Shown here: positions 1 through 64,000 of the stretch, in pieces
How the letters are laid out: each line of letters opens with the position of its first letter
Numbering within the stretch: the stretch's first letter is position 1
The notes under the pieces: model-generated
Told to the model about the DNA's origin: nothing
Databases searched by the model: none
What the model saw: only the letters and a program-made list of their open reading frames with translations
Assembly (NCBI RefSeq): GCF_013488225.1
Contig: NZ_CP041238.1
Coordinates: 3,569,501-3,633,500 of the forward strand
DNA from: Sinorhizobium mexicanum
GTDB lineage: Bacteria; Pseudomonadota; Alphaproteobacteria; Rhizobiales; Rhizobiaceae
Length of the DNA stretch: 64,000 nucleotides
Direction: 5' to 3'
Program-made: the position numbers and the translations under genes

Positions 1-417
1 GTCGCGGCTCGTCACAGGCACCCAGTTCTTCGGAAGCGGGGTGCGTTTCGGGGTCATGCTCGCACGCACGACATTACCGTTGCGGAAGGTCACGCTGATT
101 GCGCGCGACTTTCTGCCACTGCGATAGGACATCGAATATTGCGAGGCGCGCAGATGATCATTCGCGATCACCCCGGAAACGCGCGTCTGGCCGGACGTGC
201 GGCTGATGATGTCGATGAGTCCGGCGGAATTCAGTGTGCCGGAAATCGTGTAGCGGTTCTTTACAAGTTCGGTGTGGAAAGTGGCGCGCGCCAACGGCAG
301 GCCGGCAAGCGCAATACTATAGTCCGTCTGATGCTCGATATCGGCAGCCAAGCATTCTGTGGAAAACGTCATGGCAGCCAGCAATGCTGTTGCCCCGAAG
401 CCATTGCGCCTTTTCAT
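1..417 (-). CDS. DUF3108-like exported protein (3' end outside window)
   Basis: Read from ATG at 417 on the minus strand, the frame is open to the window edge (139 codons). The first 25 residues are a signal peptide (KRR, hydrophobic stretch, cleavage near CLAAD). The mature part (DIEHQTDYSIALAGLPLARA, then an ISGTLNSAGLIDIISRTSG segment) resembles the DUF3108 family of periplasmic proteins common upstream of rpmB in rhizobia. No catalytic motif is recognised and function is unknown. It is divergent from rpmB across a 366-base gap. The C-terminus is missing because the window begins inside the gene. Confidence 0.7.
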   Translation of the reverse strand, partial: MKRRNGFGATALLAAMTFSTECLAADIEHQTDYSIALAGLPLARATFHTELVKNRYTISGTLNSAGLIDIISRTSGQTRVSGVIANDHLRASQYSMSYRSGRKSRAISVTFRNGNVVRASMTPKRTPLPKNWVPVTSRD

Positions 418-783
418 GCCCGAAAGCCCTGTCGTTCCTAGCCGTTGCAATCCTCTGGGATGCAAGCGGTTTGCGGCTTTTTTTGCGCCAATTGCTGAAA
501 TCTGGCCGCCGCAAAGGAGAACGAGCGGCATCCTTTTCGTCGCATGGCGTTTGAAGAGAAATAGCGCAGTGAATATCGGCTTGGAATGGGTATCGGCGGA
601 GATTATTGTAGCGGCGGCAGCGATCGCGTTGCGGTTTTTCGAGAATGCGCAGGGTTTGGCTTGACTGGCAGGGCTTCTGTGACTATAGAACCGCGACTTT
701 CCAATAATGGCCAACAGGAACGCGGCCTGGGCTCTGGGCCCGCTACCGCATTGTCCGGCGGCGATAAAGAGAATAGGTGTACC
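418..783. promoter_or_regulatory. DUF3108/rpmB divergent intergenic region with rpmB promoter
   Basis: The 366-base gap has no convincing gene. TTGAC at 661-665, preceded by C, is followed after 17 bases by CTATAG at 683-688. This matches the Sinorhizobium housekeeping consensus CTTGAC-N17-CTATAT nearly perfectly and would start transcription near 695, giving rpmB a leader of about 90 nt. The rest of the gap must hold the minus-strand promoter of the DUF3108 gene, which I cannot place. Confidence 0.6.
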
Positions 784-1074
784 ATGTCCCGTAGTTGCGA
801 ATTGACCGGCAAGGGCGTCCAGTCGGGCCACAATGTCAGCCACGCCAACAACAAGACCAAGCGCAAGTTCCTCCCGAACCTGTGCAACGTCACGCTGATT
901 TCCGATGCTCTCGGCCAGCGCTTCCGCCTGCGCGTTTCCGCAGCCGCTCTCCGCTCGGTCGAACACCGCGGCGGGCTCGACGCTTTCCTGCTGAAGGCTG
1001 ACGAGAACGAGCTGAGCATGCGCGCTCGCCTGCTGCGTCGCCAGATCGTCAAGAAGACCGCTGAAGCAGCCTGA
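784..1074 (+). CDS. rpmB: 50S ribosomal protein L28
   Basis: This 96-residue protein is ribosomal protein L28 of the large subunit. The N-terminus ([27 protein letters not shown]) has the family's [14 protein letters not shown] signature, and the length is normal for the alphaproteobacterial form. ATG 784 is chosen because the conserved N-terminus begins there; an upstream in-frame start would add unrelated residues. It is a monocistronic gene with a CTTGAC-N17-CTATAG promoter upstream and a hairpin terminator just downstream. Confidence 0.97.
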
Positions 1075-1103
1075 TCGGCGCCAGCGCTTCCGACAAGACT
1101 TGA

Positions 1104-1136
1104 AGGCTTGCGGGCTTCGTCCGGCAAGCCTTTTTC
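1104..1136 (+). terminator. rpmB rho-independent terminator
   Basis: AGGCTTGC (1104-1111) pairs with GCAAGCCT (1124-1131) and is followed by a T run to 1135. It lies 30 bases after the rpmB stop. Confidence 0.8.
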
Positions 1137-1214
1137 TCGTGTCTTGACCTATTCATCCGCCGGGCAAGCATCCGGTCACGTCCTCCAACTGGTGGCATCA
1201 CCCAGGATAAAAAA

Positions 1215-1856
1215 ATGCTGATCAGCCGCACCTTCTTTGTCTATGTCGCGCTCATGACCTCGGTGGTCGTGGCGTCGAATTTCCTCGTACAATATCCGCT
1301 TCCGGGCTCCATTGCCGGCATGAACCTCGGCGACCTGTGGACTTGGGGCGCTTTCAGCTATCCCTTCGCCTTCCTCGTCACCGACCTTACCAACCGCCAT
1401 TTCGGGCCGCGAATTGCGCGCCGCGTGGTGGTTGCCGGCTTTGTCGTCGGCGTCACGTTCTCGATCTACTTCGCGACGCCGCGCATCGCGATCGCCTCTG
1501 GCTCGGCATTCCTCTTCGGTCAGCTCCTCGACATTTCCGTGTTCAACCGGCTACGCAGGCAGACCTGGTGGCGCGCGCCGCTCGCCGGCTCGCTCATCGG
1601 CTCGGCGCTGGACACCGCGATGTTCTTCTCGTTTGCCTTCGCGCCCTTCTTTGCGTTCTTTGGACCGAACGACAGCTTTGCGCTGGAGACCGCTCCCCTG
1701 CTCGGGGTGCTTGCAGCAGGAGCGCCGCGCTGGATTTCCTGGGGGCTCGGCGATCTTCTGGTGAAGGTCCTTTGCGGCATCGTGCTGCTCTTGCCCTATG
1801 GAGCGCTGATGAGCGTCATCAAGCCAATGCCGGCGGCCAACGCCACCGCCGCATAA
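1215..1856 (+). CDS. yhhQ: Queuosine precursor transporter, YhhQ/VUT family
   Basis: This 213-residue integral membrane protein of the COG1738 (YhhQ/QPTR) family imports preQ0/preQ1, the precursors for the queuosine tRNA modification. About six hydrophobic segments span the length, starting with TFFVYVALMTSVVVASNFLV. The family hallmark MNLGDLWTWGAFSYPFAFLVTDLTN follows at about residues 36-60, and an FGQLLDISVFNRLR motif lies further on. ATG 1215 begins directly at the conserved N-terminus. It is a single gene between the rpmB terminator and a convergent exported protein. The family is clear; substrate specificity comes from characterised relatives. Confidence 0.9.
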   Translation: MLISRTFFVYVALMTSVVVASNFLVQYPLPGSIAGMNLGDLWTWGAFSYPFAFLVTDLTNRHFGPRIARRVVVAGFVVGVTFSIYFATPRIAIASGSAFLFGQLLDISVFNRLRRQTWWRAPLAGSLIGSALDTAMFFSFAFAPFFAFFGPNDSFALETAPLLGVLAAGAPRWISWGLGDLLVKVLCGIVLLLPYGALMSVIKPMPAANATAA

Positions 1857-1883
1857 GGCAAGCAAGGAACGGGAATGACGTTG

Positions 1884-1912
1884 ACGGGCCGCGATGCGGC
1901 CCCGTTTCGTTT
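1884..1912 (+). terminator. Terminator after yhhQ
   Basis: GGGCCGC (1886-1892), loop gat, GCGGCCC (1896-1902), followed by a T-rich stretch (CGTTTCGTTT). It sits between convergent genes. Confidence 0.5.
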
Positions 1913-1948
1913 GCAGTTTCCCGCGTTCCAAGGGAGCGCTGAGTTTAC

Positions 1949-2944
1949 TCAATTCAGAACCAGCCGGAATTCGAGCATCAGGTTGCGTTCGAGAATCGAA
2001 TGATTGTCATCAGAAACGACGATCACGCGAATCTCGCCGTCTGGCCGAACGACAACATCCAGCCCCTCCATATTGTCGATCTGGTAGCTCATGTCGGCCG
2101 TGAGCAACACCTCGCCGTCGACGACGGCGCCCGGACGGATGTGGCCACCGGCAATCCTGCGAATGCGCATACCGAGGCCGGAGGCGAGATTGAACCGGCG
2201 CTCGAGGAGAAGCAGGTCGCCGTTTGGCAGAAAGGCACCGTCGGTAACCGCATAAGGATCTTCGCGAACGACCGAGAATGCGCCCTTCATCGGTCCCTCG
2301 AGAATGCCCGCCAGAAGATTGTCCGCCTCGTCGACGCTTCGTTCCGCCACAACGACAGCTGCACCGTGGAGGGGACCGTTTTTCGGCGCGATCGCGATCG
2401 TTTCAAGTCCGCCATTGATGCGCAATTCCTCGATGGGAAACGGCAGGACCATATGTCCGATGGGTCTTGATCGCGCGAAACCTGGATCGGGATAGACCTC
2501 GATACGGGCCAGTTGCTCGAAACTGACGATCGCCTCACCGTCGCGTAGCGCCAACCCTTCCGAGTCCACCCTCCATTTTTCAAGCTCGACACCTCCGTCC
2601 CCATCGATCATCGATGTGACGGTCAGGTCGCTCAGCCCCTGAAGCCTGCCTCGATCATCGCGAAGTACGGCTCCCTCGACCCAATGGCCGGTGTCCATCA
2701 CAGCGACGAAGGAATCGCTGCCTAGCCGGAACCGGATCGCGGAAATCGCGCCGAGCAACGGGTTGCGGGAGGTTATTTCGATGCCACCGATGAATTCAAG
2801 CCTGCCGAACACCCTCTCGTTCGAGCCGGCTTTGAATTGCCTTATCTGCCGCGCCTGAACCGGGACGATCTCGGTCGTCGGCTCCGGTTGCGCGATAGCC
2901 GGCGAAGCCAGAAGGGAGAGGAGAACAAGACTTCGGCGGAGCAT
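1949..2944 (-). CDS. Exported phytase-like (esterase-like) domain protein
   Basis: This 331-residue protein has a clear Sec signal peptide (RRSLVLLSLLASPAIAQ, residues 3-19), so it is probably periplasmic. The mature protein carries the phytase-like domain (pfam13449) features FGRLEFIGGIEITS near residue 48, SDSFVAVMDTGHW near 77, GLSDLTV and DSEGLALRDGEAIVSFEQLARIEVY, and LPNGDLLLLERRF further on; these are beta-propeller strands of the 'esterase-like activity of phytase' family. The substrate is unknown. The ATG at 2944 is well placed at the signal peptide. It stands alone, with cobT ending 144 bases upstream on the same strand. Confidence 0.8.
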   Translation of the reverse strand: MLRRSLVLLSLLASPAIAQPEPTTEIVPVQARQIRQFKAGSNERVFGRLEFIGGIEITSRNPLLGAISAIRFRLGSDSFVAVMDTGHWVEGAVLRDDRGRLQGLSDLTVTSMIDGDGGVELEKWRVDSEGLALRDGEAIVSFEQLARIEVYPDPGFARSRPIGHMVLPFPIEELRINGGLETIAIAPKNGPLHGAAVVVAERSVDEADNLLAGILEGPMKGAFSVVREDPYAVTDGAFLPNGDLLLLERRFNLASGLGMRIRRIAGGHIRPGAVVDGEVLLTADMSYQIDNMEGLDVVVRPDGEIRVIVVSDDNHSILERNLMLEFRLVLN

Positions 2945-3088
2945 CTAGAGGAACCTTCGGAGGGCAATGCAAGGGCGGCAAGTCGAGATGGCACTGCCAC
3001 CATCAAACTGCGCCTTTAGAAACCTTCACGCGCAGAAACCACTTTGAATTTACGCAAATTCCGGCCAGAAGCCTGACCGGCGACCGCC

Positions 3089-4984
3089 TTAGCCCGCGCG
3101 GCGCATCCGCCCCGGGCGGCGATGCAGGCTTTCGTCCTCGAAGAGCGCTGCGAGCTGCTCCGTCATCGCACCCGCCAGCTCGTCCGCGTCGACGATGGTG
3201 ACCGCTCGCCGGTAATAGCGCGTCACGTCATGGCCGATGCCGATCGCCAGAAGCTCGACCGGCGAACGGGTTTCGATCTGCTCGATGACGGCACGCAGGT
3301 GGCGTTCGAGATAGTTTCCGGGGTTCACGGACAAGGTGGAATCATCGACCGGCGCGCCATCCGAAATCATCATCAGGATGCGCCGTTGCTCCTGCCGCGC
3401 CAGCAGCCGGTCATGCGCCCACATCAGCGCCTCGCCATCGATGTTCTCTTTCAGCAAGCCTTCGCGCATCATCAGCCCGAGATTTCGGCGCGCCCGACGC
3501 CAGGGTGCATCGGCGGACTTATAGACGATGTGCCTCAGATCATTGAGACGCCCCGGCGCCTGCGGCTTGCCACCCGCCAGCCATTTCTCGCGCGACTGTC
3601 CGCCCTTCCATGCCTTGGTGGTAAAGCCGAGGATCTCCACCTTGACGCCGCAACGCTCCAGCGTGCGGGCGAGAATGTCGGCACAGGTCGCCGCGACAGT
3701 GATCGGCCGGCCGCGCATCGAGCCGGAATTGTCGATCAGCAGCGTCACCACGGTATCGCGGAAGTTGGTGTCTTTCTCACGCTTGAAGGAAAGCGGCTGC
3801 ATCGGGTCGATGATGATGCGCTGCAGTCGGGCCGTGTCGAGATAGCCTTCCTCTAGGTCGAACTCCCAGGAGCGGTTCTGCTGCGCCATCAGCCGGCGCT
3901 GCAGCCGGTTGGCGAGCCGGCCGACCGCTCCCTGCAGGTGGGCGAGCTGCTTGTCGAGGAACGCACGGAGGCGATCGAGCTCCGCCTCGTCGCAAAGCTC
4001 CTCGGCGGTAATCGTCTCGTCGAACTCCCGCGTGTAGACGGTGTAGTCGACCTTCTCGTTGAAGTCCGCGAAGGGATGGTTCGGCCGCTTGACCTCGCCG
4101 GGCGTCTCGCTCTCCTCTTCGCCCTCGTCCTGAAGGTCGTCGTCGGAAATTTCGGCGCCGTCCATCTCGCCTTCTTCCATCTGCTCCTCGGCAGACTGGT
4201 TCTCATCGGCGGGTGCCGCGTCGGAGCCTTCTTCCTCGTCGCTGGCGTTCTCGTCCTGCTCCTGGCTGCGCGGTTGGTCCTCGTCGGTCTCGCTTTCCTG
4301 CTCGTCCGGTTCGATATCGTCCTCGCCGTATTTCTCGGCGACATCCATCGACGACAGCATGTCGCGCACGACGCGCGCGAAGGCCTGCTGGTCGTTGATC
4401 GCGGCGGGTAGGTTGCGCATGTCTCCGGCGGCCTTGCTCTCGATGAAATCGCGCCAGAGGTCGAGCACCTTGCCGGCAGACGCCGGTGGCTTCTCGCCGG
4501 TCAGCTTCTCGCGTACGAGAAGCGCTACCGCCTCTTCGAGCGGTGCATCCGACTGGTTTTCGATCGCCGCAAAGTTGGCCTTGGCATATTTCTCGTCGAG
4601 CATCGAGGCGAGGTTGTCTGCCACACCCGCCATCCGAAGCGCACCGATCGCCTCGACGCGCGCCTGCTCGACGGCATCGAAGATCGCCCGCGCATCCGCC
4701 CCCTGCGGCGACATCGTCGCGTGAATGCGGGCGTCGTGGCACGCCTTGTGCAGCGCCATGGAGTCGCCCAGGCCTCGCGCCACGGCAAGCTCCTGCCGAC
4801 TCGGGCGCTTGGAGAGTTCCGGCAGCCGGATGCGTTCACCGGCCATCCCGGGGCGCTCGTTTGCGAAGGTGACCTCGATCTCGGCATCGCCGGCAATCGA
4901 CCGGATACAGCCGGAAAGCGCCCGCTTGAACGGTTCAGCGGCGTTTTCCCTCGTGTTCGGTTTCGCCTTGGAGTTCGAGCTCAC
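3089..4984 (-). CDS. cobT: Aerobic cobaltochelatase subunit CobT
   Basis: CobT is the 631-residue VWA subunit of the ATP-dependent aerobic cobaltochelatase CobNST, which inserts Co2+ into hydrogenobyrinic acid a,c-diamide in B12 synthesis. There is an N-terminal domain, a very acidic Glu/Asp-rich linker (about residues 220-300, coded near 4085-4325) and a C-terminal VWA domain with the MIDAS motif DNSGSM near residue 415. Length matches characterised CobT. The start is a GTG at 4984, immediately before [13 protein letters not shown]. It lies downstream of cobS, separated by 180 bases that contain a RIME element, so the two may not be strictly co-transcribed. cobN is not in the window. Confidence 0.97.
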
Positions 4985-5023
4985 GACAAATCCTTTTCAG
5001 CCAGATACGGTGACATCCGGGCC

Positions 5024-5131
5024 CCTACAGCCCCGCGCGTCTTGCCAGACGCGCAACGGACGCTGTGGCACTTTAAATTGCTGCATGTCCTTGTCCTTAA
5101 ATCGATGTCGATTTGAGGAGACGTGCAGTGG
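5024..5131 (+). repeat. RIME-type intergenic mosaic element, copy 1
   Basis: It begins CCTACAGC.CCGCGCGTC, has the inverted repeat GCGCGTCTtgccAGACGCGC, then GCACTTTAAATTGCTGCATG, TCCTTAAATCGAT and a closing GTGCAGTG. The same order of blocks recurs at seven other places in this window. It matches my memory of the Rhizobium-specific intergenic mosaic element (RIME). It fills most of the cobS-cobT gap. Confidence 0.75.
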
Positions 5132-5164
5132 TCCGCCTGACTGTGAAGCCGGCGGCAGAAAGCC

Positions 5165-6160
5165 TTAGGCGGTGGCTTCCAGCACGATGTTGGCGGCGCT
5201 TTCCTTGAGCTCGACGCCGAAGGCCCGCTGGTAGTGCTCGGCGACCAGCGCCCGCTCCAGCTCGTCGCACTTGTTGAGGAACGTCACGCGGAACGCGAAG
5301 GCGATATCGCCGAAGATGTAAGCATTCTCCGCCCAGGTGATGACCGTACGCGGGCTCATGACCGTCGAAAGATCACCATTGATGAAAGCCGCACGCGTCA
5401 GATCCGCGACGCGAACCATCTTCGACACCGTCTCGCGGCCCTTGTCGGCGGTAAAGCCCTTGACCTTGGCGGCGACGATGTCGACTTCCTTGTCGTGTGG
5501 CAGATAGTTGAGCGTGGTGACGATCGACCAGCGGTCCATCTGCGCCTGGTTGATCTGCTGCGTGCCATGATAGAGGCCGGTCGTGTCGCCGAGGCCGACC
5601 GTATTCGCGGTTGCAAACAGGCGGAAGGCGGGGTGCGGGCGAATGACGCGGCTCTGGTCGAGCAGGGTCAGGCGACCGGAGGATTCGAGCACGCGCTGGA
5701 TGACGAACATGACGTCGGGGCGGCCGGCATCGTATTCGTCGAAGACGAGCGCGACATTGTGCTGGTAGGCCCACGGCAGAATGCCGTCCTTGAACTCGGT
5801 GACCTGGAGCCCGTCCTTGACGACGATCGCATCCTTGCCGACGAGATCGATACGGCTGACATGGCTGTCCAGATTGATGCGCACACAGGGCCAGTTGAGC
5901 CTTGCGGCGACTTGTTCGATATGGGTCGACTTTCCGGTCCCGTGATAGCCGGAAACCATGACGCGGCGGTTATGGGCGAATCCTGCGAGAATGGCGAGCG
6001 TTGTTTCGCGATCGAAGAGATAGTCGGGATCGAGATCGGGCACATAGGCGTCGCCCTTCGAATAGGCAGGAACGCGCAAATCCGTATCAATACCGAAAAC
6101 CTCCCGGACCGAGATCGTCGTGTCAGGGAGGTTGGAAATGTCGAGGTCAATCTTGCTCAT
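5165..6160 (-). CDS. cobS: Aerobic cobaltochelatase subunit CobS
   Basis: CobS is the AAA+ ATPase subunit of CobNST and forms a hexameric ring with CobT that powers cobalt insertion. Numbered from MSKIDLD, Walker A is GYHGTGKST at 71-79 and Walker B is LVFDEYD at 138-144; FATANT (sensor 1) follows. The protein is 331 residues, the family's normal length. Two adjacent ATGs exist at 6163 and 6160. GGAG lies 5 nt before the 6160 ATG but only 2 nt before the other, so I chose 6160. The J-domain gene upstream on the same strand ends 76 bases away. Confidence 0.96.
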
Positions 6161-6236
6161 CATGTCTCCAGAGCGGCCGCCGGTTGGCACCCGCGCATTC
6201 GCCTGCGAAAAGTGCTTTCTGTCATAATCCGCGTTG

Positions 6237-6872
6237 TTAGCAGAAACCAGCCTGTTTTAACAATTGATAGGCTTGAATAACCGCGCGAAAACGGTCCTCG
6301 GATCCCCTGTCTCCGCCATTTGCATCGGGGTGATGCTTCTTGACGAGCTCCTTGTAGGCCGCCTTGATATCAGCAGCCGTTGCCGAGGCCGCAAGGCCGA
6401 GCGTTTCGAATGCTTTGGCTTCGAGTGTTTTCAGCTTGCGCAGGCGCGGTTCGTGCCGAGCCGACCGGGCGCGCGCCTCGTTGAAGAAGCCGAACGGATC
6501 GCGCATGCGGGCCTGTGCCCCGGCCGTGCCGGAACGCATCTGCGACTGGCTCGGGCCATTGCGGGCGTTCTTGTTGACGCCGACGGTCCAGGTCGGGCGA
6601 TGACCGGTCACCGCTTCCTTCTGGTAGCGCGCGATCTCGGTATCGGAGAGGCCGGAGAAGTAATTATAGCCCTTGTTGTATTCCTTCACATGTTCGAAGC
6701 AGAACATGAAATATTCGCCCTCGGCATTGCGGCCGACGGGAGCCCGATGCATCGCCTTCTTGTCGCAGCCGTCCCACTGGCACATGGGCGCAGACGGCTC
6801 TGCGCGCGGCTCCACCTTGCGGCGCGTACGGATGCGATCGAAGTATTTTGAATCGAGTTTCATAGCCGACAT
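6237..6872 (-). CDS. J-domain (DnaJ-like) protein
   Basis: This protein of about 211 residues has a C-terminal J domain: [20 protein letters not shown] then [10 protein letters not shown], with the HPD tripeptide that stimulates DnaK ATPase. The N-terminal half has a Cys/His-containing segment ([16 protein letters not shown], then [13 protein letters not shown]) that may bind zinc. This architecture, with the J domain at the C-terminus, is common beside cobS in rhizobia. The start is uncertain: MSAMKLDSK (6872) or MKLDSK (6863) both fit and no strong ribosome site distinguishes them. It is likely a cytosolic DnaK co-chaperone; the client is unknown. Confidence 0.85.
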
Positions 6873-7042
6873 TATGGGGTTTGAAGTGCCCCACAACAAG
6901 AATTGACAAAGACGAATGTTGCTGGCTTTGTGCGAGCATTTTGCGCCGCTAGGGCTCGTGCGGACGGCCCGGGGCTGATGCGGATGGCACTGCGCCTGGC
7001 AAGCAAGCAGGGAAGTAGCAAGCAGGGAAATAGGACGGAAGA

Positions 7043-7324
7043 ATGTCGCTGCAAAGCCGGATCGAACAGAAACTCCTCGAAGCCTTCCAACCGGAGCGCC
7101 TTGCGGTGATCAACGAAAGCCATCTGCATGCCGGTCATCAGCCCGGTTTCGACGGCGAAGGCGAGACGCATTTCAGGATCAGGATCGTCTCCAGCGCATT
7201 TTCGGGTATGAGCCGAGTGGCGCGCCACCGCGCGATCAACGACCTCCTGAAGCCGGAACTCGATCAGGGTCTGCATGCGCTCGCCGTCGAGCCGGCCGCC
7301 CCGGGAGAGCCGACGAGCTGGTGA
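7043..7324 (+). CDS. BolA family protein
   Basis: This 93-residue protein has the BolA fold: an N-terminal helix (QSRIEQKLLEAFQPERLAVINES), the conserved H-x-G-H turn (HLHAGHQPG), then THFRIRIVSSAFSGMSRVARHRAINDLL and a C-terminal HALAVEP strand. BolA proteins partner monothiol glutaredoxins in iron-sulfur cluster handling and iron sensing. The gene is divergent from the J-domain gene, across 170 bases, and convergent with the CNNM/CBS gene. ATG 7043 follows GGAAG by 5 nt. Confidence 0.92.
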   Translation: MSLQSRIEQKLLEAFQPERLAVINESHLHAGHQPGFDGEGETHFRIRIVSSAFSGMSRVARHRAINDLLKPELDQGLHALAVEPAAPGEPTSW

Positions 7325-7358
7325 GCCGTCACGCTTGCTTCTCCCTTGACCCTTTGAA

Positions 7359-8666
7359 CTAGCCGATCGATGTCCCATCCTCGGCCGGGCGGATGCGCAG
7401 CTTGGTGATCCGGTTCCTGATCCGCTTCATGACGATGAAGCGCTTGCCGTAGAATGTGAAAGCCTGCCGCTCTTCCGGGATGCTCTTCGATTCATGGATG
7501 ACGAGGCCGGCGACGGTGGTTGCCTCCTCGTCCGGCAGCGACCAGTCCAGCGCCCGGTTGAGGTCGCGGATCGGCACCGAGCCGTCGACGACGATCGACC
7601 CGTCGGCCTCCTGCCGCACGCCCTGGATGTCGATGTCGTGCTCGTCGGCGATATCGCCGACGATCTCCTCAAGGATATCCTCGAGCGTCACGAGGCCTTG
7701 GACCTGGCCGTATTCGTCGACGACGATCGCGAGGTGCAGCTTGCGCCGCAGAAACGCGTTGAGCTGGTCCCCGAGGTTGGTCGTATCCGGGACGAACCAG
7801 GGCTTCTGCGCGATCTTGACGATGTCGAGGCTCGCGGACTCGACATCGGGTTCCGCAAGCGCGCGCAGGAGATCCTTGGAATGGATGACCCCGATAATAT
7901 TGTCGGTCGATCCGCGCCAGAGCGGCAGGCGCGTGAACGGGGCTTCGAGGATCTCCCGAACACAGAGCTCCGGCGGCTCATCCGCATTGATCGCGCGCAT
8001 GGCGGTGCGGTGGATCATGATGTCGGAGACCTCGAGTTCGCCGAGGTCGAGCACGCCGCCGAGTCGGTCGAGGTCCGCCTTGATCACGGATCCCTCCCGG
8101 TGGAGCAGGTCGACGGCACCGCGCAGTTCCTCCTGTGCCGACAGCATCGGCTTGTCGGACGAAAGGTTCACGCCGAAGAGGGTCAAAAGGCGCCGGACGA
8201 AGGCATTGATGAGTGCCGACACCGGGCCGGCAACCGCCATGAAGGGGCTGACCACGGGTGCCACGGCGAGCGCGAACCGGTCCGGGGAGGCAATCGCCCA
8301 GCTCTTCGGCAGCACTTCGGCAAAGACGACAAGCAGGACCGTCATGCTGAGCGTGGCGACTGCCACGGCGGTACTGCCAACGAGGCCGATCAGAAGACTC
8401 GTGGCCAGGGATGTCGCGAGAATGCTAACGAGGTTGTTGCCGAGAAGCAGCGTTCCGACGAGGCGGTCACGCCGCTCGATCAGCCGGCCGACGACACCCG
8501 CCCGCCGATCGCCGTTGCTCTCAAGCGTGTGCATCCGCGCCCGGGAGGCCGCGGTCAAGGCGGCCTCCGATCCGGAGAAGAAGGCCGAAAGCAACAAGAG
8601 ACAAATTACCGAAACGAGAGACAGCCAGTGTTCCGCCAGAAAGGTCAGAAACGCGTCGCCGGTCAT
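7359..8666 (-). CDS. CNNM/CBS-domain (HlyC/CorC family) membrane protein
   Basis: This 435-residue protein has an N-terminal DUF21 (CNNM) membrane domain of several helices (about residues 1-150, with [17 protein letters not shown] and [16 protein letters not shown]). A CBS pair follows (about 205-330; [15 protein letters not shown] and [30 protein letters not shown]) and then a C-terminal CorC_HlyC domain. Relatives affect Mg2+ efflux or homeostasis; the older name hemolysin is not informative. Its ATG overlaps the aroB stop by 4 bases (8663-8666), so it is translationally coupled as the third gene of aroK-aroB-CNNM. Confidence 0.92.
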
Positions 8667-9796
8667 TGGAGGTGCTTCTCCTTGAGGAAGCTCAGCACTT
8701 CCGAGGACGGAACATCGTCGGCAACGAAGGACTGACCGATGCCTCTCGTCAGGATGAAGGTAAGTTTGCCGCCCTTCACCTTCTTGTCCTGGGCGATCGC
8801 ATCCATCAATCGCTCGGCCGGCGGCAGGCTGCCGGGTATGTCGGCCATCCGCGTCGGCAGGCCGACGGCCTTGAGATGGTTTTCCACGCGCCGGGCGTCG
8901 TCGGGGCTCGCGAGGTTCATGCGGGCCGAGAACTCGTGTGCCAGCACCATGCCGATCGCGACGCCCTCGCCGTGCACCAGGCGGGCGCTGTCATATTCCG
9001 TCGCGGCCTCGAGGGCGTGGCCGAAGGTGTGTCCGAGATTGAGAAGCGCGCGCAAGCCGTTCTCGCGTTCGTCCGCAGCCACGACGTCGGCCTTCGCCTG
9101 GCAACTGACGGCAATGGCCTCGATCCGCGCCGGCCCTCCCGCAAAGACGGCCTGCCAGTTCCGTTCGAGCCAATCGAAAAAATCCGGCTTGTCGATCAGG
9201 CCATATTTGGCGACTTCGGCATAGCCTGCCCGGAATTCGCGCGGGCTTAAGGTGTCGAGCACGTCGGTGTCAGCAAGCACGAGATCCGGCTGATGGAAGA
9301 CACCGATCAGATTCTTGCCATGCGGCGAATTGATCCCGGTCTTGCCGCCGACGGAGGAATCGACCTGCGCCAGCAGCGACGTTGGAATCTGGATGAAGCG
9401 CGAACCGCGACGGACGATGCCGGCGGCAAAGCCAGTGAGGTCGCCGATGACGCCACCGCCGAGCGCGATCACCGCGTCGTTCCGCTCGATCCTGGCGCCG
9501 AGCACGGTCTCGCAGACGGGAATGAGATGGTCGAAGCTCTTCGTCTTTTCACCGGCGGGCAGCGCGAGCGAGACGGCCTCGATACCGTTTTCATTGAGGC
9601 TCGCCATCAGCGGCTGAAGATAGCGGGGCGCGACGTTCTCGTCGGTGATGACCGCCATCTTCCGGCCCTTGAGGCGCGAGGCAATTTCCTTACCCGCCGC
9701 GGCGATGAGGCCGGGGCCTATGAGAATGTCGTAGGAGCGATCCCCGAGGTCTACACGGACCTTGCGTTCGGCGGCGGGTGTCACATGGCTATTCAT
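8663..9796 (-). CDS. aroB: 3-dehydroquinate synthase
   Basis: AroB (377 residues) converts DAHP to 3-dehydroquinate, step 2 of the shikimate pathway, using NAD+ and a divalent metal. Visible signatures are [13 protein letters not shown], the NAD-binding [43 protein letters not shown], and the metal-site histidines in [12 protein letters not shown] and [11 protein letters not shown]. Length is typical. Its start (9796) overlaps the aroK stop by 8 bases. The aroK-aroB pairing is the usual bacterial arrangement. Confidence 0.97.
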
Positions 9797-10379
9797 GGCT
9801 TTGAGCTTTCTGGCGATCGGCGATGGCGGCGAGAACCTCCTCTACGATCATCTCCTTTTTCACATCGCGCGAAAGGACGGTCAGATCCGCCTCCGCATAG
9901 ATCGGGTAACGCGCACGCATCAGGTTTTCGAGCGTCTGCTTCGGGTTCTCGGTTTTCAGAAGCGGTCGGGTATCGCGCTTGTTCACCCGCTCCCACAGCA
10001 CATCGAGATCCGCATTGAGCCAGATCGTCACGCCGCCCTTCTTGATCTGTCGACGCGAGCGTTCGTTGATGTAAGCGCCGCCACCGGTCGAGACCACCCT
10101 GGGGCCGGATCTCAGCAGACGTTTCAGCACGCGAGCCTCGAGCGCCCGAAATTCTTCCTCGCCATAGGCCGCGAAAAGCTCGCTGATCGTCATGCGGGAA
10201 ACGCGCTCGATCTCATGATCGGAATCGATGAAGGGAATGCCGAGCGCCTGCGCGGTCAGCCGACCGATTGCCGATTTTCCCGCTCCCATCAATCCGATGA
10301 AAACGAGGTTGCGCTTACCGAGGGCGAGCTTCGCCCGTTCGGCAAGCGTCGCGGAAACCGTTTCGGTCACGTCGTTCAT
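9789..10379 (-). CDS. aroK: Shikimate kinase
   Basis: This 196-residue shikimate kinase phosphorylates shikimate at the 3-hydroxyl. Walker A is [11 protein letters not shown] at about residues 34-44. [11 protein letters not shown] carries the shikimate-binding Asp, and STGGGAYI is the conserved substrate loop. The N-terminal 25 residues are an extension before the core, as in other rhizobial AroK. It is the first gene of the aroK-aroB-CNNM operon; the 217-base gap upstream separates it from the divergent small membrane ORF and xerD. Confidence 0.96.
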
Positions 10380-10520
10380 TGCGCTTCATTTTCCCCATTC
10401 CCCTCCGATATCGACAAATCGACGGGGAGCGTCAAGTCGTCGCGCGTGACGCGCGACGCTTCTTGAACTCGGCAGCAGGGCCGTTCATATAGTTCACGCA
10501 TCCGCTGCAGACGCATGGAA

Positions 10521-10584
10521 GGCCGCTGCAGGACTTTGAAGAACGACTGCATGATCTTAACCGACTCCGAGTAGGAATCATGCA
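10521..10584 (+). repeat. RIME-type element, copy 2 (degenerate)
   Basis: GGCCGCTGCAGGACTTTGAA, then CTGCATGATCTTAA and GGAATCATGCAG keep the right half of the RIME block order. The left half survives only as a GTCGCGCGTGACGCGCGAC palindrome near 10438-10456. Confidence 0.55.
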
Positions 10585-10596
10585 GAGGAGACCGAA

Positions 10597-10746
10597 ATGC
10601 CGACCCTTTTCCGCTTCCTGTTCTTCTTGGCCGTCTTCGCCGCCATCGTCTATGGCACGATGGTCGCGCTCGTGACCTTCGTCGAGCCGGTCGAACGGGA
10701 TGTCACGGTGCGCATTCCATCGGAACGGGTCAACAAGCCGCAATGA
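10597..10746 (+). CDS. Small membrane protein (49 aa) coupled to xerD
   Basis: ATG 10597 opens 49 codons ending in TGA at 10744-10746. An AGAGGAG motif 6 nt upstream is a good ribosome site. The product has one hydrophobic segment ([20 protein letters not shown]) followed by a charged tail ending [14 protein letters not shown]. Its stop codon overlaps the xerD ATG (10743) as ATGA, so the two are translationally coupled. No function is known to me. The overlap and ribosome site make it more credible than a chance ORF. Confidence 0.7.
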
Positions 10747-11696
10747 CCGACCGATCAGCCGCCTATGTCGAGTCCTTTCTGGAAATGATGAGCGCCGAGC
10801 GCGGCGCGGCGACCAATACGCTGCAATCCTATGAACACGATCTGGAAGACGCGCTCTCCTTCCTGCGGACCCGTGGCACACGGCTCGCCGATGCCTCGGC
10901 CGACGACTTGAGAAGTTACCTTTCCCATCTCGCCGGCGAGGGCTTCAAATCCTCGTCGCAGGCGCGCCGCCTGTCCGCGTTGCGGCAATTCTACAAGTTT
11001 CTTTATGCCGAAGGGCTTAGGGGCGACGATCCGACCGGCATCCTCGACGCGCCGAAGAAGGCACGCGCGCTGCCGAAGACGCTCAGCATCGATGACGTGA
11101 CCAGGCTCATCGGCCAGGCGGAAACCGAAGCGGCCACCGGCGGTGAAGACGCATTGACGAAACTGCGCATGCACGCGTTGATCGAGCTTCTCTATGCAAC
11201 GGGGATGCGTGTCAGCGAACTCGTCTCGCTGCCGGCAAGCGTGCTTTCACAGAACGGCCGCTTCCTCGTCATTCGCGGCAAGGGCAACAAGGAAAGGCTG
11301 GTCCCGTTGTCGCAGGCCGCCATGCGCGCCATGCGCGCCTATGGCGATGCGCTCAGATCTAAGAATGCGGAGGCCGACCGGCCCGAGGAGAGCCCATGGC
11401 TCTTCCCTTCCTACGGCAAGACCGGCTATCTGCCGCGCCAGGTTTTCGCACGCGACCTCAAGGGCCTCGCGGCGCGCGCCAGCATACGGGTCGCGACGAT
11501 CTCGCCGCACGTGCTGCGCCATGCCTTCGCCAGCCACCTGCTCGCCAACGGCGCCGACCTGCGCGCCGTGCAGGAACTGCTCGGCCATTCGGACATTTCA
11601 ACGACACAAATCTATACGCATGTGCTTGAAGAACGGCTGCATGACCTCGTGCAAAACCATCACCCCCTTGCCAAACAGGCGAAAAAACAGGATTAG
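10743..11696 (+). CDS. xerD: Tyrosine recombinase XerD
   Basis: This 317-residue tyrosine recombinase acts with XerC at dif to resolve chromosome dimers. The N-terminal SAM-like DNA-binding domain ([20 protein letters not shown]) precedes the catalytic domain. Catalytic residues are visible: Arg in [10 protein letters not shown] (near 156), Lys in [11 protein letters not shown], HxxR in [12 protein letters not shown] (near 256), His in [13 protein letters not shown] and the nucleophilic Tyr near 290. Xer identity (D rather than C or an integrase) rests on overall resemblance and the core-genome setting between aroK and accA. Confidence 0.92.
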
Positions 11697-11759
11697 GACC
11701 GCCGGGCAGGCTGGCTTCGACCGGACAGCCCTGTCGCAAATTGATCGGAAACGCATCTC

Positions 11760-12713
11760 ATGCACAACTATCTCGACTTCGAAAAACCCATCTCTGATCT
11801 CGAAGGCAAGATTCTCGAACTGAAGAAGCTCGCCAGCGAAGATGAGAGTGTGAACACATCCGACGAGATCGCGCGGCTTGAGGTGCGTGTACGCGACGCG
11901 ATGGTCGAGATCTATTCCAAGCTGTCGCCGTGGCAGAAGACGCAGGTTGCCCGCCACCCGTCACGCCCGCATTTCCTCGACTATTCCGCCGAACTCTTCA
12001 CCGAATTCACGCCGCTCGCCGGCGACCGCAACTTCGGCAATGACGATGCTATCCAGGCTGGGCTCGCCCGCTTTCGCGGCACGCCTGTCGCCGTCCTCGG
12101 CCAGGAAAAAGGCAACGACACCAAGTCGCGCATCAAGCACAATTTCGGCAGCCCCCGCCCGGAAGGCTATCGCAAGGCGATCCGCGTCATGGAAATGGCC
12201 GACCGCTTCAGCCTGCCGCTGATCACGCTGGTAGACACGGCAGGCGCCTATCCGGGCGTCGGCGCCGAGGAGCGCGGCCAGGCCGAGGCGATCGCCCGCT
12301 CGACCGAAATGTGCCTCAACGTCAAGGTGCCGATCGTCACCGTGGTCATCGGTGAGGGCGGCTCCGGCGGCGCGATCGCGATCGCAACAGGCAACCGCGT
12401 CTTTATGCTGGAACACGCAATCTACAGCGTCATCTCTCCCGAGGGCGCGGCTTCGATCCTGTGGCGCGATTCAACGCGCGCCAAGGAGGCCGCCAGCAGC
12501 ATGAAGATCACCGCCGAGGACCTGAAGTCGCTCGGCATCATCGACGGTATCATTCCCGAACCGGTCGGCGGCGCGCATCGCGACCCGGCGTCGGTGATCA
12601 GCCGCACCGGGACCGTGATCGCGGACGCGCTCAAGGACCTTTCCGGCCGCAACGGCGACGAATTGCGGACGGACCGCCGGCAGAAATACCTCAACATCGG
12701 CCGAAATCTCTGA
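11760..12713 (+). CDS. accA: Acetyl-CoA carboxylase carboxyltransferase subunit alpha
   Basis: AccA (317 residues) forms, with AccD, the carboxyltransferase that moves CO2 from biotin to acetyl-CoA, giving malonyl-CoA for fatty acid synthesis. Signatures are the N-terminal [18 protein letters not shown], then PYxxD-region equivalents ([19 protein letters not shown]), [20 protein letters not shown], the oxyanion [10 protein letters not shown] and [15 protein letters not shown]. Length is normal. It follows xerD by 63 bases on the same strand and may share its transcript. Confidence 0.98.
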
Positions 12714-12926
12714 ACCAGAGCGATTAAAAACGCCGGCAACGGCAACCGGAAATCAAACTGTGGCCAAATCTTGGCCATATTCATGCGGTCATGAAAGACA
12801 GCGTGCGCAGGGGGATCCTGCAGGGTTAAGATTTCGTGAAGAATAATCGCTTACTGATTCGTTGAGGGCGCCCCTCGACGGGACGGCGCTCAATGATGGA
12901 TTGTGTTTTTTAACGGGCCTCTGCCG

Positions 12927-14366
12927 ATGCGTATCAGGAACCTCGTCGCCACCGCCGCTATTGCAGCCGCGCTCGCCGGCTGCACCAACGAGACGCTGGA
13001 TTCGGTCAATCTCTCCTCGGTCAAGAGCAAGACCAACTATCAGGTCTCCAGCAAGATGACCGCCAAGATGCGCGAACTGGGGATGCAGAAGACGTCTCCG
13101 ATCGCGCTCAGGATCTTCAAGGAGGAAGGCACGCTAGAAGTCTGGAAGGCCAACGCCGCCAACCGCTTTCAGCTCTTGAAGAGCTACAAGATCTGCGCGT
13201 GGTCCGGAAAGCTCGGTCCCAAGGTGAAGGAAGGCGACCGGCAGGCCCCGGAAGGGTTCTATCCACTGTTCCCGCACCAGATGAATCCCAATTCCAACTA
13301 CTATCTCGCGATCAACACCGGTTTCCCCAATACCTACGACAAGGCGAACGGCCACTCCGGCACGCATCTGATGATCCATGGCGCCTGCTCTTCATCGGGC
13401 TGTTACTCGATGACCGACGAGCAGATCATCGAGATCTTCGCGCTTGCACGTGACGCCTTCAAGGGCGGTCAGCAAAGCGTGCAGCTTCAGGCCTTCCCCT
13501 TCCGCATGACCGCGGAGAACATGGCCCGCCATCGCGACAATCCGAACATCGAGTTCTGGAAGATGCTGAAGACTGGCTACGACCAGTTCGAGGTGACGAA
13601 GCGCCCGCCGGAAGTGAATGTCTGCGAGAGGAAGTACGTCTTCAACCAGCAGAGCGACGGCACGTTCAATCCGATGGGCCAATGCCCCGCCATGTCGACG
13701 CCGCCGGCGCTGCAGGTAGCGATGGCGAGCTTCGAGAAGGACTATCAGCGCGATTACGACAAGGCGCTGAAGAAGTACGACGGCATGGTCTGGTATGAGC
13801 CGACCGAAGCGGAGCGCAAGGCGATCGTCGCCGACCAGCGAAAGGGCCGCGAACTCGCCTATGCCCCCACGGGCAATTCGCTCGACGCCGGCAAGATGAT
13901 GAAGGTGAGCGACCTCGAAAAGAAGCTTGCCGACGAGAAGTCTGCCGAGGAAGCCAAGCAGGCGGCGTTGGTCCAGAGGGAGGCGTTTGAGAAGGCGACC
14001 CGCGGCGGGACAAGTGTTCCGGTACCGCAGGCAAGCCCGGTCGAGCGCCCCGTTCTGCAGGCGGCTGTCCAACCGGCGCCCACAAGGAAATCCTTCTGGA
14101 ATCTGTTCTCGGCAAGCGAGCCGGAAGCCCCGGCCACCGCGCCGACGGTTCAGGCACCCGAGCAGCCGGCCGCCGTTCAGCCGGGCGCAACGCAGCCCGC
14201 AACAAACCAGCAGCCGGCGGCCGCCGATCAGAAACAGGCGCCCACCCCCGCCGGAAGCAACGCACAAGTGGCCGCAGCTCCGGCGGAAAACCCGCAGGCG
14301 CCAGCCGAACAACCCGCCGCCGAGCAGCCGAAGAAGCGCCCGTTCTGGAAGATCTGGGGCAATTGA
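12927..14366 (+). CDS. L,D-transpeptidase (YkuD/YafK-type) lipoprotein
   Basis: From ATG 12927 this 479-residue protein starts with a lipoprotein signal peptide; the lipobox LAGC puts the lipidated Cys at residue 19. The YafK-like catalytic domain has NTGFPNTYDKANGHSG then HGACSSSGCYSM at 151-162, with Cys159 as likely nucleophile and His151 nearby. Such enzymes cut or crosslink murein, or attach proteins to it. The last 150 residues are a Pro/Ala/Gln-rich low-complexity tail ending KKRPFWKIWGN. A GTG at 12903 is in frame but would bury the signal peptide. The stop overlaps the next ATG by one base. Confidence 0.85.
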   Translation: MRIRNLVATAAIAAALAGCTNETLDSVNLSSVKSKTNYQVSSKMTAKMRELGMQKTSPIALRIFKEEGTLEVWKANAANRFQLLKSYKICAWSGKLGPKVKEGDRQAPEGFYPLFPHQMNPNSNYYLAINTGFPNTYDKANGHSGTHLMIHGACSSSGCYSMTDEQIIEIFALARDAFKGGQQSVQLQAFPFRMTAENMARHRDNPNIEFWKMLKTGYDQFEVTKRPPEVNVCERKYVFNQQSDGTFNPMGQCPAMSTPPALQVAMASFEKDYQRDYDKALKKYDGMVWYEPTEAERKAIVADQRKGRELAYAPTGNSLDAGKMMKVSDLEKKLADEKSAEEAKQAALVQREAFEKATRGGTSVPVPQASPVERPVLQAAVQPAPTRKSFWNLFSASEPEAPATAPTVQAPEQPAAVQPGATQPATNQQPAAADQKQAPTPAGSNAQVAAAPAENPQAPAEQPAAEQPKKRPFWKIWGN

Positions 14367-14602
14367 TGCCGGACGAACCCAGGACCGTCTATGATCTGAG
14401 GGGGCTGAAATGCCCCCTTCCCGTTTTGAAGACGCGCAAGCGCATGCAGACGCTCGCTCCGGGCACCCTGCTCGAAATCGAGACGACGGATCCGCTTGCG
14501 GTGATCGACATTCCGCATTTCTGCAACGAGGACGGACACCGGCTCGAGGACGCCGCTCCGACCGAGGGCGGCCATCGCTTCCTCATCCGCAAGAAAGCGT
14601 GA
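14366..14602 (+). CDS. TusA/SirA-like sulfur carrier family protein
   Basis: This 78-residue protein has the TusA-family signature DLRGLKCPLPVLKTRKRM with the CPxP motif (active Cys near residue 15), then GTLLEIETTDPLAVIDIPHFCNEDGH. The family relays sulfur as a persulfide, for tRNA thiolation and other sulfur transfers. The start ATG shares its A with the stop codon of the L,D-transpeptidase gene (TGATG), which indicates coupled translation. A cell-wall/sulfur-carrier pairing has no obvious reason. Which pathway it serves cannot be told from the sequence. Confidence 0.88.
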   Translation: MPDEPRTVYDLRGLKCPLPVLKTRKRMQTLAPGTLLEIETTDPLAVIDIPHFCNEDGHRLEDAAPTEGGHRFLIRKKA

Positions 14603-14809
14603 CGGATCGAAGAGAGCGTGCAGGCTTCAATCCGCGGCTAAATTACAGCCCCTGATCCCGCTGCCGCAACCGTCTCCCCACAAACGGGGCGAAGGGACAA
14701 GGGGCGGCCTCGGACGCCCCAGATCGTAGCCCTGTCGGCGTCCCACACCGCCGGCTCCAAGGCGGCCGGAATTCTTGCTATGATCAGTGAATACAATGGG
14801 GGTTGCACA

Positions 14810-15292
14810 ATGAATGATGCGAGCGGCAATTTTCGCGACAGTTCCGGCGCGGCGGTGCGGCCGCCGATCGTCTGGGCACTGGCGGTGGTGGCGGCGCGCG
14901 TGATCGACGCGCTCTACCCGCTGCCATTCCTGCCGGCGGCAGTGCCGGCCGGTTGGTTGGGCGCCATCGTGTTCCTCGCTGGCCTGGCACTGTTGATCTG
15001 GGCGGCGACGACCTTCCGCCGGGCGGGAACGAACATCCCCACCACCCAGCCGACGACGACGATTGTCGAAGAGGGGCCTTACCGCTTCAGCCGCAACCCG
15101 ATCTATATCGGCATGTTTCTCGGCCTGGTCGGCCTCGCTGTCGCCTTTGACAGCCTGTGGCTGCTCATCCTGCTGGTGCCGTTTTATTTCGTGATCCGCT
15201 ACCTGGTGGTCGCCCGGGAGGAAGCCTATCTCGAAGTCAAGTTCGGCGAGGCCTATCGCGCCTACAAGAGCCGCGTCCGTCGTTGGCTGTAG
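14810..15292 (+). CDS. Isoprenylcysteine carboxyl methyltransferase-like membrane protein
   Basis: This 160-residue membrane protein of the ICMT/PEMT-like family has hydrophobic segments at IVWALAVVAARVIDALY, GAIVFLAGLALLIWA and LWLLILLVPFYFVIRYLVV. The conserved core is VEEGPYRFSRNPIYIGMFL followed by EEAYLEVKFGEAYRAYKSRVRRWL, the S-adenosylmethionine-binding region of the family. Substrate is unknown in bacteria. ATG 14810 follows a GGGGG tract by about 7 nt; an earlier in-frame ATG at 14780 lacks one. A related but broken gene lies at 32074-32747. Confidence 0.83.
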   Translation: MNDASGNFRDSSGAAVRPPIVWALAVVAARVIDALYPLPFLPAAVPAGWLGAIVFLAGLALLIWAATTFRRAGTNIPTTQPTTTIVEEGPYRFSRNPIYIGMFLGLVGLAVAFDSLWLLILLVPFYFVIRYLVVAREEAYLEVKFGEAYRAYKSRVRRWL

Positions 15293-15376
15293 GGGGCAGG
15301 CGACGGCTACCAGCGGAGGATACGCGCCTCCTCACCGGAATGGGTCAAACCGCAGCCCGATCGAGAGCTTCGTCGC

Positions 15377-16522
15377 TTAGAATCTCACGCCGGGCACCGC
15401 GAGCGGATTGTCCGCTAGAGCTTGCGCGTCCGGCCGGTCGATCCGGGGCTTGCCGGTGAAAGCATCGAAGAGGTCGCGGACGAACGCTTCCTCGAGCTCC
15501 TTCGTAATCAGCACCATGCGCGTGCGCCGGTCGGCAGGATCCGGCCAGGCGGCCAGCCGCTCCGGCGGATGAAAAACCGTCTGCACGCCGTGCAGAACGA
15601 CCGGCCGTTCAGGATTGTCCGCCAGGCAAATGACGGCCTTCATCCGCAGCAGCTTTTCGCCGTGGGCCGAACGTAGAAGGTCGATGAACATTTCGAGCGC
15701 CATCGGCTCGATCGGACGGTCGTGCACGATGCTGAACGACTGGATGTCCGAACCGTGGCGCGTGACATCGTGATGATGGTGATCATGATGCCCATGATGA
15801 TGGTCATGCCCATGGTGGTCGTGGTCATGGTCGTCATGGTTGGCGTGGGCTTCGTCCTGAAGCCAGCGGCCGACATCGGCCACCTTGGTCGACGCGTCAT
15901 AGAGACCGCAGGCGAACAGTTCCGCACGGCCAGCCTCGTCCGTATCGCCGTCGATCACCGGCGCCCGTGGATTAAGGTCCCTGAGCCGCTCCAGAAGCGC
16001 ATCGCGCCCCGTGTCATTGGCGAGCTTGGTCTTGCTGATGACGAGCCGGTCGGCGACCGCGACCTGCTTCAAGGCTTCCACGTGGTTCGCGATCGTCTGC
16101 AGCCCGTTGACCGCGTCCACGACGGTGACGACACCGTCGAGGCGGAAGTTCTGCGCGATGACCGGATTGCCGAGCACGGATTGCAGCACCGGCGCCGGAT
16201 CGGCAAGCCCGGTCGTTTCGATGACGACGCGTCTCAGCGGCTTGATGCGGCCGGTCTGCATCCGGTCCATGAGGTCGGCGAGCGTATCGACGAGCTCGCC
16301 GCGCACCGTGCAGCAGAGGCACCCGTCGGAAAGCTCGATCACACCATCGCTCGACGCCTCGACCAGCAGGTGGTCGATCGAGACATCCCCGAATTCGTTG
16401 ATGATGACCGCGGTGTCGGCGAGGTCGGGGTCCTTGAGCAAGCGATTGAGAAGCGTCGTCTTGCCCGCACCGAGAAAGCCGGTGAGGATCGATACCGACA
16501 CCACCGGCAATGGACCGTTCAT
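15377..16522 (-). CDS. COG0523 (CobW/ZNG1-like) GTPase with His-rich metal-binding loop
   Basis: This 381-residue G3E-family GTPase has Walker A GFLGAGKTTLLN at 15-26, the zinc-chaperone hallmark CLCC near 68-71, and IETTGLADPAPV (switch region). A His/Asp-rich stretch of about 30 residues (near 228-256) is followed by the C-terminal CobW_C domain. The family delivers metals, mostly zinc, to client proteins under scarcity. The CLCC and His stretch fit zinc. It lies alone between the ICMT-like gene (convergent) and a D,D-carboxypeptidase. It is not necessarily CobW of the B12 pathway, although the cobS/cobT genes are 10 kb away. Confidence 0.88.
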   Translation of the reverse strand: MNGPLPVVSVSILTGFLGAGKTTLLNRLLKDPDLADTAVIINEFGDVSIDHLLVEASSDGVIELSDGCLCCTVRGELVDTLADLMDRMQTGRIKPLRRVVIETTGLADPAPVLQSVLGNPVIAQNFRLDGVVTVVDAVNGLQTIANHVEALKQVAVADRLVISKTKLANDTGRDALLERLRDLNPRAPVIDGDTDEAGRAELFACGLYDASTKVADVGRWLQDEAHANHDDHDHDHHGHDHHHGHHDHHHHDVTRHGSDIQSFSIVHDRPIEPMALEMFIDLLRSAHGEKLLRMKAVICLADNPERPVVLHGVQTVFHPPERLAAWPDPADRRTRMVLITKELEEAFVRDLFDAFTGKPRIDRPDAQALADNPLAVPGVRF

Positions 16523-16614
16523 GGCGGACTCCGTCTTAGATCACGCTGACTTCGGGTCGAAATGCCCCGAAATCGGATTTGAGATGCGGGATGCGGCCGA
16601 AGACCGCGCATCTC

Positions 16615-16717
16615 TACTGCATGTTTCCTTAAATCGGAACCCGACTTACGGACAAAACATACAGCAATTCAAAGTGCTGCAGCGTCCTTTGCGTTCATTT
16701 GAACGCACGGCGCTCTA
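16615..16717 (-). repeat. RIME-type element, copy 3 (inverted)
   Basis: Reverse orientation of the same blocks: TACTGCATGTTTCCTTAAATCG, ACAGCAATTCAAAGTGCTGC, then GCGTTCATTTGAACGC and CGGCGCTC. Its outer end reaches the stop codon of the downstream carboxypeptidase (16715-16717). Confidence 0.7.
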
Positions 16718-17842
16718 GAAGCTCGGGCGAGGAACCGGGATCGGCACGTTGGCGATCTCGACATCACCCTGCGCCGCGACTTCGCTGCCGGCCTTGGCGG
16801 TTTTGTCGCCGCTACCGGGAATAAGCCCGGCAAAGGCAAGCTTCAGCGGGCGGTTGATTTCGTGGATGTACGGAGAAAGCAGCTTCTGGCGACCGGCCTC
16901 GTCGCGGCCTTCGCTGCGCACCTTCGCCGCGGCCTTGGAGCAGATCTCCTTGCTGACATCGGCAACCAAATCGCGGCCCTCTCCATAGGGTGCGATCTGC
17001 GTCAGGGCCTGCTTGCCTGCGTCGGCGGTCGTCAGCGCCATCTGCAACAGGCGTGCGGACTCGTCGGCCCGGGCACCGAGGCTATCTTCGCCGAGGACGA
17101 CCGAAACGACACTGCGGCCACCGCGCGTCGCCGACGAGACCTGGTTGAAGCCGGACGCACAGATAAAGCCGGTCTTCATGCCGTCCGCGCCGTCGAAGCG
17201 GCCGATCAGCATGTTGTAGTTGGCATAGTCCTTCTTGCCGGTGGTGAAGCCCTCCAGCGAGAAATAGGAGGCATATTCGGGGAACTCGCGCTTCAGCGTG
17301 ATGGCGAGTACGGCAAGATCGCGCGCCGTCGTGTACTGACCCTCACCGGGCAGTCCGTTGGCATTGATGAAATGCGACGAGGTCATCCCGATACGGCGCG
17401 CCTCGGCATTCATCCGCTCGATGAACGCCGGCTCGGACCCGCCGACTGTTTCCGCGATGGCAACGGCAATATCATTTGCCGATTTCACCAGCATCATCTT
17501 CAGCGCGCTGTCGAGCGTCATCGCCTGGCCGGGCTTATAGAACATCTTGCTCGGCGGCTCGGATGCGGCGTTCTTCGTCATCACAACCGGGCTTTCCAGC
17601 GTCAACTGGCCCGTCTTGATCGCCCGAAAGGTCGTGTAGGCCGTCATCAGCTTTGTCAGCGACGCCGGGTACCATCTCTTGAAGATGTCCTGATGGTCGT
17701 AGACCTTGAGCGAGTTGACGTCGACGACAAGCCGCGGGTTGGCAGATGCGGGAAACACCGCCGCCAGAAACGCCGTACAGGCTCCCGCGAGAACGCCCAT
17801 CGCCCTCGCTGCGTCACGCCTAAAAAATCCACCCGTCACCAC
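16715..17842 (-). CDS. D-alanyl-D-alanine carboxypeptidase (PBP5/6 family)
   Basis: This 375-residue serine D,D-carboxypeptidase removes the terminal D-Ala of peptidoglycan pentapeptides in the periplasm. A signal peptide covers about residues 1-34 (AMGVLAGACTAFLAAVFPASA). The three penicillin-binding motifs are all present: SLTK at 61-64 (Ser61 nucleophile), SAN at 121-123 and KTG at 223-225. It belongs to the PBP5/6 (dacA/dacC/dacF) group; which paralogue is unclear. An internal ATG at residue 15 could be the real start because the first 14 residues are charged. The RIME element borders its stop. Confidence 0.92.
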   Translation of the reverse strand: MVTGGFFRRDAARAMGVLAGACTAFLAAVFPASANPRLVVDVNSLKVYDHQDIFKRWYPASLTKLMTAYTTFRAIKTGQLTLESPVVMTKNAASEPPSKMFYKPGQAMTLDSALKMMLVKSANDIAVAIAETVGGSEPAFIERMNAEARRIGMTSSHFINANGLPGEGQYTTARDLAVLAITLKREFPEYASYFSLEGFTTGKKDYANYNMLIGRFDGADGMKTGFICASGFNQVSSATRGGRSVVSVVLGEDSLGARADESARLLQMALTTADAGKQALTQIAPYGEGRDLVADVSKEICSKAAAKVRSEGRDEAGRQKLLSPYIHEINRPLKLAFAGLIPGSGDKTAKAGSEVAAQGDVEIANVPIPVPRPSF

Positions 17843-17950
17843 AATCCGACCTCGAAATTCCGCAGTTGCCTCGCCTCGTTCCGGTATTTAGCCTATATGG
17901 CGAGGAGATGGCAAAGCCCAATCCATGGCTGCCGCGCCATTCCACCGCGC

Positions 17951-18059
17951 CCTTACAGCGCCGCGCGTCTAGTCGGACGCGCAAAGGTTGCTGTAGAGCC
18001 TTGAGTTTCTGCATGATCTTATCCTTAAATCGATTCCGATTTAGGGAATTATGCAGTAG
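17951..18059 (+). repeat. RIME-type element, copy 4
   Basis: One of the best-preserved copies: CCTTACAGCGCCGCGCGTC, GGACGCGCAAAGGTTGCTGTAG, CTGCATGATCTTATCCTTAA, ATCGATTCCGATTTAGGGAA and TATGCAGTAG. It spans most of the gap between the carboxypeptidase and the amidohydrolase. Confidence 0.8.
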
Positions 18060-18091
18060 TGCCCGAACAGACCGACAGGACGGACGACCCT

Positions 18092-19255
18092 ATGCCAATT
18101 CTCAACCGCGCTGCCGAACTCCAGAACGAAGTCACCGAGTGGCGGCGCCACCTGCATATGAACCCCGAACTCTTGTTCGCGGTGGAAAATACGGCAGCCT
18201 TTGTGGAAAGGAAACTGAAGGAATTCGGCGTTGACGAAATCGTGACCGGCCTCGGCAGGACCGGCGTCGTCGGCATCATCCGCGGCAATCTCGGCACCGG
18301 CCGGACCATCGGCCTTCGGGCCGACATGGACGCCCTGCCAATCACCGAGACGAGCGGAAAGCCCTGGGCATCGACGACTGCCGGCAAGATGCACGCCTGT
18401 GGCCACGACGGCCATACGGCCATGCTGCTCGGCGCGGCGAAATATCTCGCCGAGACGCGCAACTTCGCAGGCTCCGTTGCGGTGATCTTCCAGCCGGCGG
18501 AAGAAGGCGGCGGCGGCGGCAACGAGATGGTCAAGGACGGCATGATGGAGCGTTTCGCGATCGAGGAGGTCTACGGCATGCACAACATGCCGGGCATGCC
18601 GGTCGGTCATTTCGGCAGCCGCATCGGCCCGATCATGGCCTCTACCGACGAGTTCACCATCACCATCAACGGCCGCGGTGGGCACGCGGCGCAGCCGCAC
18701 AAGACGATCGATCCGATCGTCATCGGCGCGCAGATCGTCAATGCACTCCAGACGATCGCTTCGCGCACTGTCGATCCTCTCGGATCCGTTGTCGTCTCGG
18801 TCACCAAGTTTAACGCGGGCTTCGCCCACAACGTCATTCCCGAGCAGGCGGTTCTCGCCGGAACCGTTCGCACCCTGATGCCCGAGGTACGTGACACCGG
18901 CGAGGCGCGCATCCGCCAGATCGCCGAAAGCATCGCCGGCGCCTACGGCGCGACGGTGAACGTCTGGTATGGCCGCAACTATCCGGTGACGGTCAACCAC
19001 GCCGACGAGACCGGCCACGCGCTTGCGGCAGCCGCGACGGTTGCCGGCGCCACCCAGGTCAATGCTTCACTCGACCCGATGATGGGCGGCGAGGATTTCT
19101 CCTACATGCTGCTTGCCCGCCCTGGCGCCTTCATCTTCATGGGCAACGGTGACACGGCCGGCCTTCACCATCCGGCTTATGACTTCAACGACGAGGCGAT
19201 CCCCCACGGGATCTCCTATTGGGTGAAGCTCGCTGAAACGCGACTGGCCGCCTGA
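18092..19255 (+). CDS. M20 family amidohydrolase (hippurate hydrolase-like)
   Basis: This 387-residue M20D metallopeptidase-family amidohydrolase has WRRHLHMNPELLFAVENTAAF, RADMDALPITE, the metal site MHACGHDGHTAML, FQPAEEGGGGG and the C-terminal MMGGEDFSYML. Relatives hydrolyse N-acyl amino acids such as hippurate or indoleacetyl-amino acids. I place the start at ATG 18092, preceded by GGACGGACG; a GTG at 18059 would put the start codon inside the RIME border. The Lrp-type regulator 25 bases downstream on the same strand may control it. Confidence 0.9.
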   Translation: MPILNRAAELQNEVTEWRRHLHMNPELLFAVENTAAFVERKLKEFGVDEIVTGLGRTGVVGIIRGNLGTGRTIGLRADMDALPITETSGKPWASTTAGKMHACGHDGHTAMLLGAAKYLAETRNFAGSVAVIFQPAEEGGGGGNEMVKDGMMERFAIEEVYGMHNMPGMPVGHFGSRIGPIMASTDEFTITINGRGGHAAQPHKTIDPIVIGAQIVNALQTIASRTVDPLGSVVVSVTKFNAGFAHNVIPEQAVLAGTVRTLMPEVRDTGEARIRQIAESIAGAYGATVNVWYGRNYPVTVNHADETGHALAAAATVAGATQVNASLDPMMGGEDFSYMLLARPGAFIFMGNGDTAGLHHPAYDFNDEAIPHGISYWVKLAETRLAA

Positions 19256-19280
19256 GAGACGCGAGCGGGAGGCGGCGGCA

Positions 19281-19745
19281 ATGCACCAGATCGACAAAAC
19301 GGATCGCAGAATCCTCAACATTCTGCAGGCGGATGGGCGGATCACCAATCTCGAACTGGCCGACCGCATCGGCCTGTCGCCGACCGCAACCAGCGAGCGG
19401 TTGCGCCGCCTGCTGAAGGAAGGCTACGTCTCCGGCTTCGGTGCGCGCCTCGATCCGCACAAACTCGGCTTCGGTCTGCTCGTCTTCATAGAAGTCATGC
19501 TGGACAAGACGACGCCGGAAGTCTTCGACCAATTCGCGATCGCCATCAAGCAGGCTCCCGCCGTGCTCGAATGCCACATGGTCGCCGGCGGCTTCGACTA
19601 TCTCGTCAAGACCCGCTTCGAGGACATGACCGCCTACCGAAATTTCCTCGGGCAGGTGCTTTGGACGCTGCCCGGCGTCAAGGAAACCCGCACCTACGCC
19701 GTCATGGAAGAGATCAAGAACGACGGTCCGCTGCCGCTCGTCTGA
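19281..19745 (+). CDS. Lrp/AsnC family transcriptional regulator
   Basis: This 154-residue protein has the N-terminal Lrp helix-turn-helix (IDKTDRRILNILQADGRITNLELADRIGLSPTATSERLRRLLKEGYV, residues 4-50) and a C-terminal RAM/AsnC ligand-binding domain (MVAGGFDYLVKTRFEDMTAYRNFL). It would form octamers that respond to an amino acid. It is close to the Lrp/PutR type but no put gene lies beside it. Position directly after the M20 amidohydrolase suggests local control of amino-acid derivative use, which is inference. Confidence 0.92.
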   Translation: MHQIDKTDRRILNILQADGRITNLELADRIGLSPTATSERLRRLLKEGYVSGFGARLDPHKLGFGLLVFIEVMLDKTTPEVFDQFAIAIKQAPAVLECHMVAGGFDYLVKTRFEDMTAYRNFLGQVLWTLPGVKETRTYAVMEEIKNDGPLPLV

Positions 19746-19774
19746 GCGGCAGCGGGATTACAGCGCTGCGCGTC

Positions 19775-20815
19775 TCAGAGCGAAGCCATGTCGATCACGA
19801 AGCGGTAGCGCACGTCGCTCTTGATCACCCGCTCGTAGGCCTCGTTGATCTGACCCATCTCGATCGTTTCGATCTCGGAAACGATGCCGTGCTCACCGCA
19901 GAAATCCAGCATTTCCTGGGTTTCCTTGATCGAGCCGATCATGGAGCCGGAAATGCTGCGCCGCGCCGGAACCAGCGAAAAGGCGTGGACCGGCACCGGA
20001 TTCTCTGGAATGCCGACCAGCACGAAATCGCCATCGACCTTCAGGAGATTGAGATAGGCGTTCCAGTCGATCTCGGCGGCGACGGTGCAGATGATCAGGT
20101 CGAAACTCCCGGCAAGCGCCTGGAACGTCTCCGGGTCGTTGGTCGCGTAATAGTGGTCCGCACCGAGCTTTAGCCCGTCCTCCTTCTTCGAGAGGCTCTG
20201 GCTCAGCACCGTCACCTCGGCGCCCATCGCATGGGCGAGCTTCACGCCCATGTGCCCGAGGCCGCCCATGCCGACGATTGCGACCTTCTTGCCGGGTCCC
20301 GCCTTCCAGTGGCGCAGCGGAGAGTAAAGCGTGATGCCGGCGCAAAGCAGCGGGGCGGCTGCATCGAGCGGCAGGTTCTCTGGAATCGAAAGCACGTAGC
20401 CTTCCTTGACGACGATATGATCCGAGTAGCCGCCTTGGGTCGGGGTATTTCCGTCGGCCTCGACGCCATTATAGGTCACGACCAGACCGGGCAGATAATG
20501 CTCCAGATCGAGATCGCGGGTGGCGCAGGTGGTGCAGGAATCGACAAAGCAGCCGACGCCGGCACGGTCGCCGACCTTGAACTTCGTGACTTTTGATCCG
20601 ACCGCCGAAACGATGCCGACGATCTCATGTCCCGGCACCATGGGGAAAGCGGAGTTGCCCCATTCGTTGCGGGCCTGATGGATATCGGAATGGCAGACGC
20701 CGCAATATTTGATGTCGATGACCACATCATCGTCACGCGGTTCGCGGCGCTCGAATGTGAAAGGTGTAAGCGGCTTCGTTGCATCGGTCGCCGCATATCC
20801 TCTTGCTATAGCCAT
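19775..20815 (-). CDS. Zinc-type alcohol/aldehyde dehydrogenase, YahK/cinnamyl-alcohol type
   Basis: This 346-residue MDR-family NADP(H) alcohol dehydrogenase has catalytic zinc ligands in YCGVCHSD and GHEIVG and the cofactor site [10 protein letters not shown]. The YahK/CAD group reduces reactive aldehydes. The structural-zinc lobe is odd: the usual C-x2-C-x2-C-x7-C becomes [17 protein letters not shown], with Arg and Leu replacing the third and fourth Cys (codons at 20517-20519 and 20492-20494). It is divergent from an AraC regulator over a 220-base gap, the layout of yqhD/yqhC-type detoxification units. Confidence 0.92.
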
Positions 20816-20915
20816 GGGTCTATCCTTGATGTCTGGAAAATGATGCGCTCGTGAGGCATGGACCTCCAGCGACAGGGCGGACTATGCTGTTTCGGAGCGA
20901 CCATGCGTTAGTGCG

Positions 20916-20945
20916 ATCCTGCAAAGTTTTTGTACAATCCTGCAA
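20916..20945. promoter_or_regulatory. Direct repeats, candidate AraC-family operator
   Basis: ATCCTGCAA occurs at 20916-20924 and again, exact, at 20937-20945. The 21-base spacing equals two helical turns, as AraC-family monomers prefer for tandem half-sites. It lies between the divergent dehydrogenase and AraC genes. Confidence 0.45.
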
Positions 20946-21035
20946 GAGTGAAGCGAGCGCCGTCGCGACGCCGCCCGAGGAACCTATCTGAACGACCAAC
21001 CGCGCAGACCTAAGACACTGGAAAGGCCGCTGAAT

Positions 21036-21977
21036 ATGACAACGACACGACAGACGCCACGCCAGGAGATGATCGATATCATTGCCCGTATCGCCGAAAG
21101 GGACGGAGACCACGCAACGGTCGTACCGGGTCTCAGCATCCACCGGCATTCGAGCACGGCGAAACCGAATTGCGCAGCTTACAAGCCGAGCCTCGCGATC
21201 ATCGTGCAGGGAGCCAAGCGCGTGGTGCTCGGGGACGAGACCCTTGTCTACGGCGCTTCGGACTATCTGTTGACCTCGATCGACCTGCCCGTCCTCTCCC
21301 AGGTATCGCAGGCGTCGCCGGAAGAGCCCTATTTGAGCCTGGCCTTCCAGATCGATACCGGAAAGATCCCTGCACTGCTGGATTTGATCGGCGACCGCCG
21401 GGTGAAGCCGTCGGCCTCCGCGCGCGGAATGACGGTAAGCAAGATAGCTCCCGATCTCGAAGACGCTGCGCTCCGCCTGCTGCGGCTGCTTGAGCGCCCG
21501 GACGACATTGCCGCGCTTCTGCCGTTGATCGAGCAGGAACTCCTCTATCGCCTGCTCGTCGGACCGCACGGCACGAGGCTCAGGCAGATGTCGACGGCGG
21601 AAAGCCAGCCCCACCAGATCGGTCGCGCCGTCGCATGGCTGAAGGAGCACTATGCGCACCCATTGCGCATCGACGATCTCGCAAGCCGCGTCAGCATGAG
21701 CGTTTCCTCGCTTCATCATCACTTCAAGTCGATCACGGCGATGAGCCCCCTGCAGTATCAGAAGCAGCTCCGGCTGCAGGAGGCGCGGCGCCTGATGCTG
21801 GAGGAGCGCCTGGATGCAGGCGACGCCGGCCATCAGGTCGGCTATGAGAGCCAGTCACAGTTCAGCCGCGAATATTCCCGTCAGTTCGGCGAGCCGCCGG
21901 CGCGCGATATCGGCCGTGTTCGCCGGAGCCTCGTCGGACTATTGAGCGGCGAGACGGAAATGTTGAGCGAGGGGTAG
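21036..21977 (+). CDS. AraC family transcriptional regulator (AraC_N type)
   Basis: This 313-residue protein has an N-terminal AraC_N cupin-like domain (LSIHRHSSTAKPNCAAYKPS, IIVQGAKRVVLGDETLVYGA, YLLTSIDLPV) and a C-terminal AraC DNA-binding domain with two HTHs (IDDLASRVSMSVSSLHHHFK and GYESQSQFSREYSRQFG). The second HTH has DAGHQVGYESQSQFSREY, in line with the family. Its divergence from the YahK-like dehydrogenase and the shared direct repeats suggest it activates that gene in response to an aldehyde or alcohol. This mirrors YqhC-yqhD of E. coli, but the inducer is inferred. Confidence 0.9.
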   Translation: MTTTRQTPRQEMIDIIARIAERDGDHATVVPGLSIHRHSSTAKPNCAAYKPSLAIIVQGAKRVVLGDETLVYGASDYLLTSIDLPVLSQVSQASPEEPYLSLAFQIDTGKIPALLDLIGDRRVKPSASARGMTVSKIAPDLEDAALRLLRLLERPDDIAALLPLIEQELLYRLLVGPHGTRLRQMSTAESQPHQIGRAVAWLKEHYAHPLRIDDLASRVSMSVSSLHHHFKSITAMSPLQYQKQLRLQEARRLMLEERLDAGDAGHQVGYESQSQFSREYSRQFGEPPARDIGRVRRSLVGLLSGETEMLSEG

Positions 21978-21990
21978 AAACCAGCCTCAT

Positions 21991-24918
21991 TCACCAGCCG
22001 TCGTCCAGCACCCGCTCCAGCATCTCGGCAAAAAAGTCGGCGCTTTCGCGGCTGAGGCAGAGCGGCGGCTTGATCTTCAATACGTTCAGGTGATCGCCGG
22101 TCGGCTGCATGATGACCCCGAGTTCAAGGAGGCGGTCGCAGATCGCCGCCGTCTCCTGCGTCGCCGGCTCGAGCGTTTCGCGGTCGCGAACGAACTCGAC
22201 GCCGAGATAAAGCCCCATGCCGTGGACCGCTCCGACCATCGGAAAGCGCTCGCCAAGCGCCTGCAGCCGCACCTTGAGGTGGTCGCCGACCGTGCGGGCA
22301 TTCTCCTGCAGGGCCTCGTCGTGGAGAATGTCGAGCACGGTGAGGCCGACGACGGAGCTTACCGGACTGCCGCCGGCGGACGAGAAGAAGTAGCCTTCCT
22401 TTTCCAGCGCCTCCGCAATCTCGCGCCGCGTGATGACTGCGCCGAGCGGATGGCCGTTGCCCATGCCCTTGGCGACCGTGATGATGTCCGGAACGACGCG
22501 CTGCTCCTCGAAGCCCCAGAAGTGATGGCCAAGGCGGCCGTAACCAACCTGCACTTCGTCGGCGATGCAGACGCCGCCTCTTGCCCTGACCGTGGCATAG
22601 ACGGCCTGGAGATATCCGGGCGGCAACGGGATGCCGCCCGCGTTTCCATAGACCGCTTCGCAGATGAAGCCCGCAAGGCCCTCCCGGCGCTGGTCGAGCT
22701 CCTCCAGTTTCTCGCTAACGGCGCGAACATAGTCGACGGTCGAGCCTTCTCCGCGAAACGCGCCGCGATAGGTGTTCGGGGATATGACCGCGTGTACCCA
22801 GTCGGGCCGCGTCGTCAACGCTTGCGGGTTGTCGGCGATCGAGGTTGAGACCGCATCGCTCGCGACCGTCCAGCCGTGATACGCTTCAAGCAGCGAGAGC
22901 ATGTGACGCGCGCCGGAATAGGCCCAGGCGAGGCGGATCGCGAGGTCATTCGCCTCCGAGCCGCTGTTAACGAGAAAGACCGTGTCGAGTCCCTCGGGAG
23001 CCAGCCCAGCGAGTCGCTCCGAAAATTCCGCCACGGATGCATAGTGGAAGCGCGAATTGGTGTTGAGAAGCGACCATTGCCGCCCAACCGCCGCCGAAAG
23101 GCGCGGATGGCCGTGGCCTACGATCGTGACATTGTTGACCATGTCGAGATAGGCACGGCCCTCGACATCGAAGAGATGTTCCTTCCAGCCCCGCTCGATC
23201 TGTGGCGGCTGCCGGTAGTAGTTTTTCTGCGGCCGCGCGAAATGCCGTTGCCGGCGCTGAAGCAGTTCGCCCGCCGCCGGCAAGGGCGCGTCACAATCGA
23301 AGCCGAGCATTTGCGCGGGCGACGGGCAGAGCGCCCGCCAGGCTTCCGCCTGGCCCGCGGTCGCAAAGGGCGGCGGGTCGATCTCCGCTTCCGTCGAGAG
23401 TTGCACGCGGATGAAGCGCAACGCTGACGGATCGCCGGGAACGATGCCGATCGACGCTCCGGTTTCAATCGCGCCTTCGGAGGGATCGGCCGGTTCGACG
23501 CCGTTGAGATGGAGATGTAGTCCGTCGGTCGACAGGACCAGCTTTTCTCCGCGCCGCCCGAGATTACCCGCAAACGGCGCATGGACAGCCGTTTGCCCGT
23601 GCACGCAGAGATCGACGTGCAGAGCGAAGGTCGCAGGCGACCTTGCCTGGAGAAGCCGCGTTTCGGTCAAACGGAATTCGCCGTAGCGCGTGGCGGAAGC
23701 CCCGGCCGCCCGCGCTGCCGACTGCAAGAGCAGCGCTTCCGTATCCTCATAATGCCAGCGGTCGGCCGGAAGATGAGCCCCGAGGAGAGAAAGATCGACG
23801 ATACCGACGCGGGCGGGGTCGACGTCCGGCAGCAGGCGGCCGGCCGTCAACGGCACGGTCACAGCCACCCCTTTCCCCACGACCCGGTGGATCGCGTGTT
23901 CCATCAGGCCGAAAGGTACGGAGAGCGCGGCATCGAGGATTTCACGCTCGTGGGCAGCATTTCCACGCACATAGGCGTTGTCGGGATCGATCTCCAGCTG
24001 CTGTTCGGTACTTGCGACCAGGATGCCCGCCCGTGCCACGATGAGCGGCCAGAGCGCCTTCAGCTCGACATCCGTCAGCGGGCATGCCGCGTGGAATGCC
24101 TGGACCGCCGGCAGAATGACGAAAGGGTCACCGTCGGCGTGGTGAAGGAGCGACGCACATGTGACTGCCAGCTCGGCGACAAGCCATCCCTTGAGCACGT
24201 CACCAAAGTCGATCACGCCCCCGGGCACAAGCCTGCCGTCTGGCTCCGCGCTGCTCACGACATTGTCGTCTGTGATGTCCTGATGAATAGCCTGAACCCG
24301 CAACTCGGGCATGAGCGGCTGCACGCGCCGCATGGCGGCGACCATTGCCTCGGCGACGCGCTTGCGCAAATCCACGTCGGTCATGGTCGACAGCAGGTGC
24401 AGTGCAACCGGTCCCGCCCGTTGCAGGTCCCATTGCAGTTCGCGCTCGAGCCCGGGATGATCGAAGCCTTCAAGCGCCGAAGCCAGCCGTCCGGCAAGAT
24501 CTCCAAGCTCGGCCACCGTTTGCGCCGGAAGATGCTTGCGGCGGGTCAAAGGCGTGCCATCGAGATAGGTGAGCAGCCGGAACTGATAGGGCACGTCGCG
24601 GACGGTGGCGACGACGATCTCCCCGCCATTCAGCGACGAAACGACGGCCGGCACTTCCGGAGCGCCCGGCGCGACGCCAAGATGATGGAGCGCCGCATTC
24701 TGCGCCTCGAGTTCGACCCGCGCATATTCCATCCGGCAGATTTTCAGGACGAAACGGCCGTCATCCGTATCGACACGGTAGTTTCGATCCTGCTGGCTTC
24801 CAAGCTCGGTCAGCGCGCCGGAAAGATCATACTCATCCGATAGAACGCGTTTCGCCTCCTCGGCGGAGACATCCGGCCTTGCAAGCTGCGTGCGGAGCTT
24901 GAGCGTTTCTCCGTCCAT
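21991..24918 (-). CDS. Kinase / M23-like / class III aminotransferase fusion
   Basis: This 975-residue three-part protein has an aminoglycoside-phosphotransferase-type kinase at about 1-330 (AIHQDITDDNVV with the catalytic Asp, then VIDFGDV). A middle region resembles the M23 peptidase fold (HVDLCVHGQTAVHAPFAGNLG, HLHLNGVEP). A class III PLP-dependent domain covers about 545-975 (VNSGSEANDLAIRLA, ADEVQVGYGRLG, and the PLP-Lys motif ITVAKGMGNGHPLG). In animals the kinase and PLP parts are separate enzymes that phosphorylate ethanolamine or hydroxylysine and then eliminate phosphate, so a phosphorylate-then-lyase reaction is plausible. Start ATG 24918 follows GGAATGGA. It lies 31 bases after the HutC-type regulator. 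Confidence 0.85.
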   Translation of the reverse strand: MDGETLKLRTQLARPDVSAEEAKRVLSDEYDLSGALTELGSQQDRNYRVDTDDGRFVLKICRMEYARVELEAQNAALHHLGVAPGAPEVPAVVSSLNGGEIVVATVRDVPYQFRLLTYLDGTPLTRRKHLPAQTVAELGDLAGRLASALEGFDHPGLERELQWDLQRAGPVALHLLSTMTDVDLRKRVAEAMVAAMRRVQPLMPELRVQAIHQDITDDNVVSSAEPDGRLVPGGVIDFGDVLKGWLVAELAVTCASLLHHADGDPFVILPAVQAFHAACPLTDVELKALWPLIVARAGILVASTEQQLEIDPDNAYVRGNAAHEREILDAALSVPFGLMEHAIHRVVGKGVAVTVPLTAGRLLPDVDPARVGIVDLSLLGAHLPADRWHYEDTEALLLQSAARAAGASATRYGEFRLTETRLLQARSPATFALHVDLCVHGQTAVHAPFAGNLGRRGEKLVLSTDGLHLHLNGVEPADPSEGAIETGASIGIVPGDPSALRFIRVQLSTEAEIDPPPFATAGQAEAWRALCPSPAQMLGFDCDAPLPAAGELLQRRQRHFARPQKNYYRQPPQIERGWKEHLFDVEGRAYLDMVNNVTIVGHGHPRLSAAVGRQWSLLNTNSRFHYASVAEFSERLAGLAPEGLDTVFLVNSGSEANDLAIRLAWAYSGARHMLSLLEAYHGWTVASDAVSTSIADNPQALTTRPDWVHAVISPNTYRGAFRGEGSTVDYVRAVSEKLEELDQRREGLAGFICEAVYGNAGGIPLPPGYLQAVYATVRARGGVCIADEVQVGYGRLGHHFWGFEEQRVVPDIITVAKGMGNGHPLGAVITRREIAEALEKEGYFFSSAGGSPVSSVVGLTVLDILHDEALQENARTVGDHLKVRLQALGERFPMVGAVHGMGLYLGVEFVRDRETLEPATQETAAICDRLLELGVIMQPTGDHLNVLKIKPPLCLSRESADFFAEMLERVLDDGW

Positions 24919-24949
24919 CGTTCCATTCCCGTTTATTCGCGGGATCGCC

Positions 24950-25693
24950 TCACTGCGAGACGCCCTCAAGGCGATAGCGCGTGCCTGGATAAAGCAGCCG
25001 CGCGGTCGTGACGCTCGCCGTTTCCGACCAGGTCCGGCGGCGGATCATCAGGCACGGCTCGTTGCGGCCGATCGCGAGAAGCTTGCATTCCCAGGCTTTG
25101 GGCAACACCGCCTCGACGATCTGCTCGGTGCGGGTGATCGGCGCCACCAGGGTCAGATAGGCGTTCGGGGTCATGGCGCTGAAATCCTGCGCCACGTAAT
25201 TGGGGCAGACCGCCGGGTTGACGAACCGATCCTCGATCTGGATCGGCACCTCATCCTCGCAATGGACCATGATCGAATGGAACACCCTTGCGCCCGTCGG
25301 AAGCCCGAGCGCATCGCCGATCTCGGGGCTCGCCGGCTCCTCCTGCAAAAGGGTCAGCCGGGAGGTGTGACGATGGCCACGCGCGCGGATCTCGTCCGCG
25401 ATGTTGCGGACCTCGAGGAGCGCCGTGCTGCCCTTGTGGGCCGCCACAAAGGATCCGACTCCCTGCACCCGGGTGATCGCGCCCTCGCTCGCAAGCTCGC
25501 GCAGGGCCCTGTTCGCAGTCATCCGGCTGACGCCGAGATCCGCGACGATGTCGTTTTCCGACGGTATCCGGTGATTGGTGGGCCATTCGCCGCTCTCGAT
25601 CCGGCTGCGAATGAACTGTTTGACTGCCTCATAGCGCGGCACTGGCCCTGGCGCGAAGGTCGCCCTGTCATCCCTCCACCCCGGTGCCGTCAT
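24950..25693 (-). CDS. hutC: GntR/HutC-type (UTRA) transcriptional regulator
   Basis: This 247-residue GntR-family regulator has the N-terminal winged helix (PRYEAVKQFIRSRIESGEW, then ENDIVADLGVSRMTANRALRELASEGAITRVQGVGSFVA). A UTRA effector domain follows (IADEIRARGHRHTS, ARVFHSIMVH, YLTLVAPITRTEQIVEAVLP). Close resemblance to histidine-utilisation repressor HutC, and divergence from hutF, support that name; HutC normally binds urocanate. Start ATG 25693 follows GGGAGTAGGTG; a GTG one codon earlier is less likely. It is co-directional with the kinase-aminotransferase fusion, which it may also repress. Confidence 0.87.
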   Translation of the reverse strand: MTAPGWRDDRATFAPGPVPRYEAVKQFIRSRIESGEWPTNHRIPSENDIVADLGVSRMTANRALRELASEGAITRVQGVGSFVAAHKGSTALLEVRNIADEIRARGHRHTSRLTLLQEEPASPEIGDALGLPTGARVFHSIMVHCEDEVPIQIEDRFVNPAVCPNYVAQDFSAMTPNAYLTLVAPITRTEQIVEAVLPKAWECKLLAIGRNEPCLMIRRRTWSETASVTTARLLYPGTRYRLEGVSQ

Positions 25694-25714
25694 CACCTAC
25701 TCCCATCCAATGCC

Positions 25715-25816
25715 TACTGCATGCTTCCTTAAATCGTGGTCGATTTAAAGATAAAACACGCAGCGCCTCAAAGTGCTACGGTGTCCTTGCGCGTCTGATA
25801 AGACGCGGCCCTGTAG
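25715..25816 (-). repeat. RIME-type element, copy 5 (inverted)
   Basis: TACTGCATGCTTCCTTAAATCG, GATTTAAAGATAAAACACGCAGC, CTCAAAGTGCTACGGTGTCC, then GCGCGTCTGATAAGACGCG and CCCTGTAG. It separates hutC from hutF. Confidence 0.75.
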
Positions 25817-25883
25817 AAGGCAGCGACCACCTCGGCAACGATTCTTTTCCCCGATTTTAGCCTTGCGCGCCACCACAAAGTAT

Positions 25884-25913
25884 CTATAGTTCCATATACA
25901 ACCACGTACAGGA
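25884..25913. promoter_or_regulatory. Candidate HutC operator before hutF
   Basis: The AT-rich stretch AGTATCTATAGTTCCATATAC followed by AACCACGTACAGG directly precedes hutF. TGTATATGG on the minus strand resembles the TGTATA half-sites bound by HutC proteins. The symmetry is only partial, so this is a suggestion. Confidence 0.35.
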
Positions 25914-25922
25914 AAAACGAGC

Positions 25923-27299
25923 ATGGCAACCTTTTCCGTCCATCGGCTCTTCGCCGATCGCGCTCTTCTTCCAAACGGCTGGGCCGAAAACGTGGCCATC
26001 GCCCTTGACGGTAGCGGCGGCATCGCATCGGTCACGCCCGGCCAATCCATGGCGGAAGGCGATGAACGGCTGCCGGGTCCGGTGGTTCCGGCGATTGCCA
26101 ACCTTCACTCCCATGCATTTCAGCGCGCCATGGCCGGCCTCGCGGAAGTGGCGGGCACGGGAGACGACAGTTTCTGGACCTGGCGCGAGGAAATGTACCG
26201 CACCGTCGGCCTCGTCGACCCGGACGACGTCGAGGCCATCGCCGCCAAGCTGTACATGGAGATGCTGAAAGGCGGCTTCGGCCGCGTGGTCGAGTTCCAC
26301 TATCTTCATCACCAGGCAAACGGCACGCCTTATGCCGATCCGGCCGAAATGTCGCTCCGCATCTTGCGCGCGGCAGAAGCGACGGGCATCGGCCTGACCC
26401 ATCTGCCCGTCTTCTATGCCCATGCCAATTTCGGCGGTGTGGCGCCCAACCCCGGCCAGCGTCCGTTCCTGCATGATCCGGAGCGCTTTCTTGCCCTTCT
26501 CGATCGCCTCGGTCCCGCCTGCGCGAGCGCTGCCGCCAAGCTCGGCTATGCTATCCATTCACTGCGCGCCGCGACCCCGGACGAGATGCGGACAATTCTA
26601 GCCGCGGCTCCAGCTTCCGGTCCCATTCACATTCATGTGGCCGAGCAGACGCGCGAAGTCGAGGACTGCCTTGCCTGGAGCGGCCGTCGGCCGGTCGAAT
26701 GGCTGCTTGACGAGATGCCCGTCGATGAGCGCTGGTGCGCCATACACGCGACGCACATGACAGCCGAGGAAACGAGACGGCTGGCCGGATCGGGGGCGGT
26801 TGCCGGCCTTTGCCCCGCGACCGAAGCCAATCTCGGAGACGGCATCTTTCCCGCAGTCGATTTCATCGCCGAGGGCGGCCGTGTCGGCATCGGCACCGAC
26901 AGCCACGTCGCAACCAGCGTTGCGGAGGAACTGCGGCTGCTCGAATACGGCCAGCGGCTGCGCGATCGCCGGCGAAACCGGCTTGCCGCCGGCCCCGGCG
27001 CATCCGTCGGGCGGTCGATCTTCGAGGCAGCCCTTGCCGGCGGTGCGCAAGCCGCCGGCCTCGACGCACCCGGCATCGAAGCCGGCGCACGCGCGGATCT
27101 CGTGGTTCTCGACGGCGCTAGTCCCTATATCGCCGCCGCCGCCGGCAACCAGATTCTCGACCGCTGGCTGTTCGCGCTCGGTGGCGAAACCGTCCGCGAT
27201 GTCATGGTCGCAGGCCAATGGAAGATCCGCAACGGTCGCCATGATCGGGAAGAAGACATCGACCGCGCCTTCGCGCGGGTTCTGATGAAACTGAAATAG
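25923..27299 (+). CDS. hutF: Formimidoylglutamate deiminase
   Basis: HutF (458 residues) converts N-formimino-L-glutamate to N-formyl-L-glutamate and ammonia in the five-step histidine degradation pathway. It is an amidohydrolase-fold enzyme. The metal motif is HSHAFQRAMAGLAEVAG near residue 61, followed by GRVVEFHYLHHQANG, HVAEQTREVEDCLAWSGRRPVEWLLD, THMTAEE, LCPATEANLGDGIFP and the Asp of GIGTDSHV. Length is typical. It diverges from hutC and precedes hutD. The partner genes hutG, hutU, hutH and hutI are not in the window. Confidence 0.96.
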   Translation: MATFSVHRLFADRALLPNGWAENVAIALDGSGGIASVTPGQSMAEGDERLPGPVVPAIANLHSHAFQRAMAGLAEVAGTGDDSFWTWREEMYRTVGLVDPDDVEAIAAKLYMEMLKGGFGRVVEFHYLHHQANGTPYADPAEMSLRILRAAEATGIGLTHLPVFYAHANFGGVAPNPGQRPFLHDPERFLALLDRLGPACASAAAKLGYAIHSLRAATPDEMRTILAAAPASGPIHIHVAEQTREVEDCLAWSGRRPVEWLLDEMPVDERWCAIHATHMTAEETRRLAGSGAVAGLCPATEANLGDGIFPAVDFIAEGGRVGIGTDSHVATSVAEELRLLEYGQRLRDRRRNRLAAGPGASVGRSIFEAALAGGAQAAGLDAPGIEAGARADLVVLDGASPYIAAAAGNQILDRWLFALGGETVRDVMVAGQWKIRNGRHDREEDIDRAFARVLMKLK

Positions 27300-27508
27300 T
27301 CGTCGAAGCGACGATCAAGAGGCCGCGACCGACGATTGCAGGCCGTGCACAACAGAACGCCGGGTGATATTCTGTGCAATCTGGCTAACGGTTTTTGTCG
27401 CGCCCCGTTTGGCGCCGGCCCTGTTTCGCGATGCAGTCTAGACTATGCCTGGGACGAGCCTGCGAATGACGTCGAGCGGATGCGCAATCTGATGCAAGGA
27501 GCTATGCC

Positions 27509-28093
27509 ATGAAGATCCTGCGCTCGAACGAATATAGGCGCATGCCGTGGAAGAACGGCGGCGGCGAGACCGTGGAAATCGCCGTCTCTCCGGAACGCGC
27601 GTCGCTTTCCGATTTCGATTGGCGCATCAGCATGGCGACCGTCGCGAGCGACGGGTCCTTCTCGAGCTTCCCCGGCATCGACCGCACGCTCTCGATCCTC
27701 GAAGGCGCCGGCATGACGCTTGCAATCGAGGGCCGGCAACCGAAGCTGCTGACGGTCACGGATGCACCCCTCTCCTTCCCCGCTGAAGCGCCGACATCGG
27801 CAACGCTTCGCGACGGCCCGGTGATCGACCTGAACGTCATGACGCGGCGCGGCGTGCTGAAGCACCGCGTGCGGCGGCTTCACGTCGAGGGCTCGCAGTC
27901 GCTCGAATCCCATGCCCGGGAACTCATCGTCTTCTGCCACCGGGGAAGTGTCACGCTGGCGACGGAAGGCGTGACCGCGACGCTTCATGCGCTGGACGCG
28001 GCGATCCTCGTCCAGCCGCTTCCCCTCACGCTGACGGCGGAGATCGCCTCCGGGCTCTTCCTTGTCGAGATCGTGCCTGGCGGAGCCGCGTGA
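27509..28093 (+). CDS. hutD: HutD family protein
   Basis: This 194-residue cupin-like protein of the HutD/Ves family begins ILRSNEYRRMPWKNGGGETVEIAVSP, a family hallmark, with FDWRISMATVASDGSFSSFPGIDRTL following. HutD limits or tunes histidine degradation in Pseudomonas, apparently by binding formylglutamate. AAGGAG lies 8 nt before ATG 27509. It follows hutF by 209 bases in which no gene is seen, and is convergent with the Tat-exported small protein. Confidence 0.93.
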   Translation: MKILRSNEYRRMPWKNGGGETVEIAVSPERASLSDFDWRISMATVASDGSFSSFPGIDRTLSILEGAGMTLAIEGRQPKLLTVTDAPLSFPAEAPTSATLRDGPVIDLNVMTRRGVLKHRVRRLHVEGSQSLESHARELIVFCHRGSVTLATEGVTATLHALDAAILVQPLPLTLTAEIASGLFLVEIVPGGAA

Positions 28094-28168
28094 AGTTCGG
28101 TGGGGCGCTGCGGTCGGCGACGGGCGCACCGGAGAAATGTTCACCTGCGGCCCTGCTCGACCGGCAGC

Positions 28169-28474
28169 CTAGCGTCCCGTGCCTGCGGATTTGGAGCCAC
28201 TTTGCGATTGCCCTTTTCCAGGTCCGCCCCGAGAGGTGCCCCCGCCGTGAGAACTGCCGGGATTTGTACCGTCCGGGCCGTTGCCCCAACCGTTGTCGCG
28301 GTGCGCCTTACCGCCGCCGCCCGATTTGGCAATCGCGTTCGACGTCAGGCTTGTCGACAGTAACATCGTGACCGCCGGCGGTGTCACCACGGCGAAGCGG
28401 CCGCAGCTTTTCAGGAATTCGCGCCGATCTTCTTCACTCCGCGACGGCAGCCCGTCTGGCATCTCAGTACTCAT
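28169..28474 (-). CDS. Small Tat-exported Gly-rich protein (101 aa)
   Basis: The N-terminus has a twin-arginine signal: DRREFLKSCG with the two Arg at 17-18, a hydrophobic stretch and a likely AIA cleavage site at 47-49. The remaining 52 residues are Gly/Ser-rich with one ordered motif, RDNGWGNGPDGTNPGSSHGG (60-78 area), and no Cys. AAGGGAAGG lies 5 nt before ATG 28474 and a TTGGCT-N17-TATAAG promoter is upstream. It is the third minus-strand gene after the RRE-kinase and the nucleotidyltransferase. It could be the substrate they modify. I know no function for it. Confidence 0.78.
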   Translation of the reverse strand: MSTEMPDGLPSRSEEDRREFLKSCGRFAVVTPPAVTMLLSTSLTSNAIAKSGGGGKAHRDNGWGNGPDGTNPGSSHGGGTSRGGPGKGQSQSGSKSAGTGR

Positions 28475-28554
28475 GAATGCCTTCCCTTCATATGGCCGAG
28501 CTTCGAACGAACGCCGTAAGTCCGGAGAAATAATAGAAAAAGTTGCCGTTTTTA

Positions 28555-28583
28555 CTTATACAATACTGGAGCAAACAAGCCAA
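28555..28583 (-). promoter_or_regulatory. Promoter of the Tat Gly-rich gene
   Basis: On the minus strand TTGGCT (28583-28578), 17 bases, TATAAG (28560-28555). The surrounding 100 bases are much richer in A+T than the neighbourhood. Predicted start near 28548 gives a leader of about 75 nt. Confidence 0.5.
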
Positions 28584-28672
28584 TTAACTATAAGAGATTA
28601 TATCGTTGGATAGGGGTACCTTCCCTCACGCGGCGAAGGGCCAGGGATTTCCTCACGCGCCTTCCGCGTGTT

Positions 28673-29764
28673 TCATGCCTTGCCCGGTGGTATCGGGCGG
28701 AAAATACGCCGCAATTCGCGAGCCTTACGCTTTAGCTCCTGCCATCGCGAGGCGTGTGGCTCGCCTCCGAAACGATCCCAGGACGGATAGTGGAGCAATT
28801 CCGTCAGAAGTGTCAGAAATGTAAATGGTCCACGAAGATATCCTCGCTCCAGTTGAATTTTCCTTCGAGAAAGTTGAAGGTTCGGCAATATGCCGGAAGG
28901 CTCGGCAAGGTCACTGGATATATTGAAAAGTATACTTGCCGTCAGAATTTGCGTATCTATCGCATGTCTTTCATATCCCGGTGCGAACAGGGATCTTAAC
29001 GCCTCCCACCGCATCTCCTCTGTGGATCGCGCGAGGTTTGCTATATCGAGGAGATGGCGCACGTCCACCAGGCCTCGCCAGTAGTCCCCATCCTGAAATT
29101 GATCGTGCAGCATCAGGTAGACAATCTGGGCAAACGGCGAAGGGACATAGACATGAGCGCCATCAAGCGTCATCCGGCTGCCGTTGCGATATACCCACTC
29201 GATGTCGCTGAAGGCGGCCGGCCCCTTTGGACGGCATTGGAGGTCGATGCTGCCCGCATCTTCAGGACGAGCGAGCACGACGGGTAGGCGAAACTTTGGA
29301 TTTCCAGGCCAGGAGCCCGCGCCGGCGTCCTCGCGGATGACATAGCCAATACTTTGCAGTGCGCCAATGGCCCTGGGCATATCAGCGGGGCGAACGAAGA
29401 TATCCAGATCGGTAAGCATCCGCGCACCGATCTCGCTCTGTCTCTGCGCCAGCAGAATAGCGGCGCCCTTCATGGCGACCGGTTCGATGCCAATGCCATT
29501 CAGGCAACCTATCGCTTCCTCCAGTTGTGAATTCAGCCTTGTATTGCGCTGAGCGTTTCGCCGGTAGATCTCCGCGAGATATGCCTGAACCTCCTCAGGG
29601 ATGTCTTCGGGGCGCGCATATCTGCCCATCGCCGCGGCGAGCGACGAAATCGTCATGCTTTTATTTGCCAGTCCTATGACGGCATCCCAGTCGACGTCGC
29701 TGGGAACGCAGCCGTCCAGGCAGGAAGCGAGCGCGAGGAGATCCCTGTAGCTATCCCTCTTCAT
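28673..29764 (-). CDS. Nucleotidyltransferase family protein (NTP_transf_5)
   Basis: This 363-residue protein has the NTP_transf_5 core: EPVAMKGAAILLAQ (MKG at 98-100), then ARMLTDLDIFVRP with paired acidic residues DLD at 119-121, and SIDLQCRPKG as the third acid site. LHDQFQDGDYWRGLVDVRHLLDIANLA follows. Family members appear beside PqqD-like and HprK-like proteins in peptide and polysaccharide clusters, but the transferred nucleotide and target are not known. Its start overlaps the kinase stop by 14 bases, so the two are coupled. The C-terminus is Arg/Lys-rich. Confidence 0.83.
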   Translation of the reverse strand: MKRDSYRDLLALASCLDGCVPSDVDWDAVIGLANKSMTISSLAAAMGRYARPEDIPEEVQAYLAEIYRRNAQRNTRLNSQLEEAIGCLNGIGIEPVAMKGAAILLAQRQSEIGARMLTDLDIFVRPADMPRAIGALQSIGYVIREDAGAGSWPGNPKFRLPVVLARPEDAGSIDLQCRPKGPAAFSDIEWVYRNGSRMTLDGAHVYVPSPFAQIVYLMLHDQFQDGDYWRGLVDVRHLLDIANLARSTEEMRWEALRSLFAPGYERHAIDTQILTASILFNISSDLAEPSGILPNLQLSRRKIQLERGYLRGPFTFLTLLTELLHYPSWDRFGGEPHASRWQELKRKARELRRIFRPIPPGKA

Positions 29765-30854
29765 GATATCGGCTCAGGATCGCGACGGCCTCATCGAGCC
29801 GTGAAAAAGTAAGCTCGACCAATCGAGCGCCGGAAACGGCTGTCAGCAGGCTCTCGAACTGCATCACGTCCAAACGTCGCTCTGAAGTGAACGCCCCCGA
29901 GAGCAATTCAGAAAGCGCCTGCACCGGCTCGACTGCCGAAATCACCGCCGGTCCTTCTTTCCGACGCCGGATAAGCACGATCATGTGCAGCGGAACATGT
30001 TCGCGCGGCGCATATCGAACCGGCGCCAAGTATCGGACTCTCTTGTTGTCGAGGCGACGGTGAACAGGGCAGGCGATGATCGCGTCGCGAAGGCCGTCCA
30101 GGAGATCCCACGACCCGGATTTGAGCGCGGGCGCAAAGGGTACGCCGCGCATTAGGCCCCTTCCATCCATCAAGGCGATGTCGTCCCCGCCGCAATCAAA
30201 GCCCGCTGCGACAAGTGCCAGGGCAAGAGTAGTCTTTCCCGCACCGGGAGCGCCACAGATCAACAGGCTGCGCGCGTTTTTCACGAGAAGCGCCCCGTGC
30301 AGCGCGACATCGGTGCCGACCGCCCCCAAGGCATCTTCCGTCAGAAATCCCTTCAATGCCGGAACCGCTTCGGCGCTGGTCACGATCATACCGCGCGAGC
30401 CATTCCTGCGAATGCAACCGCAGTCGCCGAACCTTGCCACGTCGTAGGCAAGAGCAGCCTGTGCGCCGGGCCTTGCCAGATGATCGAAAACAGGCAGGAA
30501 GAGATCGCGAACACTTCGATCGTAATATGCAATCGCGGCAGCTGTCGTTGCGAGATCAAGCACATGGGTATGAATAGGCTGTCCGTCATTCTCATCGAGA
30601 ACAACGTCCAGCAACCCCTGACGCGACCAGGACCGGAGATATTTTTTCACGAAAGCGTTGGCGGGACCACGGGCCAAACCACGCCCCACCAGATCGGATA
30701 CCATTTCCTGAAACGACAGCGCTTCGACGAGGTTGCACGTCAAATACGCCGTCAGGTCATCGACTTCAAAAATCTGTTGCGCCGGTTCAACGAAAATCGT
30801 CTTGCGTTGCCCAAGCAGAAAAAATCGTGCGCCGTCAGAGACGCGGAACTTCAT
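29751..30854 (-). CDS. PqqD/RRE-like domain fused to HprK-like kinase
   Basis: Residues 10-85 look like a PqqD-type RiPP recognition element (RFFLLGQRKTIFVEPAQQIFEVDDLTAYLT, then VSDLVGRGLAR and VKKYLRSWSRQGLLDV). Residues 175-365 form an HPr-kinase-like P-loop domain with Walker A GAPGAGKTTLAL at 201-212, DCGGDDIALMDGRG and PFAPALKSGSWDLLDGL. HprK homologues in lasso-peptide clusters phosphorylate a precursor's C-terminal residue. No PTS context or HPr is nearby. A good ribosome site (AAGGGGG) precedes ATG 30854. It is the first gene of the three-gene locus. The RRE assignment is by eye and should be tested by profile search. Confidence 0.78.
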   Translation of the reverse strand: MKFRVSDGARFFLLGQRKTIFVEPAQQIFEVDDLTAYLTCNLVEALSFQEMVSDLVGRGLARGPANAFVKKYLRSWSRQGLLDVVLDENDGQPIHTHVLDLATTAAAIAYYDRSVRDLFLPVFDHLARPGAQAALAYDVARFGDCGCIRRNGSRGMIVTSAEAVPALKGFLTEDALGAVGTDVALHGALLVKNARSLLICGAPGAGKTTLALALVAAGFDCGGDDIALMDGRGLMRGVPFAPALKSGSWDLLDGLRDAIIACPVHRRLDNKRVRYLAPVRYAPREHVPLHMIVLIRRRKEGPAVISAVEPVQALSELLSGAFTSERRLDVMQFESLLTAVSGARLVELTFSRLDEAVAILSRYHEEG

Positions 30855-30902
30855 TCCAACCCCCTTGCCCGCCGCCTGAGCCTCGAAATTTCAGCCCTGC
30901 GC

Positions 30903-31028
30903 CTATTTCTGCTCGAAATTCGGCCTGCCCGCCAGTCTGCTGGCAGTGTTCGGCAAATTTTTTCCGGCGCGCCTCGCACCCAGGGGGCCTTCGGTGACGC
31001 CACCCGGCACGTTCGCTTGACCGTCCAT
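30903..31028 (-). CDS. 41-codon ORF upstream of the RRE-kinase (doubtful)
   Basis: ATG 31028 to TAG at 30903-30905 encodes MDGQANVPGGVTEGPLGARR and then 21 more residues ending GRPNFEQK. It points the same way as the kinase and ends 48 bases before it. AAGGGAG is present but only 1 nt from the ATG, too close for a normal ribosome site. It may be noise or a small precursor peptide. I list it only because of its position. Confidence 0.2.
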   Translation of the reverse strand: MDGQANVPGGVTEGPLGARRAGKNLPNTASRLAGRPNFEQK

Positions 31029-31083
31029 ACTCCCTTTGGCGGGCGCCCCTAATTCTTGACTGCAACCCGGGCTGTGAGAGCCT

Positions 31084-31180
31084 ACAGCATGATTCCTCAA
31101 GTCGGCATCGACTTCAGGAATCATGCAGCGATTCAAAGTGCAGCGGCCTTTGCGCGTCTCGGGAGACGCGCGGCGCTGTG
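31084..31180 (-). repeat. RIME-type element, copy 6 (inverted)
   Basis: ATGATTCCTCAAGTCGGCATCG, CTTCAGGAATCATGCAGCG, ATTCAAAGTGCAGCGGCC and GCGCGTCTCGGGAGACGCGC are the usual blocks in reverse. It occupies the kinase upstream region. Confidence 0.75.
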
Positions 31181-31215
31181 GGACGTCTCGGTGTAGTCGA
31201 AGAAACGGTGCTACG

Positions 31216-31521
31216 ATGCCCCAACAAGACAGAAAACGTCGTGCCGCCCAGATTCCCTCCGGTAGTTGGCCACCTCGCATGATGGCTGAGATGGCGGCCG
31301 GCTACGTTGGAGAAAAGCACGTCGAGGACTTCCTCGAGCGTATCGGGAAAGGCTACCCGCAGCCACGTGTGGTCGAGGGACCAAGGCGCAAGTTCTGGTA
31401 CAAGGACGACTTAGACAAGGCCATGAACATGGCTCTACCCAGCGCGCCGCGGCTGGTCGACAAATTCCAGGCGAAAATGGCGGAACGCAGGGCCGCCCGG
31501 CGAGCCCGCGTCAAAGCTTGA
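31216..31521 (+). CDS. Small AlpA/excisionase-like DNA-binding protein
   Basis: From ATG 31216 this basic 101-residue protein reads MPQQDRKRRAAQIPSGSWPP, then MAEMAAGYVGEKHVEDFLERIGKG, YPQPRVVEGPRRKFWYKDDLDKAM and an Arg/Ala-rich tail. The pattern (degenerate helix-turn-helix, then P.P and a W-x-x-DLD-x-A helix) is like AlpA/Xis-type phage regulators. No phage structural gene lies nearby. A longer reading would start inside the RIME and is unlikely. It is convergent with a small exported ORF with an 11-base overlap. Confidence 0.55.
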   Translation: MPQQDRKRRAAQIPSGSWPPRMMAEMAAGYVGEKHVEDFLERIGKGYPQPRVVEGPRRKFWYKDDLDKAMNMALPSAPRLVDKFQAKMAERRAARRARVKA

Positions 31522-31678
31522 TGACGCTGGAGACCCAATATTCCACCCGATCCTGGAGGGCGTTGCCTTGCGCTTTCGCTTCGCTCCAGCCCGCGCGGCG
31601 GTACCGGCCGTCGGTCGCGATCTGATCGATCGCCAAGAGGCCACACAATCCAACAATGAGGAGTAGCAAGCCGCGCAT
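31511..31678 (-). CDS. Short exported or membrane-anchored protein (55 aa)
   Basis: ATG at 31678 opens MRGLLLLIVGLCGLLAIDQI followed by ATDGRYRRAGWSEAKAQGNALQ and ending VSSVIKL. The first 20 residues are a hydrophobic segment, perhaps a signal anchor. The stop (31511-31513) overlaps the 3' end of the AlpA-like gene on the other strand. An ATTTAG-type palindrome lies 15 bases upstream. No function recognised. Confidence 0.45.
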   Translation of the reverse strand: MRGLLLLIVGLCGLLAIDQIATDGRYRRAGWSEAKAQGNALQDRVEYWVSSVIKL

Positions 31679-31692
31679 TCCGGAATCTTAAC

Positions 31693-31718
31693 GCTAAATG
31701 ATTTAGCAAATACTAAAT
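31693..31718. promoter_or_regulatory. Operator-like palindrome cluster
   Basis: GCTAAAT (31693-31699), g, ATTTAGC (31701-31707) is a perfect 15-base palindrome. A third half-site CTAAAT lies at 31713-31718, itself inverted to ATTTAG at 31701-31706. It sits between the 55-residue ORF and a non-coding stretch, where a repressor site would be expected. Confidence 0.4.
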
Positions 31719-31849
31719 TTTATCACGCAAATGCAGCAGATCGTCACACGCGCTTTATTTGCAGAAGCGTACCGGAATCGGAGATTCGGACCTTCCTCTC
31801 TCACCACTCCATCGATAGCGTCGCATCGTAGTTTCTCATTGGAGCTACA

Positions 31850-31918
31850 TCTTTCCCCCGCATCCCTTGAAGGCAACGGGATGCGAAACTTGCCCCGCCA
31901 TCGCGCGGGGCTTTTTCT
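31850..31918 (+). ncRNA. Candidate trans-encoded sRNA 3' portion
   Basis: Two consecutive hairpins: CGCATCCC (31859-31866) with GGGATGCG (31878-31885), then a terminator GCCCCGC (31892-31898) with GCGGGGC (31905-31911) followed by five T. No gene ends near enough upstream on this strand, the AlpA-like gene stopping 340 bases earlier. The layout is that of a small RNA with an unpaired CTTTCCCCC stretch before the first hairpin. I could not place a promoter. Confidence 0.35.
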
Positions 31919-32073
31919 TGGGATCAGTCACCCGCGCTCGCATGAAACAGTGGTCACACTTTGCGAGTATCGATCCTGGACGGGATGTTGAAGGCCAATC
32001 CGGTCGACGACGACGCCGTGCGAACCTTCCGCTGACCGTTGCCCGGCGCGGGGGGACTACGCACCCCGCCATC

Positions 32074-32747
32074 CTACCGCCCTTGAACATCGAGAAAGCT
32101 GGTGCGCTTCTTAAGGAATAGCAGCGCCAGGTAGACGACAGTCCCAAAGATGAAAGCTCCAATCCAGGCTGACTCGTCGAACAAGCGTCCGTGGAACAGG
32201 ATGTCGCCAAGCGCCTCTATGGCTGCGAATGCGACAATGATCGCAAAGAAGCCCGGATACTCCCGTCGTAGAGCGTTCCTCGGCGAGAACGGCAAGGCGG
32301 GTCGCTCCCAACCGGATAGCCGAGGGAAAAACACGGGAACGCGTTGAGCCCATTCCTTATACTGTTCGCCAAACTTTTCCGCGAGGAAGGCCTCTTCGGC
32401 CGCGATGAGGCGGCCAGGTAGATGACAGCGTTTCCGAAATAGAGCGGGTTTCTACAAAGCGAGTACATTCCGGTAGTGTTGAGCGACTCGGCAATCTGCT
32501 TCCGAGTGTTGCGGCCGGATGTGCCTTTCGGGGCATGCCCCACGGTAAAAGCTCTTATTGCCAGCCCCACGAGTGCAAGCGCGAGGCAGAAACCCTCGTA
32601 GACGAAATCCGCTCCGTCGCCGAAACGGAGCTCGATCGGCTCACCCTGACTGAGGACAAGAAATGCAATCGGAATGGTAATCAGCAGCACGTAGCTGCGC
32701 CAGCGGAAGAACCAGTTTCCCTGGTGAACGATATCATCGAGTATCAT
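32074..32747 (-). pseudogene. Broken ICMT-like membrane methyltransferase
   Basis: The 5' part from ATG 32747 reads MILDDIVHQGNWFFRWRSYVLLITIPIAFL, and continues through RAFTVGHAPKGTSGRNT, TGMYSLCRNPLYFGNAVIYL. The frame then changes near 32420, and the family's next block LIAAEEAFLAEKFGEQYKEW, VPVFFPRLSGWERP continues in a different frame to the stop at 32074. The transmembrane stretch usually found between these blocks is missing, so a deletion of roughly 60 bases with a frameshift explains it. In frame the 5' piece runs on into unrelated residues. An intact relative is at 14810-15292. Confidence 0.7.
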
Positions 32748-33122
32748 CGAGCAGGTTCTCCATTCAAAGGCGGACCGAAGCGGCCGAGGCGGCCGTCTGA
32801 GCCTGAATGCCTGGCGCACTCGAGCCGGCGGGGCGGCAGCAACACCTTCCACGATCAGTATTCCGCCAACCTGTCGGCGAGCCGTCAATATCACCGCGAT
32901 GCCGCGCATTGAGGAGACGCCCTGAACGCCCACTCGAGAGCCCTTGGCGGGCGCAGCGGGCGCGCTCTTGTATGGAACGATTTTTGATGAAGAGCGGAAA
33001 ATTCACTTTTCCGGATTTCGGTGTCAAAATTCCGGAAAATCGCTGCGAGCTCCGGCGCGACAGTCACCCGTGTCTTAGGGCCAAACTGTTACCTATGCCT
33101 CCGGGCCGGACAACCTTGTCAA
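32748..33122. other. Intergenic stretch with inverted repeat before tRNA-Met
   Basis: This 375-base gap has no credible gene. TTTTCCGGA (33007-33015) and TCCGGAAAA (33031-33039) form a 9-base inverted repeat around a 15-base loop, lying 84 bases from the tRNA. The remainder is GC-rich sequence without recognised features. Confidence 0.45.
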
Positions 33123-33199
33123 TGGTAGCGGAGGAGGGATTCGAACCCCCGACACAAGGATTATGATTCCTCTGCTCTAACCTACTGAGCTACTCCGCC
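33123..33199 (-). tRNA. tRNA-Met (CAT), elongator
   Basis: The minus strand folds as a complete 77-base tRNA: acceptor GGCGGAG/CTCCGCT, D stem GCTC/GAGC, anticodon stem GAGGA/TCCTT with loop ATCATAA (anticodon CAT), T stem GGGGG/CCCTC with TTCGAAT, and an encoded CCA end. The G1-U72 wobble and GGCGGAGTAGCTCAGTAGG start match the rhizobial elongator methionine tRNA rather than the initiator. A CAT tRNA-Ile2 is less likely by overall sequence. Confidence 0.93.
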
Positions 33200-33333
33200 G
33201 CCGGTGCCGTGGAAGCTTCCGCTGGAAGCCCGTCTCGGCTGGACGGGCGGCTTATAAGGTGCTGTTCCGGCTAGTGTCAAGCAAAGTCTGCGGGAAAATG
33301 TGAACTTTTCCTGACGTTGCTGATCACGCCTTC

Positions 33334-34530
33334 TCAAGCCGCCGCCGGCTCCTGCAAAAGCGCCTTGAGCGCCGCTTCCGCGCCGGGCTCGCGCTCGGAT
33401 TTGCGAATGAAGCCGCCGCCATAGACGCGCGCGTCTTCGCCGGCGCCGGAATAAAGCGCGCAGGCCTGACCAGGCGCCACGCCGGCCTCGCCCTCGGCAA
33501 GCTCGACATAAAGGCCCTCGGCGTCGCTCTTCAGGACCGCCGGCATCGGCTGGCGGGTGGAGCGCACCTTGGCGAAGCAGTCGAAGCCGCGGGCGGCCGC
33601 CTGCTCGAGTTCCTCATCGCCCAGCCAGTTGACGTCGCGCAGATAGACGCGGCGCGTCTCCAGCGCCTCCTTCGGGCCGACGATGACGCGGCGCGAGCGG
33701 GCGTCGAGATAGACCACGTAAAGCGGCTCACCGGTGGCGACGCCGATGCCGCGCCGTTGGCCGATCGTGTAATGCAGGATGCCGTCGTGGCTGCCAAGCA
33801 CCCGGCCGTCGAGATGGACGATCTCGCCGGCAAGGGACGCATTCGGCTTCAGCTTCGAAACGATGTCGCTGTATTTGCCCTGCGGCACGAAGCAGATGTC
33901 CTGGCTGTCGGCCTTCTTGGCAACGATCAGGCCCATGTCCGCGGCAAGCGCCCGCGTCTCGGCCTTGGAAAGGCCGCCCAGGGGGAAGCGCAGATAATCG
34001 ATCTGCTCCTGCGTGGTCGCGAACAGGAAATAGCTCTGGTCGCGCTCGGCGTCCGTCGGCCGGTAGAGCGCGCGCTGCCCTGCATAACGCGGGTTCGGGC
34101 TCGGCCGGGAACGGATGTAGTGGCCGGTGGCGAGCGCATCGGCACCGAGTTCCTTGGCAGTCGCCAGCAGATCGGCGAACTTGACCGTCTGATTGCAGGC
34201 AACGCAAGGGATCGGCGTCTCGCCGGCGATATAGCTTTCGGCGAAGGGATTGATCACCGTCTCGCGGAAGCGCGCCTCATAGTCCAGCACATAATGCGGA
34301 ATACCAAGCGTCTCGCAGACGCGACGCGCATCGTCGATGTCCTGGCCGGCGCAGCAGGAGCCGGCGCGATGCACCGCCGCACCGTGATCGTAGAGTTGCA
34401 GCGTGATGCCGAGTACGTCATAGCCCTCGCGTTTGAGCAGCCCCGCCACGACGGAGGAATCGACGCCGCCGGACATGGCGACGACGACGCGCGTATCTTC
34501 GGGCTTGCGGTCAAAATCGAGACTGTTCAC
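33334..34530 (-). CDS. mnmA: tRNA-specific 2-thiouridylase MnmA
   Basis: MnmA (398 residues) thiolates U34 of tRNA Lys/Glu/Gln with sulfur relayed from IscS/Tus proteins. Signatures are the PP-loop [18 protein letters not shown], the catalytic Cys pair ([12 protein letters not shown] and [15 protein letters not shown]) and [21 protein letters not shown]. The start is GTG at 34530, opening the conserved [14 protein letters not shown]; residues upstream are non-conserved and basic. It is a single gene between tRNA-Met and a LuxR regulator. The TusA-like protein at 14.4 kb could be a sulfur donor, but that is conjecture. Confidence 0.96.
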
Positions 34531-34724
34531 GGGATCCAATCCGGCATTGCGGCGCCTGCGCCGATCGTTTGCGCCGCGCTGTTTCACGCTCCTGCCGCGG
34601 GCCTTCCGCAAAATGCGGCGCCGGCGGCATTTTCAAAGCTTTCTGTGCCGCGACATATAGAAACTTGTCCGCCTTGCGGCAAGGGCGGAGGTCTGGGCGG
34701 CGTTTTTGCGCCTGAACGACGCGG

Positions 34725-35471
34725 TCAGATCAGTTTCATCCGCATCGCCCGGGCGATCGCCTGCATGCGGTTGACGGCATCGAGTTTGCGGGTCGCGCTC
34801 TTGAAATAGCTGCTGACGGTGTAGGCGGAAATGCCGAGGATGATGGCAATCTCGTCGCTGCTCTTGCCGGCCGCCGCCCAGCGCAGGCACTCGATCTCGC
34901 GGCCGGACAGTTTTTCACGGACCGTGCTGCCCGCATCAAAGGTACGCTCGAGGCACTCGAAAAGCTGCACCAGTGTCAGGTAGAGCACCGCACGTTCGGC
35001 ACCGACCGGCTCGTCCCGAGCGCCCGAAAGCATGACCACGAACGGTTCCCCATAGGTCGTATGCAAGAGCAAGGCAAAATGACGCGCCATGTCGGAATCG
35101 GCCTGGAGCTGGCGGACAGACATTTCCCCTCCGTCCCCGCGTGCCGCGTCCAGAAGCTCGGCGCCACCTGCAAGCGGCAACTTCGTCTGGCGCAGGCGCT
35201 CGACAAGGACGCTCGCGTGAAACGCCCCGGAGACATCGTACTGGCGAACCAGCTCGGCCGGCCAATTGCTGAGCACCAGGCTTTCGGAAAACCGCTGCTG
35301 TTCGGCGAGCGGCAGCCGCGCGATCAGGAAGCGTTGAAAGCGATAGCGCGCGATCAATCTGCGCATCAGGTGCAGAAGCTCGTATTCCGTGCGCACCGAC
35401 GCCGGATCGAATTCGAAAGACATGTCCTCGTCAGCCTCGCGCCGCAAGGTCGGCTCACTCGATTCCTTCAT
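34725..35471 (-). CDS. Orphan LuxR-family transcriptional regulator
   Basis: This 248-residue protein has a variable N-terminal domain (about 1-170, reminiscent of an autoinducer-binding fold but without its full set of conserved residues that I can identify) and a C-terminal LuxR HTH: LSGREIECLRWAAAGKSSDE, IAIILGISAYTVSSYFKSATRKLDAVNR. No luxI-type synthase is nearby. Rhizobia carry several such orphans affecting motility and exopolysaccharide. Start ATG 35471 has AAGG 1 nt upstream; MSFEFD (35423) is an alternative. Signal unknown. Confidence 0.85.
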   Translation of the reverse strand: MKESSEPTLRREADEDMSFEFDPASVRTEYELLHLMRRLIARYRFQRFLIARLPLAEQQRFSESLVLSNWPAELVRQYDVSGAFHASVLVERLRQTKLPLAGGAELLDAARGDGGEMSVRQLQADSDMARHFALLLHTTYGEPFVVMLSGARDEPVGAERAVLYLTLVQLFECLERTFDAGSTVREKLSGREIECLRWAAAGKSSDEIAIILGISAYTVSSYFKSATRKLDAVNRMQAIARAMRMKLI

Positions 35472-35950
35472 ACCTTGTCACCACGTTGCCGGCACGCGTT
35501 CGACCGGTCGAGAATGGAATGCTCCGTTACAACCGGCGCGACATCAGCTGCCAGCTGAAATACAACCGGCTCTGCCCTGCCAGCCGTGCAAGCAACGCGG
35601 CCGGTCAAGAAAATATGTTGTGCCCAGGAGATAATTCCGGGAGCGTAAACGCGAACGCTCATTCTTTGATGGGCGCCTCGCTACCAAAAATTTTAGTTGA
35701 AGTGAAATGTGGTAATTGCATGGCTCCCATGTGAAAACTACGCGAACCCCAGGCTTTCCACGCAAAGGTCAGGGAGTGGGAGCAACGGAATGATCCGCTG
35801 GGATATTTTTTCGTTGGGATGGTCGAAATCGCGCCACGGCTTTGAAGTGTCTCAAATTATGAGCAAATTGTTACCTGCCGCTTAGGCAAATGTTAAATGT
35901 GGCAGGCTAAGGTCACGGTCATATGGTCTTGAGTTTGTGTAGAGAGTCCC
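35472..35950. other. Long AT-rich intergenic region before sciP
   Basis: The 479-base gap separates a LuxR regulator from sciP. Open frames here are unconvincing. The segment 35600-35760 is A+T rich. One GAGTC (CcrM-type) site is at 35942-35946, next to the sciP start. It probably carries promoters for both flanking regulators, but none is clear to me. Confidence 0.4.
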
Positions 35951-36226
35951 ATGACCGAAATGATGCGACCACGCGTAAAGTATGTCATCGGCCCCGATGG
36001 CAGCCCTCTGACGATTGCGGATCTCCCGCCGGCGAACACCCGGCGCTGGGTTATCCGCCGGAAGGCTGAAGTCGTCGCCGCCGTGCGCGGTGGCCTTTTG
36101 AGCCTTGAAGAGGCATGCGAACGGTACACGCTGACCGTCGAGGAATTCCTTTCCTGGCAGTCCTCCATCAACGACCACGGTCTCGCCGGGCTGCGGACCA
36201 CGCGCATCCAACAGTATCGCCACTGA
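35951..36226 (+). CDS. sciP: SciP-like CtrA inhibitory protein (DUF1153)
   Basis: This 91-residue DUF1153 protein has RVKYVIGPDGSPLTIADLPP, TRRWVIRRKAEVVAAVRGGL and EEACERYTLTVEEFLSWQSS, the helix-turn-helix characteristic of SciP. In Caulobacter, SciP binds CtrA-dependent promoters and blocks their activation in G1. Its presence next to fliJ and ctrA supports the same name. A perfect 14-base stem terminator lies just downstream. CtrA control of this gene is expected from relatives but not shown here. Confidence 0.9.
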   Translation: MTEMMRPRVKYVIGPDGSPLTIADLPPANTRRWVIRRKAEVVAAVRGGLLSLEEACERYTLTVEEFLSWQSSINDHGLAGLRTTRIQQYRH

Positions 36227-36249
36227 TTTCACCCGACAGGGCCATAGTT

Positions 36250-36296
36250 CGACACCGGCGGCTCGGGATCTGCCCGCAGCCGCCGGTGTCGTTTTG
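36250..36296 (+). terminator. sciP terminator
   Basis: CGACACCGGCGGCT (36250-36263) pairs fully with AGCCGCCGGTGTCG (36278-36291), followed by TTTT. Confidence 0.85.
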
Positions 36297-36390
36297 ATCG
36301 CAAGTCCCTTTGAACCGCGCGCGATTCCGGTCTCGGAAAATATGCTGTAGCATCCCGGCCGGCACCAACAGATGCGGAGCGAGAAGATCG

Positions 36391-36672
36391 ATGGACATCG
36401 TCAACGAAGAAATCAATGCGAAGGGCCGCTATTCAGCGACCGTGGAAGGTTATACCGGCGAGATGACCTATTCTCGATCCTCGCCGAGCTTGATCATCAT
36501 CGATCACACGCTGGTGCCGGATGAGTTGCGCGGCAAGGGTGTCGGGCAAGCGCTCGCAAAGCACGCGGTCGAGGAAGCGCGTAAAGGTGGCTGGAAGATC
36601 ATTCCGCTCTGCCCCTTCATGCGCGCGCAGGCCATGCGTCATCCCGAGTGGCAGGACGCGATCCAGGCGTAA
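36391..36672 (+). CDS. GNAT-like N-acetyltransferase (COG2388)
   Basis: This 93-residue protein of the small GCN5-related group shows GRYSATVEGYTGEMTYSR, IDHTLVPDELRGKGVGQALA (the acetyl-CoA-binding R/Q-x-x-G-x-G/A loop is RGKGVG) and GWKIIPLCPFMRAQAMRHPE. The length is normal for COG2388. The target is unknown; most family members are uncharacterised. ATG 36391 opens the conserved part. It lies between sciP and fliJ, convergent with fliJ, with 209 bases between the ends. Confidence 0.85.
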   Translation: MDIVNEEINAKGRYSATVEGYTGEMTYSRSSPSLIIIDHTLVPDELRGKGVGQALAKHAVEEARKGGWKIIPLCPFMRAQAMRHPEWQDAIQA

Positions 36673-36881
36673 GCATCCGGGGGGAAGCCGGCCCGCGCGA
36701 GCCGGCCCTCGCGAGCACGGTGAGATCGCGAAACGCGCATTTCTCCCCTGCTCCTTCCATTCGACGAACGGCTCGTCACCCAACGCTTCGACCCGCCTTG
36801 CATCGGACATGCGAGGCGGGTTCCGTTCAGGCCGCGACAAGCTGCCTCCGATCAAACCGGGGACCCAGGCGCGGCGTTTGA

Positions 36882-37232
36882 TCAGGCGCGCATCCGGGCG
36901 CCGGTGTCTCGTTCTTCGAGCGCCGCCGCTTTCGCGTATTCGGCCTGGACCTCCTCGAGCGCAAGTTCGGCCGCATCCTGCTGCGCCTTCAGCTCGCGAA
37001 TCGATACCTGGAGATTGTCGGCTCTCTGGCGGGCGGCCTTGGCGAAGGTGGGATAGGCAAAATGCGCGGGATCGGAAATCCCGGATTTCTTCTCTTCGAA
37101 TGTAATCTGACTTTCCAGATCCTTGGTCATTCGCTCGAACTCGGCCATCATCATCTGAAGCTGGTTCAACTGACGCTGCTTCTCCCGGACCTGAAATTCC
37201 TTCAGGCGGACAAGGCTCTCACGTGCTTTCAT
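36882..37232 (-). CDS. fliJ: Flagellar export protein FliJ
   Basis: FliJ is a 116-residue coiled-coil protein of the flagellar type III export apparatus that stimulates the FliI ATPase. The whole protein is helical and charged: MKARESLVRLKEFQVREKQRQLNQLQMM, MTKDLESQITFEEKKSGISD and an EVQAEYAKAAALEERD end. ATG 37232 follows GGGAG by 8 nt; a TTG two codons earlier is less likely. It diverges from ctrA, an arrangement conserved in alphaproteobacteria. Other flagellar genes are outside this window. Confidence 0.88.
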   Translation of the reverse strand: MKARESLVRLKEFQVREKQRQLNQLQMMMAEFERMTKDLESQITFEEKKSGISDPAHFAYPTFAKAARQRADNLQVSIRELKAQQDAAELALEEVQAEYAKAAALEERDTGARMRA

Positions 37233-37675
37233 ACGCAATACTCCCGTGGATACCGAGACCCCGGTTACTGATCCTGACCCGTCGTGCCGGCCCCGTGGCG
37301 GCCGGAAACAAAAAATCGAAGCGACATTAACAAAGGCCTACCGCTGGTAACCTTTCGTTTACGGGCATCGTTAATCATAGGCGTGATGATTTAAGGCTCC
37401 GTAAATGCTGAAGCACGAAATGTGGCACTTCGCCATTAACGAGTCGGAAGAGTCAGATAACGGCGTTTCCTCGTGTACTACATGAGAAGTGCCATTTGAG
37501 ATTCACGTTTGGAATCAGGAGACTGCAAAAAATATTTAACAATCTCGATACACCTTGCCAGAGTGAATCAGAATTTGTTAACCATTTGGTGGCAGCCTCC
37601 AAATCAGGCAACGACTGGATCCGTATCGCGTAAGGGGGCCACGGACGACCTTGGGCGGCGGAAAAGGGGAAAATT
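37233..37675. promoter_or_regulatory. fliJ-ctrA control region with CcrM sites and CtrA half-sites
   Basis: The 443-base A+T-rich gap contains five GANTC (CcrM methylation) sites at 37441, 37450, 37500, 37512 and 37565, all within 130 bases. TTAACCAT, a CtrA half-site, is at 37579-37586, and further TTAAC/TTAAG elements are scattered. Methylation-sensitive and autoregulated ctrA promoters are established in Caulobacter; the layout suggests the same here. Confidence 0.65.
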
Positions 37676-38377
<702 letters not shown>

Positions 38378-38445
38378 TTTCGGTAGCCTCGCGGTCGGGG
38401 CCCCGCATTTCCTCGCCCGCTCGCACTGCCATCACCGGATCGAAG

Positions 38446-38475
38446 AACCCGCCCGCCTCTCAGGCGGGTTTTTCT
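38446..38475 (+). terminator. ctrA terminator
   Basis: CCCGCC (38452-38457), loop TCTCA, GGCGGG (38463-38468), followed by a T run. Confidence 0.75.
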
Positions 38476-38552
38476 TTGGCGCCGACCTTCATTCCACCCG
38501 CAATGCCACTTGTTCCCTCGTCGGATCGACGTTGGGCACGGCGCAGGCGCAA

Positions 38553-38578
38553 GCAAAAAGCCGCGGCATTGCCGCGGC
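38553..38578 (-). terminator. Terminator of the receiver-domain gene
   Basis: On the minus strand GCCGCGGC, loop AAT, GCCGCGGC, then TTTTT (plus-strand coordinates 38578 to 38555). It is 31 bases past the gene's stop. Confidence 0.8.
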
Positions 38579-38608
38579 CCGTGCAGATCGTGATGCTTTG
38601 AAGGGCCG

Positions 38609-38971
38609 TCAGGCGGCCATAGATTGGCTGGCGAAAACGCTGGTCAGGATCTTCCGGTCGAAGGGTTTCAGCAGGAAGTCGTCGGCGCCCGCGCGCTTGC
38701 CTGCCATCATCTTCTTCAGGTCCGCTTCGACAACACAATAATAGATGCGCACCGACGTGCCGTTTGGCAGGTGCCGGATATTGGCAATCAGATCGAGCGC
38801 ACCGTCCAGCGCCGCGTCGACGATCAGAATGTTCGGCAGCTCCGCTTCGCAGCGCACCAGCGCATCAAGGCTGCTCGGCGCCTCGAGCACCAGGAATCCC
38901 ATGCCCGAAAGGATGCGCTTTCCAACTTTCCTGACAGCCTCCGAGCCATCAGCAATCATCAAGCGCCGCAT
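38609..38971 (-). CDS. Single-domain response-regulator-like protein beside ctrA
   Basis: This protein of about 120 residues is a lone receiver domain: MRRLMIADGSEAVRKVGKRI, LPNILIVDAALDGALDLIANI and AGADDFLLKPFDRKIL. The phosphorylatable Asp (ILIVD) and the Lys (LLKPF) are present. The acidic pair at the start is reduced to one Asp (IAD), and the usual Thr/Ser site is YYCVV, lacking hydroxyl at that place. AAGGAG lies 6 nt before ATG 38971, so an upstream GTG is rejected. It may modulate ChpT/CtrA signalling; inference only. Confidence 0.7.
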   Translation of the reverse strand: MRRLMIADGSEAVRKVGKRILSGMGFLVLEAPSSLDALVRCEAELPNILIVDAALDGALDLIANIRHLPNGTSVRIYYCVVEADLKKMMAGKRAGADDFLLKPFDRKILTSVFASQSMAA

Positions 38972-39134
38972 GTCCAACTCCTTCACGCTCTACTCGCACG
39001 CGCACCCCATGAAACAAATCTTATACAGATTTGGCAAAGAAACCGTTACAACGAATACTTAATATTTTCTTCTGACTGCGACGCTCAACTCGTCTCAACA
39101 GCACGAGCGAGGGGCGCGACTCCGAGGCCGCATA

Positions 39135-39168
39135 TAAAAGACCCTCCGGCAGGCTGAGCCGAAGGGTC
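39135..39168 (-). terminator. chpT terminator
   Basis: Minus-strand hairpin GACCCT..CGGC / GCCG..AGGGTC (39167 to 39140) followed by TTTT. Confidence 0.75.
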
Positions 39169-39217
39169 GGATACGTGTCGATCTACATCGCCCGGCGAAC
39201 GGGACGAAGAGGATGCA

Positions 39218-39865
39218 CTAGGCGGCCTCGGACTTGGCCGTGAACACGATTTCCTCGCCGGTCGAAACGACATCGATCGTCATCCCGGCCTCCTCGCCTA
39301 ACAGGACCGTGTAGTAGGGCTGGATCGAATGTGCGTCGACAGCCTCTTCCGGCGTGCCGGAGAGCAATTCCACGAGCTTCGGATTGACCCGCATCAACCG
39401 GCCCTTGGCGACAAGCGTGAAGGTCGCGTCGAATTCGGGATTTTCCAGCGTCACGTCGATTGAACCGCCGCGCGGGATCGAGCCGTAGGCGATCAGGAAG
39501 AGATTGAGGAGAAGCTTGACGCGGTTCTTGGCGATGATCGCGCGCGGGCCGTTCCAATTGATCTCGGTCTTCTTTTCCGCGGCCGCGAAATCCTTTGCCG
39601 CCTTTTCGGCTTCGCCCGTGTCGATCGACGCGCCGACCGATCCGGATGCACCGAAGGCAAGCCGCGCGAACTTCAGGCGGACGGAGGCGTTGAGCGCGCT
39701 GGTGCGGATGAGATCCATCGCGTCTGCGTCTGCTCCCCCTTCATCCAGGAGTTCAAGGCCGTTGTTGATGGCGCCGACCGGCGAGATGATGTCGTGGCAA
39801 ACCCGGCTGCAGAGCAGTGCGGCCAGATCAGGTCCCGTCAGTGTCAGGTTCGGATTCTTTGCCAT
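39218..39865 (-). CDS. chpT: Histidine phosphotransferase ChpT
   Basis: ChpT (215 residues) relays phosphate from the hybrid kinase CckA to CtrA and CpdR. The DHp-like N-terminal region has the phospho-acceptor in LLCSRVCHDIISPVGAINNGLELL, followed by a degenerate ATPase-like domain (NRVKLLLNLFLIAYGSIPRGGSIDVTLEN). ATGs at 39868 and 39865 are adjacent; GGAAG fits the 39865 one (MAKNPNLTLTGPDL). Its presence two genes from ctrA supports the assignment. Confidence 0.9.
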   Translation of the reverse strand: MAKNPNLTLTGPDLAALLCSRVCHDIISPVGAINNGLELLDEGGADADAMDLIRTSALNASVRLKFARLAFGASGSVGASIDTGEAEKAAKDFAAAEKKTEINWNGPRAIIAKNRVKLLLNLFLIAYGSIPRGGSIDVTLENPEFDATFTLVAKGRLMRVNPKLVELLSGTPEEAVDAHSIQPYYTVLLGEEAGMTIDVVSTGEEIVFTAKSEAA

Positions 39866-40213
39866 CATTCTTCCTTGTTCGCTATCCGTCTGCCGGCGCC
39901 GCACGTTCTTGCCCCGCAACCAAAGCTTCCGCACGACCATGGCACGGGCCATGAATCGCGCGGGCGCGGCCGGTAATCAATAGGCCATAATGACATCACA
40001 TTTGGTAAACCGATTGTTAAGATGATCGGTTCAAATTGCTGGAGCATCCCGAATTCAGCTCGAATCGCTGGAGGATGCGCGGCCGGAACCAGTTTTCACG
40101 CTTTTCCGCGCCCGCCCCTGGAACTGGACAAGACCCGCGCCGGACGCGCAGCCGATGCAAATGCCGGCCATGACAGCCGGCGCAGGTCACTTTCGTGCCT
40201 GACGGAGGAAACG
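39866..40213. other. chpT-DUF1134 divergent intergenic region
   Basis: This 348-base gap contains two GANTC sites (GAATC at 39953-39957 and 40062-40066) and an A+T-rich patch near 39990-40030 (ACATTTGGTAAAC, TTGTTAAGATG). It probably includes promoters for both genes. No coding frame convinces me. Confidence 0.4.
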
Positions 40214-40801
40214 ATGCAGCCGTTCATGAAGGCAACCAACGTGGTTGTTCGCGCTATCCTGACGATGACGCTGATAGCCGGCGCCATGTCTGCCGCCCAC
40301 GCCCAGTCCCCGAACAACAGCCAGTACACGATGCAGGAAATCGTCGATGCCGGCCACAGCTTCTTCGGGGAGACCTCGGGCGGACTCGCCAAGGTCGTCG
40401 AACGCGCCTTCGAGCGCTACGGCCTGCCGAATGGCTACATTCTCGGACAGGAAGGCTCCGGCGCCTTCATCGCCGGCCTCACCTACGGCGAGGGCGAGCT
40501 CTATACGAAGAATGTCGGACAGCACACGGTGTTCTGGCAGGGTCCCTCGCTGGGGCTCGATTGGGGCGGCCAGGGTAGCCGCGCCATGATGCTCGTCTAC
40601 AATCTTTCGAGCGTTCCGGCACTCTACAAGCGCTTCGGCGGCGTTTCCGGCTCCGCTTACGTTGTCGCCGGCGTCGGCATGACCGTATTGACGGACGAGC
40701 AGGTTGTCGTCGTGCCGATCCGCACCGGCATCGGCGCAAGGCTTGGCCTCAACGTCGGCTACCTCAAGTTGACGCAACAGCCGACATGGAACCCCTTCTG
40801 A
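40214..40801 (+). CDS. DUF1134 exported protein
   Basis: From ATG 40214 (GGAGGAAAC ribosome site) this is a 195-residue protein with a signal peptide ending SAAHAQS. The mature domain contains YTMQEIVDAGHSFFGETSGGLAKVVERAFE, GYILGQEGSGAFIAGLTYGEGELYT, WQGPSLGLDWGGQGSRAMMLVYNL and a YVVAGVGMTVLTDEQ stretch, the EipA/DUF1134 family. EipA affects envelope integrity in Brucella, so an envelope role is likely but not certain. It stands alone before a coiled-coil membrane protein. Confidence 0.88.
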   Translation: MQPFMKATNVVVRAILTMTLIAGAMSAAHAQSPNNSQYTMQEIVDAGHSFFGETSGGLAKVVERAFERYGLPNGYILGQEGSGAFIAGLTYGEGELYTKNVGQHTVFWQGPSLGLDWGGQGSRAMMLVYNLSSVPALYKRFGGVSGSAYVVAGVGMTVLTDEQVVVVPIRTGIGARLGLNVGYLKLTQQPTWNPF

Positions 40802-41028
40802 GGCGCTTCAAGCGGCGGCTTGCTCCCGGGGGCCGCTGATCGCGCCCTCGACGAACGCAACTCTCATCTCTCCGTCTCACCGAAATTGGCGCGTCTGAAA
40901 AGGCGCGCTTTCCTGTTGCAGCACTTGCAGCATTTCAGCCATCATGTTTACTGCAGAAGAAGCACCCGAGATGGCGCCCTGTCTTCGCGGCGGGCAACCC
41001 ATCCGGTCCAGATTGAAACGGCCAGCTC

Positions 41029-42186
41029 GTGATTGAATATGCGCTCCTCTTTGCCCTGGGCTTCCTGACGGCAGTCGTCATCGGCCTGATGATCGCCCCC
41101 GCCATTCAAAGGCGCATCGTGCGCTTTGCGGAGGATCGCCTCAAGGCGACCATGCCGCTCAGCCCCCAGGAGGTGCGAGCCCAGAGGGATGCCGCCCGCG
41201 CCACCTATGCTGCCGAAAATGCCAAGGCCCAGCAGGCGCTCCGGCGCGAACGCGACAAGACCGTCACGCTGATGCTGCAAAACGAGAATACCCTCCGCGA
41301 GGCGCGCAGGCTTGCCGGGGAAAACGCCGATCTGCAGACCCAGCTTGCCGATATGAACGTGGAAGCGGCCGACTTGCGCTCCACTGTCCGCCAACTCGAG
41401 CAACGCCTCGAGCAGATGAAGGCAACCTTTGAGACCTCGGAAAAGGACAACGGTGCAAAGAGCGATACGATCCGCACGCTCAACGGCCAGATGGACAAAC
41501 ACTCGGCGGACATCGACAATTTTCGGATAGACCTCGCCGCACGCGAAACCGAGATCGAGCATCTGAAGAGCCGGGTCGCCGCGCTGCATGACGAGCGCCA
41601 GGGGCTGCGCGGCGATCTCAAGGCCGAGAATGCCCGCGCACGGGAATTGGAATTGCGGCTCAGCCGGGACGAGACCCGGATACGCCAGCTCGAAACCGCC
41701 GTCGCGCGCGAAGCCGCCACCAATGCGGACCGCGAGAAAGCGCTCGCGCGGCGGGCGGACGAGATCGACAAATTGAAGGCGCGGCTGAAAGAGTTGAACC
41801 AGCAAATGCGCGAAGCGACGAAGGCCCTTCGCGCGGCCGGACTGGCTGTTCCGAAAAAGGCCGTCGCTGCGGACGCCGTGGATGGCGCGCGCGCCGAGCC
41901 ACACGCAGAAGCAGTGCGGGCCCCGGGTACGACGATACTGACCGAAGACCTGCGCAACCGCTCCACCGCGCTTTCGGAGCGTCTGATAAACGCCAAGTCC
42001 GCCGCGCACGACGAGGCGCTGCGGCAGGAGATCGCCGACATCGCCGCGGGCATGATTGCGCTGACGGCCGCGAGCGAGGGCAAGACATCGCCGATCCGCG
42101 GTCTGCTCGCCGGCGAGGAGACGGACCCGGCGCCAACCCGCAAGAGTCTCGCAAGCCGCGCCAAGGATATCCTGCCGCCGGAGTGA
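41029..42186 (+). CDS. Membrane-anchored coiled-coil protein
   Basis: This 385-residue protein begins with one transmembrane helix (ALLFALGFLTAVVIGLMIAP) and then has about 240 residues of heptad-type coiled coil (for example LREARRLAGENADLQTQLAD, VRQLEQRLEQMKATFETSEK, LRLSRDETRIRQLETAVA). A C-terminal segment has AAHDEALRQEIADIAAGMIAL. No enzymatic motif. The start is a GTG at 41029, directly before IEYALLF. It may be a scaffold in the inner membrane. Function is unknown to me. Confidence 0.75.
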   Translation: MIEYALLFALGFLTAVVIGLMIAPAIQRRIVRFAEDRLKATMPLSPQEVRAQRDAARATYAAENAKAQQALRRERDKTVTLMLQNENTLREARRLAGENADLQTQLADMNVEAADLRSTVRQLEQRLEQMKATFETSEKDNGAKSDTIRTLNGQMDKHSADIDNFRIDLAARETEIEHLKSRVAALHDERQGLRGDLKAENARARELELRLSRDETRIRQLETAVAREAATNADREKALARRADEIDKLKARLKELNQQMREATKALRAAGLAVPKKAVAADAVDGARAEPHAEAVRAPGTTILTEDLRNRSTALSERLINAKSAAHDEALRQEIADIAAGMIALTAASEGKTSPIRGLLAGEETDPAPTRKSLASRAKDILPPE

Positions 42187-42254
42187 GCGCGCTGGGAGCG
42201 TGAACCCGCCCTCGCCGCGTCGTGAGCAGGCTTGACCGCCGCAAGGCACGAGCT

Positions 42255-43085
42255 TCAAAGCCGCGCGTTGATCAGTGCAACCTGATGTAGTGCTATGCCG
42301 GCAGCCATCGCGACGTTCAGGCTGTCGAGACCCGGCCGCTGGCGGATGCGCGCGGTGTGGATCGCAGACAGGATAGCCTCCGGCAGCCCTTCGCCTTCGG
42401 TGCCGACGAGAAGCGCCGTGCGTGGCGCTGGCGGGATGTTGCTGATGTCGACCGTGCCGCGCGGCGACAGCCCCCAGATCGCGAAACCGGCGGCCTGAAG
42501 TCGTTCGATCAGTGCAGCCCCCGTCCCTTCCCGTGCGAACGGCATCGTCAGCACCGATCCGACCGACACTCGGATCGCCTTGCGGTACATCGGATCGCAG
42601 CTCGTTGCATCCATGAGGACGGCGTCGACCCCGAAGGCGGCGGCATTGCGAAACAACGAGCCCATGTTGTCGTGGTTCGAAATCCCGCAGGCGGCGAGGA
42701 CAAGGCTCTCTGCCGGAAGGCTGGCGATGAGCGAATCCCGATCCGGCATTGCATCGCGCCGCCCGAGCGCCAGCACGCCGCGATGCATGTTGAAGCCGGC
42801 GATCGCGTCGAAAGCCGGACCACCCGCCACGTAGACCGGGATCTCGGCCGGAAATTCCGCAAGCAACTCGGTCAAGCCGGCAACTCGGCTCTCGAGCAGC
42901 AGGATCGCCTCGGCGGCGATGCCACGCCGGGCGCGATGAGCTGCAGCCAGCATGCGGAGCACGACCGTGCCTTCGGCGATGAAGCGACCCTGCCGCCCCG
43001 TGAGATCCCGCTCCTTGATCGCGACGAACCCGGCGATGCGGGCATCGGACGGATCATCGATGCGGATGAGGGAAGACAGCGTCAT
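42255..43085 (-). CDS. SpoU/TrmH-type RNA methyltransferase
   Basis: This 276-residue SPOUT RNA methyltransferase has an N-terminal substrate-binding part (AIKERDLTGRQGRFIAEGTVVLRML). The knot motifs are VLAACGISNHDNMGSLFRNAAAFGVDAV, ALLVGTEGEGLPEAIL and RIRQRPGLDSLNVAMAAGIALH. It methylates a 2'-OH of tRNA or rRNA; the target is not inferable. ATG 43085 (MTLSSLIRIDDPSD) is chosen; 45 residues of upstream frame are antisense-like. It precedes, 11 bases after, a small membrane protein gene on the same strand. Confidence 0.9.
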   Translation of the reverse strand: MTLSSLIRIDDPSDARIAGFVAIKERDLTGRQGRFIAEGTVVLRMLAAAHRARRGIAAEAILLLESRVAGLTELLAEFPAEIPVYVAGGPAFDAIAGFNMHRGVLALGRRDAMPDRDSLIASLPAESLVLAACGISNHDNMGSLFRNAAAFGVDAVLMDATSCDPMYRKAIRVSVGSVLTMPFAREGTGAALIERLQAAGFAIWGLSPRGTVDISNIPPAPRTALLVGTEGEGLPEAILSAIHTARIRQRPGLDSLNVAMAAGIALHQVALINARL

Positions 43086-43095
43086 GGCGAAGCCG

Positions 43096-43479
43096 TCAAT
43101 TGGTCCGGACGGTGATGTCGGCGACGATGCGCCCGGCAGGAATGTCGAACACGATCGCACGCGGCTCGGCGCCCGGCAGGTTGCCGTAGAAAAGCACCTG
43201 CGACCCGGAGAGCGCGACATTGCTCACCGAAAACCCAGCCGGCAGCGCGGCGATCGCGCTTACTGGCGCGTCGCTCGGCACGCTCACGGCCACCGGCGCT
43301 GCCTCCGCGCCACCATTCGTTCGGGTCACCTTGTAGACAATCGTCCCGAGGACAGCCATAAGCATGACGAGCATCACGCCGGCCGAGACGAGCTGCAGGC
43401 GCACCATCTTGCGACGGACGTTTTCCATCGCGGGATCAAGCGGCTTTTCTTCCTGTTCATCGGGCTCGATTGCAGTCAT
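43096..43479 (-). CDS. Small membrane-anchored protein (127 aa, DUF6476-like)
   Basis: One transmembrane helix at about 29-50 (LQLVSAGVMLVMLMAVLGTIVYKV) follows an acidic N-terminus (MTAIEPDEQEEKPLDPAMENVRRK). The remainder is a short periplasmic domain ending EPRAIVFDIPAGRIVADITV. I think it belongs to a small uncharacterised rhizobial family, DUF6476 as far as I recall. The stop is 10 bases from the SpoU methyltransferase ATG, indicating a two-gene operon. It diverges from rluD-like gene by 29 bases. Confidence 0.72.
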   Translation of the reverse strand: MTAIEPDEQEEKPLDPAMENVRRKMVRLQLVSAGVMLVMLMAVLGTIVYKVTRTNGGAEAAPVAVSVPSDAPVSAIAALPAGFSVSNVALSGSQVLFYGNLPGAEPRAIVFDIPAGRIVADITVRTN

Positions 43480-43508
43480 GGCTGGCTTTCTGTCGGAATT
43501 GAAACGGA

Positions 43509-44537
43509 ATGAACGATCCCTTTAAACAAGCGGCCGGCAATAGGAAAGTCCTGAAGGCCAACGAGGACGCGGCGGGAAGGCTGGACGCGTTCCTCACGGG
43601 CGCGCTTTCGGGCGAGTTTTCCCGCAATCGCATCAAGAGCCTGATCGAGCAGGGCGCCGTCTCCATCAACGGCAAGGCGATTACCGAGCCGAAGCGGAAG
43701 GTACATCCCGGCGACGTGTTCGAGATCGTCCTGCCTCAGCCCGTGGATCCCGAACCGAAGGGCGAGGAGATCCCCCTCGACGTGCTTTACGAGGACGATG
43801 ATCTGATCGTCCTTGTGAAACCGGCCGGCCTGGTCGTGCATCCGGGTGCCGGTAACTGGACGGGCACGCTCGTCAACGCGCTTATCCACCATTGCGGCGA
43901 CAGTCTCTCCGGCATCGGCGGCGTCAGGCGGCCGGGTATCGTTCACCGGCTCGACAAGGAAACGAGCGGTGTCATGGTCGTGGCAAAGAACGATGCTGCC
44001 CACCGTCATCTTTCGGACCAGTTTGCCGACCACGGGCGCACGGGGCCGCTCGAGCGCGCCTATCAGGCGGTGGTCTGGGGACGTCCCCGGCAATTGAAGG
44101 GAACGATCAACGCCTCGCTGGGACGGGCGGCGGACCGCACGAAGCGGGCCGTCAAGCACGAGGAGAGCGACGATGCGCGCGAAGCCATCACCCACTATGA
44201 AGTGGTCGAGCGTTACCATGAAAAACCCGACGGCACCTGCCTCGCCTCGACCGTGACCTGTCATCTCGAAACGGGACGCACCCACCAGATCCGCGTTCAC
44301 ATGGCCCATATCGGCCACCCGCTGATCGGTGACCCTGAATACGGTGCAGCCTTCCGGACCAAAGCCAATCTGCTGCCCGATCTGGCGAAAGCCGTGGTCA
44401 ACCGCTTTCACCGGCAGGCGCTGCACGCATTCATGCTGCAGTTCGAGCACCCGGCGACAGGCGAGACGATGCATTTCGAAGCACCTATGCCCTTGGACAT
44501 GGAGGCCTTGGTTGCGGCCTTGCGCGCGGAAGAGTGA
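43509..44537 (+). CDS. rluD: RluA-family 23S rRNA pseudouridine synthase (RluD-like)
   Basis: This 342-residue protein has an S4 RNA-binding domain (AGRLDAFLTGALSGEFSRNRIKSLIEQGAVSINGK, about 25-60) and an RluA catalytic domain with IGGVRRPGIVHRLDKETSGVMVVAKND, where the Asp of HRLDKE is the catalytic nucleophile. RTHQIRVHMAHIGHPLIGDPEYG follows. RluD-type enzymes make pseudouridines in helix 69 of 23S rRNA. The RluD specificity is inferred from S4 + domain order and length, not proven. It starts 29 bases from the divergent small membrane gene. Confidence 0.9.
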   Translation: MNDPFKQAAGNRKVLKANEDAAGRLDAFLTGALSGEFSRNRIKSLIEQGAVSINGKAITEPKRKVHPGDVFEIVLPQPVDPEPKGEEIPLDVLYEDDDLIVLVKPAGLVVHPGAGNWTGTLVNALIHHCGDSLSGIGGVRRPGIVHRLDKETSGVMVVAKNDAAHRHLSDQFADHGRTGPLERAYQAVVWGRPRQLKGTINASLGRAADRTKRAVKHEESDDAREAITHYEVVERYHEKPDGTCLASTVTCHLETGRTHQIRVHMAHIGHPLIGDPEYGAAFRTKANLLPDLAKAVVNRFHRQALHAFMLQFEHPATGETMHFEAPMPLDMEALVAALRAEE

Positions 44538-44540
44538 TCC

Positions 44541-44600
44541 CCGCGCCGCGCGTCTGACGCGCAAAGGATGCTGCGGCAAGCCTTGAATTCTCGGCTCCGG
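44541..44600 (+). repeat. RIME-type element, copy 7 (degenerate)
   Basis: CCCGCGCCGCGCGTCTGACGCGC, AAAGGATGCTGCGG and AAGCCTTGAATT preserve the left half of the RIME blocks. The right half is unrecognisable. It lies before rpoH. Confidence 0.55.
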
Positions 44601-44672
44601 ATTCCAATCTTATAGAAGCTTCAACTTGCGCCATTCCCTTCCCCGGTCTCACGACAGCGTGAAACCGGAGTC

Positions 44673-44701
44673 CTTGAATCATGCTTTCGCCGTACTTATC
44701 T
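44673..44701 (+). promoter_or_regulatory. rpoH promoter candidate
   Basis: TTGAAT (44673-44678), 17 bases, TATCTT (44696-44701). CTTGAA at the -35 also matches the sigma-32 type -35, so heat-shock autoregulation is possible. Leader of about 75 nt. Confidence 0.45.
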
Positions 44702-44783
44702 TCTAGCCTCGTGGGGTCTTGACGAAGACCCACATGCCCGGTCTGCCGTCCCGGAGGCCGGAGACGCAAAAAGGGGGTGCTTC

Positions 44784-45689
44784 ATGGCCCGCAATACTTT
44801 GCCGACCATTACCGCTGGAGAGGGCGGTCTCAACCGTTATCTCGACGAAATCCGCAAATTTCCAATGCTCGAACCGCAGGAAGAGTACATGCTCGCCAAG
44901 CGGTACCAGGAGCATGACGACCGCAGTGCCGCGCACAAGCTGGTAACGAGCCATCTTCGCCTCGTCGCCAAGATCGCGATGGGCTACCGCGGCTACGGCC
45001 TGCCGATTGGCGAAGTCGTATCGGAAGGCAACGTCGGCCTGATGCAGGCCGTCAAGAAATTCGAACCCGATCGCGGCTTCCGGCTCGCGACCTACGCGAT
45101 GTGGTGGATCAAGGCTGCGATCCAGGAATACATCCTGCGCTCCTGGTCGCTCGTCAAAATGGGTACGACCGCCAACCAGAAACGGCTGTTCTTCAACCTG
45201 CGGCGGCTGAAAGGCCGCATTCAGGCGCTCGACGAGGGAGACCTCAAGCCCGAGCAGGTAAAGGAAATCGCGACAACCCTTAAGGTCAGCGAAGACGAAG
45301 TTGTTTCGATGAACCGTCGCCTTTCGGGCGATGCCTCGCTGAACGCGCCGATCAAGGCAAGCGAGGGCGACTCCGGGCAGTGGCAGGATTGGCTTGTCGA
45401 TGACCACGACAACCAGGAAGAGATCCTGATCGAACAGGACGAACTCGATAATCGCCGGGCCTTGCTCGCGAGCGCGATGAAGGTGCTGAACGATCGCGAG
45501 CGTCGCATTTTCGAGGCCCGCCGCCTGGCCGAGGACCCTGTAACGCTGGAGGACCTCTCGACGGAGTTCGACATCAGCCGCGAACGTGTCCGGCAGATCG
45601 AAGTCCGTGCTTTCGAGAAGGTGCAGGATGCCGTTCGCAAGGCAGCGCTGGAGCGCGCGAGCGCCTTGCGTGTCGTCGAGGGCGCATAA
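44784..45689 (+). CDS. rpoH: RNA polymerase heat-shock sigma factor RpoH
   Basis: RpoH (sigma-32) of 301 residues directs transcription of heat-shock genes. Region 2 is VTSHLRLVAKIAMGYRGYGLPIGEVVSEGNVGLMQAVKKF and RLATYAMWWIKAAIQEYILRS. The RpoH box is QKRLFFNLRR (region C), which distinguishes it from RpoD, and region 4 is VTLEDLSTEFDISRERVRQIEVRAFEKVQ. Rhizobia often have two RpoH proteins; this is probably rpoH1, on overall likeness. A perfect terminator follows. Confidence 0.95.
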   Translation: MARNTLPTITAGEGGLNRYLDEIRKFPMLEPQEEYMLAKRYQEHDDRSAAHKLVTSHLRLVAKIAMGYRGYGLPIGEVVSEGNVGLMQAVKKFEPDRGFRLATYAMWWIKAAIQEYILRSWSLVKMGTTANQKRLFFNLRRLKGRIQALDEGDLKPEQVKEIATTLKVSEDEVVSMNRRLSGDASLNAPIKASEGDSGQWQDWLVDDHDNQEEILIEQDELDNRRALLASAMKVLNDRERRIFEARRLAEDPVTLEDLSTEFDISRERVRQIEVRAFEKVQDAVRKAALERASALRVVEGA

Positions 45690-45720
45690 AGGATCGTTCC
45701 AAGCGACGCTGGACAAACGA

Positions 45721-45758
45721 AAAACCCCGGCAGGGATGCTCCCTGCCGGGGTTTTTTG
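45721..45758 (+). terminator. rpoH terminator
   Basis: AAAACCCCGGCAGGGA (45721-45736), loop tgc, TCCCTGCCGGGGTTTT (45740-45755): a long perfect stem ending in TTTTTT. Confidence 0.9.
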
Positions 45759-45780
45759 CGTCGGTGTGTTTCGTTGCGGG

Positions 45781-45884
45781 CTAGAGCAATTCCAGGAAAA
45801 TTGCGTAACGGTTTTCCGTCCGTAATTGCTAGTTTCAGAGAGTTAGATCATTTCACTGTTTCAATGAAACAATGAAATGATCTA
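45781..45884 (-). repeat. Second rhizobial intergenic repeat with 39-base palindrome
   Basis: TAGAGCAATTCCAGGAAAA, CGGTTTTCCGTCCGTAATTG and GAGTTAGATCATTTC match a repeat I recall from many rhizobial intergenic regions. It ends in a 39-base near-perfect palindrome (45845-45883: AGATCATTTCA c TGTTTCA a TGAAACA a TGAAATGATCT) touching the stop codon of the next gene, where it may act as a 3' stabiliser or terminator. Confidence 0.5.
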
Positions 45885-48170
45885 TTGGCTGCTTGCGGCC
45901 GTGTTGCCGAGCGTGCTCCACGCCTGCATGGCTTTGTTGAAGGCCTCGACTCCCGCTGCCCCTTTCTCCAGCGTCAGCAGGGCACGGCGCCCGTTCCGAT
46001 AGGTGATCGGGATATCGATCCAGCTGCGGCTGCGCAGCAGTTCCATATTGTTGCCGACCGCTTCGGCGAAATCGTTGAGCGCGATCATGTGGAAATCGTC
46101 GGTGATCTTCGCCGGGACGGCGATCAGCGGATCGCCGCGGTCCTGCTCGGTGCGCTTCATCGAAACGCGCTGGACACCGTCGATCGCGCCGCCCTCGAAG
46201 TTCTCCGGAAGAGAGAACACAAATTCGATCACGTGGCTTGCCGGCAGTGACGGATCGGCATTGCGCTTGATCGTCATCAGCGCGGTCAAACCTCGATCTG
46301 GAACCGTGATCTGGGCCTGGATGGCGGGCTCGGGCTTGGCATCGCCGCCGGGCGACTCATCCTTGATCGACCACGCGACGGTCCCCGGTATCGCTGTCGG
46401 CGACGACTGGCCGAGCCGCTCCTCATAAAGGAACATCTTTTCCCCATCAGCGACGGAGATCTCCGCCTGAGTCGCCTGACTGGCGTTCTGGGCCTGTCCG
46501 GCGTTCGGGCCTGTTGCCGTCGCCGCCGCTTGCTCGCCGGTCGGCGGCAATGTTGCGGCGACACCCTGTGCCTGTCCGGCCTCCGTCTGGGGAGCGACGG
46601 ATTTGCCCTCCTGCGAGACTTCCGTGCCGTTCGCGCCGGCTGGGCCGTCATCAACTTCCGAACCGTCGGCGAGCAGACGCTGGGTGAATTTGGTGGAGCT
46701 ATCCTCGGTCCGCGCCGTTTCGCCAGGCGCACCCGGCTGTGCGCCGGACTGGCCGGCAGGCGCGTTCTGATCGGCAGGCGTTTCGGAGCCCTCCGGCGCT
46801 TCCGGCATAATCTTCGCGATCAGCCCCGAGAGCCAGGCGTTGCCCGCCTCCCTGTTCTGCCAATAGGTATAACCGCCGCCGCCCAGGAGAAGCGCAATCA
46901 CGGCGCCGATCGCCAACCGCTTGAAATTGAACCGGGAAGGCTTGGGCGTCGCGCGGTAGGACGATGGCCGGGCTGGCGCGGCGACCGGAGACTCACTGCC
47001 GTTCTCCTTGGTCGCGATTGCCGCACCATTGGTGACCGCCGCCCCGCCGTTCTCGCCGAAACCGAGCAAGTCGTCGATGTGGTCCCAGGCGGTGCTGGCG
47101 CGTTCTTCCTGGCTCGCGGGCACAGGCGCTTTTTCCACCGGCCACGACCATTCGGAAATATCGGCGTCGGCAGACTTGTCCTTCTTGCTCTCCGTTGTGG
47201 CCGCGAAAGGATCGCCTTCGTCAAAGGACCAGGAGCGTGAGGGTTCCATCTCGCCGGCATGCTGCGCGGACTCTGCTCTTTCCGGTTCCACCGGGTGAAT
47301 TCCCAGCAGCTCGGGTGCTGGCGAAGACGAATCCTCGGGCGCCACCTGGGCGTCGGCCGCCGTCGCCGGGCCCGTATCCTCCCACTCTGGCAAGGCCCAT
47401 TCCGACGCGGCCGATTTCTTCGTGTCTTCCTCGCTCGGCTGAGGCTCGGAGTGTACCGGCTCCACAAGATCGGGCTGAGGTTCGGCCTGTTCGCCGCGGA
47501 GCTCGTCCGCGTGCGTTTCAGGCTGCTCGATAGGTTCAACCGGCGGCGCCTGTTCGGCTTCGTGTTCACGCGCGGCCGGCTGCTCCTCGGTCCAAGAAGG
47601 CCCTTGCGCCGCTGCCGTTTCCTCAGCCGGTTCGTCGGTCTCAATTTCGCGCGCGGGTTCGGACGGAGCCCCATCGTCATAAGCGGCGATCGGTTCGCGT
47701 TGTGCAGCATCAGCGTCGGCCGGTTCGGTGTGCGGCTGCTCGTCCGCGGCCTCGACGCTGGCCGGAGGCGACAGCGGTTCTTCGGCGCTCGTCTCCTCGC
47801 CTGCAGGCTCCTCGATCGGCTCTTCCGACGGCGCTTGTTCCGGTTCTGCAGCGACGCGCGCGACAGGCTCCGCCTCGGTCGAGGCAGGCGGCTCGTGCTC
47901 GATCGGCGCATCCGCCACGCCCGGCGCGACCGCTTCGGTTTCCTCGACCGCGGCGAGCGCCTCCGCATGTTCGCTTTCGACTTCGCCGATTGCCTGTTCC
48001 AGCTTGTTGAGCTGGCGGTTGATCATGTCGTCCGATGGCCGCGGGTTCATGTTTTCGAGTTGCCGGCGGACAGCACTGCGCGCCTTCTCGTAAACCTTGC
48101 CTCGCATTTCCAGTGTGTTTTCCGACAGGCCGTCAACGGTCCTGCGAATAACTGCAACAAAATCTGCCAT
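45882..48170 (-). CDS. Large acidic single-pass membrane protein (762 aa)
   Basis: The first 70 residues (MADFVAVIRRTVDGLSENTLEMR, VYEKARSAVRRQLENMNPRP, MINRQLNKLEQAIGEVESEH) form a conserved helical region. About 300 Glu/Pro/Ala-rich low-complexity residues follow. One transmembrane helix (LAIGAVIALLLGGGGYTYW, near residue 425-445) leads to a second linker and a C-terminal domain (about 575-760; ERLGQSSPTAIPGTVAWSIKD, ASHVIEFVFSLPENFEGGAI, RSWIDIPITYRNGRRALLTL). No enzymatic motif. It is upstream-adjacent to, and on the same strand as, purA, separated by 63 bases. Function unknown. Confidence 0.78.
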   Translation of the reverse strand: MADFVAVIRRTVDGLSENTLEMRGKVYEKARSAVRRQLENMNPRPSDDMINRQLNKLEQAIGEVESEHAEALAAVEETEAVAPGVADAPIEHEPPASTEAEPVARVAAEPEQAPSEEPIEEPAGEETSAEEPLSPPASVEAADEQPHTEPADADAAQREPIAAYDDGAPSEPAREIETDEPAEETAAAQGPSWTEEQPAAREHEAEQAPPVEPIEQPETHADELRGEQAEPQPDLVEPVHSEPQPSEEDTKKSAASEWALPEWEDTGPATAADAQVAPEDSSSPAPELLGIHPVEPERAESAQHAGEMEPSRSWSFDEGDPFAATTESKKDKSADADISEWSWPVEKAPVPASQEERASTAWDHIDDLLGFGENGGAAVTNGAAIATKENGSESPVAAPARPSSYRATPKPSRFNFKRLAIGAVIALLLGGGGYTYWQNREAGNAWLSGLIAKIMPEAPEGSETPADQNAPAGQSGAQPGAPGETARTEDSSTKFTQRLLADGSEVDDGPAGANGTEVSQEGKSVAPQTEAGQAQGVAATLPPTGEQAAATATGPNAGQAQNASQATQAEISVADGEKMFLYEERLGQSSPTAIPGTVAWSIKDESPGGDAKPEPAIQAQITVPDRGLTALMTIKRNADPSLPASHVIEFVFSLPENFEGGAIDGVQRVSMKRTEQDRGDPLIAVPAKITDDFHMIALNDFAEAVGNNMELLRSRSWIDIPITYRNGRRALLTLEKGAAGVEAFNKAMQAWSTLGNTAASSQ

Positions 48171-48233
48171 CAGAACTTTCTCATACTCCCAGGTGTGCGC
48201 CCGCCATCACGACACCACTGTCGTTGCGGGACA

Positions 48234-49532
<1,299 letters not shown>

Positions 49533-49724
49533 AATTTTCTTCCTGTTCGCACGCGCGCAAGGGATTGCGCCATTCTGAAACCCGCGCATCTATACTGTGT
49601 TGTCTTGCGGAAAGCGACCCCGTTGTGACCCGTGCGGCGCCCTTTTTGCATGACAAGCGATGGATTTAGCGCCTATATCTCTGCTGCTCTCCCGCCTCTC
49701 CGGCACTCCATTTCCCCGTCCCAC

Positions 49725-50630
49725 ATGGATCGCAGCATCGTGAACGCCAGGGCCTATTTCTATCTCGCAATAACTTCGCTTTTTTGGGGCGGCAATTCAG
49801 TCGCGGGCAAGATGGCCATCGGGCACGTCAGCCCGATGATGCTGACGACGCTGCGCTGGATGGTCGCGCTCGCCGTCATCCTGGCTTTGATGACGCCGCA
49901 GATCCGTCGCGACTGGGACAAGATCCGTGAGCATTGGCTGCAATTGCTGGCCTACGGTGCCGTCGGGTTCACCATGTTCAATGCGTTCCTCTACTCCGCG
50001 GTGCAATATACGAGCGCCATCAATGCCGTGATCCTGCAGGCCGGCATTCCGATGCTGATCTTCCTCTTCAACTTCGTTCTCTTCCGGACGAAAGCGTCCG
50101 TTGCGCAGATCGTCGGCTTCACGGTGACGCTGATCGGCGTCTTGATCACCGCCGCACATGGCGATCTCGCCAGCCTCTTGCAGTTGCAGTTCAATTTCGG
50201 CGACGCGCTGATGATCCTCGCCTGCGTAGTCTACGCCGCCTATACCGTCGCGCTGCGGTGGAAACCGACCATGCACTGGCAGAGCTTCATCGCGGCGCCA
50301 GCCTTCGGGGCGCTCCTGAGCGCCATCCCGCTCCTCATCTGGGAATTCTCAAAGGGCAGCGCGATCGTTCCCGATGCCAGCGGCTGGACAATCGTCATCT
50401 ATGCCGCGATTTTCCCGTCGCTGATGTCGCAGGTTCTCTACGTGCGCGGCGTGGAAATGATCGGCGCCAATCGCGCCGGGCTGTTCATCAACGCCATCCC
50501 GGTGTTCGGAACGCTTCTTTCAGTGCTTCTTGTGGGAGAGACGTTTCATCCCTTCCACCTGGTGGCATTGCTGCTGGTGCTTGGCGGCATTGCGATCGCT
50601 GAACGCGGCCGCCCCAAGCTACCGCGCTAA
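49725..50630 (+). CDS. DMT superfamily (EamA) permease
   Basis: This 301-residue transporter has two EamA repeats of five helices each: YFYLAITSLFWGGNSVAGKMAIGHVSPMML, then ILALMTPQI, AVIPML, VVYAAYTVALRWKP, and a second half ending LLLVLGGIAIAERGRPKL. EamA members export amino acids or metabolites; the substrate here is not inferable. ATG 49725 begins the conserved N-terminus; a longer upstream reading is unlikely. It diverges from purA and is convergent with serA. Confidence 0.88.
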   Translation: MDRSIVNARAYFYLAITSLFWGGNSVAGKMAIGHVSPMMLTTLRWMVALAVILALMTPQIRRDWDKIREHWLQLLAYGAVGFTMFNAFLYSAVQYTSAINAVILQAGIPMLIFLFNFVLFRTKASVAQIVGFTVTLIGVLITAAHGDLASLLQLQFNFGDALMILACVVYAAYTVALRWKPTMHWQSFIAAPAFGALLSAIPLLIWEFSKGSAIVPDASGWTIVIYAAIFPSLMSQVLYVRGVEMIGANRAGLFINAIPVFGTLLSVLLVGETFHPFHLVALLLVLGGIAIAERGRPKLPR

Positions 50631-50668
50631 CAATACGGCTCTGGCAAGGCCCTCACCCCGCCTCCATA

Positions 50669-50716
50669 TAAAAATGCCAAGGCGCCGCACATCTGAAAGA
50701 CGTGCGGCGCCTTGGC
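50669..50716 (-). terminator. serA terminator
   Basis: A perfect 15-base stem: GCCAAGGCGCCGCAC (50676-50690) with GTGCGGCGCCTTGGC (50702-50716). On the minus strand it is followed by a run of T (50669-50674). It lies 22 bases past the serA stop. Confidence 0.85.
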
Positions 50717-50737
50717 CGAGTTCCGGACTGCTTCCGT

Positions 50738-52333
50738 TTAATCGATATTGAACACCAGTTGCTTCGCCTGGCGGATTGCCGCATTCGCGCGCAGCTTGTC
50801 GAGCACCTTCTCTGAGACGGGACCGTCGACGTAGAGCAGTGCGATGGCATCACCGCCTTCCTTCTCGCGGCCGAGCTGGAAGTTGGCAATGTTGACGCCG
50901 GCGTCACCGAGCGTCGTGCCGATGAAGCCGATCATGCCGGGGACGTCGGTGTTGGTCAGATAGACCATGTGCTTGCCGACATCGGCGTCGAGATTGATGC
51001 CCTTGATCTGGATGAAGCGCGGCTTGCCGTCGGAGAAGACCGTACCGGCGACCGAACGGGTCTGGTTCGCTGTCGTCACCGTCAGCTTGATATAGCCGTC
51101 GAAGACACCGGATTTATCGCGCTTCACTTCGGAAAGGATCACGCCCTTTTCCTTGATCATGACCGGCGCGGAAACCATGTTGACGTCGGCCACTTGCGGG
51201 CGGATCAGGCCTGCGAGAACCGCGCTCGTCAATGCCTTGGTGTTCATGGCCGCCGTGGAGCCGTCATAGAGGATTTCGATTTCCTTGATCGCGCTTTCCG
51301 TGACCTGGCCGACGAAGGCGCCGAGAACGTCGGCGAGCCGGATGAACGGCTTCAGGATCGGCGCTTCCTCCGCTGTGATCGACGGCATGTTGATCGCGTT
51401 CGAGACCGCACCGTTGACCAGGTAGTCGGACATCTGCTCGGCAACCTGCAGCGCCACGTTCTCCTGCGCTTCCGTGGTGGAAGCTCCGAGATGCGGCGTG
51501 CAGACGACGTTCGGCAGGCCGAAGAGCGGGCTTTCGTTGGCGGGCTCCACCTCGAAGACATCAAAGCCGGCGCCGGCGACATGACCCGATTTCAACGCCT
51601 CGGCAAGCGCGCTTTCGACGACGAGACCGCCGCGCGCGCAGTTGATGATACGCACGCCCGGCTTCATCTTGGCGATTGCTTCTGCGTCGATGATGTTACG
51701 GGTCTTGTCGGTCAGCGGCACGTGCAGGGTGATGAAATCCGCCCGCGCAAAGAGCTCGTCGAGTTCGACCTTGACGACGCCCATCTCCTCGGCACGCTCC
51801 TTCGACAGGAACGGATCGTAGGCGACGACATGCATCTTCAGGCCGATGGCGCGGGCGCAGACGATAGAGCCGATATTGCCGGCACCGATGACGCCCAACA
51901 CCTTGCCGGTGATCTCGACGCCCATGAACTTCGATTTTTCCCACTTGCCGGCCTGGGTGGAACCGTCGGCTGCAGGAAGCTGCCGGGCGACGGCGAACAT
52001 CAGCGCGATCGCATGCTCGGCCGTGGTGATCGAGTTGCCGAAGGGCGTGTTCATGACGATGATACCGCGGCGGGAAGCTGCCGGGATGTCGACATTGTCC
52101 ACGCCGATGCCGGCGCGGCCGACGACCTTGAGATTGGTGGCGGCGGCGATCAGCTTCTCCGTCACCTTGGTGGCAGAGCGGATGGCGAGACCGTCATAGT
52201 TGCCGATGATTTCGGCGAGCTTTTCCTTGTCCTTGCCGAGCTTCGGCTGGAAATCCACTTCAACGCCGCGGTCGCGGAAGATCTGGACGGCGGTTTCCGA
52301 CAGTTCATCGGATACGAGAACGCGAGGTGCCAT
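50738..52333 (-). CDS. serA: D-3-phosphoglycerate dehydrogenase
   Basis: SerA (531 residues) oxidises 3-phosphoglycerate in the first step of serine synthesis. Motifs: GRAGIGVDNVDI, the NAD-binding VLGVIGAGNIGSIVCARAIGLKM, catalytic Arg/Glu/His (INCARGGLVVESAL, DVFEVEP, CTPHLGASTTEAQEN). The long form has an ASB/intervening domain then a C-terminal ACT domain (HMVYLTNTDVPGMIGFIGTTL), the usual type in alphaproteobacteria. It follows serC on the same strand after 80 bases, so the two are probably one operon. Confidence 0.97.
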   Translation of the reverse strand: MAPRVLVSDELSETAVQIFRDRGVEVDFQPKLGKDKEKLAEIIGNYDGLAIRSATKVTEKLIAAATNLKVVGRAGIGVDNVDIPAASRRGIIVMNTPFGNSITTAEHAIALMFAVARQLPAADGSTQAGKWEKSKFMGVEITGKVLGVIGAGNIGSIVCARAIGLKMHVVAYDPFLSKERAEEMGVVKVELDELFARADFITLHVPLTDKTRNIIDAEAIAKMKPGVRIINCARGGLVVESALAEALKSGHVAGAGFDVFEVEPANESPLFGLPNVVCTPHLGASTTEAQENVALQVAEQMSDYLVNGAVSNAINMPSITAEEAPILKPFIRLADVLGAFVGQVTESAIKEIEILYDGSTAAMNTKALTSAVLAGLIRPQVADVNMVSAPVMIKEKGVILSEVKRDKSGVFDGYIKLTVTTANQTRSVAGTVFSDGKPRFIQIKGINLDADVGKHMVYLTNTDVPGMIGFIGTTLGDAGVNIANFQLGREKEGGDAIALLYVDGPVSEKVLDKLRANAAIRQAKQLVFNID

Positions 52334-52413
52334 GAGAGGCCTCCTTAGGGATCAGTTCTGAAAGAGGTGCGGGATTGGCTGCGCCCGTTGGCGAGCGAAG
52401 CTTATCGCTTGGG

Positions 52414-53592
52414 TCAGGCGGCTGCCTGCGACAGTGCCGCCTTCTGGGTCTCGAAGGCCCAGGCAAGCCACGGCATCAGCGCGTCCATGTCGGCAGTCTC
52501 GATAGTCGCACCGGCCCAGATCCGCAGACCGGAGGGCGCATCGCGATAGTGGCCGATGTCGTAGGCGACGCCTTCCTTTTCGAGCAGGGCGACGACGCCC
52601 TTCGCGAAGGCAGCCTGACCGTCGGCGTCGAGAGCCAATACGTCCTTGTCAACGATTTTCAGGCAGACCGAGGTGTTGGAGCGGGTTTCCGCCCTGGTCG
52701 CCAGGTTGGCAATCCAGTCGTTCGCGTCGACGAAGCGGTGGATCGCGTCGGCGTTGGCGTCTGCCCTAGCGATCAACCCCTTGAGGCCGCCAACCGACTT
52801 CGCCCAAAGGAGCGCGTCGATATAGTCTTCGACGCAGAGCATCGACGGCGTGTTGATTGTTTCGCCGGCAAAGATGCCCTCTATCAGCTTGCCGCCGCTG
52901 GTCAGGCGGAAGATCTTCGGCAGCGGCCATGCCGGTGCATAGGTGAGCAGCCGCTCGACGGCGCGCGGCGACAGAATGAGGATGCCGTGCGCGCCCTCTC
53001 CACCGAGCACTTTCTGCCAGGAGAAGGTAACGACGTCGAGCTTGGCGAAATCGAGATCCTGCGCGAAGGCGGCGGAGGTCGCGTCGCAGATCGTCAGGCC
53101 CTTGCGATCCGCCGGGATGAATTCGGCGTTCGGCACGCGCACGCCCGAGGTCGTGCCATTCCAGGTGAAGACGACGTCGCGGTCGAAATCGACCTTGGCG
53201 AGATCCGGCAGCTCGCCATAGGCGGCTTCGAACTTGCGAACGTCGGCGAGCTTCAACTGCTTGACCACGTCGGTGACCCAACCGGCACCGAAGCTTTCCC
53301 AGGCGAGCATGTCGACGCCGCGGGCGCCAAGCAGCGACCACAGCGCCATTTCGACGGCGCCGGTATCGGAGGCGGGCACGATACCGATGCGGTAGTCGGC
53401 CGGCACTTCAAGAATTTCACGGGTAAGATCAATGGCCTGCTTGAGCTTCGTCTTGCCGATCTTGGCTCGGTGCGAGCGACCGAGTGCTGCGTCGGAAAGT
53501 GCGTCGAGCGTCCAACCAGGGCGCTTCGCGCAGGGGCCAGAAGAAAAATGGGTATTTGCCGGACGCACGTCCGGCTTGGCAGGCTTCGTCAT
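52414..53592 (-). CDS. serC: Phosphoserine aminotransferase
   Basis: SerC (392 residues) transaminates 3-phosphohydroxypyruvate to phosphoserine. It is a PLP enzyme of the alphaproteobacterial type (PRK-type II): N-terminal [38 protein letters not shown], the PLP-Lys motif [17 protein letters not shown], and [19 protein letters not shown]. The ATG at 53592 is preceded by a short structured leader in which the ribosome site is paired. It lies upstream of serA. Confidence 0.96.
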
Positions 53593-53650
53593 GATGCTAT
53601 CCTCTCAGATAGAAGCCCCTCGTTGGGGAGGGGTGTCCCGCCGTCGGAAA
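53593..53650 (-). promoter_or_regulatory. serC-type RNA leader (two hairpins, ribosome site in loop)
   Basis: On the minus strand CCCCTC (53633-53628 complement) pairs with GAGGGG (53621-53616 complement), and CTATC (53612-53608 complement) pairs with GATAG (53601-53597 complement). The second hairpin's loop TGAGAGG carries the ribosome site 8-10 nt before the ATG. A TTGAC-type promoter lies just upstream (about 53680). This matches my memory of the 'serC' RNA motif of Rhizobiales by position and layout. Confidence 0.5.
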
Positions 53651-53755
53651 TATTGTGGGTCGGAGAGGAAGTCAAGCGGCTTGCGTCGCTTTTGAAAAAA
53701 TTTTGGGCGTTCCGGGCAAAGTTCGAAAGACCGGGGGCGGCGCGCCGAACGATTG

Positions 53756-54616
53756 TTACCAGAGCGAGAAGCGCAGGCCTGCGCGGATCTCGTGGCGGGA
53801 AAGACCATCGTCGCGGCCCTTCGCGCCGCTGGCGCCGGCAAGTGCCTCGGCCCCGAAGCCGAACATGTCTCCATCCGCTATGCGAGAATAGCGATAGCCG
53901 AGATCGAGTTTCAGCCGGTCGGTGATATCGTAGGAGATACCGGCCATGAGCGCGTAGGTGAAGCGCCAGCTGTCCTCTCCCCCATAGGATGTTCCACCTG
54001 CCCCGCCGGCGCAGGCGCCGCCGCCGGGAACGCAGGTCGCCGTCTCGTGGACAGTGTTCCAGTCGATGTTCGTGGCGCCTATGCCCGCGCCGAGATAAGG
54101 CGTGAATCCGGCGAGCGTCGCGAGATCGACATAGCCGTTCGCCATGAGGCCGAGCGCGGAGAAATTGGCTTCGTGCGAGAAAGCGCATGACGTTCCGGCG
54201 CCCTGGCCCGCGCAGGGCGCGGCTGACAACGACGAGCCGTCGAACCGACCCTCGAAATATTCCGCCGTGATGTCGGCGCGGATGACGTCGTTAAACCGAT
54301 AGCCGATGCCGATCATCCCCGAGACCGGCTTGTCGAAGCGGCCATTGTCGAACGGAACGTTGTTGTAGCTGCTCGTTCCAGCGTCGAACGTGCGATAGGA
54401 GGGATCGCCCTCGCCGCGCCATGGCGCATAGCCGATGTCGCCGCGCAAATAGACGCCGCCGACATCGCCCGCTTCAGGCGAAATGGTGATTTCCGGCGCG
54501 TCGAGCAATTCCTCGTCGGCTGCATGGGCCGCACCGGACGCCAGCAGACTAGCGCTCAGACCGGCGCCCAGAGCGGCAACAAGTGCGATCCCGTAGATCC
54601 CGTGCCGCCAGTCCAT
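53756..54616 (-). CDS. Outer-membrane beta-barrel protein
   Basis: This 286-residue protein has a signal peptide (GIYGIALVAALGAGLSASLLASGAAHAAD, cleavage near residue 33). The rest is a series of alternating beta-strands: VYLRGDIGYAPWRGEG, KPVSGMIGIGYRFNDVIRADITAEYFEGRF, TPYLGAGIGATNIDWNT, YALMAGISYDITDRLKLDLGYRYSRI, ending in the barrel-type LSRHEIRAGLRFSLW with a terminal aromatic. It is an OmpA-like/Omp25-type porin-like barrel without a periplasmic domain. A relative lies at 55693. Confidence 0.85.
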   Translation of the reverse strand: MDWRHGIYGIALVAALGAGLSASLLASGAAHAADEELLDAPEITISPEAGDVGGVYLRGDIGYAPWRGEGDPSYRTFDAGTSSYNNVPFDNGRFDKPVSGMIGIGYRFNDVIRADITAEYFEGRFDGSSLSAAPCAGQGAGTSCAFSHEANFSALGLMANGYVDLATLAGFTPYLGAGIGATNIDWNTVHETATCVPGGGACAGGAGGTSYGGEDSWRFTYALMAGISYDITDRLKLDLGYRYSRIADGDMFGFGAEALAGASGAKGRDDGLSRHEIRAGLRFSLW

Positions 54617-54813
54617 CCCTATGCCCTTTCGTCAATGCCGTCGGACCGACCTTCGTGGCGGCCGGTCCAAACCTGCGTTAACTATTGGCAGGGACAAGTT
54701 AACCAGCGGTTAAGCATGTTGTTTGACGAAAAATTTAGGATCCGTGACGGGCGGAGCGTTATGACGACGGTCTGCGGAAGGCCCATTCAAACGGGAACCT
54801 GATCATCGCCTTC

Positions 54814-55569
54814 TCACCGATCGGCGCGCGACGCACGCGCTGCCAAGTCTCGTACATAGGAAAGCATGTCAGTCCGCCGCGACCCGGTTCTCACGAGCAA
54901 ACCGCTTTCGCCGACGATCGCCCTTGCTTCTGTGAAGAAGTGACACCCCTCTCTTTCGATTTCGGCAATCACTTCCTCGACGTCCTCGATAGCATTTCGC
55001 GAGATCGCGTCCATTTTCCCGAATATGGTCGTGCAGAAGGCCTTGTCCCGAGCCGTGGCGATACCTGCGTCATTGAAGAAAAAGATGGCCTGGACGAGAT
55101 TGTCGCGATCCGGCCCAACGGCCGCATATGGCTTTCCCCAGGATCTCGCAATCGCCTTCTTCCATTCGTCGGAAGCGAGGCGATCCTTCGGCAGATGAGA
55201 AAACTTGACGTCGCGTATGATGCTGTAGACGACACCGCCCGACAGTGGCGAGGTAAAATCGATCCGATAGACGTCGGCAAGCGGCGATTGCCCGCGCGAC
55301 TCCAGTGTTATCGACTCGGTAAAGGTTTCGGATGCCGCGTCCTGTTTCGCTTTTATACCTTCGCGATTTTCCGTCTTCTGCCAGTGCGCGTATTTCCGCG
55401 AAATAATCGCTTCGACTTCCGAGCGGGTCATTCCGATCTCAAAATCATGCCCGGGAAGGAATCGTTGCGCGACGGCATCATTCGGGTCAGCCAAAGAGAC
55501 CTTCGAGGGCGAGCCAGCATGGGCGAGCGTGGCGAAGAGGAAAAAGAAGCAGGTCGCGAGCGTCTTCAT
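54814..55569 (-). CDS. Exported protein of unknown function (251 aa)
   Basis: From ATG 55569 the 251-residue protein begins with a signal peptide (KTLATCFFFLFATLAHAG). The mature part has RFLPGHDFEIGMTRSEVEAIISRKYAHW, YRIDFTSPLSGGVVYSIIRDV and AIARSWGKPYAAVGPDRDN, possibly a BamE/SmpA-like 'GMTRSEVEAIL' fold. I do not recognise a specific family. It lies between two beta-barrel genes on the same strand. An earlier in-frame ATG at 55638 would add a non-conserved basic stretch. Confidence 0.68.
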   Translation of the reverse strand: MKTLATCFFFLFATLAHAGSPSKVSLADPNDAVAQRFLPGHDFEIGMTRSEVEAIISRKYAHWQKTENREGIKAKQDAASETFTESITLESRGQSPLADVYRIDFTSPLSGGVVYSIIRDVKFSHLPKDRLASDEWKKAIARSWGKPYAAVGPDRDNLVQAIFFFNDAGIATARDKAFCTTIFGKMDAISRNAIEDVEEVIAEIEREGCHFFTEARAIVGESGLLVRTGSRRTDMLSYVRDLAARASRADR

Positions 55570-55592
55570 CTGTTCGTGCCTTAACCGCAATC

Positions 55593-55616
55593 GAAAGGGG
55601 CCGCGTGGCGGCCCCG
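55593..55616 (-). terminator. Terminator after the second barrel gene
   Basis: On the minus strand GGGGCCGC, loop cac, GCGGCCCC, then TTT. It follows the 55693 stop by about 80 bases. Confidence 0.5.
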
Positions 55617-55692
55617 AAACGAAGGTCTGGCTGCGCACTCCGCGCAGATCATGTCACTGTCCGAGTTAAAACTGTTACACTCCTGGATCGCT

Positions 55693-56457
55693 CTATTGCA
55701 GGGCGTAGCGCATACCCAGTTTGAAATCGTGCGAGGTGATGTGGTCGAAATTCATCGGACCCTCGTTCACGGTGTTGTCGTAGCTTCGGATTCTGCCGGT
55801 CTTGGCATCGCCGAGGTCGACGTAGCTGTAACCGAAATCGATCGCCAGCCGCTCGGTCGCCTGGTAGGCGACGCCGGCATGAAGCGCCCAGGCGAAGTTC
55901 CAGGTCGATTCGTCTCCGGCATAAGAAACGCCCTGGGTCGGCACGTTGACGTCGCGGAACCGCGAGATCGTGTTGCGCGATGCGCCGATGCCCGCGCCGA
56001 CATAGGGCTTGACGCCATACCAGTCGCCGATATCCACATAGGCGTTGGCCATCAGCAGCCATTCCGACTTGGCGCCGTCGTAGTCATTCGTAGCGTCCCA
56101 GACCGGACCGCCCGGTGTCGTGTGGCCGTAACGGTCGAGCGCCGAGTAGTCCGCCTTGCCGCGGTATTCGACGATGCCATCCATACGCAGCCAGTCATTG
56201 AACTGATAGCCGACGCCGACGCCTGCAAGCGGTGCGCTGTCGAAGCTGCCCTCATCGAGGAACTCGTGAAGCTCGACGGTGTCCATCAACGGGTGGTGCA
56301 TGTCGCCAAGCCGCTGGTTGCTCATGCCGAGATGGCCGCGCAGATACCAGCCGCCAGGGACGATAACCGGCGCCGGATCTTCGACGTAAAGGTCGGCAGC
56401 CAAAGCTGGGGTACCGCCTAATAACGCGGCAATAAATGCAATCAAAGGTTTCTTCAT
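55693..56457 (-). CDS. Outer-membrane beta-barrel protein (paralogue)
   Basis: This 254-residue protein has a signal peptide (KKPLIAFIAALLGGTPALAADL) and the same barrel pattern as the 53756 gene: GGWYLRGHLGMSNQRLGDM, DSAPLAGVGVGYQFNDWLRMDGIVEYRGKADY, VKPYVGAGIGASRNTISRF, ALHAGVAYQATERLAIDFGYSYVDL, and the C-terminal HDFKLGMRYALQ. It ends in Gln rather than Phe/Trp. Both are likely porin-like or adhesin-like proteins of the outer membrane. No ligand known. Confidence 0.85.
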   Translation of the reverse strand: MKKPLIAFIAALLGGTPALAADLYVEDPAPVIVPGGWYLRGHLGMSNQRLGDMHHPLMDTVELHEFLDEGSFDSAPLAGVGVGYQFNDWLRMDGIVEYRGKADYSALDRYGHTTPGGPVWDATNDYDGAKSEWLLMANAYVDIGDWYGVKPYVGAGIGASRNTISRFRDVNVPTQGVSYAGDESTWNFAWALHAGVAYQATERLAIDFGYSYVDLGDAKTGRIRSYDNTVNEGPMNFDHITSHDFKLGMRYALQ

Positions 56458-56630
56458 AATATGCCCCGCGAATATTCTGACCCGCGCCGCGTTGCCTCGG
56501 CCGGATACTGCGAATGTCGTTGCGTCAGAAATCGCATGCGGGGGTTAACATCGGATTAAGCATAGAAATTTACTATGTTTTTTAACAATTGCTGATGTTC
56601 GGCCACATCCAACCAATGCCTTGCCGCAAC

Positions 56631-56655
56631 AAAAAAGCCGGCAAGCGATGCCGGC
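56631..56655 (-). terminator. glmM terminator
   Basis: GCCGGC (56637-56642) and GCCGGC (56650-56655) flank AAGCGAT; on the minus strand a run of six T follows (56631-56636). Confidence 0.75.
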
Positions 56656-56680
56656 TTTCGATCGCGACATGCAATCTGCG

Positions 56681-58033
56681 TCAGGCGGCGCTGCGAACGT
56701 TGCCGATCACATTGACGAGTTCATCGACAATGCGCTCGACCTGGCCGCGGTCGTCACCTTCCGCCATGACTCGGATCAGCGGCTCCGTTCCCGACGGACG
56801 GATCAGCAGACGGCCATTCTTGGCAAGGCCCGCTTCGGCGTCGGCGATGGCCTGCTGCACGGACGGGTGCTCGAGCGGCTTGCCCGCCGACACGCGAACA
56901 TTCTTCAGAATCTGCGGCACGGGCTCGAAGCGGTGGCACACTTCGCTCACCGACTTGCCCTGACGCTTGACGACGGCGAGGATCTGCAGCGCAGCCACCA
57001 GGCCGTCGCCGGTCGTCCCGAAATCGGAGAGCACGATGTGGCCGGACTGTTCGCCACCGACGTTCAGGCCGTCCTGGCGCATCTGCTCGACGACATAGCG
57101 GTCGCCGACCTTGGTGCGGTGCAGTCCGATGCCCCTGCCCTTCAGGTAACGCTCGAGGCCGAGGTTCGACATCACTGTCGCGGCGATGGCGCCCCCCTTC
57201 AGCATTCCGTCCGTGGCCCAGCTGTCCGCGATCACAGCCATGAGCTGGTCGCCATCGACGACGGTTCCGTTTTCGTCGATGATCAGCACCCGGTCCGCAT
57301 CGCCGTCGAGCGCGATGCCGATATCGGCCCTGACTTCGTGAACCTTCTTCGACAGGGCGGCCGGATGTGTCGAGCCGCATTCGAGGTTGATGTTGACGCC
57401 GTTGGGCTCCGTCCCGATCGTCACCACTTCGGCGCCAAGCTCCCAGAGCGCGGACGGGGCAACCTTGTAGGCAGCACCGTTGGCGCAGTCGATGGCGATC
57501 CTGAGACCCTTCAGCGTGACATCGCGCGGCAGTGTCCGCTTCGCCTGTTCGATATAGCGGTAGATGTCGCCATCGACGCGTTTGGCCCGGCCGATATCCT
57601 CAGGCTTGGCGAGCTGGCCGGACATATCCTGGTCGATGAGCTCCTCGATCTTTTCCTCGATGTCGTCGGAAAGCTTGTAGCCATCGGGTCCGAAGAGCTT
57701 GATGCCGTTGTCGCGGAACGGATTGTGCGAGGCCGAGATCATCACGCCGATATCGGCGCGCAGCGATCGCGTCAGCATGGCGACGCCCGGCGTCGGGATC
57801 GGTCCGAGCAGGAAGACGTCGAGTCCGGCGGCCGTGAAACCGGCGACCATCGCGTTTTCGAGCATATAACCGGAAAGGCGCGTGTCCTTGCCGATCACGA
57901 CACGGTGGCGGTGCGCTCCATTACGGAAGATCGTTCCGACGGCGATGCCGACACGCATGGCGAGGTCGGGCGTCATCGGGAAAATATTGGACTGGCCGCG
58001 AATGCCGTCAGTGCCGAAATATTTGCGTTTCAT
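56681..58033 (-). CDS. glmM: Phosphoglucosamine mutase
   Basis: GlmM (450 residues) converts glucosamine-6-phosphate to glucosamine-1-phosphate for UDP-GlcNAc, feeding peptidoglycan and LPS. The start [15 protein letters not shown] is the family hallmark. The catalytic Ser is in [14 protein letters not shown], the metal site is [14 protein letters not shown], and the sugar-phosphate loop is [22 protein letters not shown] 58033 follows GGAG by 5 nt. It lies downstream of a RIME and of ftsH on the same strand. Confidence 0.97.
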
Positions 58034-58141
58034 AAGAACTCCATGGTCCTGCTTCGGCAGGATCGTCTTTACCGGCCGCGTCTGTCTGCGTGTTCCGCGA
58101 TTGGCTTTCATATCGCCGGACCTCGTATCCAGAGTTTGACG

Positions 58142-58251
58142 CCCTACAGCGCCGCGCGTCGAACGGGGCGCGCTAAGGTCGCTGCAGCACTTTGAACTGC
58201 TGCATGATTTTGTCCTCAAATCGATTCCGATTTAAGGAATCATGCAGTAGC
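58142..58251 (+). repeat. RIME-type element, copy 8
   Basis: CCCTACAGCGCCGCGCGTC, GGGGCGCGCTAAGGTCGCTG, CAGCACTTTGAACTGCTGC, ATGATTTTGTCCTCAAATCG and TTTAAGGAATCATGCAGTAG. The most complete copy in the window together with copy 4. Confidence 0.8.
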
Positions 58252-58413
58252 GGCCTCTCCATTTCTGCAGCCTGCTCGCGTCCATCGCAGAGGTCAGGCA
58301 GGGTTGAATCATCTTTGGCATAAAACCGCAGCAAACGGCAGCAATCCTATCATCAGAAATCATTACATCGCGTTACCAACTGCGCGAAAGATATTCCGGG
58401 TAAACATACCCAA

Positions 58414-58446
58414 CAAAAAGCCGCCGCTCCTTCCGGCGCGGCGGCT
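58414..58446 (-). terminator. ftsH terminator
   Basis: GCCGCCGC (58420-58427) pairs with GCGGCGGC-type sequence near 58437-58446; on the minus strand TTTTT follows (58415-58419). It lies 26 bases past the ftsH stop. Confidence 0.75.
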
Positions 58447-58471
58447 TTCCGATTCATTTTTCCGACGAGCC

Positions 58472-60409
58472 CTATTGCGGTTGCGGTTCGAAGCCGCCTT
58501 CCGGCTCCTCGCCCTTGGCACCAGCTTCCTTCTTCGTGCCGGCGGAGGGGACAGCCGAACCGCGATGCGGAGGCGTATCGTCTCCGAGGTCGCGTGCAGG
58601 CTTCTCGCCGCGGATCAGCGACTTGATTTCGTCGCCCGTCAGAGTTTCGTACTCCAGAAGGCCTTCCGCGAGCGCCACGAATTCGTGGTTCTTCTCCGTC
58701 AGGATGTGACGCGCCGTTCCGTAGGCGTCGTCGATCAGACGGCGGATCTCGTTATCGATCTTCTGCGCGGTCGCTTCCGAAACGTTCTTCTGCTGCGCCA
58801 CGGAGTGACCGAGGAAGACCTCCTGCTGGTTCTCGCCATAGGCAACCTGTCCGAGCTGATCGGAGAAGCCCCATTGCGTCACCATCGCACGCGCAAGCTT
58901 CGTTGCCTGCTCGATATCGGAGGACGCGCCGGAGGTGATGTTCTCCTTGCCGAAGGTGATTTCCTCGGCGACGCGGCCACCCATCATGATCGCGAGACGC
59001 GAGATCATCCACTTGTAGCTCATCGAGTAGCGGTCGCCCTCGGGCAACTGCATCACCATGCCCAGCGCGCGGCCGCGCGGGATGATGGTCGCCTTGTGCA
59101 GCGGATCGGCTGATGGAACGTTGAGCGCAACGATGGCATGGCCGGCTTCGTGATAGGCGGTCAGCTTCTTCTCGGCCTCGGTCATGGCGGAGGAGCGACG
59201 CTCCGCACCCATCATGATCTTGTCCTTGGCGTCCTCGAACTCCTGCATGGTGACAAGGCGCTTGTTGCGCCGCGCCGCCATCAGGGCGGCCTCGTTGACG
59301 AGGTTCATGAGGTCCGCGCCGGAGAAGCCCGGCGTGCCGCGTGCCAAGACCTTGAGGTCGACATTGGGCGCCAGCGGTACGTTGCGGACATGCACCTTGA
59401 GGATCCGTTCGCGACCGTTGATGTCCGGGTTCGGCACGACGACCTGTCGGTCGAAGCGGCCCGGGCGCAACAGTGCCGGATCGAGCACGTCGGGACGGTT
59501 GGTCGCGGCGATCAGGATGATCCCCTCATTGGCTTCGAAGCCGTCCATCTCGACGAGCAGCTGGTTCAGCGTCTGCTCGCGTTCGTCGTTGCCGCCGCCA
59601 AGGCCGGCACCGCGGTGACGGCCGACGGCATCGATCTCATCGATGAAGATGATGCAGGGGGCGTTCTTCTTCGCCTGCTCGAACATGTCGCGGACGCGCG
59701 AGGCACCGACACCGACGAACATCTCGACGAAGTCCGAGCCGGAGATCGTGAAAAAGGGCACGTTCGCTTCGCCTGCGACCGAGCGCGCAAGCAGAGTCTT
59801 ACCGGTGCCGGGGGGGCCGACCAGCAACACGCCCCGCGGGATGCGTCCGCCGAGGCGTTGGAATTTCTGCGGATCGCGCAGGAATTCAACGATTTCCTCA
59901 AGGTCCTGTTTGGCCTCATCGACGCCTGCGACATCGTCAAATGTGACGCGACCATGCGCTTCGGTCAGGAGCTTGGCCTTGGACTTGCCAAAGCCCATCG
60001 CCCCGCGGGAACCGCCTTGCATCTGCCGCATGAAGAACAGCCAGACGCCAAGGATCAGCAGCATCGGCAGCAGCGTGCCAATATAGCTCAGGAAGCCCGA
60101 CGATCCGTCCGTTTCCGGGCGCACGGTGACGGTGACGTCCTTGGCTTCGAGCCGTTCGGTCAAAGCGGTATCGACGGCGGGTGCAAAGGTCTGGAAGGTT
60201 GCGCCGCTTTCGGTATAGCTGCCGATCACCTTCGAGCCGGTGATCACGACTTCCTTGACGCGGCTGGCGTCGACGTCCTTCAGAAACTGCGAGAATGGAA
60301 TTTCGCGTGAACCGGCGCGCTCCGTCGGCTGCTGGAACATGCTGAACAGCGCAATCAGGAGAAGCGCTATGATTGCCCAGAGGGCAAAATTACGAAAATT
60401 AGGGTTCAT
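58472..60409 (-). CDS. ftsH: ATP-dependent zinc metalloprotease FtsH
   Basis: FtsH (645 residues) is the hexameric inner-membrane AAA+ protease that degrades membrane and regulatory proteins such as RpoH and LpxC. Two transmembrane segments frame a periplasmic part ([40 protein letters not shown]). The AAA domain has [18 protein letters not shown] and [12 protein letters not shown]. The zinc site is [16 protein letters not shown] 60409 is preceded by GGGGAG; the 11 extra residues upstream are antisense-like. The rpoH gene is 14 kb away. Confidence 0.97.
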
Positions 60410-60466
60410 CGAACTCCCCGGAACCTGTCGCAGCCCGGACATTTCGCCGGGCCGCAGTCTTGTTCC

Positions 60467-61867
60467 CTAACATAAGGTTCTGGCGTCGCCTTGCCAAGGC
60501 AAACCGCCGGCTCCCTCTCCATTTCTGTCAAAAACGTCGTGTACCGGCGGAGCGGGGTATCGTTCGCGCCCGAACAGCATCGCGACCGCATCCGCCATAG
60601 TCCGGTCGAAACCGGGCAAAAAGGTGTCGTAAAGGGCGATGCGGCATTCGACTTTCGCCCGGATCGAGCCGGCCATATCGGCACGCGCCGGGCCGATATG
60701 TGGCGCGGCCCGGGTGGCCCTTTTGGCGACTCCTCGGGGCAGGTCCCCATCAATAAGTATCTGATTCCATTGACCATCTTTCTGCGAGGTAGTCACGACC
60801 ACCGGGTCCTGTCCGTCATTCGTCACATTGAAGCGGCCGTCCCACACGCTCGTCTCACCGGGATCGATGACAAGAACGGACAGGTTGCGCGCCTCACGGT
60901 AGAGGTAGAGACCGTTTGGACGCCTGTCATAGACGACGCCTCCCGCCGTCATGCGTCCCGGTGCGCCCGGTTGCAGAAAGCCGGATATGCGCTCGATCGT
61001 CGCATGCCCCGGCAAATGATTGCGGCCGCCGAGGACTGCGGCAACGGACAGAAGCGCGCGGCGCCAATCGGCGTCGCTCATGTTTCCCGCCTGGGCCGCC
61101 GCAATTTCAGCCACTACGGTCTCGTGCACGCGCACATGGGTCTCGATCATGGCGGCTGCCCGCGTCGATGACGCGGCCCTTTGGGCAGCGCTCCACGGAG
61201 CTGCGGGCGCCTCTTCCGAGCCTTCGAGCTCGGATCGCACGCGAACACGCTCGAACAGGGGATTGGCGTTGCTCGGATCGTCGAACCACTCGATACCCCG
61301 CAGGCTCAGGAATGCCCGTATGTCGGCACGGCTCAGGCCAAGGAATGGTCGTGAGACCCAGATGCGACGCCCGTAAAGCATGGTGCTCGCCATGCCGGCG
61401 CTGCCCTGTCCCTCCCCTTCGCCGCGTGCAGTGCGCATCGCGATCGTCTCGCGCTGGTCATCTCGCGTATGCCCGGTGGCAATGCAGTCCGCGCCGAGCG
61501 CGGCGGCGGCATCGGCCAGCAACTCATAGCGTTTCTGGCGCGCGGCCGCCTGGATGCCGCTTCGTGGCTTGTCGCCTTCCCAGCGGCTTACAAGGTGGGG
61601 AATACCCAGTTCGGCACAAAACGCCGCCACGGCTGCCGCTTCATCGGCGGATTCCGGTCTCAAGGCATGATCGATCGTGCAGGCGGCAAGCGAAAAACCT
61701 TCGCTACCTCCGTTTCTGATCGCGGAGTGGAGAGCAAGAAGAAGTCCCTTGGAGTCGCTGCCTCCAGAGACGGCCGCGAGAATCCGGCAAGGTTTGGCGA
61801 AGGAACGCAGGAATTGTCTGGCCGCGGCGATGACGGCTTCGGGCACGCGGCGCGCCTCAGCAGCCAA
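60467..61867 (-). CDS. tilS: tRNA(Ile)-lysidine synthase
   Basis: TilS (about 466 residues) adds lysine to C34 of the CAT-anticodon tRNA-Ile, changing its specificity. The PP-loop is ILAAVSGGSDSKGLLLALHSA, followed by CTIDHALRPESADEAAAV and CIATGHTRDDQRETIAMR. The start is uncertain: the frame opens with TTG at 61867, giving an 11-base overlap with the cpoB stop, while GTG 61846 with GAGG upstream also fits. It lies between cpoB and ftsH in a conserved pal-cpoB-tilS-ftsH order. Confidence 0.93.
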   Translation of the reverse strand: MAAEARRVPEAVIAAARQFLRSFAKPCRILAAVSGGSDSKGLLLALHSAIRNGGSEGFSLAACTIDHALRPESADEAAAVAAFCAELGIPHLVSRWEGDKPRSGIQAAARQKRYELLADAAAALGADCIATGHTRDDQRETIAMRTARGEGEGQGSAGMASTMLYGRRIWVSRPFLGLSRADIRAFLSLRGIEWFDDPSNANPLFERVRVRSELEGSEEAPAAPWSAAQRAASSTRAAAMIETHVRVHETVVAEIAAAQAGNMSDADWRRALLSVAAVLGGRNHLPGHATIERISGFLQPGAPGRMTAGGVVYDRRPNGLYLYREARNLSVLVIDPGETSVWDGRFNVTNDGQDPVVVTTSQKDGQWNQILIDGDLPRGVAKRATRAAPHIGPARADMAGSIRAKVECRIALYDTFLPGFDRTMADAVAMLFGRERYPAPPVHDVFDRNGEGAGGLPWQGDARTLC

Positions 61868-62894
61868 ACCGGCTCTGCTCGCTTGACACCTTTGCCTTCA
61901 CGGCCGGCGAAGCCTTGGGGTAGCGCTTGTTCACCTCGCGCAGCGTGGCGCAAGCGGTTTCCTTGTTGTCGAGGGCGCCGAGCGACATGCCGAGTTTCAG
62001 CAGCATCTCGGGCGCCTTGGGCGATTTACCGTGAGCCTGGTGCGCGTTCAGGAAAGTCTTCGCTGCGTCGCTGTACTTGCCTTGCGAATATTGCGCCTCA
62101 CCCATCCAGAAACTGGCGTCGGCCGCCTTGTCGCCGTTGGGAAAGACGTCGAGATAGTCGTGGAACTCCTGTTCCGCCATGGCGTAGTCGCCGGAAAGCA
62201 CATGGCCGTAGGCGGATTGGTAGAGATCGGCCGGATTGTCGAGGGACGCGGTTTGCTGCTCGGTGCCCGGATTGGCATTGATACCCGCATCACCGCCGGC
62301 GGAGTTGGCCGTCCCGGTGTCGACACCGGGGAGCGTAGCGTTGGCGCCAGGCTGGGCGCCCGCGGTGGTCGATACCGGGTTGCCGCTCTCGTCGAAAATG
62401 ATCTGCCCCAACGTCGTCGGCGGCGCGGCACCCGTCGAGCCGGGATTGGCGCCTGTTGCCGCCATGTCGTTGCCGCCAGCAGAAGGTGCCGCCGGGGGTT
62501 GGCTATCCGTCACCCCCGGGGTGACGGACGCCTGATCACTGGATTTCGGCGCTTCAAGTGCGCCGCTCTTCTTTGAAGAGGACTTGCCGTTTTCGAGATC
62601 CTGGAAGCGGAACTCGTTGTCCTCCTGGAACTTCCGGATCTGTTCCTGCATCTGCAGCAATTGGAAGCTCATTTCCTCGATACGCCCGTTGAGCGAGCGG
62701 ATCTCTTCCTCGAGTTGACCGATCCGTCCGAGGTCGGCCGACTGCACCTTCACCACCGGCAAGCTCTCTTTGCTGGCGGCATCGGCATGGGTTGAGCGGG
62801 CGAAAAGCCCGGAAAGTGGCATGGCATTTGCCGCTGGTCCGAGACCCGAGAGGGCCACAAGACCAATCAGTCCTGCCACGACAAATTTCTTCAT
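61857..62894 (-). CDS. cpoB: Tol-Pal system coordinator CpoB (YbgF)
   Basis: CpoB (345 residues) is a periplasmic protein that coordinates cell-wall synthesis with Tol-Pal constriction. A signal peptide (KKFVVAGLIGLVALSGLGPAANAM) precedes an N-terminal coiled-coil trimerisation part (GQLEEEIRSLNGRIEEMSFQLLQMQEQIRKF). A Gly/Ala/Pro linker leads to TPR repeats (LYQSAYGHVLSGDYAMAEQEFHDYLDVFPNGD, ASFWMGEAQYSQGKYSDAAKTFL, PEMLLKLGMSLGAL). ATG 62894 is chosen at the signal peptide. It lies downstream of pal. Confidence 0.93.
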   Translation of the reverse strand: MKKFVVAGLIGLVALSGLGPAANAMPLSGLFARSTHADAASKESLPVVKVQSADLGRIGQLEEEIRSLNGRIEEMSFQLLQMQEQIRKFQEDNEFRFQDLENGKSSSKKSGALEAPKSSDQASVTPGVTDSQPPAAPSAGGNDMAATGANPGSTGAAPPTTLGQIIFDESGNPVSTTAGAQPGANATLPGVDTGTANSAGGDAGINANPGTEQQTASLDNPADLYQSAYGHVLSGDYAMAEQEFHDYLDVFPNGDKAADASFWMGEAQYSQGKYSDAAKTFLNAHQAHGKSPKAPEMLLKLGMSLGALDNKETACATLREVNKRYPKASPAVKAKVSSEQSRFGC

Positions 62895-63040
62895 TTCAGT
62901 TGTCCTGTTCGAATACCGATTATTCCCACCCCTGCGATCACGGTCCGCGATACTCGATACTGTCGCCGATTCTAAAGGTGAGTGCCGCACAGTTTTCCAA
63001 TCGCTGTGAAAAAGCAACGGAGTTCGGCTAAAGTGTGGTA

Positions 63041-63067
63041 AAAAAGAAAAGGCGGCCCGTGGCCGCC
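63041..63067 (-). terminator. pal terminator
   Basis: GGCGGCC (63051-63057), loop cgt, GGCCGCC (63061-63067); on the minus strand TTTTCTTTTTT follows. It is 32 bases past the pal stop and may end only part of the transcripts reaching cpoB. Confidence 0.7.
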
Positions 63068-63098
63068 CGTTCAAACTTCCACTTCAGTGGCCGGAGCG

Positions 63099-63629
63099 TC
63101 ACATGCCGGCGCCGCCGAGAACGGTAACGGCGCGGCGGTTCTGCGACCAGCAGGAGATGTCGTCGCAGACGGCAACCGGCTTTTCCTTGCCGTAGGAAAT
63201 GGTGCGCATGCGGTTCGCGGGAACGCCCTGGCTGGCGAGAAAGTCGCGGGTGGCGGCGGCACGGCGGGCGCCGAGCGCCAGGTTGTACTCGCGGGTGCCG
63301 CGCTCGTCGGCGTGGCCTTCGATGGTGATCGCGTAGTTCGGGTATTTCGCCAGCCACTGAGCCTGGCGGGCGAGCGTCGCCTGGGCATCGGCACGGATGG
63401 AGCTGGAGTCCGTATCGAAGAAGATGCGGTCGCCGACGTTGACGGTGAAGTCCTGCTGGGAGCCCGGCGTTGCAGCGCCTGCGCCGAGACCGAGGCCGGC
63501 GGCGTCGTTCGGCAGGTTCTTTTTCGAAGCGCAGCCGGCAAGAGCGAGCGTCATGACCAGAGCGATCATGACAGGATTGCGGGCGATGGTCTGCATGCGG
63601 CTCGCGGCCGGGGTGTCAATTCGGCTCAT
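63099..63629 (-). CDS. pal: Peptidoglycan-associated lipoprotein Pal
   Basis: Pal (176 residues) is the outer-membrane lipoprotein of the Tol-Pal complex. The lipobox LALAGC (Cys at about 33) follows a positively charged N-terminus. The OmpA-like C-terminal domain has VGDRIFFDTDSSSIRADAQATL and the peptidoglycan-binding EGHADERGTREYNLALGARRAA then SYGKEKPVAVCDDISCWSQNRRAVTVL. Length is typical. It lies upstream of cpoB and downstream of probable tolB on the same strand. Confidence 0.95.
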   Translation of the reverse strand: MSRIDTPAASRMQTIARNPVMIALVMTLALAGCASKKNLPNDAAGLGLGAGAATPGSQQDFTVNVGDRIFFDTDSSSIRADAQATLARQAQWLAKYPNYAITIEGHADERGTREYNLALGARRAAATRDFLASQGVPANRMRTISYGKEKPVAVCDDISCWSQNRRAVTVLGGAGM

Positions 63630-63976
63630 GGGCCGGGTCTCCTTGGAAGTGTCTGATTCACGGTTGCCAGACTGTAACCGGAAGCGGTTAATTGCTTTTC
63701 AACTGATATGGTTAACAAATCGATAATTTGCGTGGGGCGCCTGCTAGACCAGCACTTTGCGGCGAGAAAGCGGCACATCGGCCACATTTGCCACCACTTC
63801 TGTGGACACCCGATCACGATGATCTTGGATCGATCGCAAATGTGATCGGTTCTGGTCGCCGCCGGGAGATACACAAAAACAAAAACAAAGAAGCGCGCCG
63901 CATGATCGCGGCGCGCTTCAGCAAGTGGAGACGCGGGATGCGGGCGGAGAACCGCTTGCACTTCACCTCGTCCGCT
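63630..63976. promoter_or_regulatory. pal upstream region with a tolB terminator
   Basis: The 347-base gap holds a hairpin at 63897-63921 (AAGCGCGCCGC with GCGGCGCGCTT around ATGATC), preceded on the plus strand by AAAAACAAAGA and so T-rich on the minus strand, which suits the end of the tolB transcript. The A+T-rich stretch 63690-63730 is the likely pal promoter region. No gene is evident. Confidence 0.5.
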
Positions 63977-64000
63977 CTATTCCATCAGCGGAGACCAGGC
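63977..64000 (-). CDS. tolB: Probable tolB 3' end (partial)
   Basis: The last 24 bases of the window read on the minus strand AWSPLME and a TAG stop at 63977-63979. DPAWSPL is a typical TolB beta-propeller C-terminus, and a T-rich terminator follows. The identity rests on seven residues plus the pal neighbourhood, so it is tentative. Confidence 0.45.
   Translation of the reverse strand, partial: AWSPLME

Follow-up and report, generated by a model that had tools for sequence, protein, structure and literature searches.

What a kinase-like protein, a nucleotidyltransferase-fold protein, and a small Tat-type protein might do together is the question raised by three consecutive minus-strand genes in a 64,000-nucleotide stretch of the 7.1-Mb Sinorhizobium mexicanum genome (hereafter, the window). 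The trio consists of a kinase-like open reading frame (ORF), then an NTP_transf_5 ORF, then an ORF of 101 aa. Among named genomes, the closest kinases were found in Sinorhizobium and Ensifer. The flanks, judged from five scanned window neighbors, are ordinary: hutF and hutD lie to one side of the trio and, to the other, mnmA and a gene for a LuxR-type regulator; the neighboring ORF at 31123-31521 had no Pfam match. We consider it probable that the trio forms a RiPP-like modification-and-export system, in which the kinase phosphorylates the Tat-leader mini-protein and the nucleotidyltransferase (NTase) adds a second group.

The first ORF (29751..30854, minus strand) encodes a 367-aa fusion of an RRE to an HprK-like kinase, as identified by profile and structure matches. 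Residues 1-87 (30594..30854, minus strand) form an RRE (PqqD/B1-like) domain that matched RRE/PqqD profiles and known RRE structures. An earlier, sequence-only reading of this locus had proposed a PqqD-like N-terminal region ahead of an HprK-like C-terminal domain and had named the profile search of the RRE region beforehand as a test that could refute it; both halves of the assignment were borne out. The HprK-like core, identified by profile and structure comparison, spans residues 181-367 (29754..30314, minus strand) and includes H186, G201, G204, G206, K207, T208, D224, and D225, an H-G-G-G-K-S/T-D-D spacing identical to that of BsfK. In the available excerpts of the report on that kinase, the RRE protein BsfB1 strongly stimulates BsfK (PMC10368454).

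The second ORF (28673..29764, minus strand) shares 14 bases with the kinase ORF, the overlap that the sequence-only reading had stated, and its 363-aa product matched PF14907 in a Pfam profile search (E 5.7e-31). Six residues of this NTase (K99, G100, R115, D119, D121, and H220) were unchanged across 24 alignment rows. The predicted model (pLDDT 86) gave MenT1 (8an5) as its best fold match (E 1.2e-4), with ANT(2'')-Ia also similar and TglT lower down the list; weak similarity to FKRP, a ribitol-phosphate transferase, was also detected (E 0.18). No sequence relatives were found in the PDB at E values up to 0.1. By analogy, the best functional precedent would be PsmN of the pseudomycoidin pathway: as described in the available excerpts of a review, PsmK phosphorylates the peptide and PsmN is required for installation of hexoses on that phosphorylated Ser, with nucleotidylation followed by the action of a host glycosyltransferase still considered possible for PsmN (PMC9266682).

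The third ORF (28169..28474, minus strand), separated from the NTP_transf_5 ORF by 198 bp, encodes the 101-aa mini-protein that we propose as the substrate. It matched no Pfam or NCBIfam family; 10 of its relatives likewise had no Pfam match at E values up to 0.1, and 3 of these 10 had NCBIfam matches far under cut-off. The leader (residues 1-49; 28328..28474, minus strand) carries the features of a Tat signal when read by eye: the twin-arginine motif RREFLK, then a hydrophobic stretch with TPPAVTMLL, then an AIA (AxA) cleavage-like site. At the sequence level, the earlier description of a 101-residue Tat protein with a distinct motif held, whereas the claim that its gene has its own promoter gained no support from a promoter scan. 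A TTGGCT-N17-TATAAG arrangement spotted by eye upstream of the gene failed the rule of that scan and was not counted as evidence. Two residues past the AIA site lies Ser51 (28322..28324, minus strand), the candidate phosphorylation site, and the core motif NGWGNGPDGTNPGSS follows at 28250..28294 (minus strand).

Sequence comparisons showed that the mini-protein is under purifying constraint, most strongly in its leader. The ratio dN/dS was well under 1 against five relatives (for example, dN 0.092 and dS 0.656 against L023). For residues 1-50, it ranged from 0 to 0.05 in four pairs, the fifth (L024) not being computable; all 9 differences from L021 and all 8 from L022 in this half were synonymous. 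Over a set of 26 mini-proteins, mean identity was 89% for the first 33 positions counted from the twin Arg and 46% for the remainder; 7 of the set are encoded next to a kinase and 19 lie on stretches not adjoining one, including that of G910, which belongs to a different genus. Core types included NNGWGNGxDxxNPGSSHG and GKGGKGGNNGKGK. Counterparts of the former outside the genus were NNGYGNGPRDGVPGKSW in L147, NNGFGNGGGDGAPGRSGSN in L149, and NNGFGNGGGDGVPGNSGNN in L150, and motifs resembling NGWGNGPDGTNPGSS occurred in these three loci and in L115.

We sorted 66 curated mini-proteins into four leader/core groups of our own definition, of which group I is the window's type. A P-x-hydrophobic-x-x-[LIM] segment after the twin Arg was present in 62/66 curated mini-proteins versus 3/43 other Tat-like leaders, a tally in which both the expression and the four groups were defined after the sequences had been viewed and in which the row labeled II pools groups II and III. 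Two of the three control matches (L133 and L176) are mini-proteins themselves. In the window, the leader carries FAVVTPPAVTMLL, with Ser 18 residues past the Pro. A Ser at this position, Pro +18 and two residues past the AxA site, was invariant in 52/52 distinct group I mini-proteins, counted as matches to a leader regular expression (L268, from a set of 20 fetched stretches, yielded no matching ORF and is left out, as are the more distant mini-proteins of G406, G619, and G694), and the residues flanking it vary.

Tat-like ORFs were strongly enriched beside the enzymes. In 47/65 kinase loci, versus 3.1 expected, a small Tat-like ORF lay no more than 800 bp from the kinase/NTase block (8/8 loci in the genus and 39/57 elsewhere). 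The rule called for a twin Arg, a hydrophobic 13-mer, a short remainder, and coding bias, and the expectation was derived from the frequency of matches at distances above 2 kb (16 in 520 kb, compared with 54 in 101.5 kb of near sequence). Because the rule was composed after reading the small ORFs of these same 65 loci, with the far regions serving as an internal control, the figure of 47/65 is a description and not a blind test. The unchanged rule was applied blind to 17 later-fetched loci from a phylum sample, 16 from beyond the class and 1 from the same order, and matched in 10/17 (12/17 with looser filters). No nearby Tat-like ORF was found by the rule in 18/65 loci and in 7/17 later loci. 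On reading, some matches looked spurious (L102, L151, L169, and L186), the wrong ORF had been chosen for L097, and probable mini-proteins had been overlooked in L113, L147, L156, L165, and L180. Gene order and strand differ by lineage, and the link persists: the arrangement is, for example, NTase-kinase-mini(-) in L103 and L105, and in L099 and L100 the kinase and mini-protein genes are divergently oriented.

No recurrent fourth partner accompanied these genes: in 97 of the 144 called neighbor proteins, and across the first 25 of 149 families, no Pfam family occurred more than 3 times. The recurring unit is therefore kinase, NTase, and Tat protein. This same survey bears on the possibility that the two enzymes add phosphate or sugar-phosphate to a cell-surface polysaccharide or its precursor, the mini-protein being a periplasmic partner or carrier and not the substrate. 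A few loci do adjoin bacterial sugar transferases and glycosyltransferases (3/97 neighbor proteins each), and the weak FKRP likeness of the NTase model points the same way. However, since no family exceeds 3/97, genes for polysaccharides do not regularly accompany the enzymes; moreover, the RRE points to a peptide substrate, and the mini-proteins vary in the core but not in the leader. We therefore judge a polysaccharide target unlikely.

Genome-wide co-occurrence suggests that the mini-protein is what the enzymes act on. Among 33 genomes of the genus, the 21 that carry the kinase are precisely the 21 that carry a mini-protein (Fisher test, 2.8e-9, which takes no account of shared ancestry). 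Out of 50 mini-protein rows of at least 60 bits in the genus, 27 lay within 5 kb of the kinase on the same contig and 23 did not. These 23 rows, some of which could be accounted for by contig breaks, were spread over 11 genomes, every one of them kinase bearing, and G003, G015, and G016, assembled in 7, 4, and 3 contigs, each had 3 unlinked mini-proteins. Physical linkage alone is thus insufficient to explain co-occurrence in the genus. Among the 80 genomes of a second genus, to which G226 belongs, mini-proteins were present in 17/17 genomes with a strong kinase match and absent from 61/63 others; the two exceptions were an intact mini-protein in G910 and a fragment with stops in G931, and G886 and G913, with weak kinase matches, had no mini-protein of the window's group. 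At the order level, 11/12 mini-bearing genomes had a kinase of at least 60 bits (weaker rows resemble generic P-loops and were excluded), and 8/19 genomes with such a kinase were without the window's mini-protein group. At the class level, the mini-protein profile matched 12/385 genomes. The kinase searches scored no more than 6 candidates per genome at first look in the order and 5 in the class, so absence of the kinase at these levels is weak evidence. The sequence-only reading had also named co-occurrence of the three genes in related genomes as a test of itself, and they do co-occur. Its proposal that the trio modifies a small protein, perhaps the Tat substrate itself, would best explain this pattern, unlinked mini-proteins included.

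A function of the mini-protein's own, for example as a metal-binding periplasmic protein, with the kinase and NTase accessory or involved only in some lineages, would accommodate the intact mini-proteins of G910, G441, and G449, where no kinase was detected and where the usual leader type, core, and Ser are retained. In G441 and G449, the profile found no kinase at E 1e-10, and two protein queries gave only a 20-bit match over a P-loop stretch, in G441, and none in G449 or G910; the 83%-complete G619 gave no kinase match either and encodes two mini-like ORFs of greater divergence. We regard this account as improbable: the exceptions are few, co-occurrence being complete in one genus and 17/17 in another, and two of the three genomes are drafts (90 and 350 contigs) from which the gene could be missing. 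A regulatory or toxin-antitoxin pair, in which the kinase restrains a MenT/TglT-like NTase beside an unrelated mini-protein, is suggested by the MenT1 and TglT fold matches but is very unlikely, given that the fold is common to other NTases such as ANT(2''), that the kinase is an HprK core plus an RRE, and that co-occurrence of the kinase with unlinked mini-proteins would be left unexplained.

Enzymes of these kinds are known from systems that modify peptides, and the interpretation of the trio as a peptide modification system can be set against them. Linear polyphosphorylated peptides (LPPs), published in May 2026, follow the same logic. In the available excerpts of that report (PMC13381572), the lpp cluster of Paenibacillus alginolyticus comprises the RRE LppB, the HprK-like kinase LppK, the NTP transferase LppN, and a linear precursor; LppK phosphorylates only core Ser3, just past the leader, and neither Thr nor Tyr can substitute; the leader is removed by the signal-peptidase-like LppS with help from the RRE; the RRE motif is given as [Y/W]xxPx[L/V/I/A/F/Y]; and the authors describe LPPs as restricted to Bacillota. 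As far as these excerpts describe LPPs, the window shares with them an RRE, an HprK-like kinase, an NTP transferase (a likeness drawn through the PF14907 family and not through LppN itself), and a short precursor with a conserved N terminus and variable C terminus, with no cyclase. Both also have a Ser just past the leader, phosphorylated in LPPs and a candidate here, and the LPP leader peptidase is a signal peptidase I homologue. In contrast to the discrete RRE, dedicated SpI-like peptidase, and MsbA-like transporter that the excerpts report for LPPs, the window has its RRE fused to the kinase and neither of the latter two genes beside the trio among the five neighbors scanned. It also differs in its Tat-like leader, which lacks the LPP motif YxxPxVLxHQxIxFETxxS, in having substrates that sometimes lie far from the enzymes, and in its Pseudomonadota host.

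The lasso peptides paeninodin, pseudomycoidin, and Bsf share the HprK-like kinase, and in the excerpts available the pseudomycoidin NTase acts after the kinase and an RRE aids the kinase (PMC9266682, PMC10368454). Unlike the lasso clusters described there, the window has no macrolactam synthetase (an Asn synthase homologue), B2 peptidase, or ABC transporter beside the trio, and its mini-protein has a Tat leader. A lasso cluster was accordingly rejected: the five scanned neighbors held no cyclase, protease, or transporter, in agreement with the sequence-only reading, and neither cyclase nor B2 peptidase recurred among the first 25 of 149 neighbor families. An Asn_synthase match among the window neighbors is the HUP domain of MnmA.

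The HPr-rel-A pair (TIGR04352/TIGR04353) has, as in the window, a related kinase (E 4e-18) and a PqqD-type chaperone. Standard TIGR04352 membership was rejected for the window kinase, which scored 65.5 bits (E 3.9e-18) against a cut-off of 200, and TIGR04353 (PqqD_rel_X chaperone) was not among the 25 matches listed for the kinase, nor was it matched by the NTase or mini-protein. The window further differs in its fused RRE and in a Tat protein that is a short Gly-rich mini-protein and not a 177- to 188-aa protein with SCWxS. The titles of the two NCBIfam models name no substrate. The trio therefore falls outside LPPs, lasso peptides, and HPr-rel-A as defined, but its mode of action seems to resemble theirs. 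The earlier view of an undescribed system stands to that extent, but LPPs of the same logic in Bacillota and the named NCBIfam pair narrow it. In searches of the open-access PMC literature, we recognized no paper on an HprK-like kinase and NTase with Tat-leader precursors.

We propose that the N-terminal RRE of the kinase would capture the mini-protein in the cytoplasm by its leader; the binding site would probably be the conserved Pro-x-hydrophobic segment, which lies within the hydrophobic region of the Tat signal. The fused HprK-like domain would then use an NTP to phosphorylate the mini-protein, with the invariant Ser51 as the most likely site. The NTP_transf_5 protein may put a second group on that phosphate, whether a sugar, a nucleotide, or a sugar or polyol phosphate, before the Tat translocase exports the modified mini-protein and an ordinary signal peptidase cuts off the leader. 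The Tat pathway carries folded or already modified cargo, a habit that fits cytoplasmic modification ahead of export. With Tat export and ordinary signal peptidase, a dedicated peptidase or ABC exporter would be unnecessary; the RRE-kinase fusion, Tat-like leader, and predicted signal-peptidase cleavage suggest that these two host activities could replace LppS and the transporter. That a Tat signal doubles as an RRE leader, an arrangement found in no paper searched, seems on balance likely. If so, one peptide signal would serve two machines, the RRE and Tat, and the need to modify the cargo while it is still in the cytoplasm would explain why Tat is used for export. Substrates could then be named for widespread orphan kinase/NTase pairs, HPr-rel-A included, and since it comes down to individual genes and one Ser residue, the idea is experimentally accessible.

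We lean, with some reserve, toward extending this proposal to a large class in Pseudomonadota, in which the Tat signal would be an RRE-recognized leader and HprK-like kinases and NTP_transf_5 proteins would decorate small proteins in the cytoplasm for export by Tat, the window trio and HPr-rel-A being branches with the adjacent Tat protein as substrate. The small exported proteins of this putative class are Gly rich, Ser/Pro rich, GHSGC ended, or SCWxS bearing. Among the four groups, none of the 25 curated group I mini-proteins has [Y/W]xxP, and three of group II end in GHSGC (L106, L110, and L111). All 12 group III proteins carry the published RRE motif, 9 of them as YxxPxL, and of four group III loci read by eye, three (L166, L171, and L178, but not L179) have a separate PqqD-like ORF after the kinase. 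Group IV comprises 22 proteins of 75 to 241 aa, with SCWxS in 14; three of them adjoin the tested kinases that pass the TIGR04352 cut-off (L158, L228, and L238), each of which has an NTase and a Tat-leader protein alongside, and positions 821-1171 of L238 score 66.5 bits against TIGR04353, for which the cut-off is 35.

Three Tat-leader mini-proteins, of the kind proposed as the kinase's substrate, adjoin divergent kinases in other genomes (L106, 9554-9820; L110, 9036-9281; L111, 7902-8216), and all three share a strikingly conserved (A/N)GHSGC C-terminus. With its Ser and Cys, this end is perhaps an additional site of modification. A second recurrent motif, SCWxS, was found in 14 of the 22 group IV Tat proteins adjoining HprK-type kinases (L157, L158, L160, L165, L228, L230, L231, L232, L233, L234, L236, L238, L241, and L242). 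In the group IV proteins from the phylum sample, it lies close to the C-terminus. An NCBIfam scan of five group IV proteins (L158, L165, L230, L234, and L238) returned no match for any of them.

Mini-proteins also occur in multiple copies or apart from a kinase. On one contig of genome G406 (C61; L196/L202/L206), related mini-proteins are arranged in tandem with Cys-rich cores (e.g., CEPCSTCTPCD); this genome also encodes a kinase and a nucleotidyltransferase (L152). Intact mini-proteins of the window's own type (group I), with the invariant Ser present, were observed at L215, L216, and L271, and no kinase was detected in the respective genomes (G441, G449, and G910). Those at L215 and L216 are solo genes surrounded by unrelated genes.

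Within Sinorhizobium, the trio itself varies. In S. terangae (L025/L011), tblastn recovered the nucleotidyltransferase in two pieces (L025, 11094-12165; residues 1-115 and 125-363), indicating from sequence a diverged or disrupted copy, and the sole mini-protein match lies upstream on the opposite strand. Some Sinorhizobium genomes (L033, L035) carry a second, ∼30% identical copy of the trio, which adjoins a polysaccharide sugar-transferase gene. Similarly, sugar-transferase adjacency is reported for clusters encoding linear polyphosphorylated peptides (PMC13381572) in Bacilli.

Elsewhere in the window, a 992-amino-acid ORF (21991-24969) was judged by eye to be a putative fusion of an aminoglycoside-phosphotransferase-type kinase and a class III aminotransferase. 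The gene at 34725-35471, adjoining mnmA, encodes a regulator of the LuxR type whose autoinducer-binding domain is a weak match.
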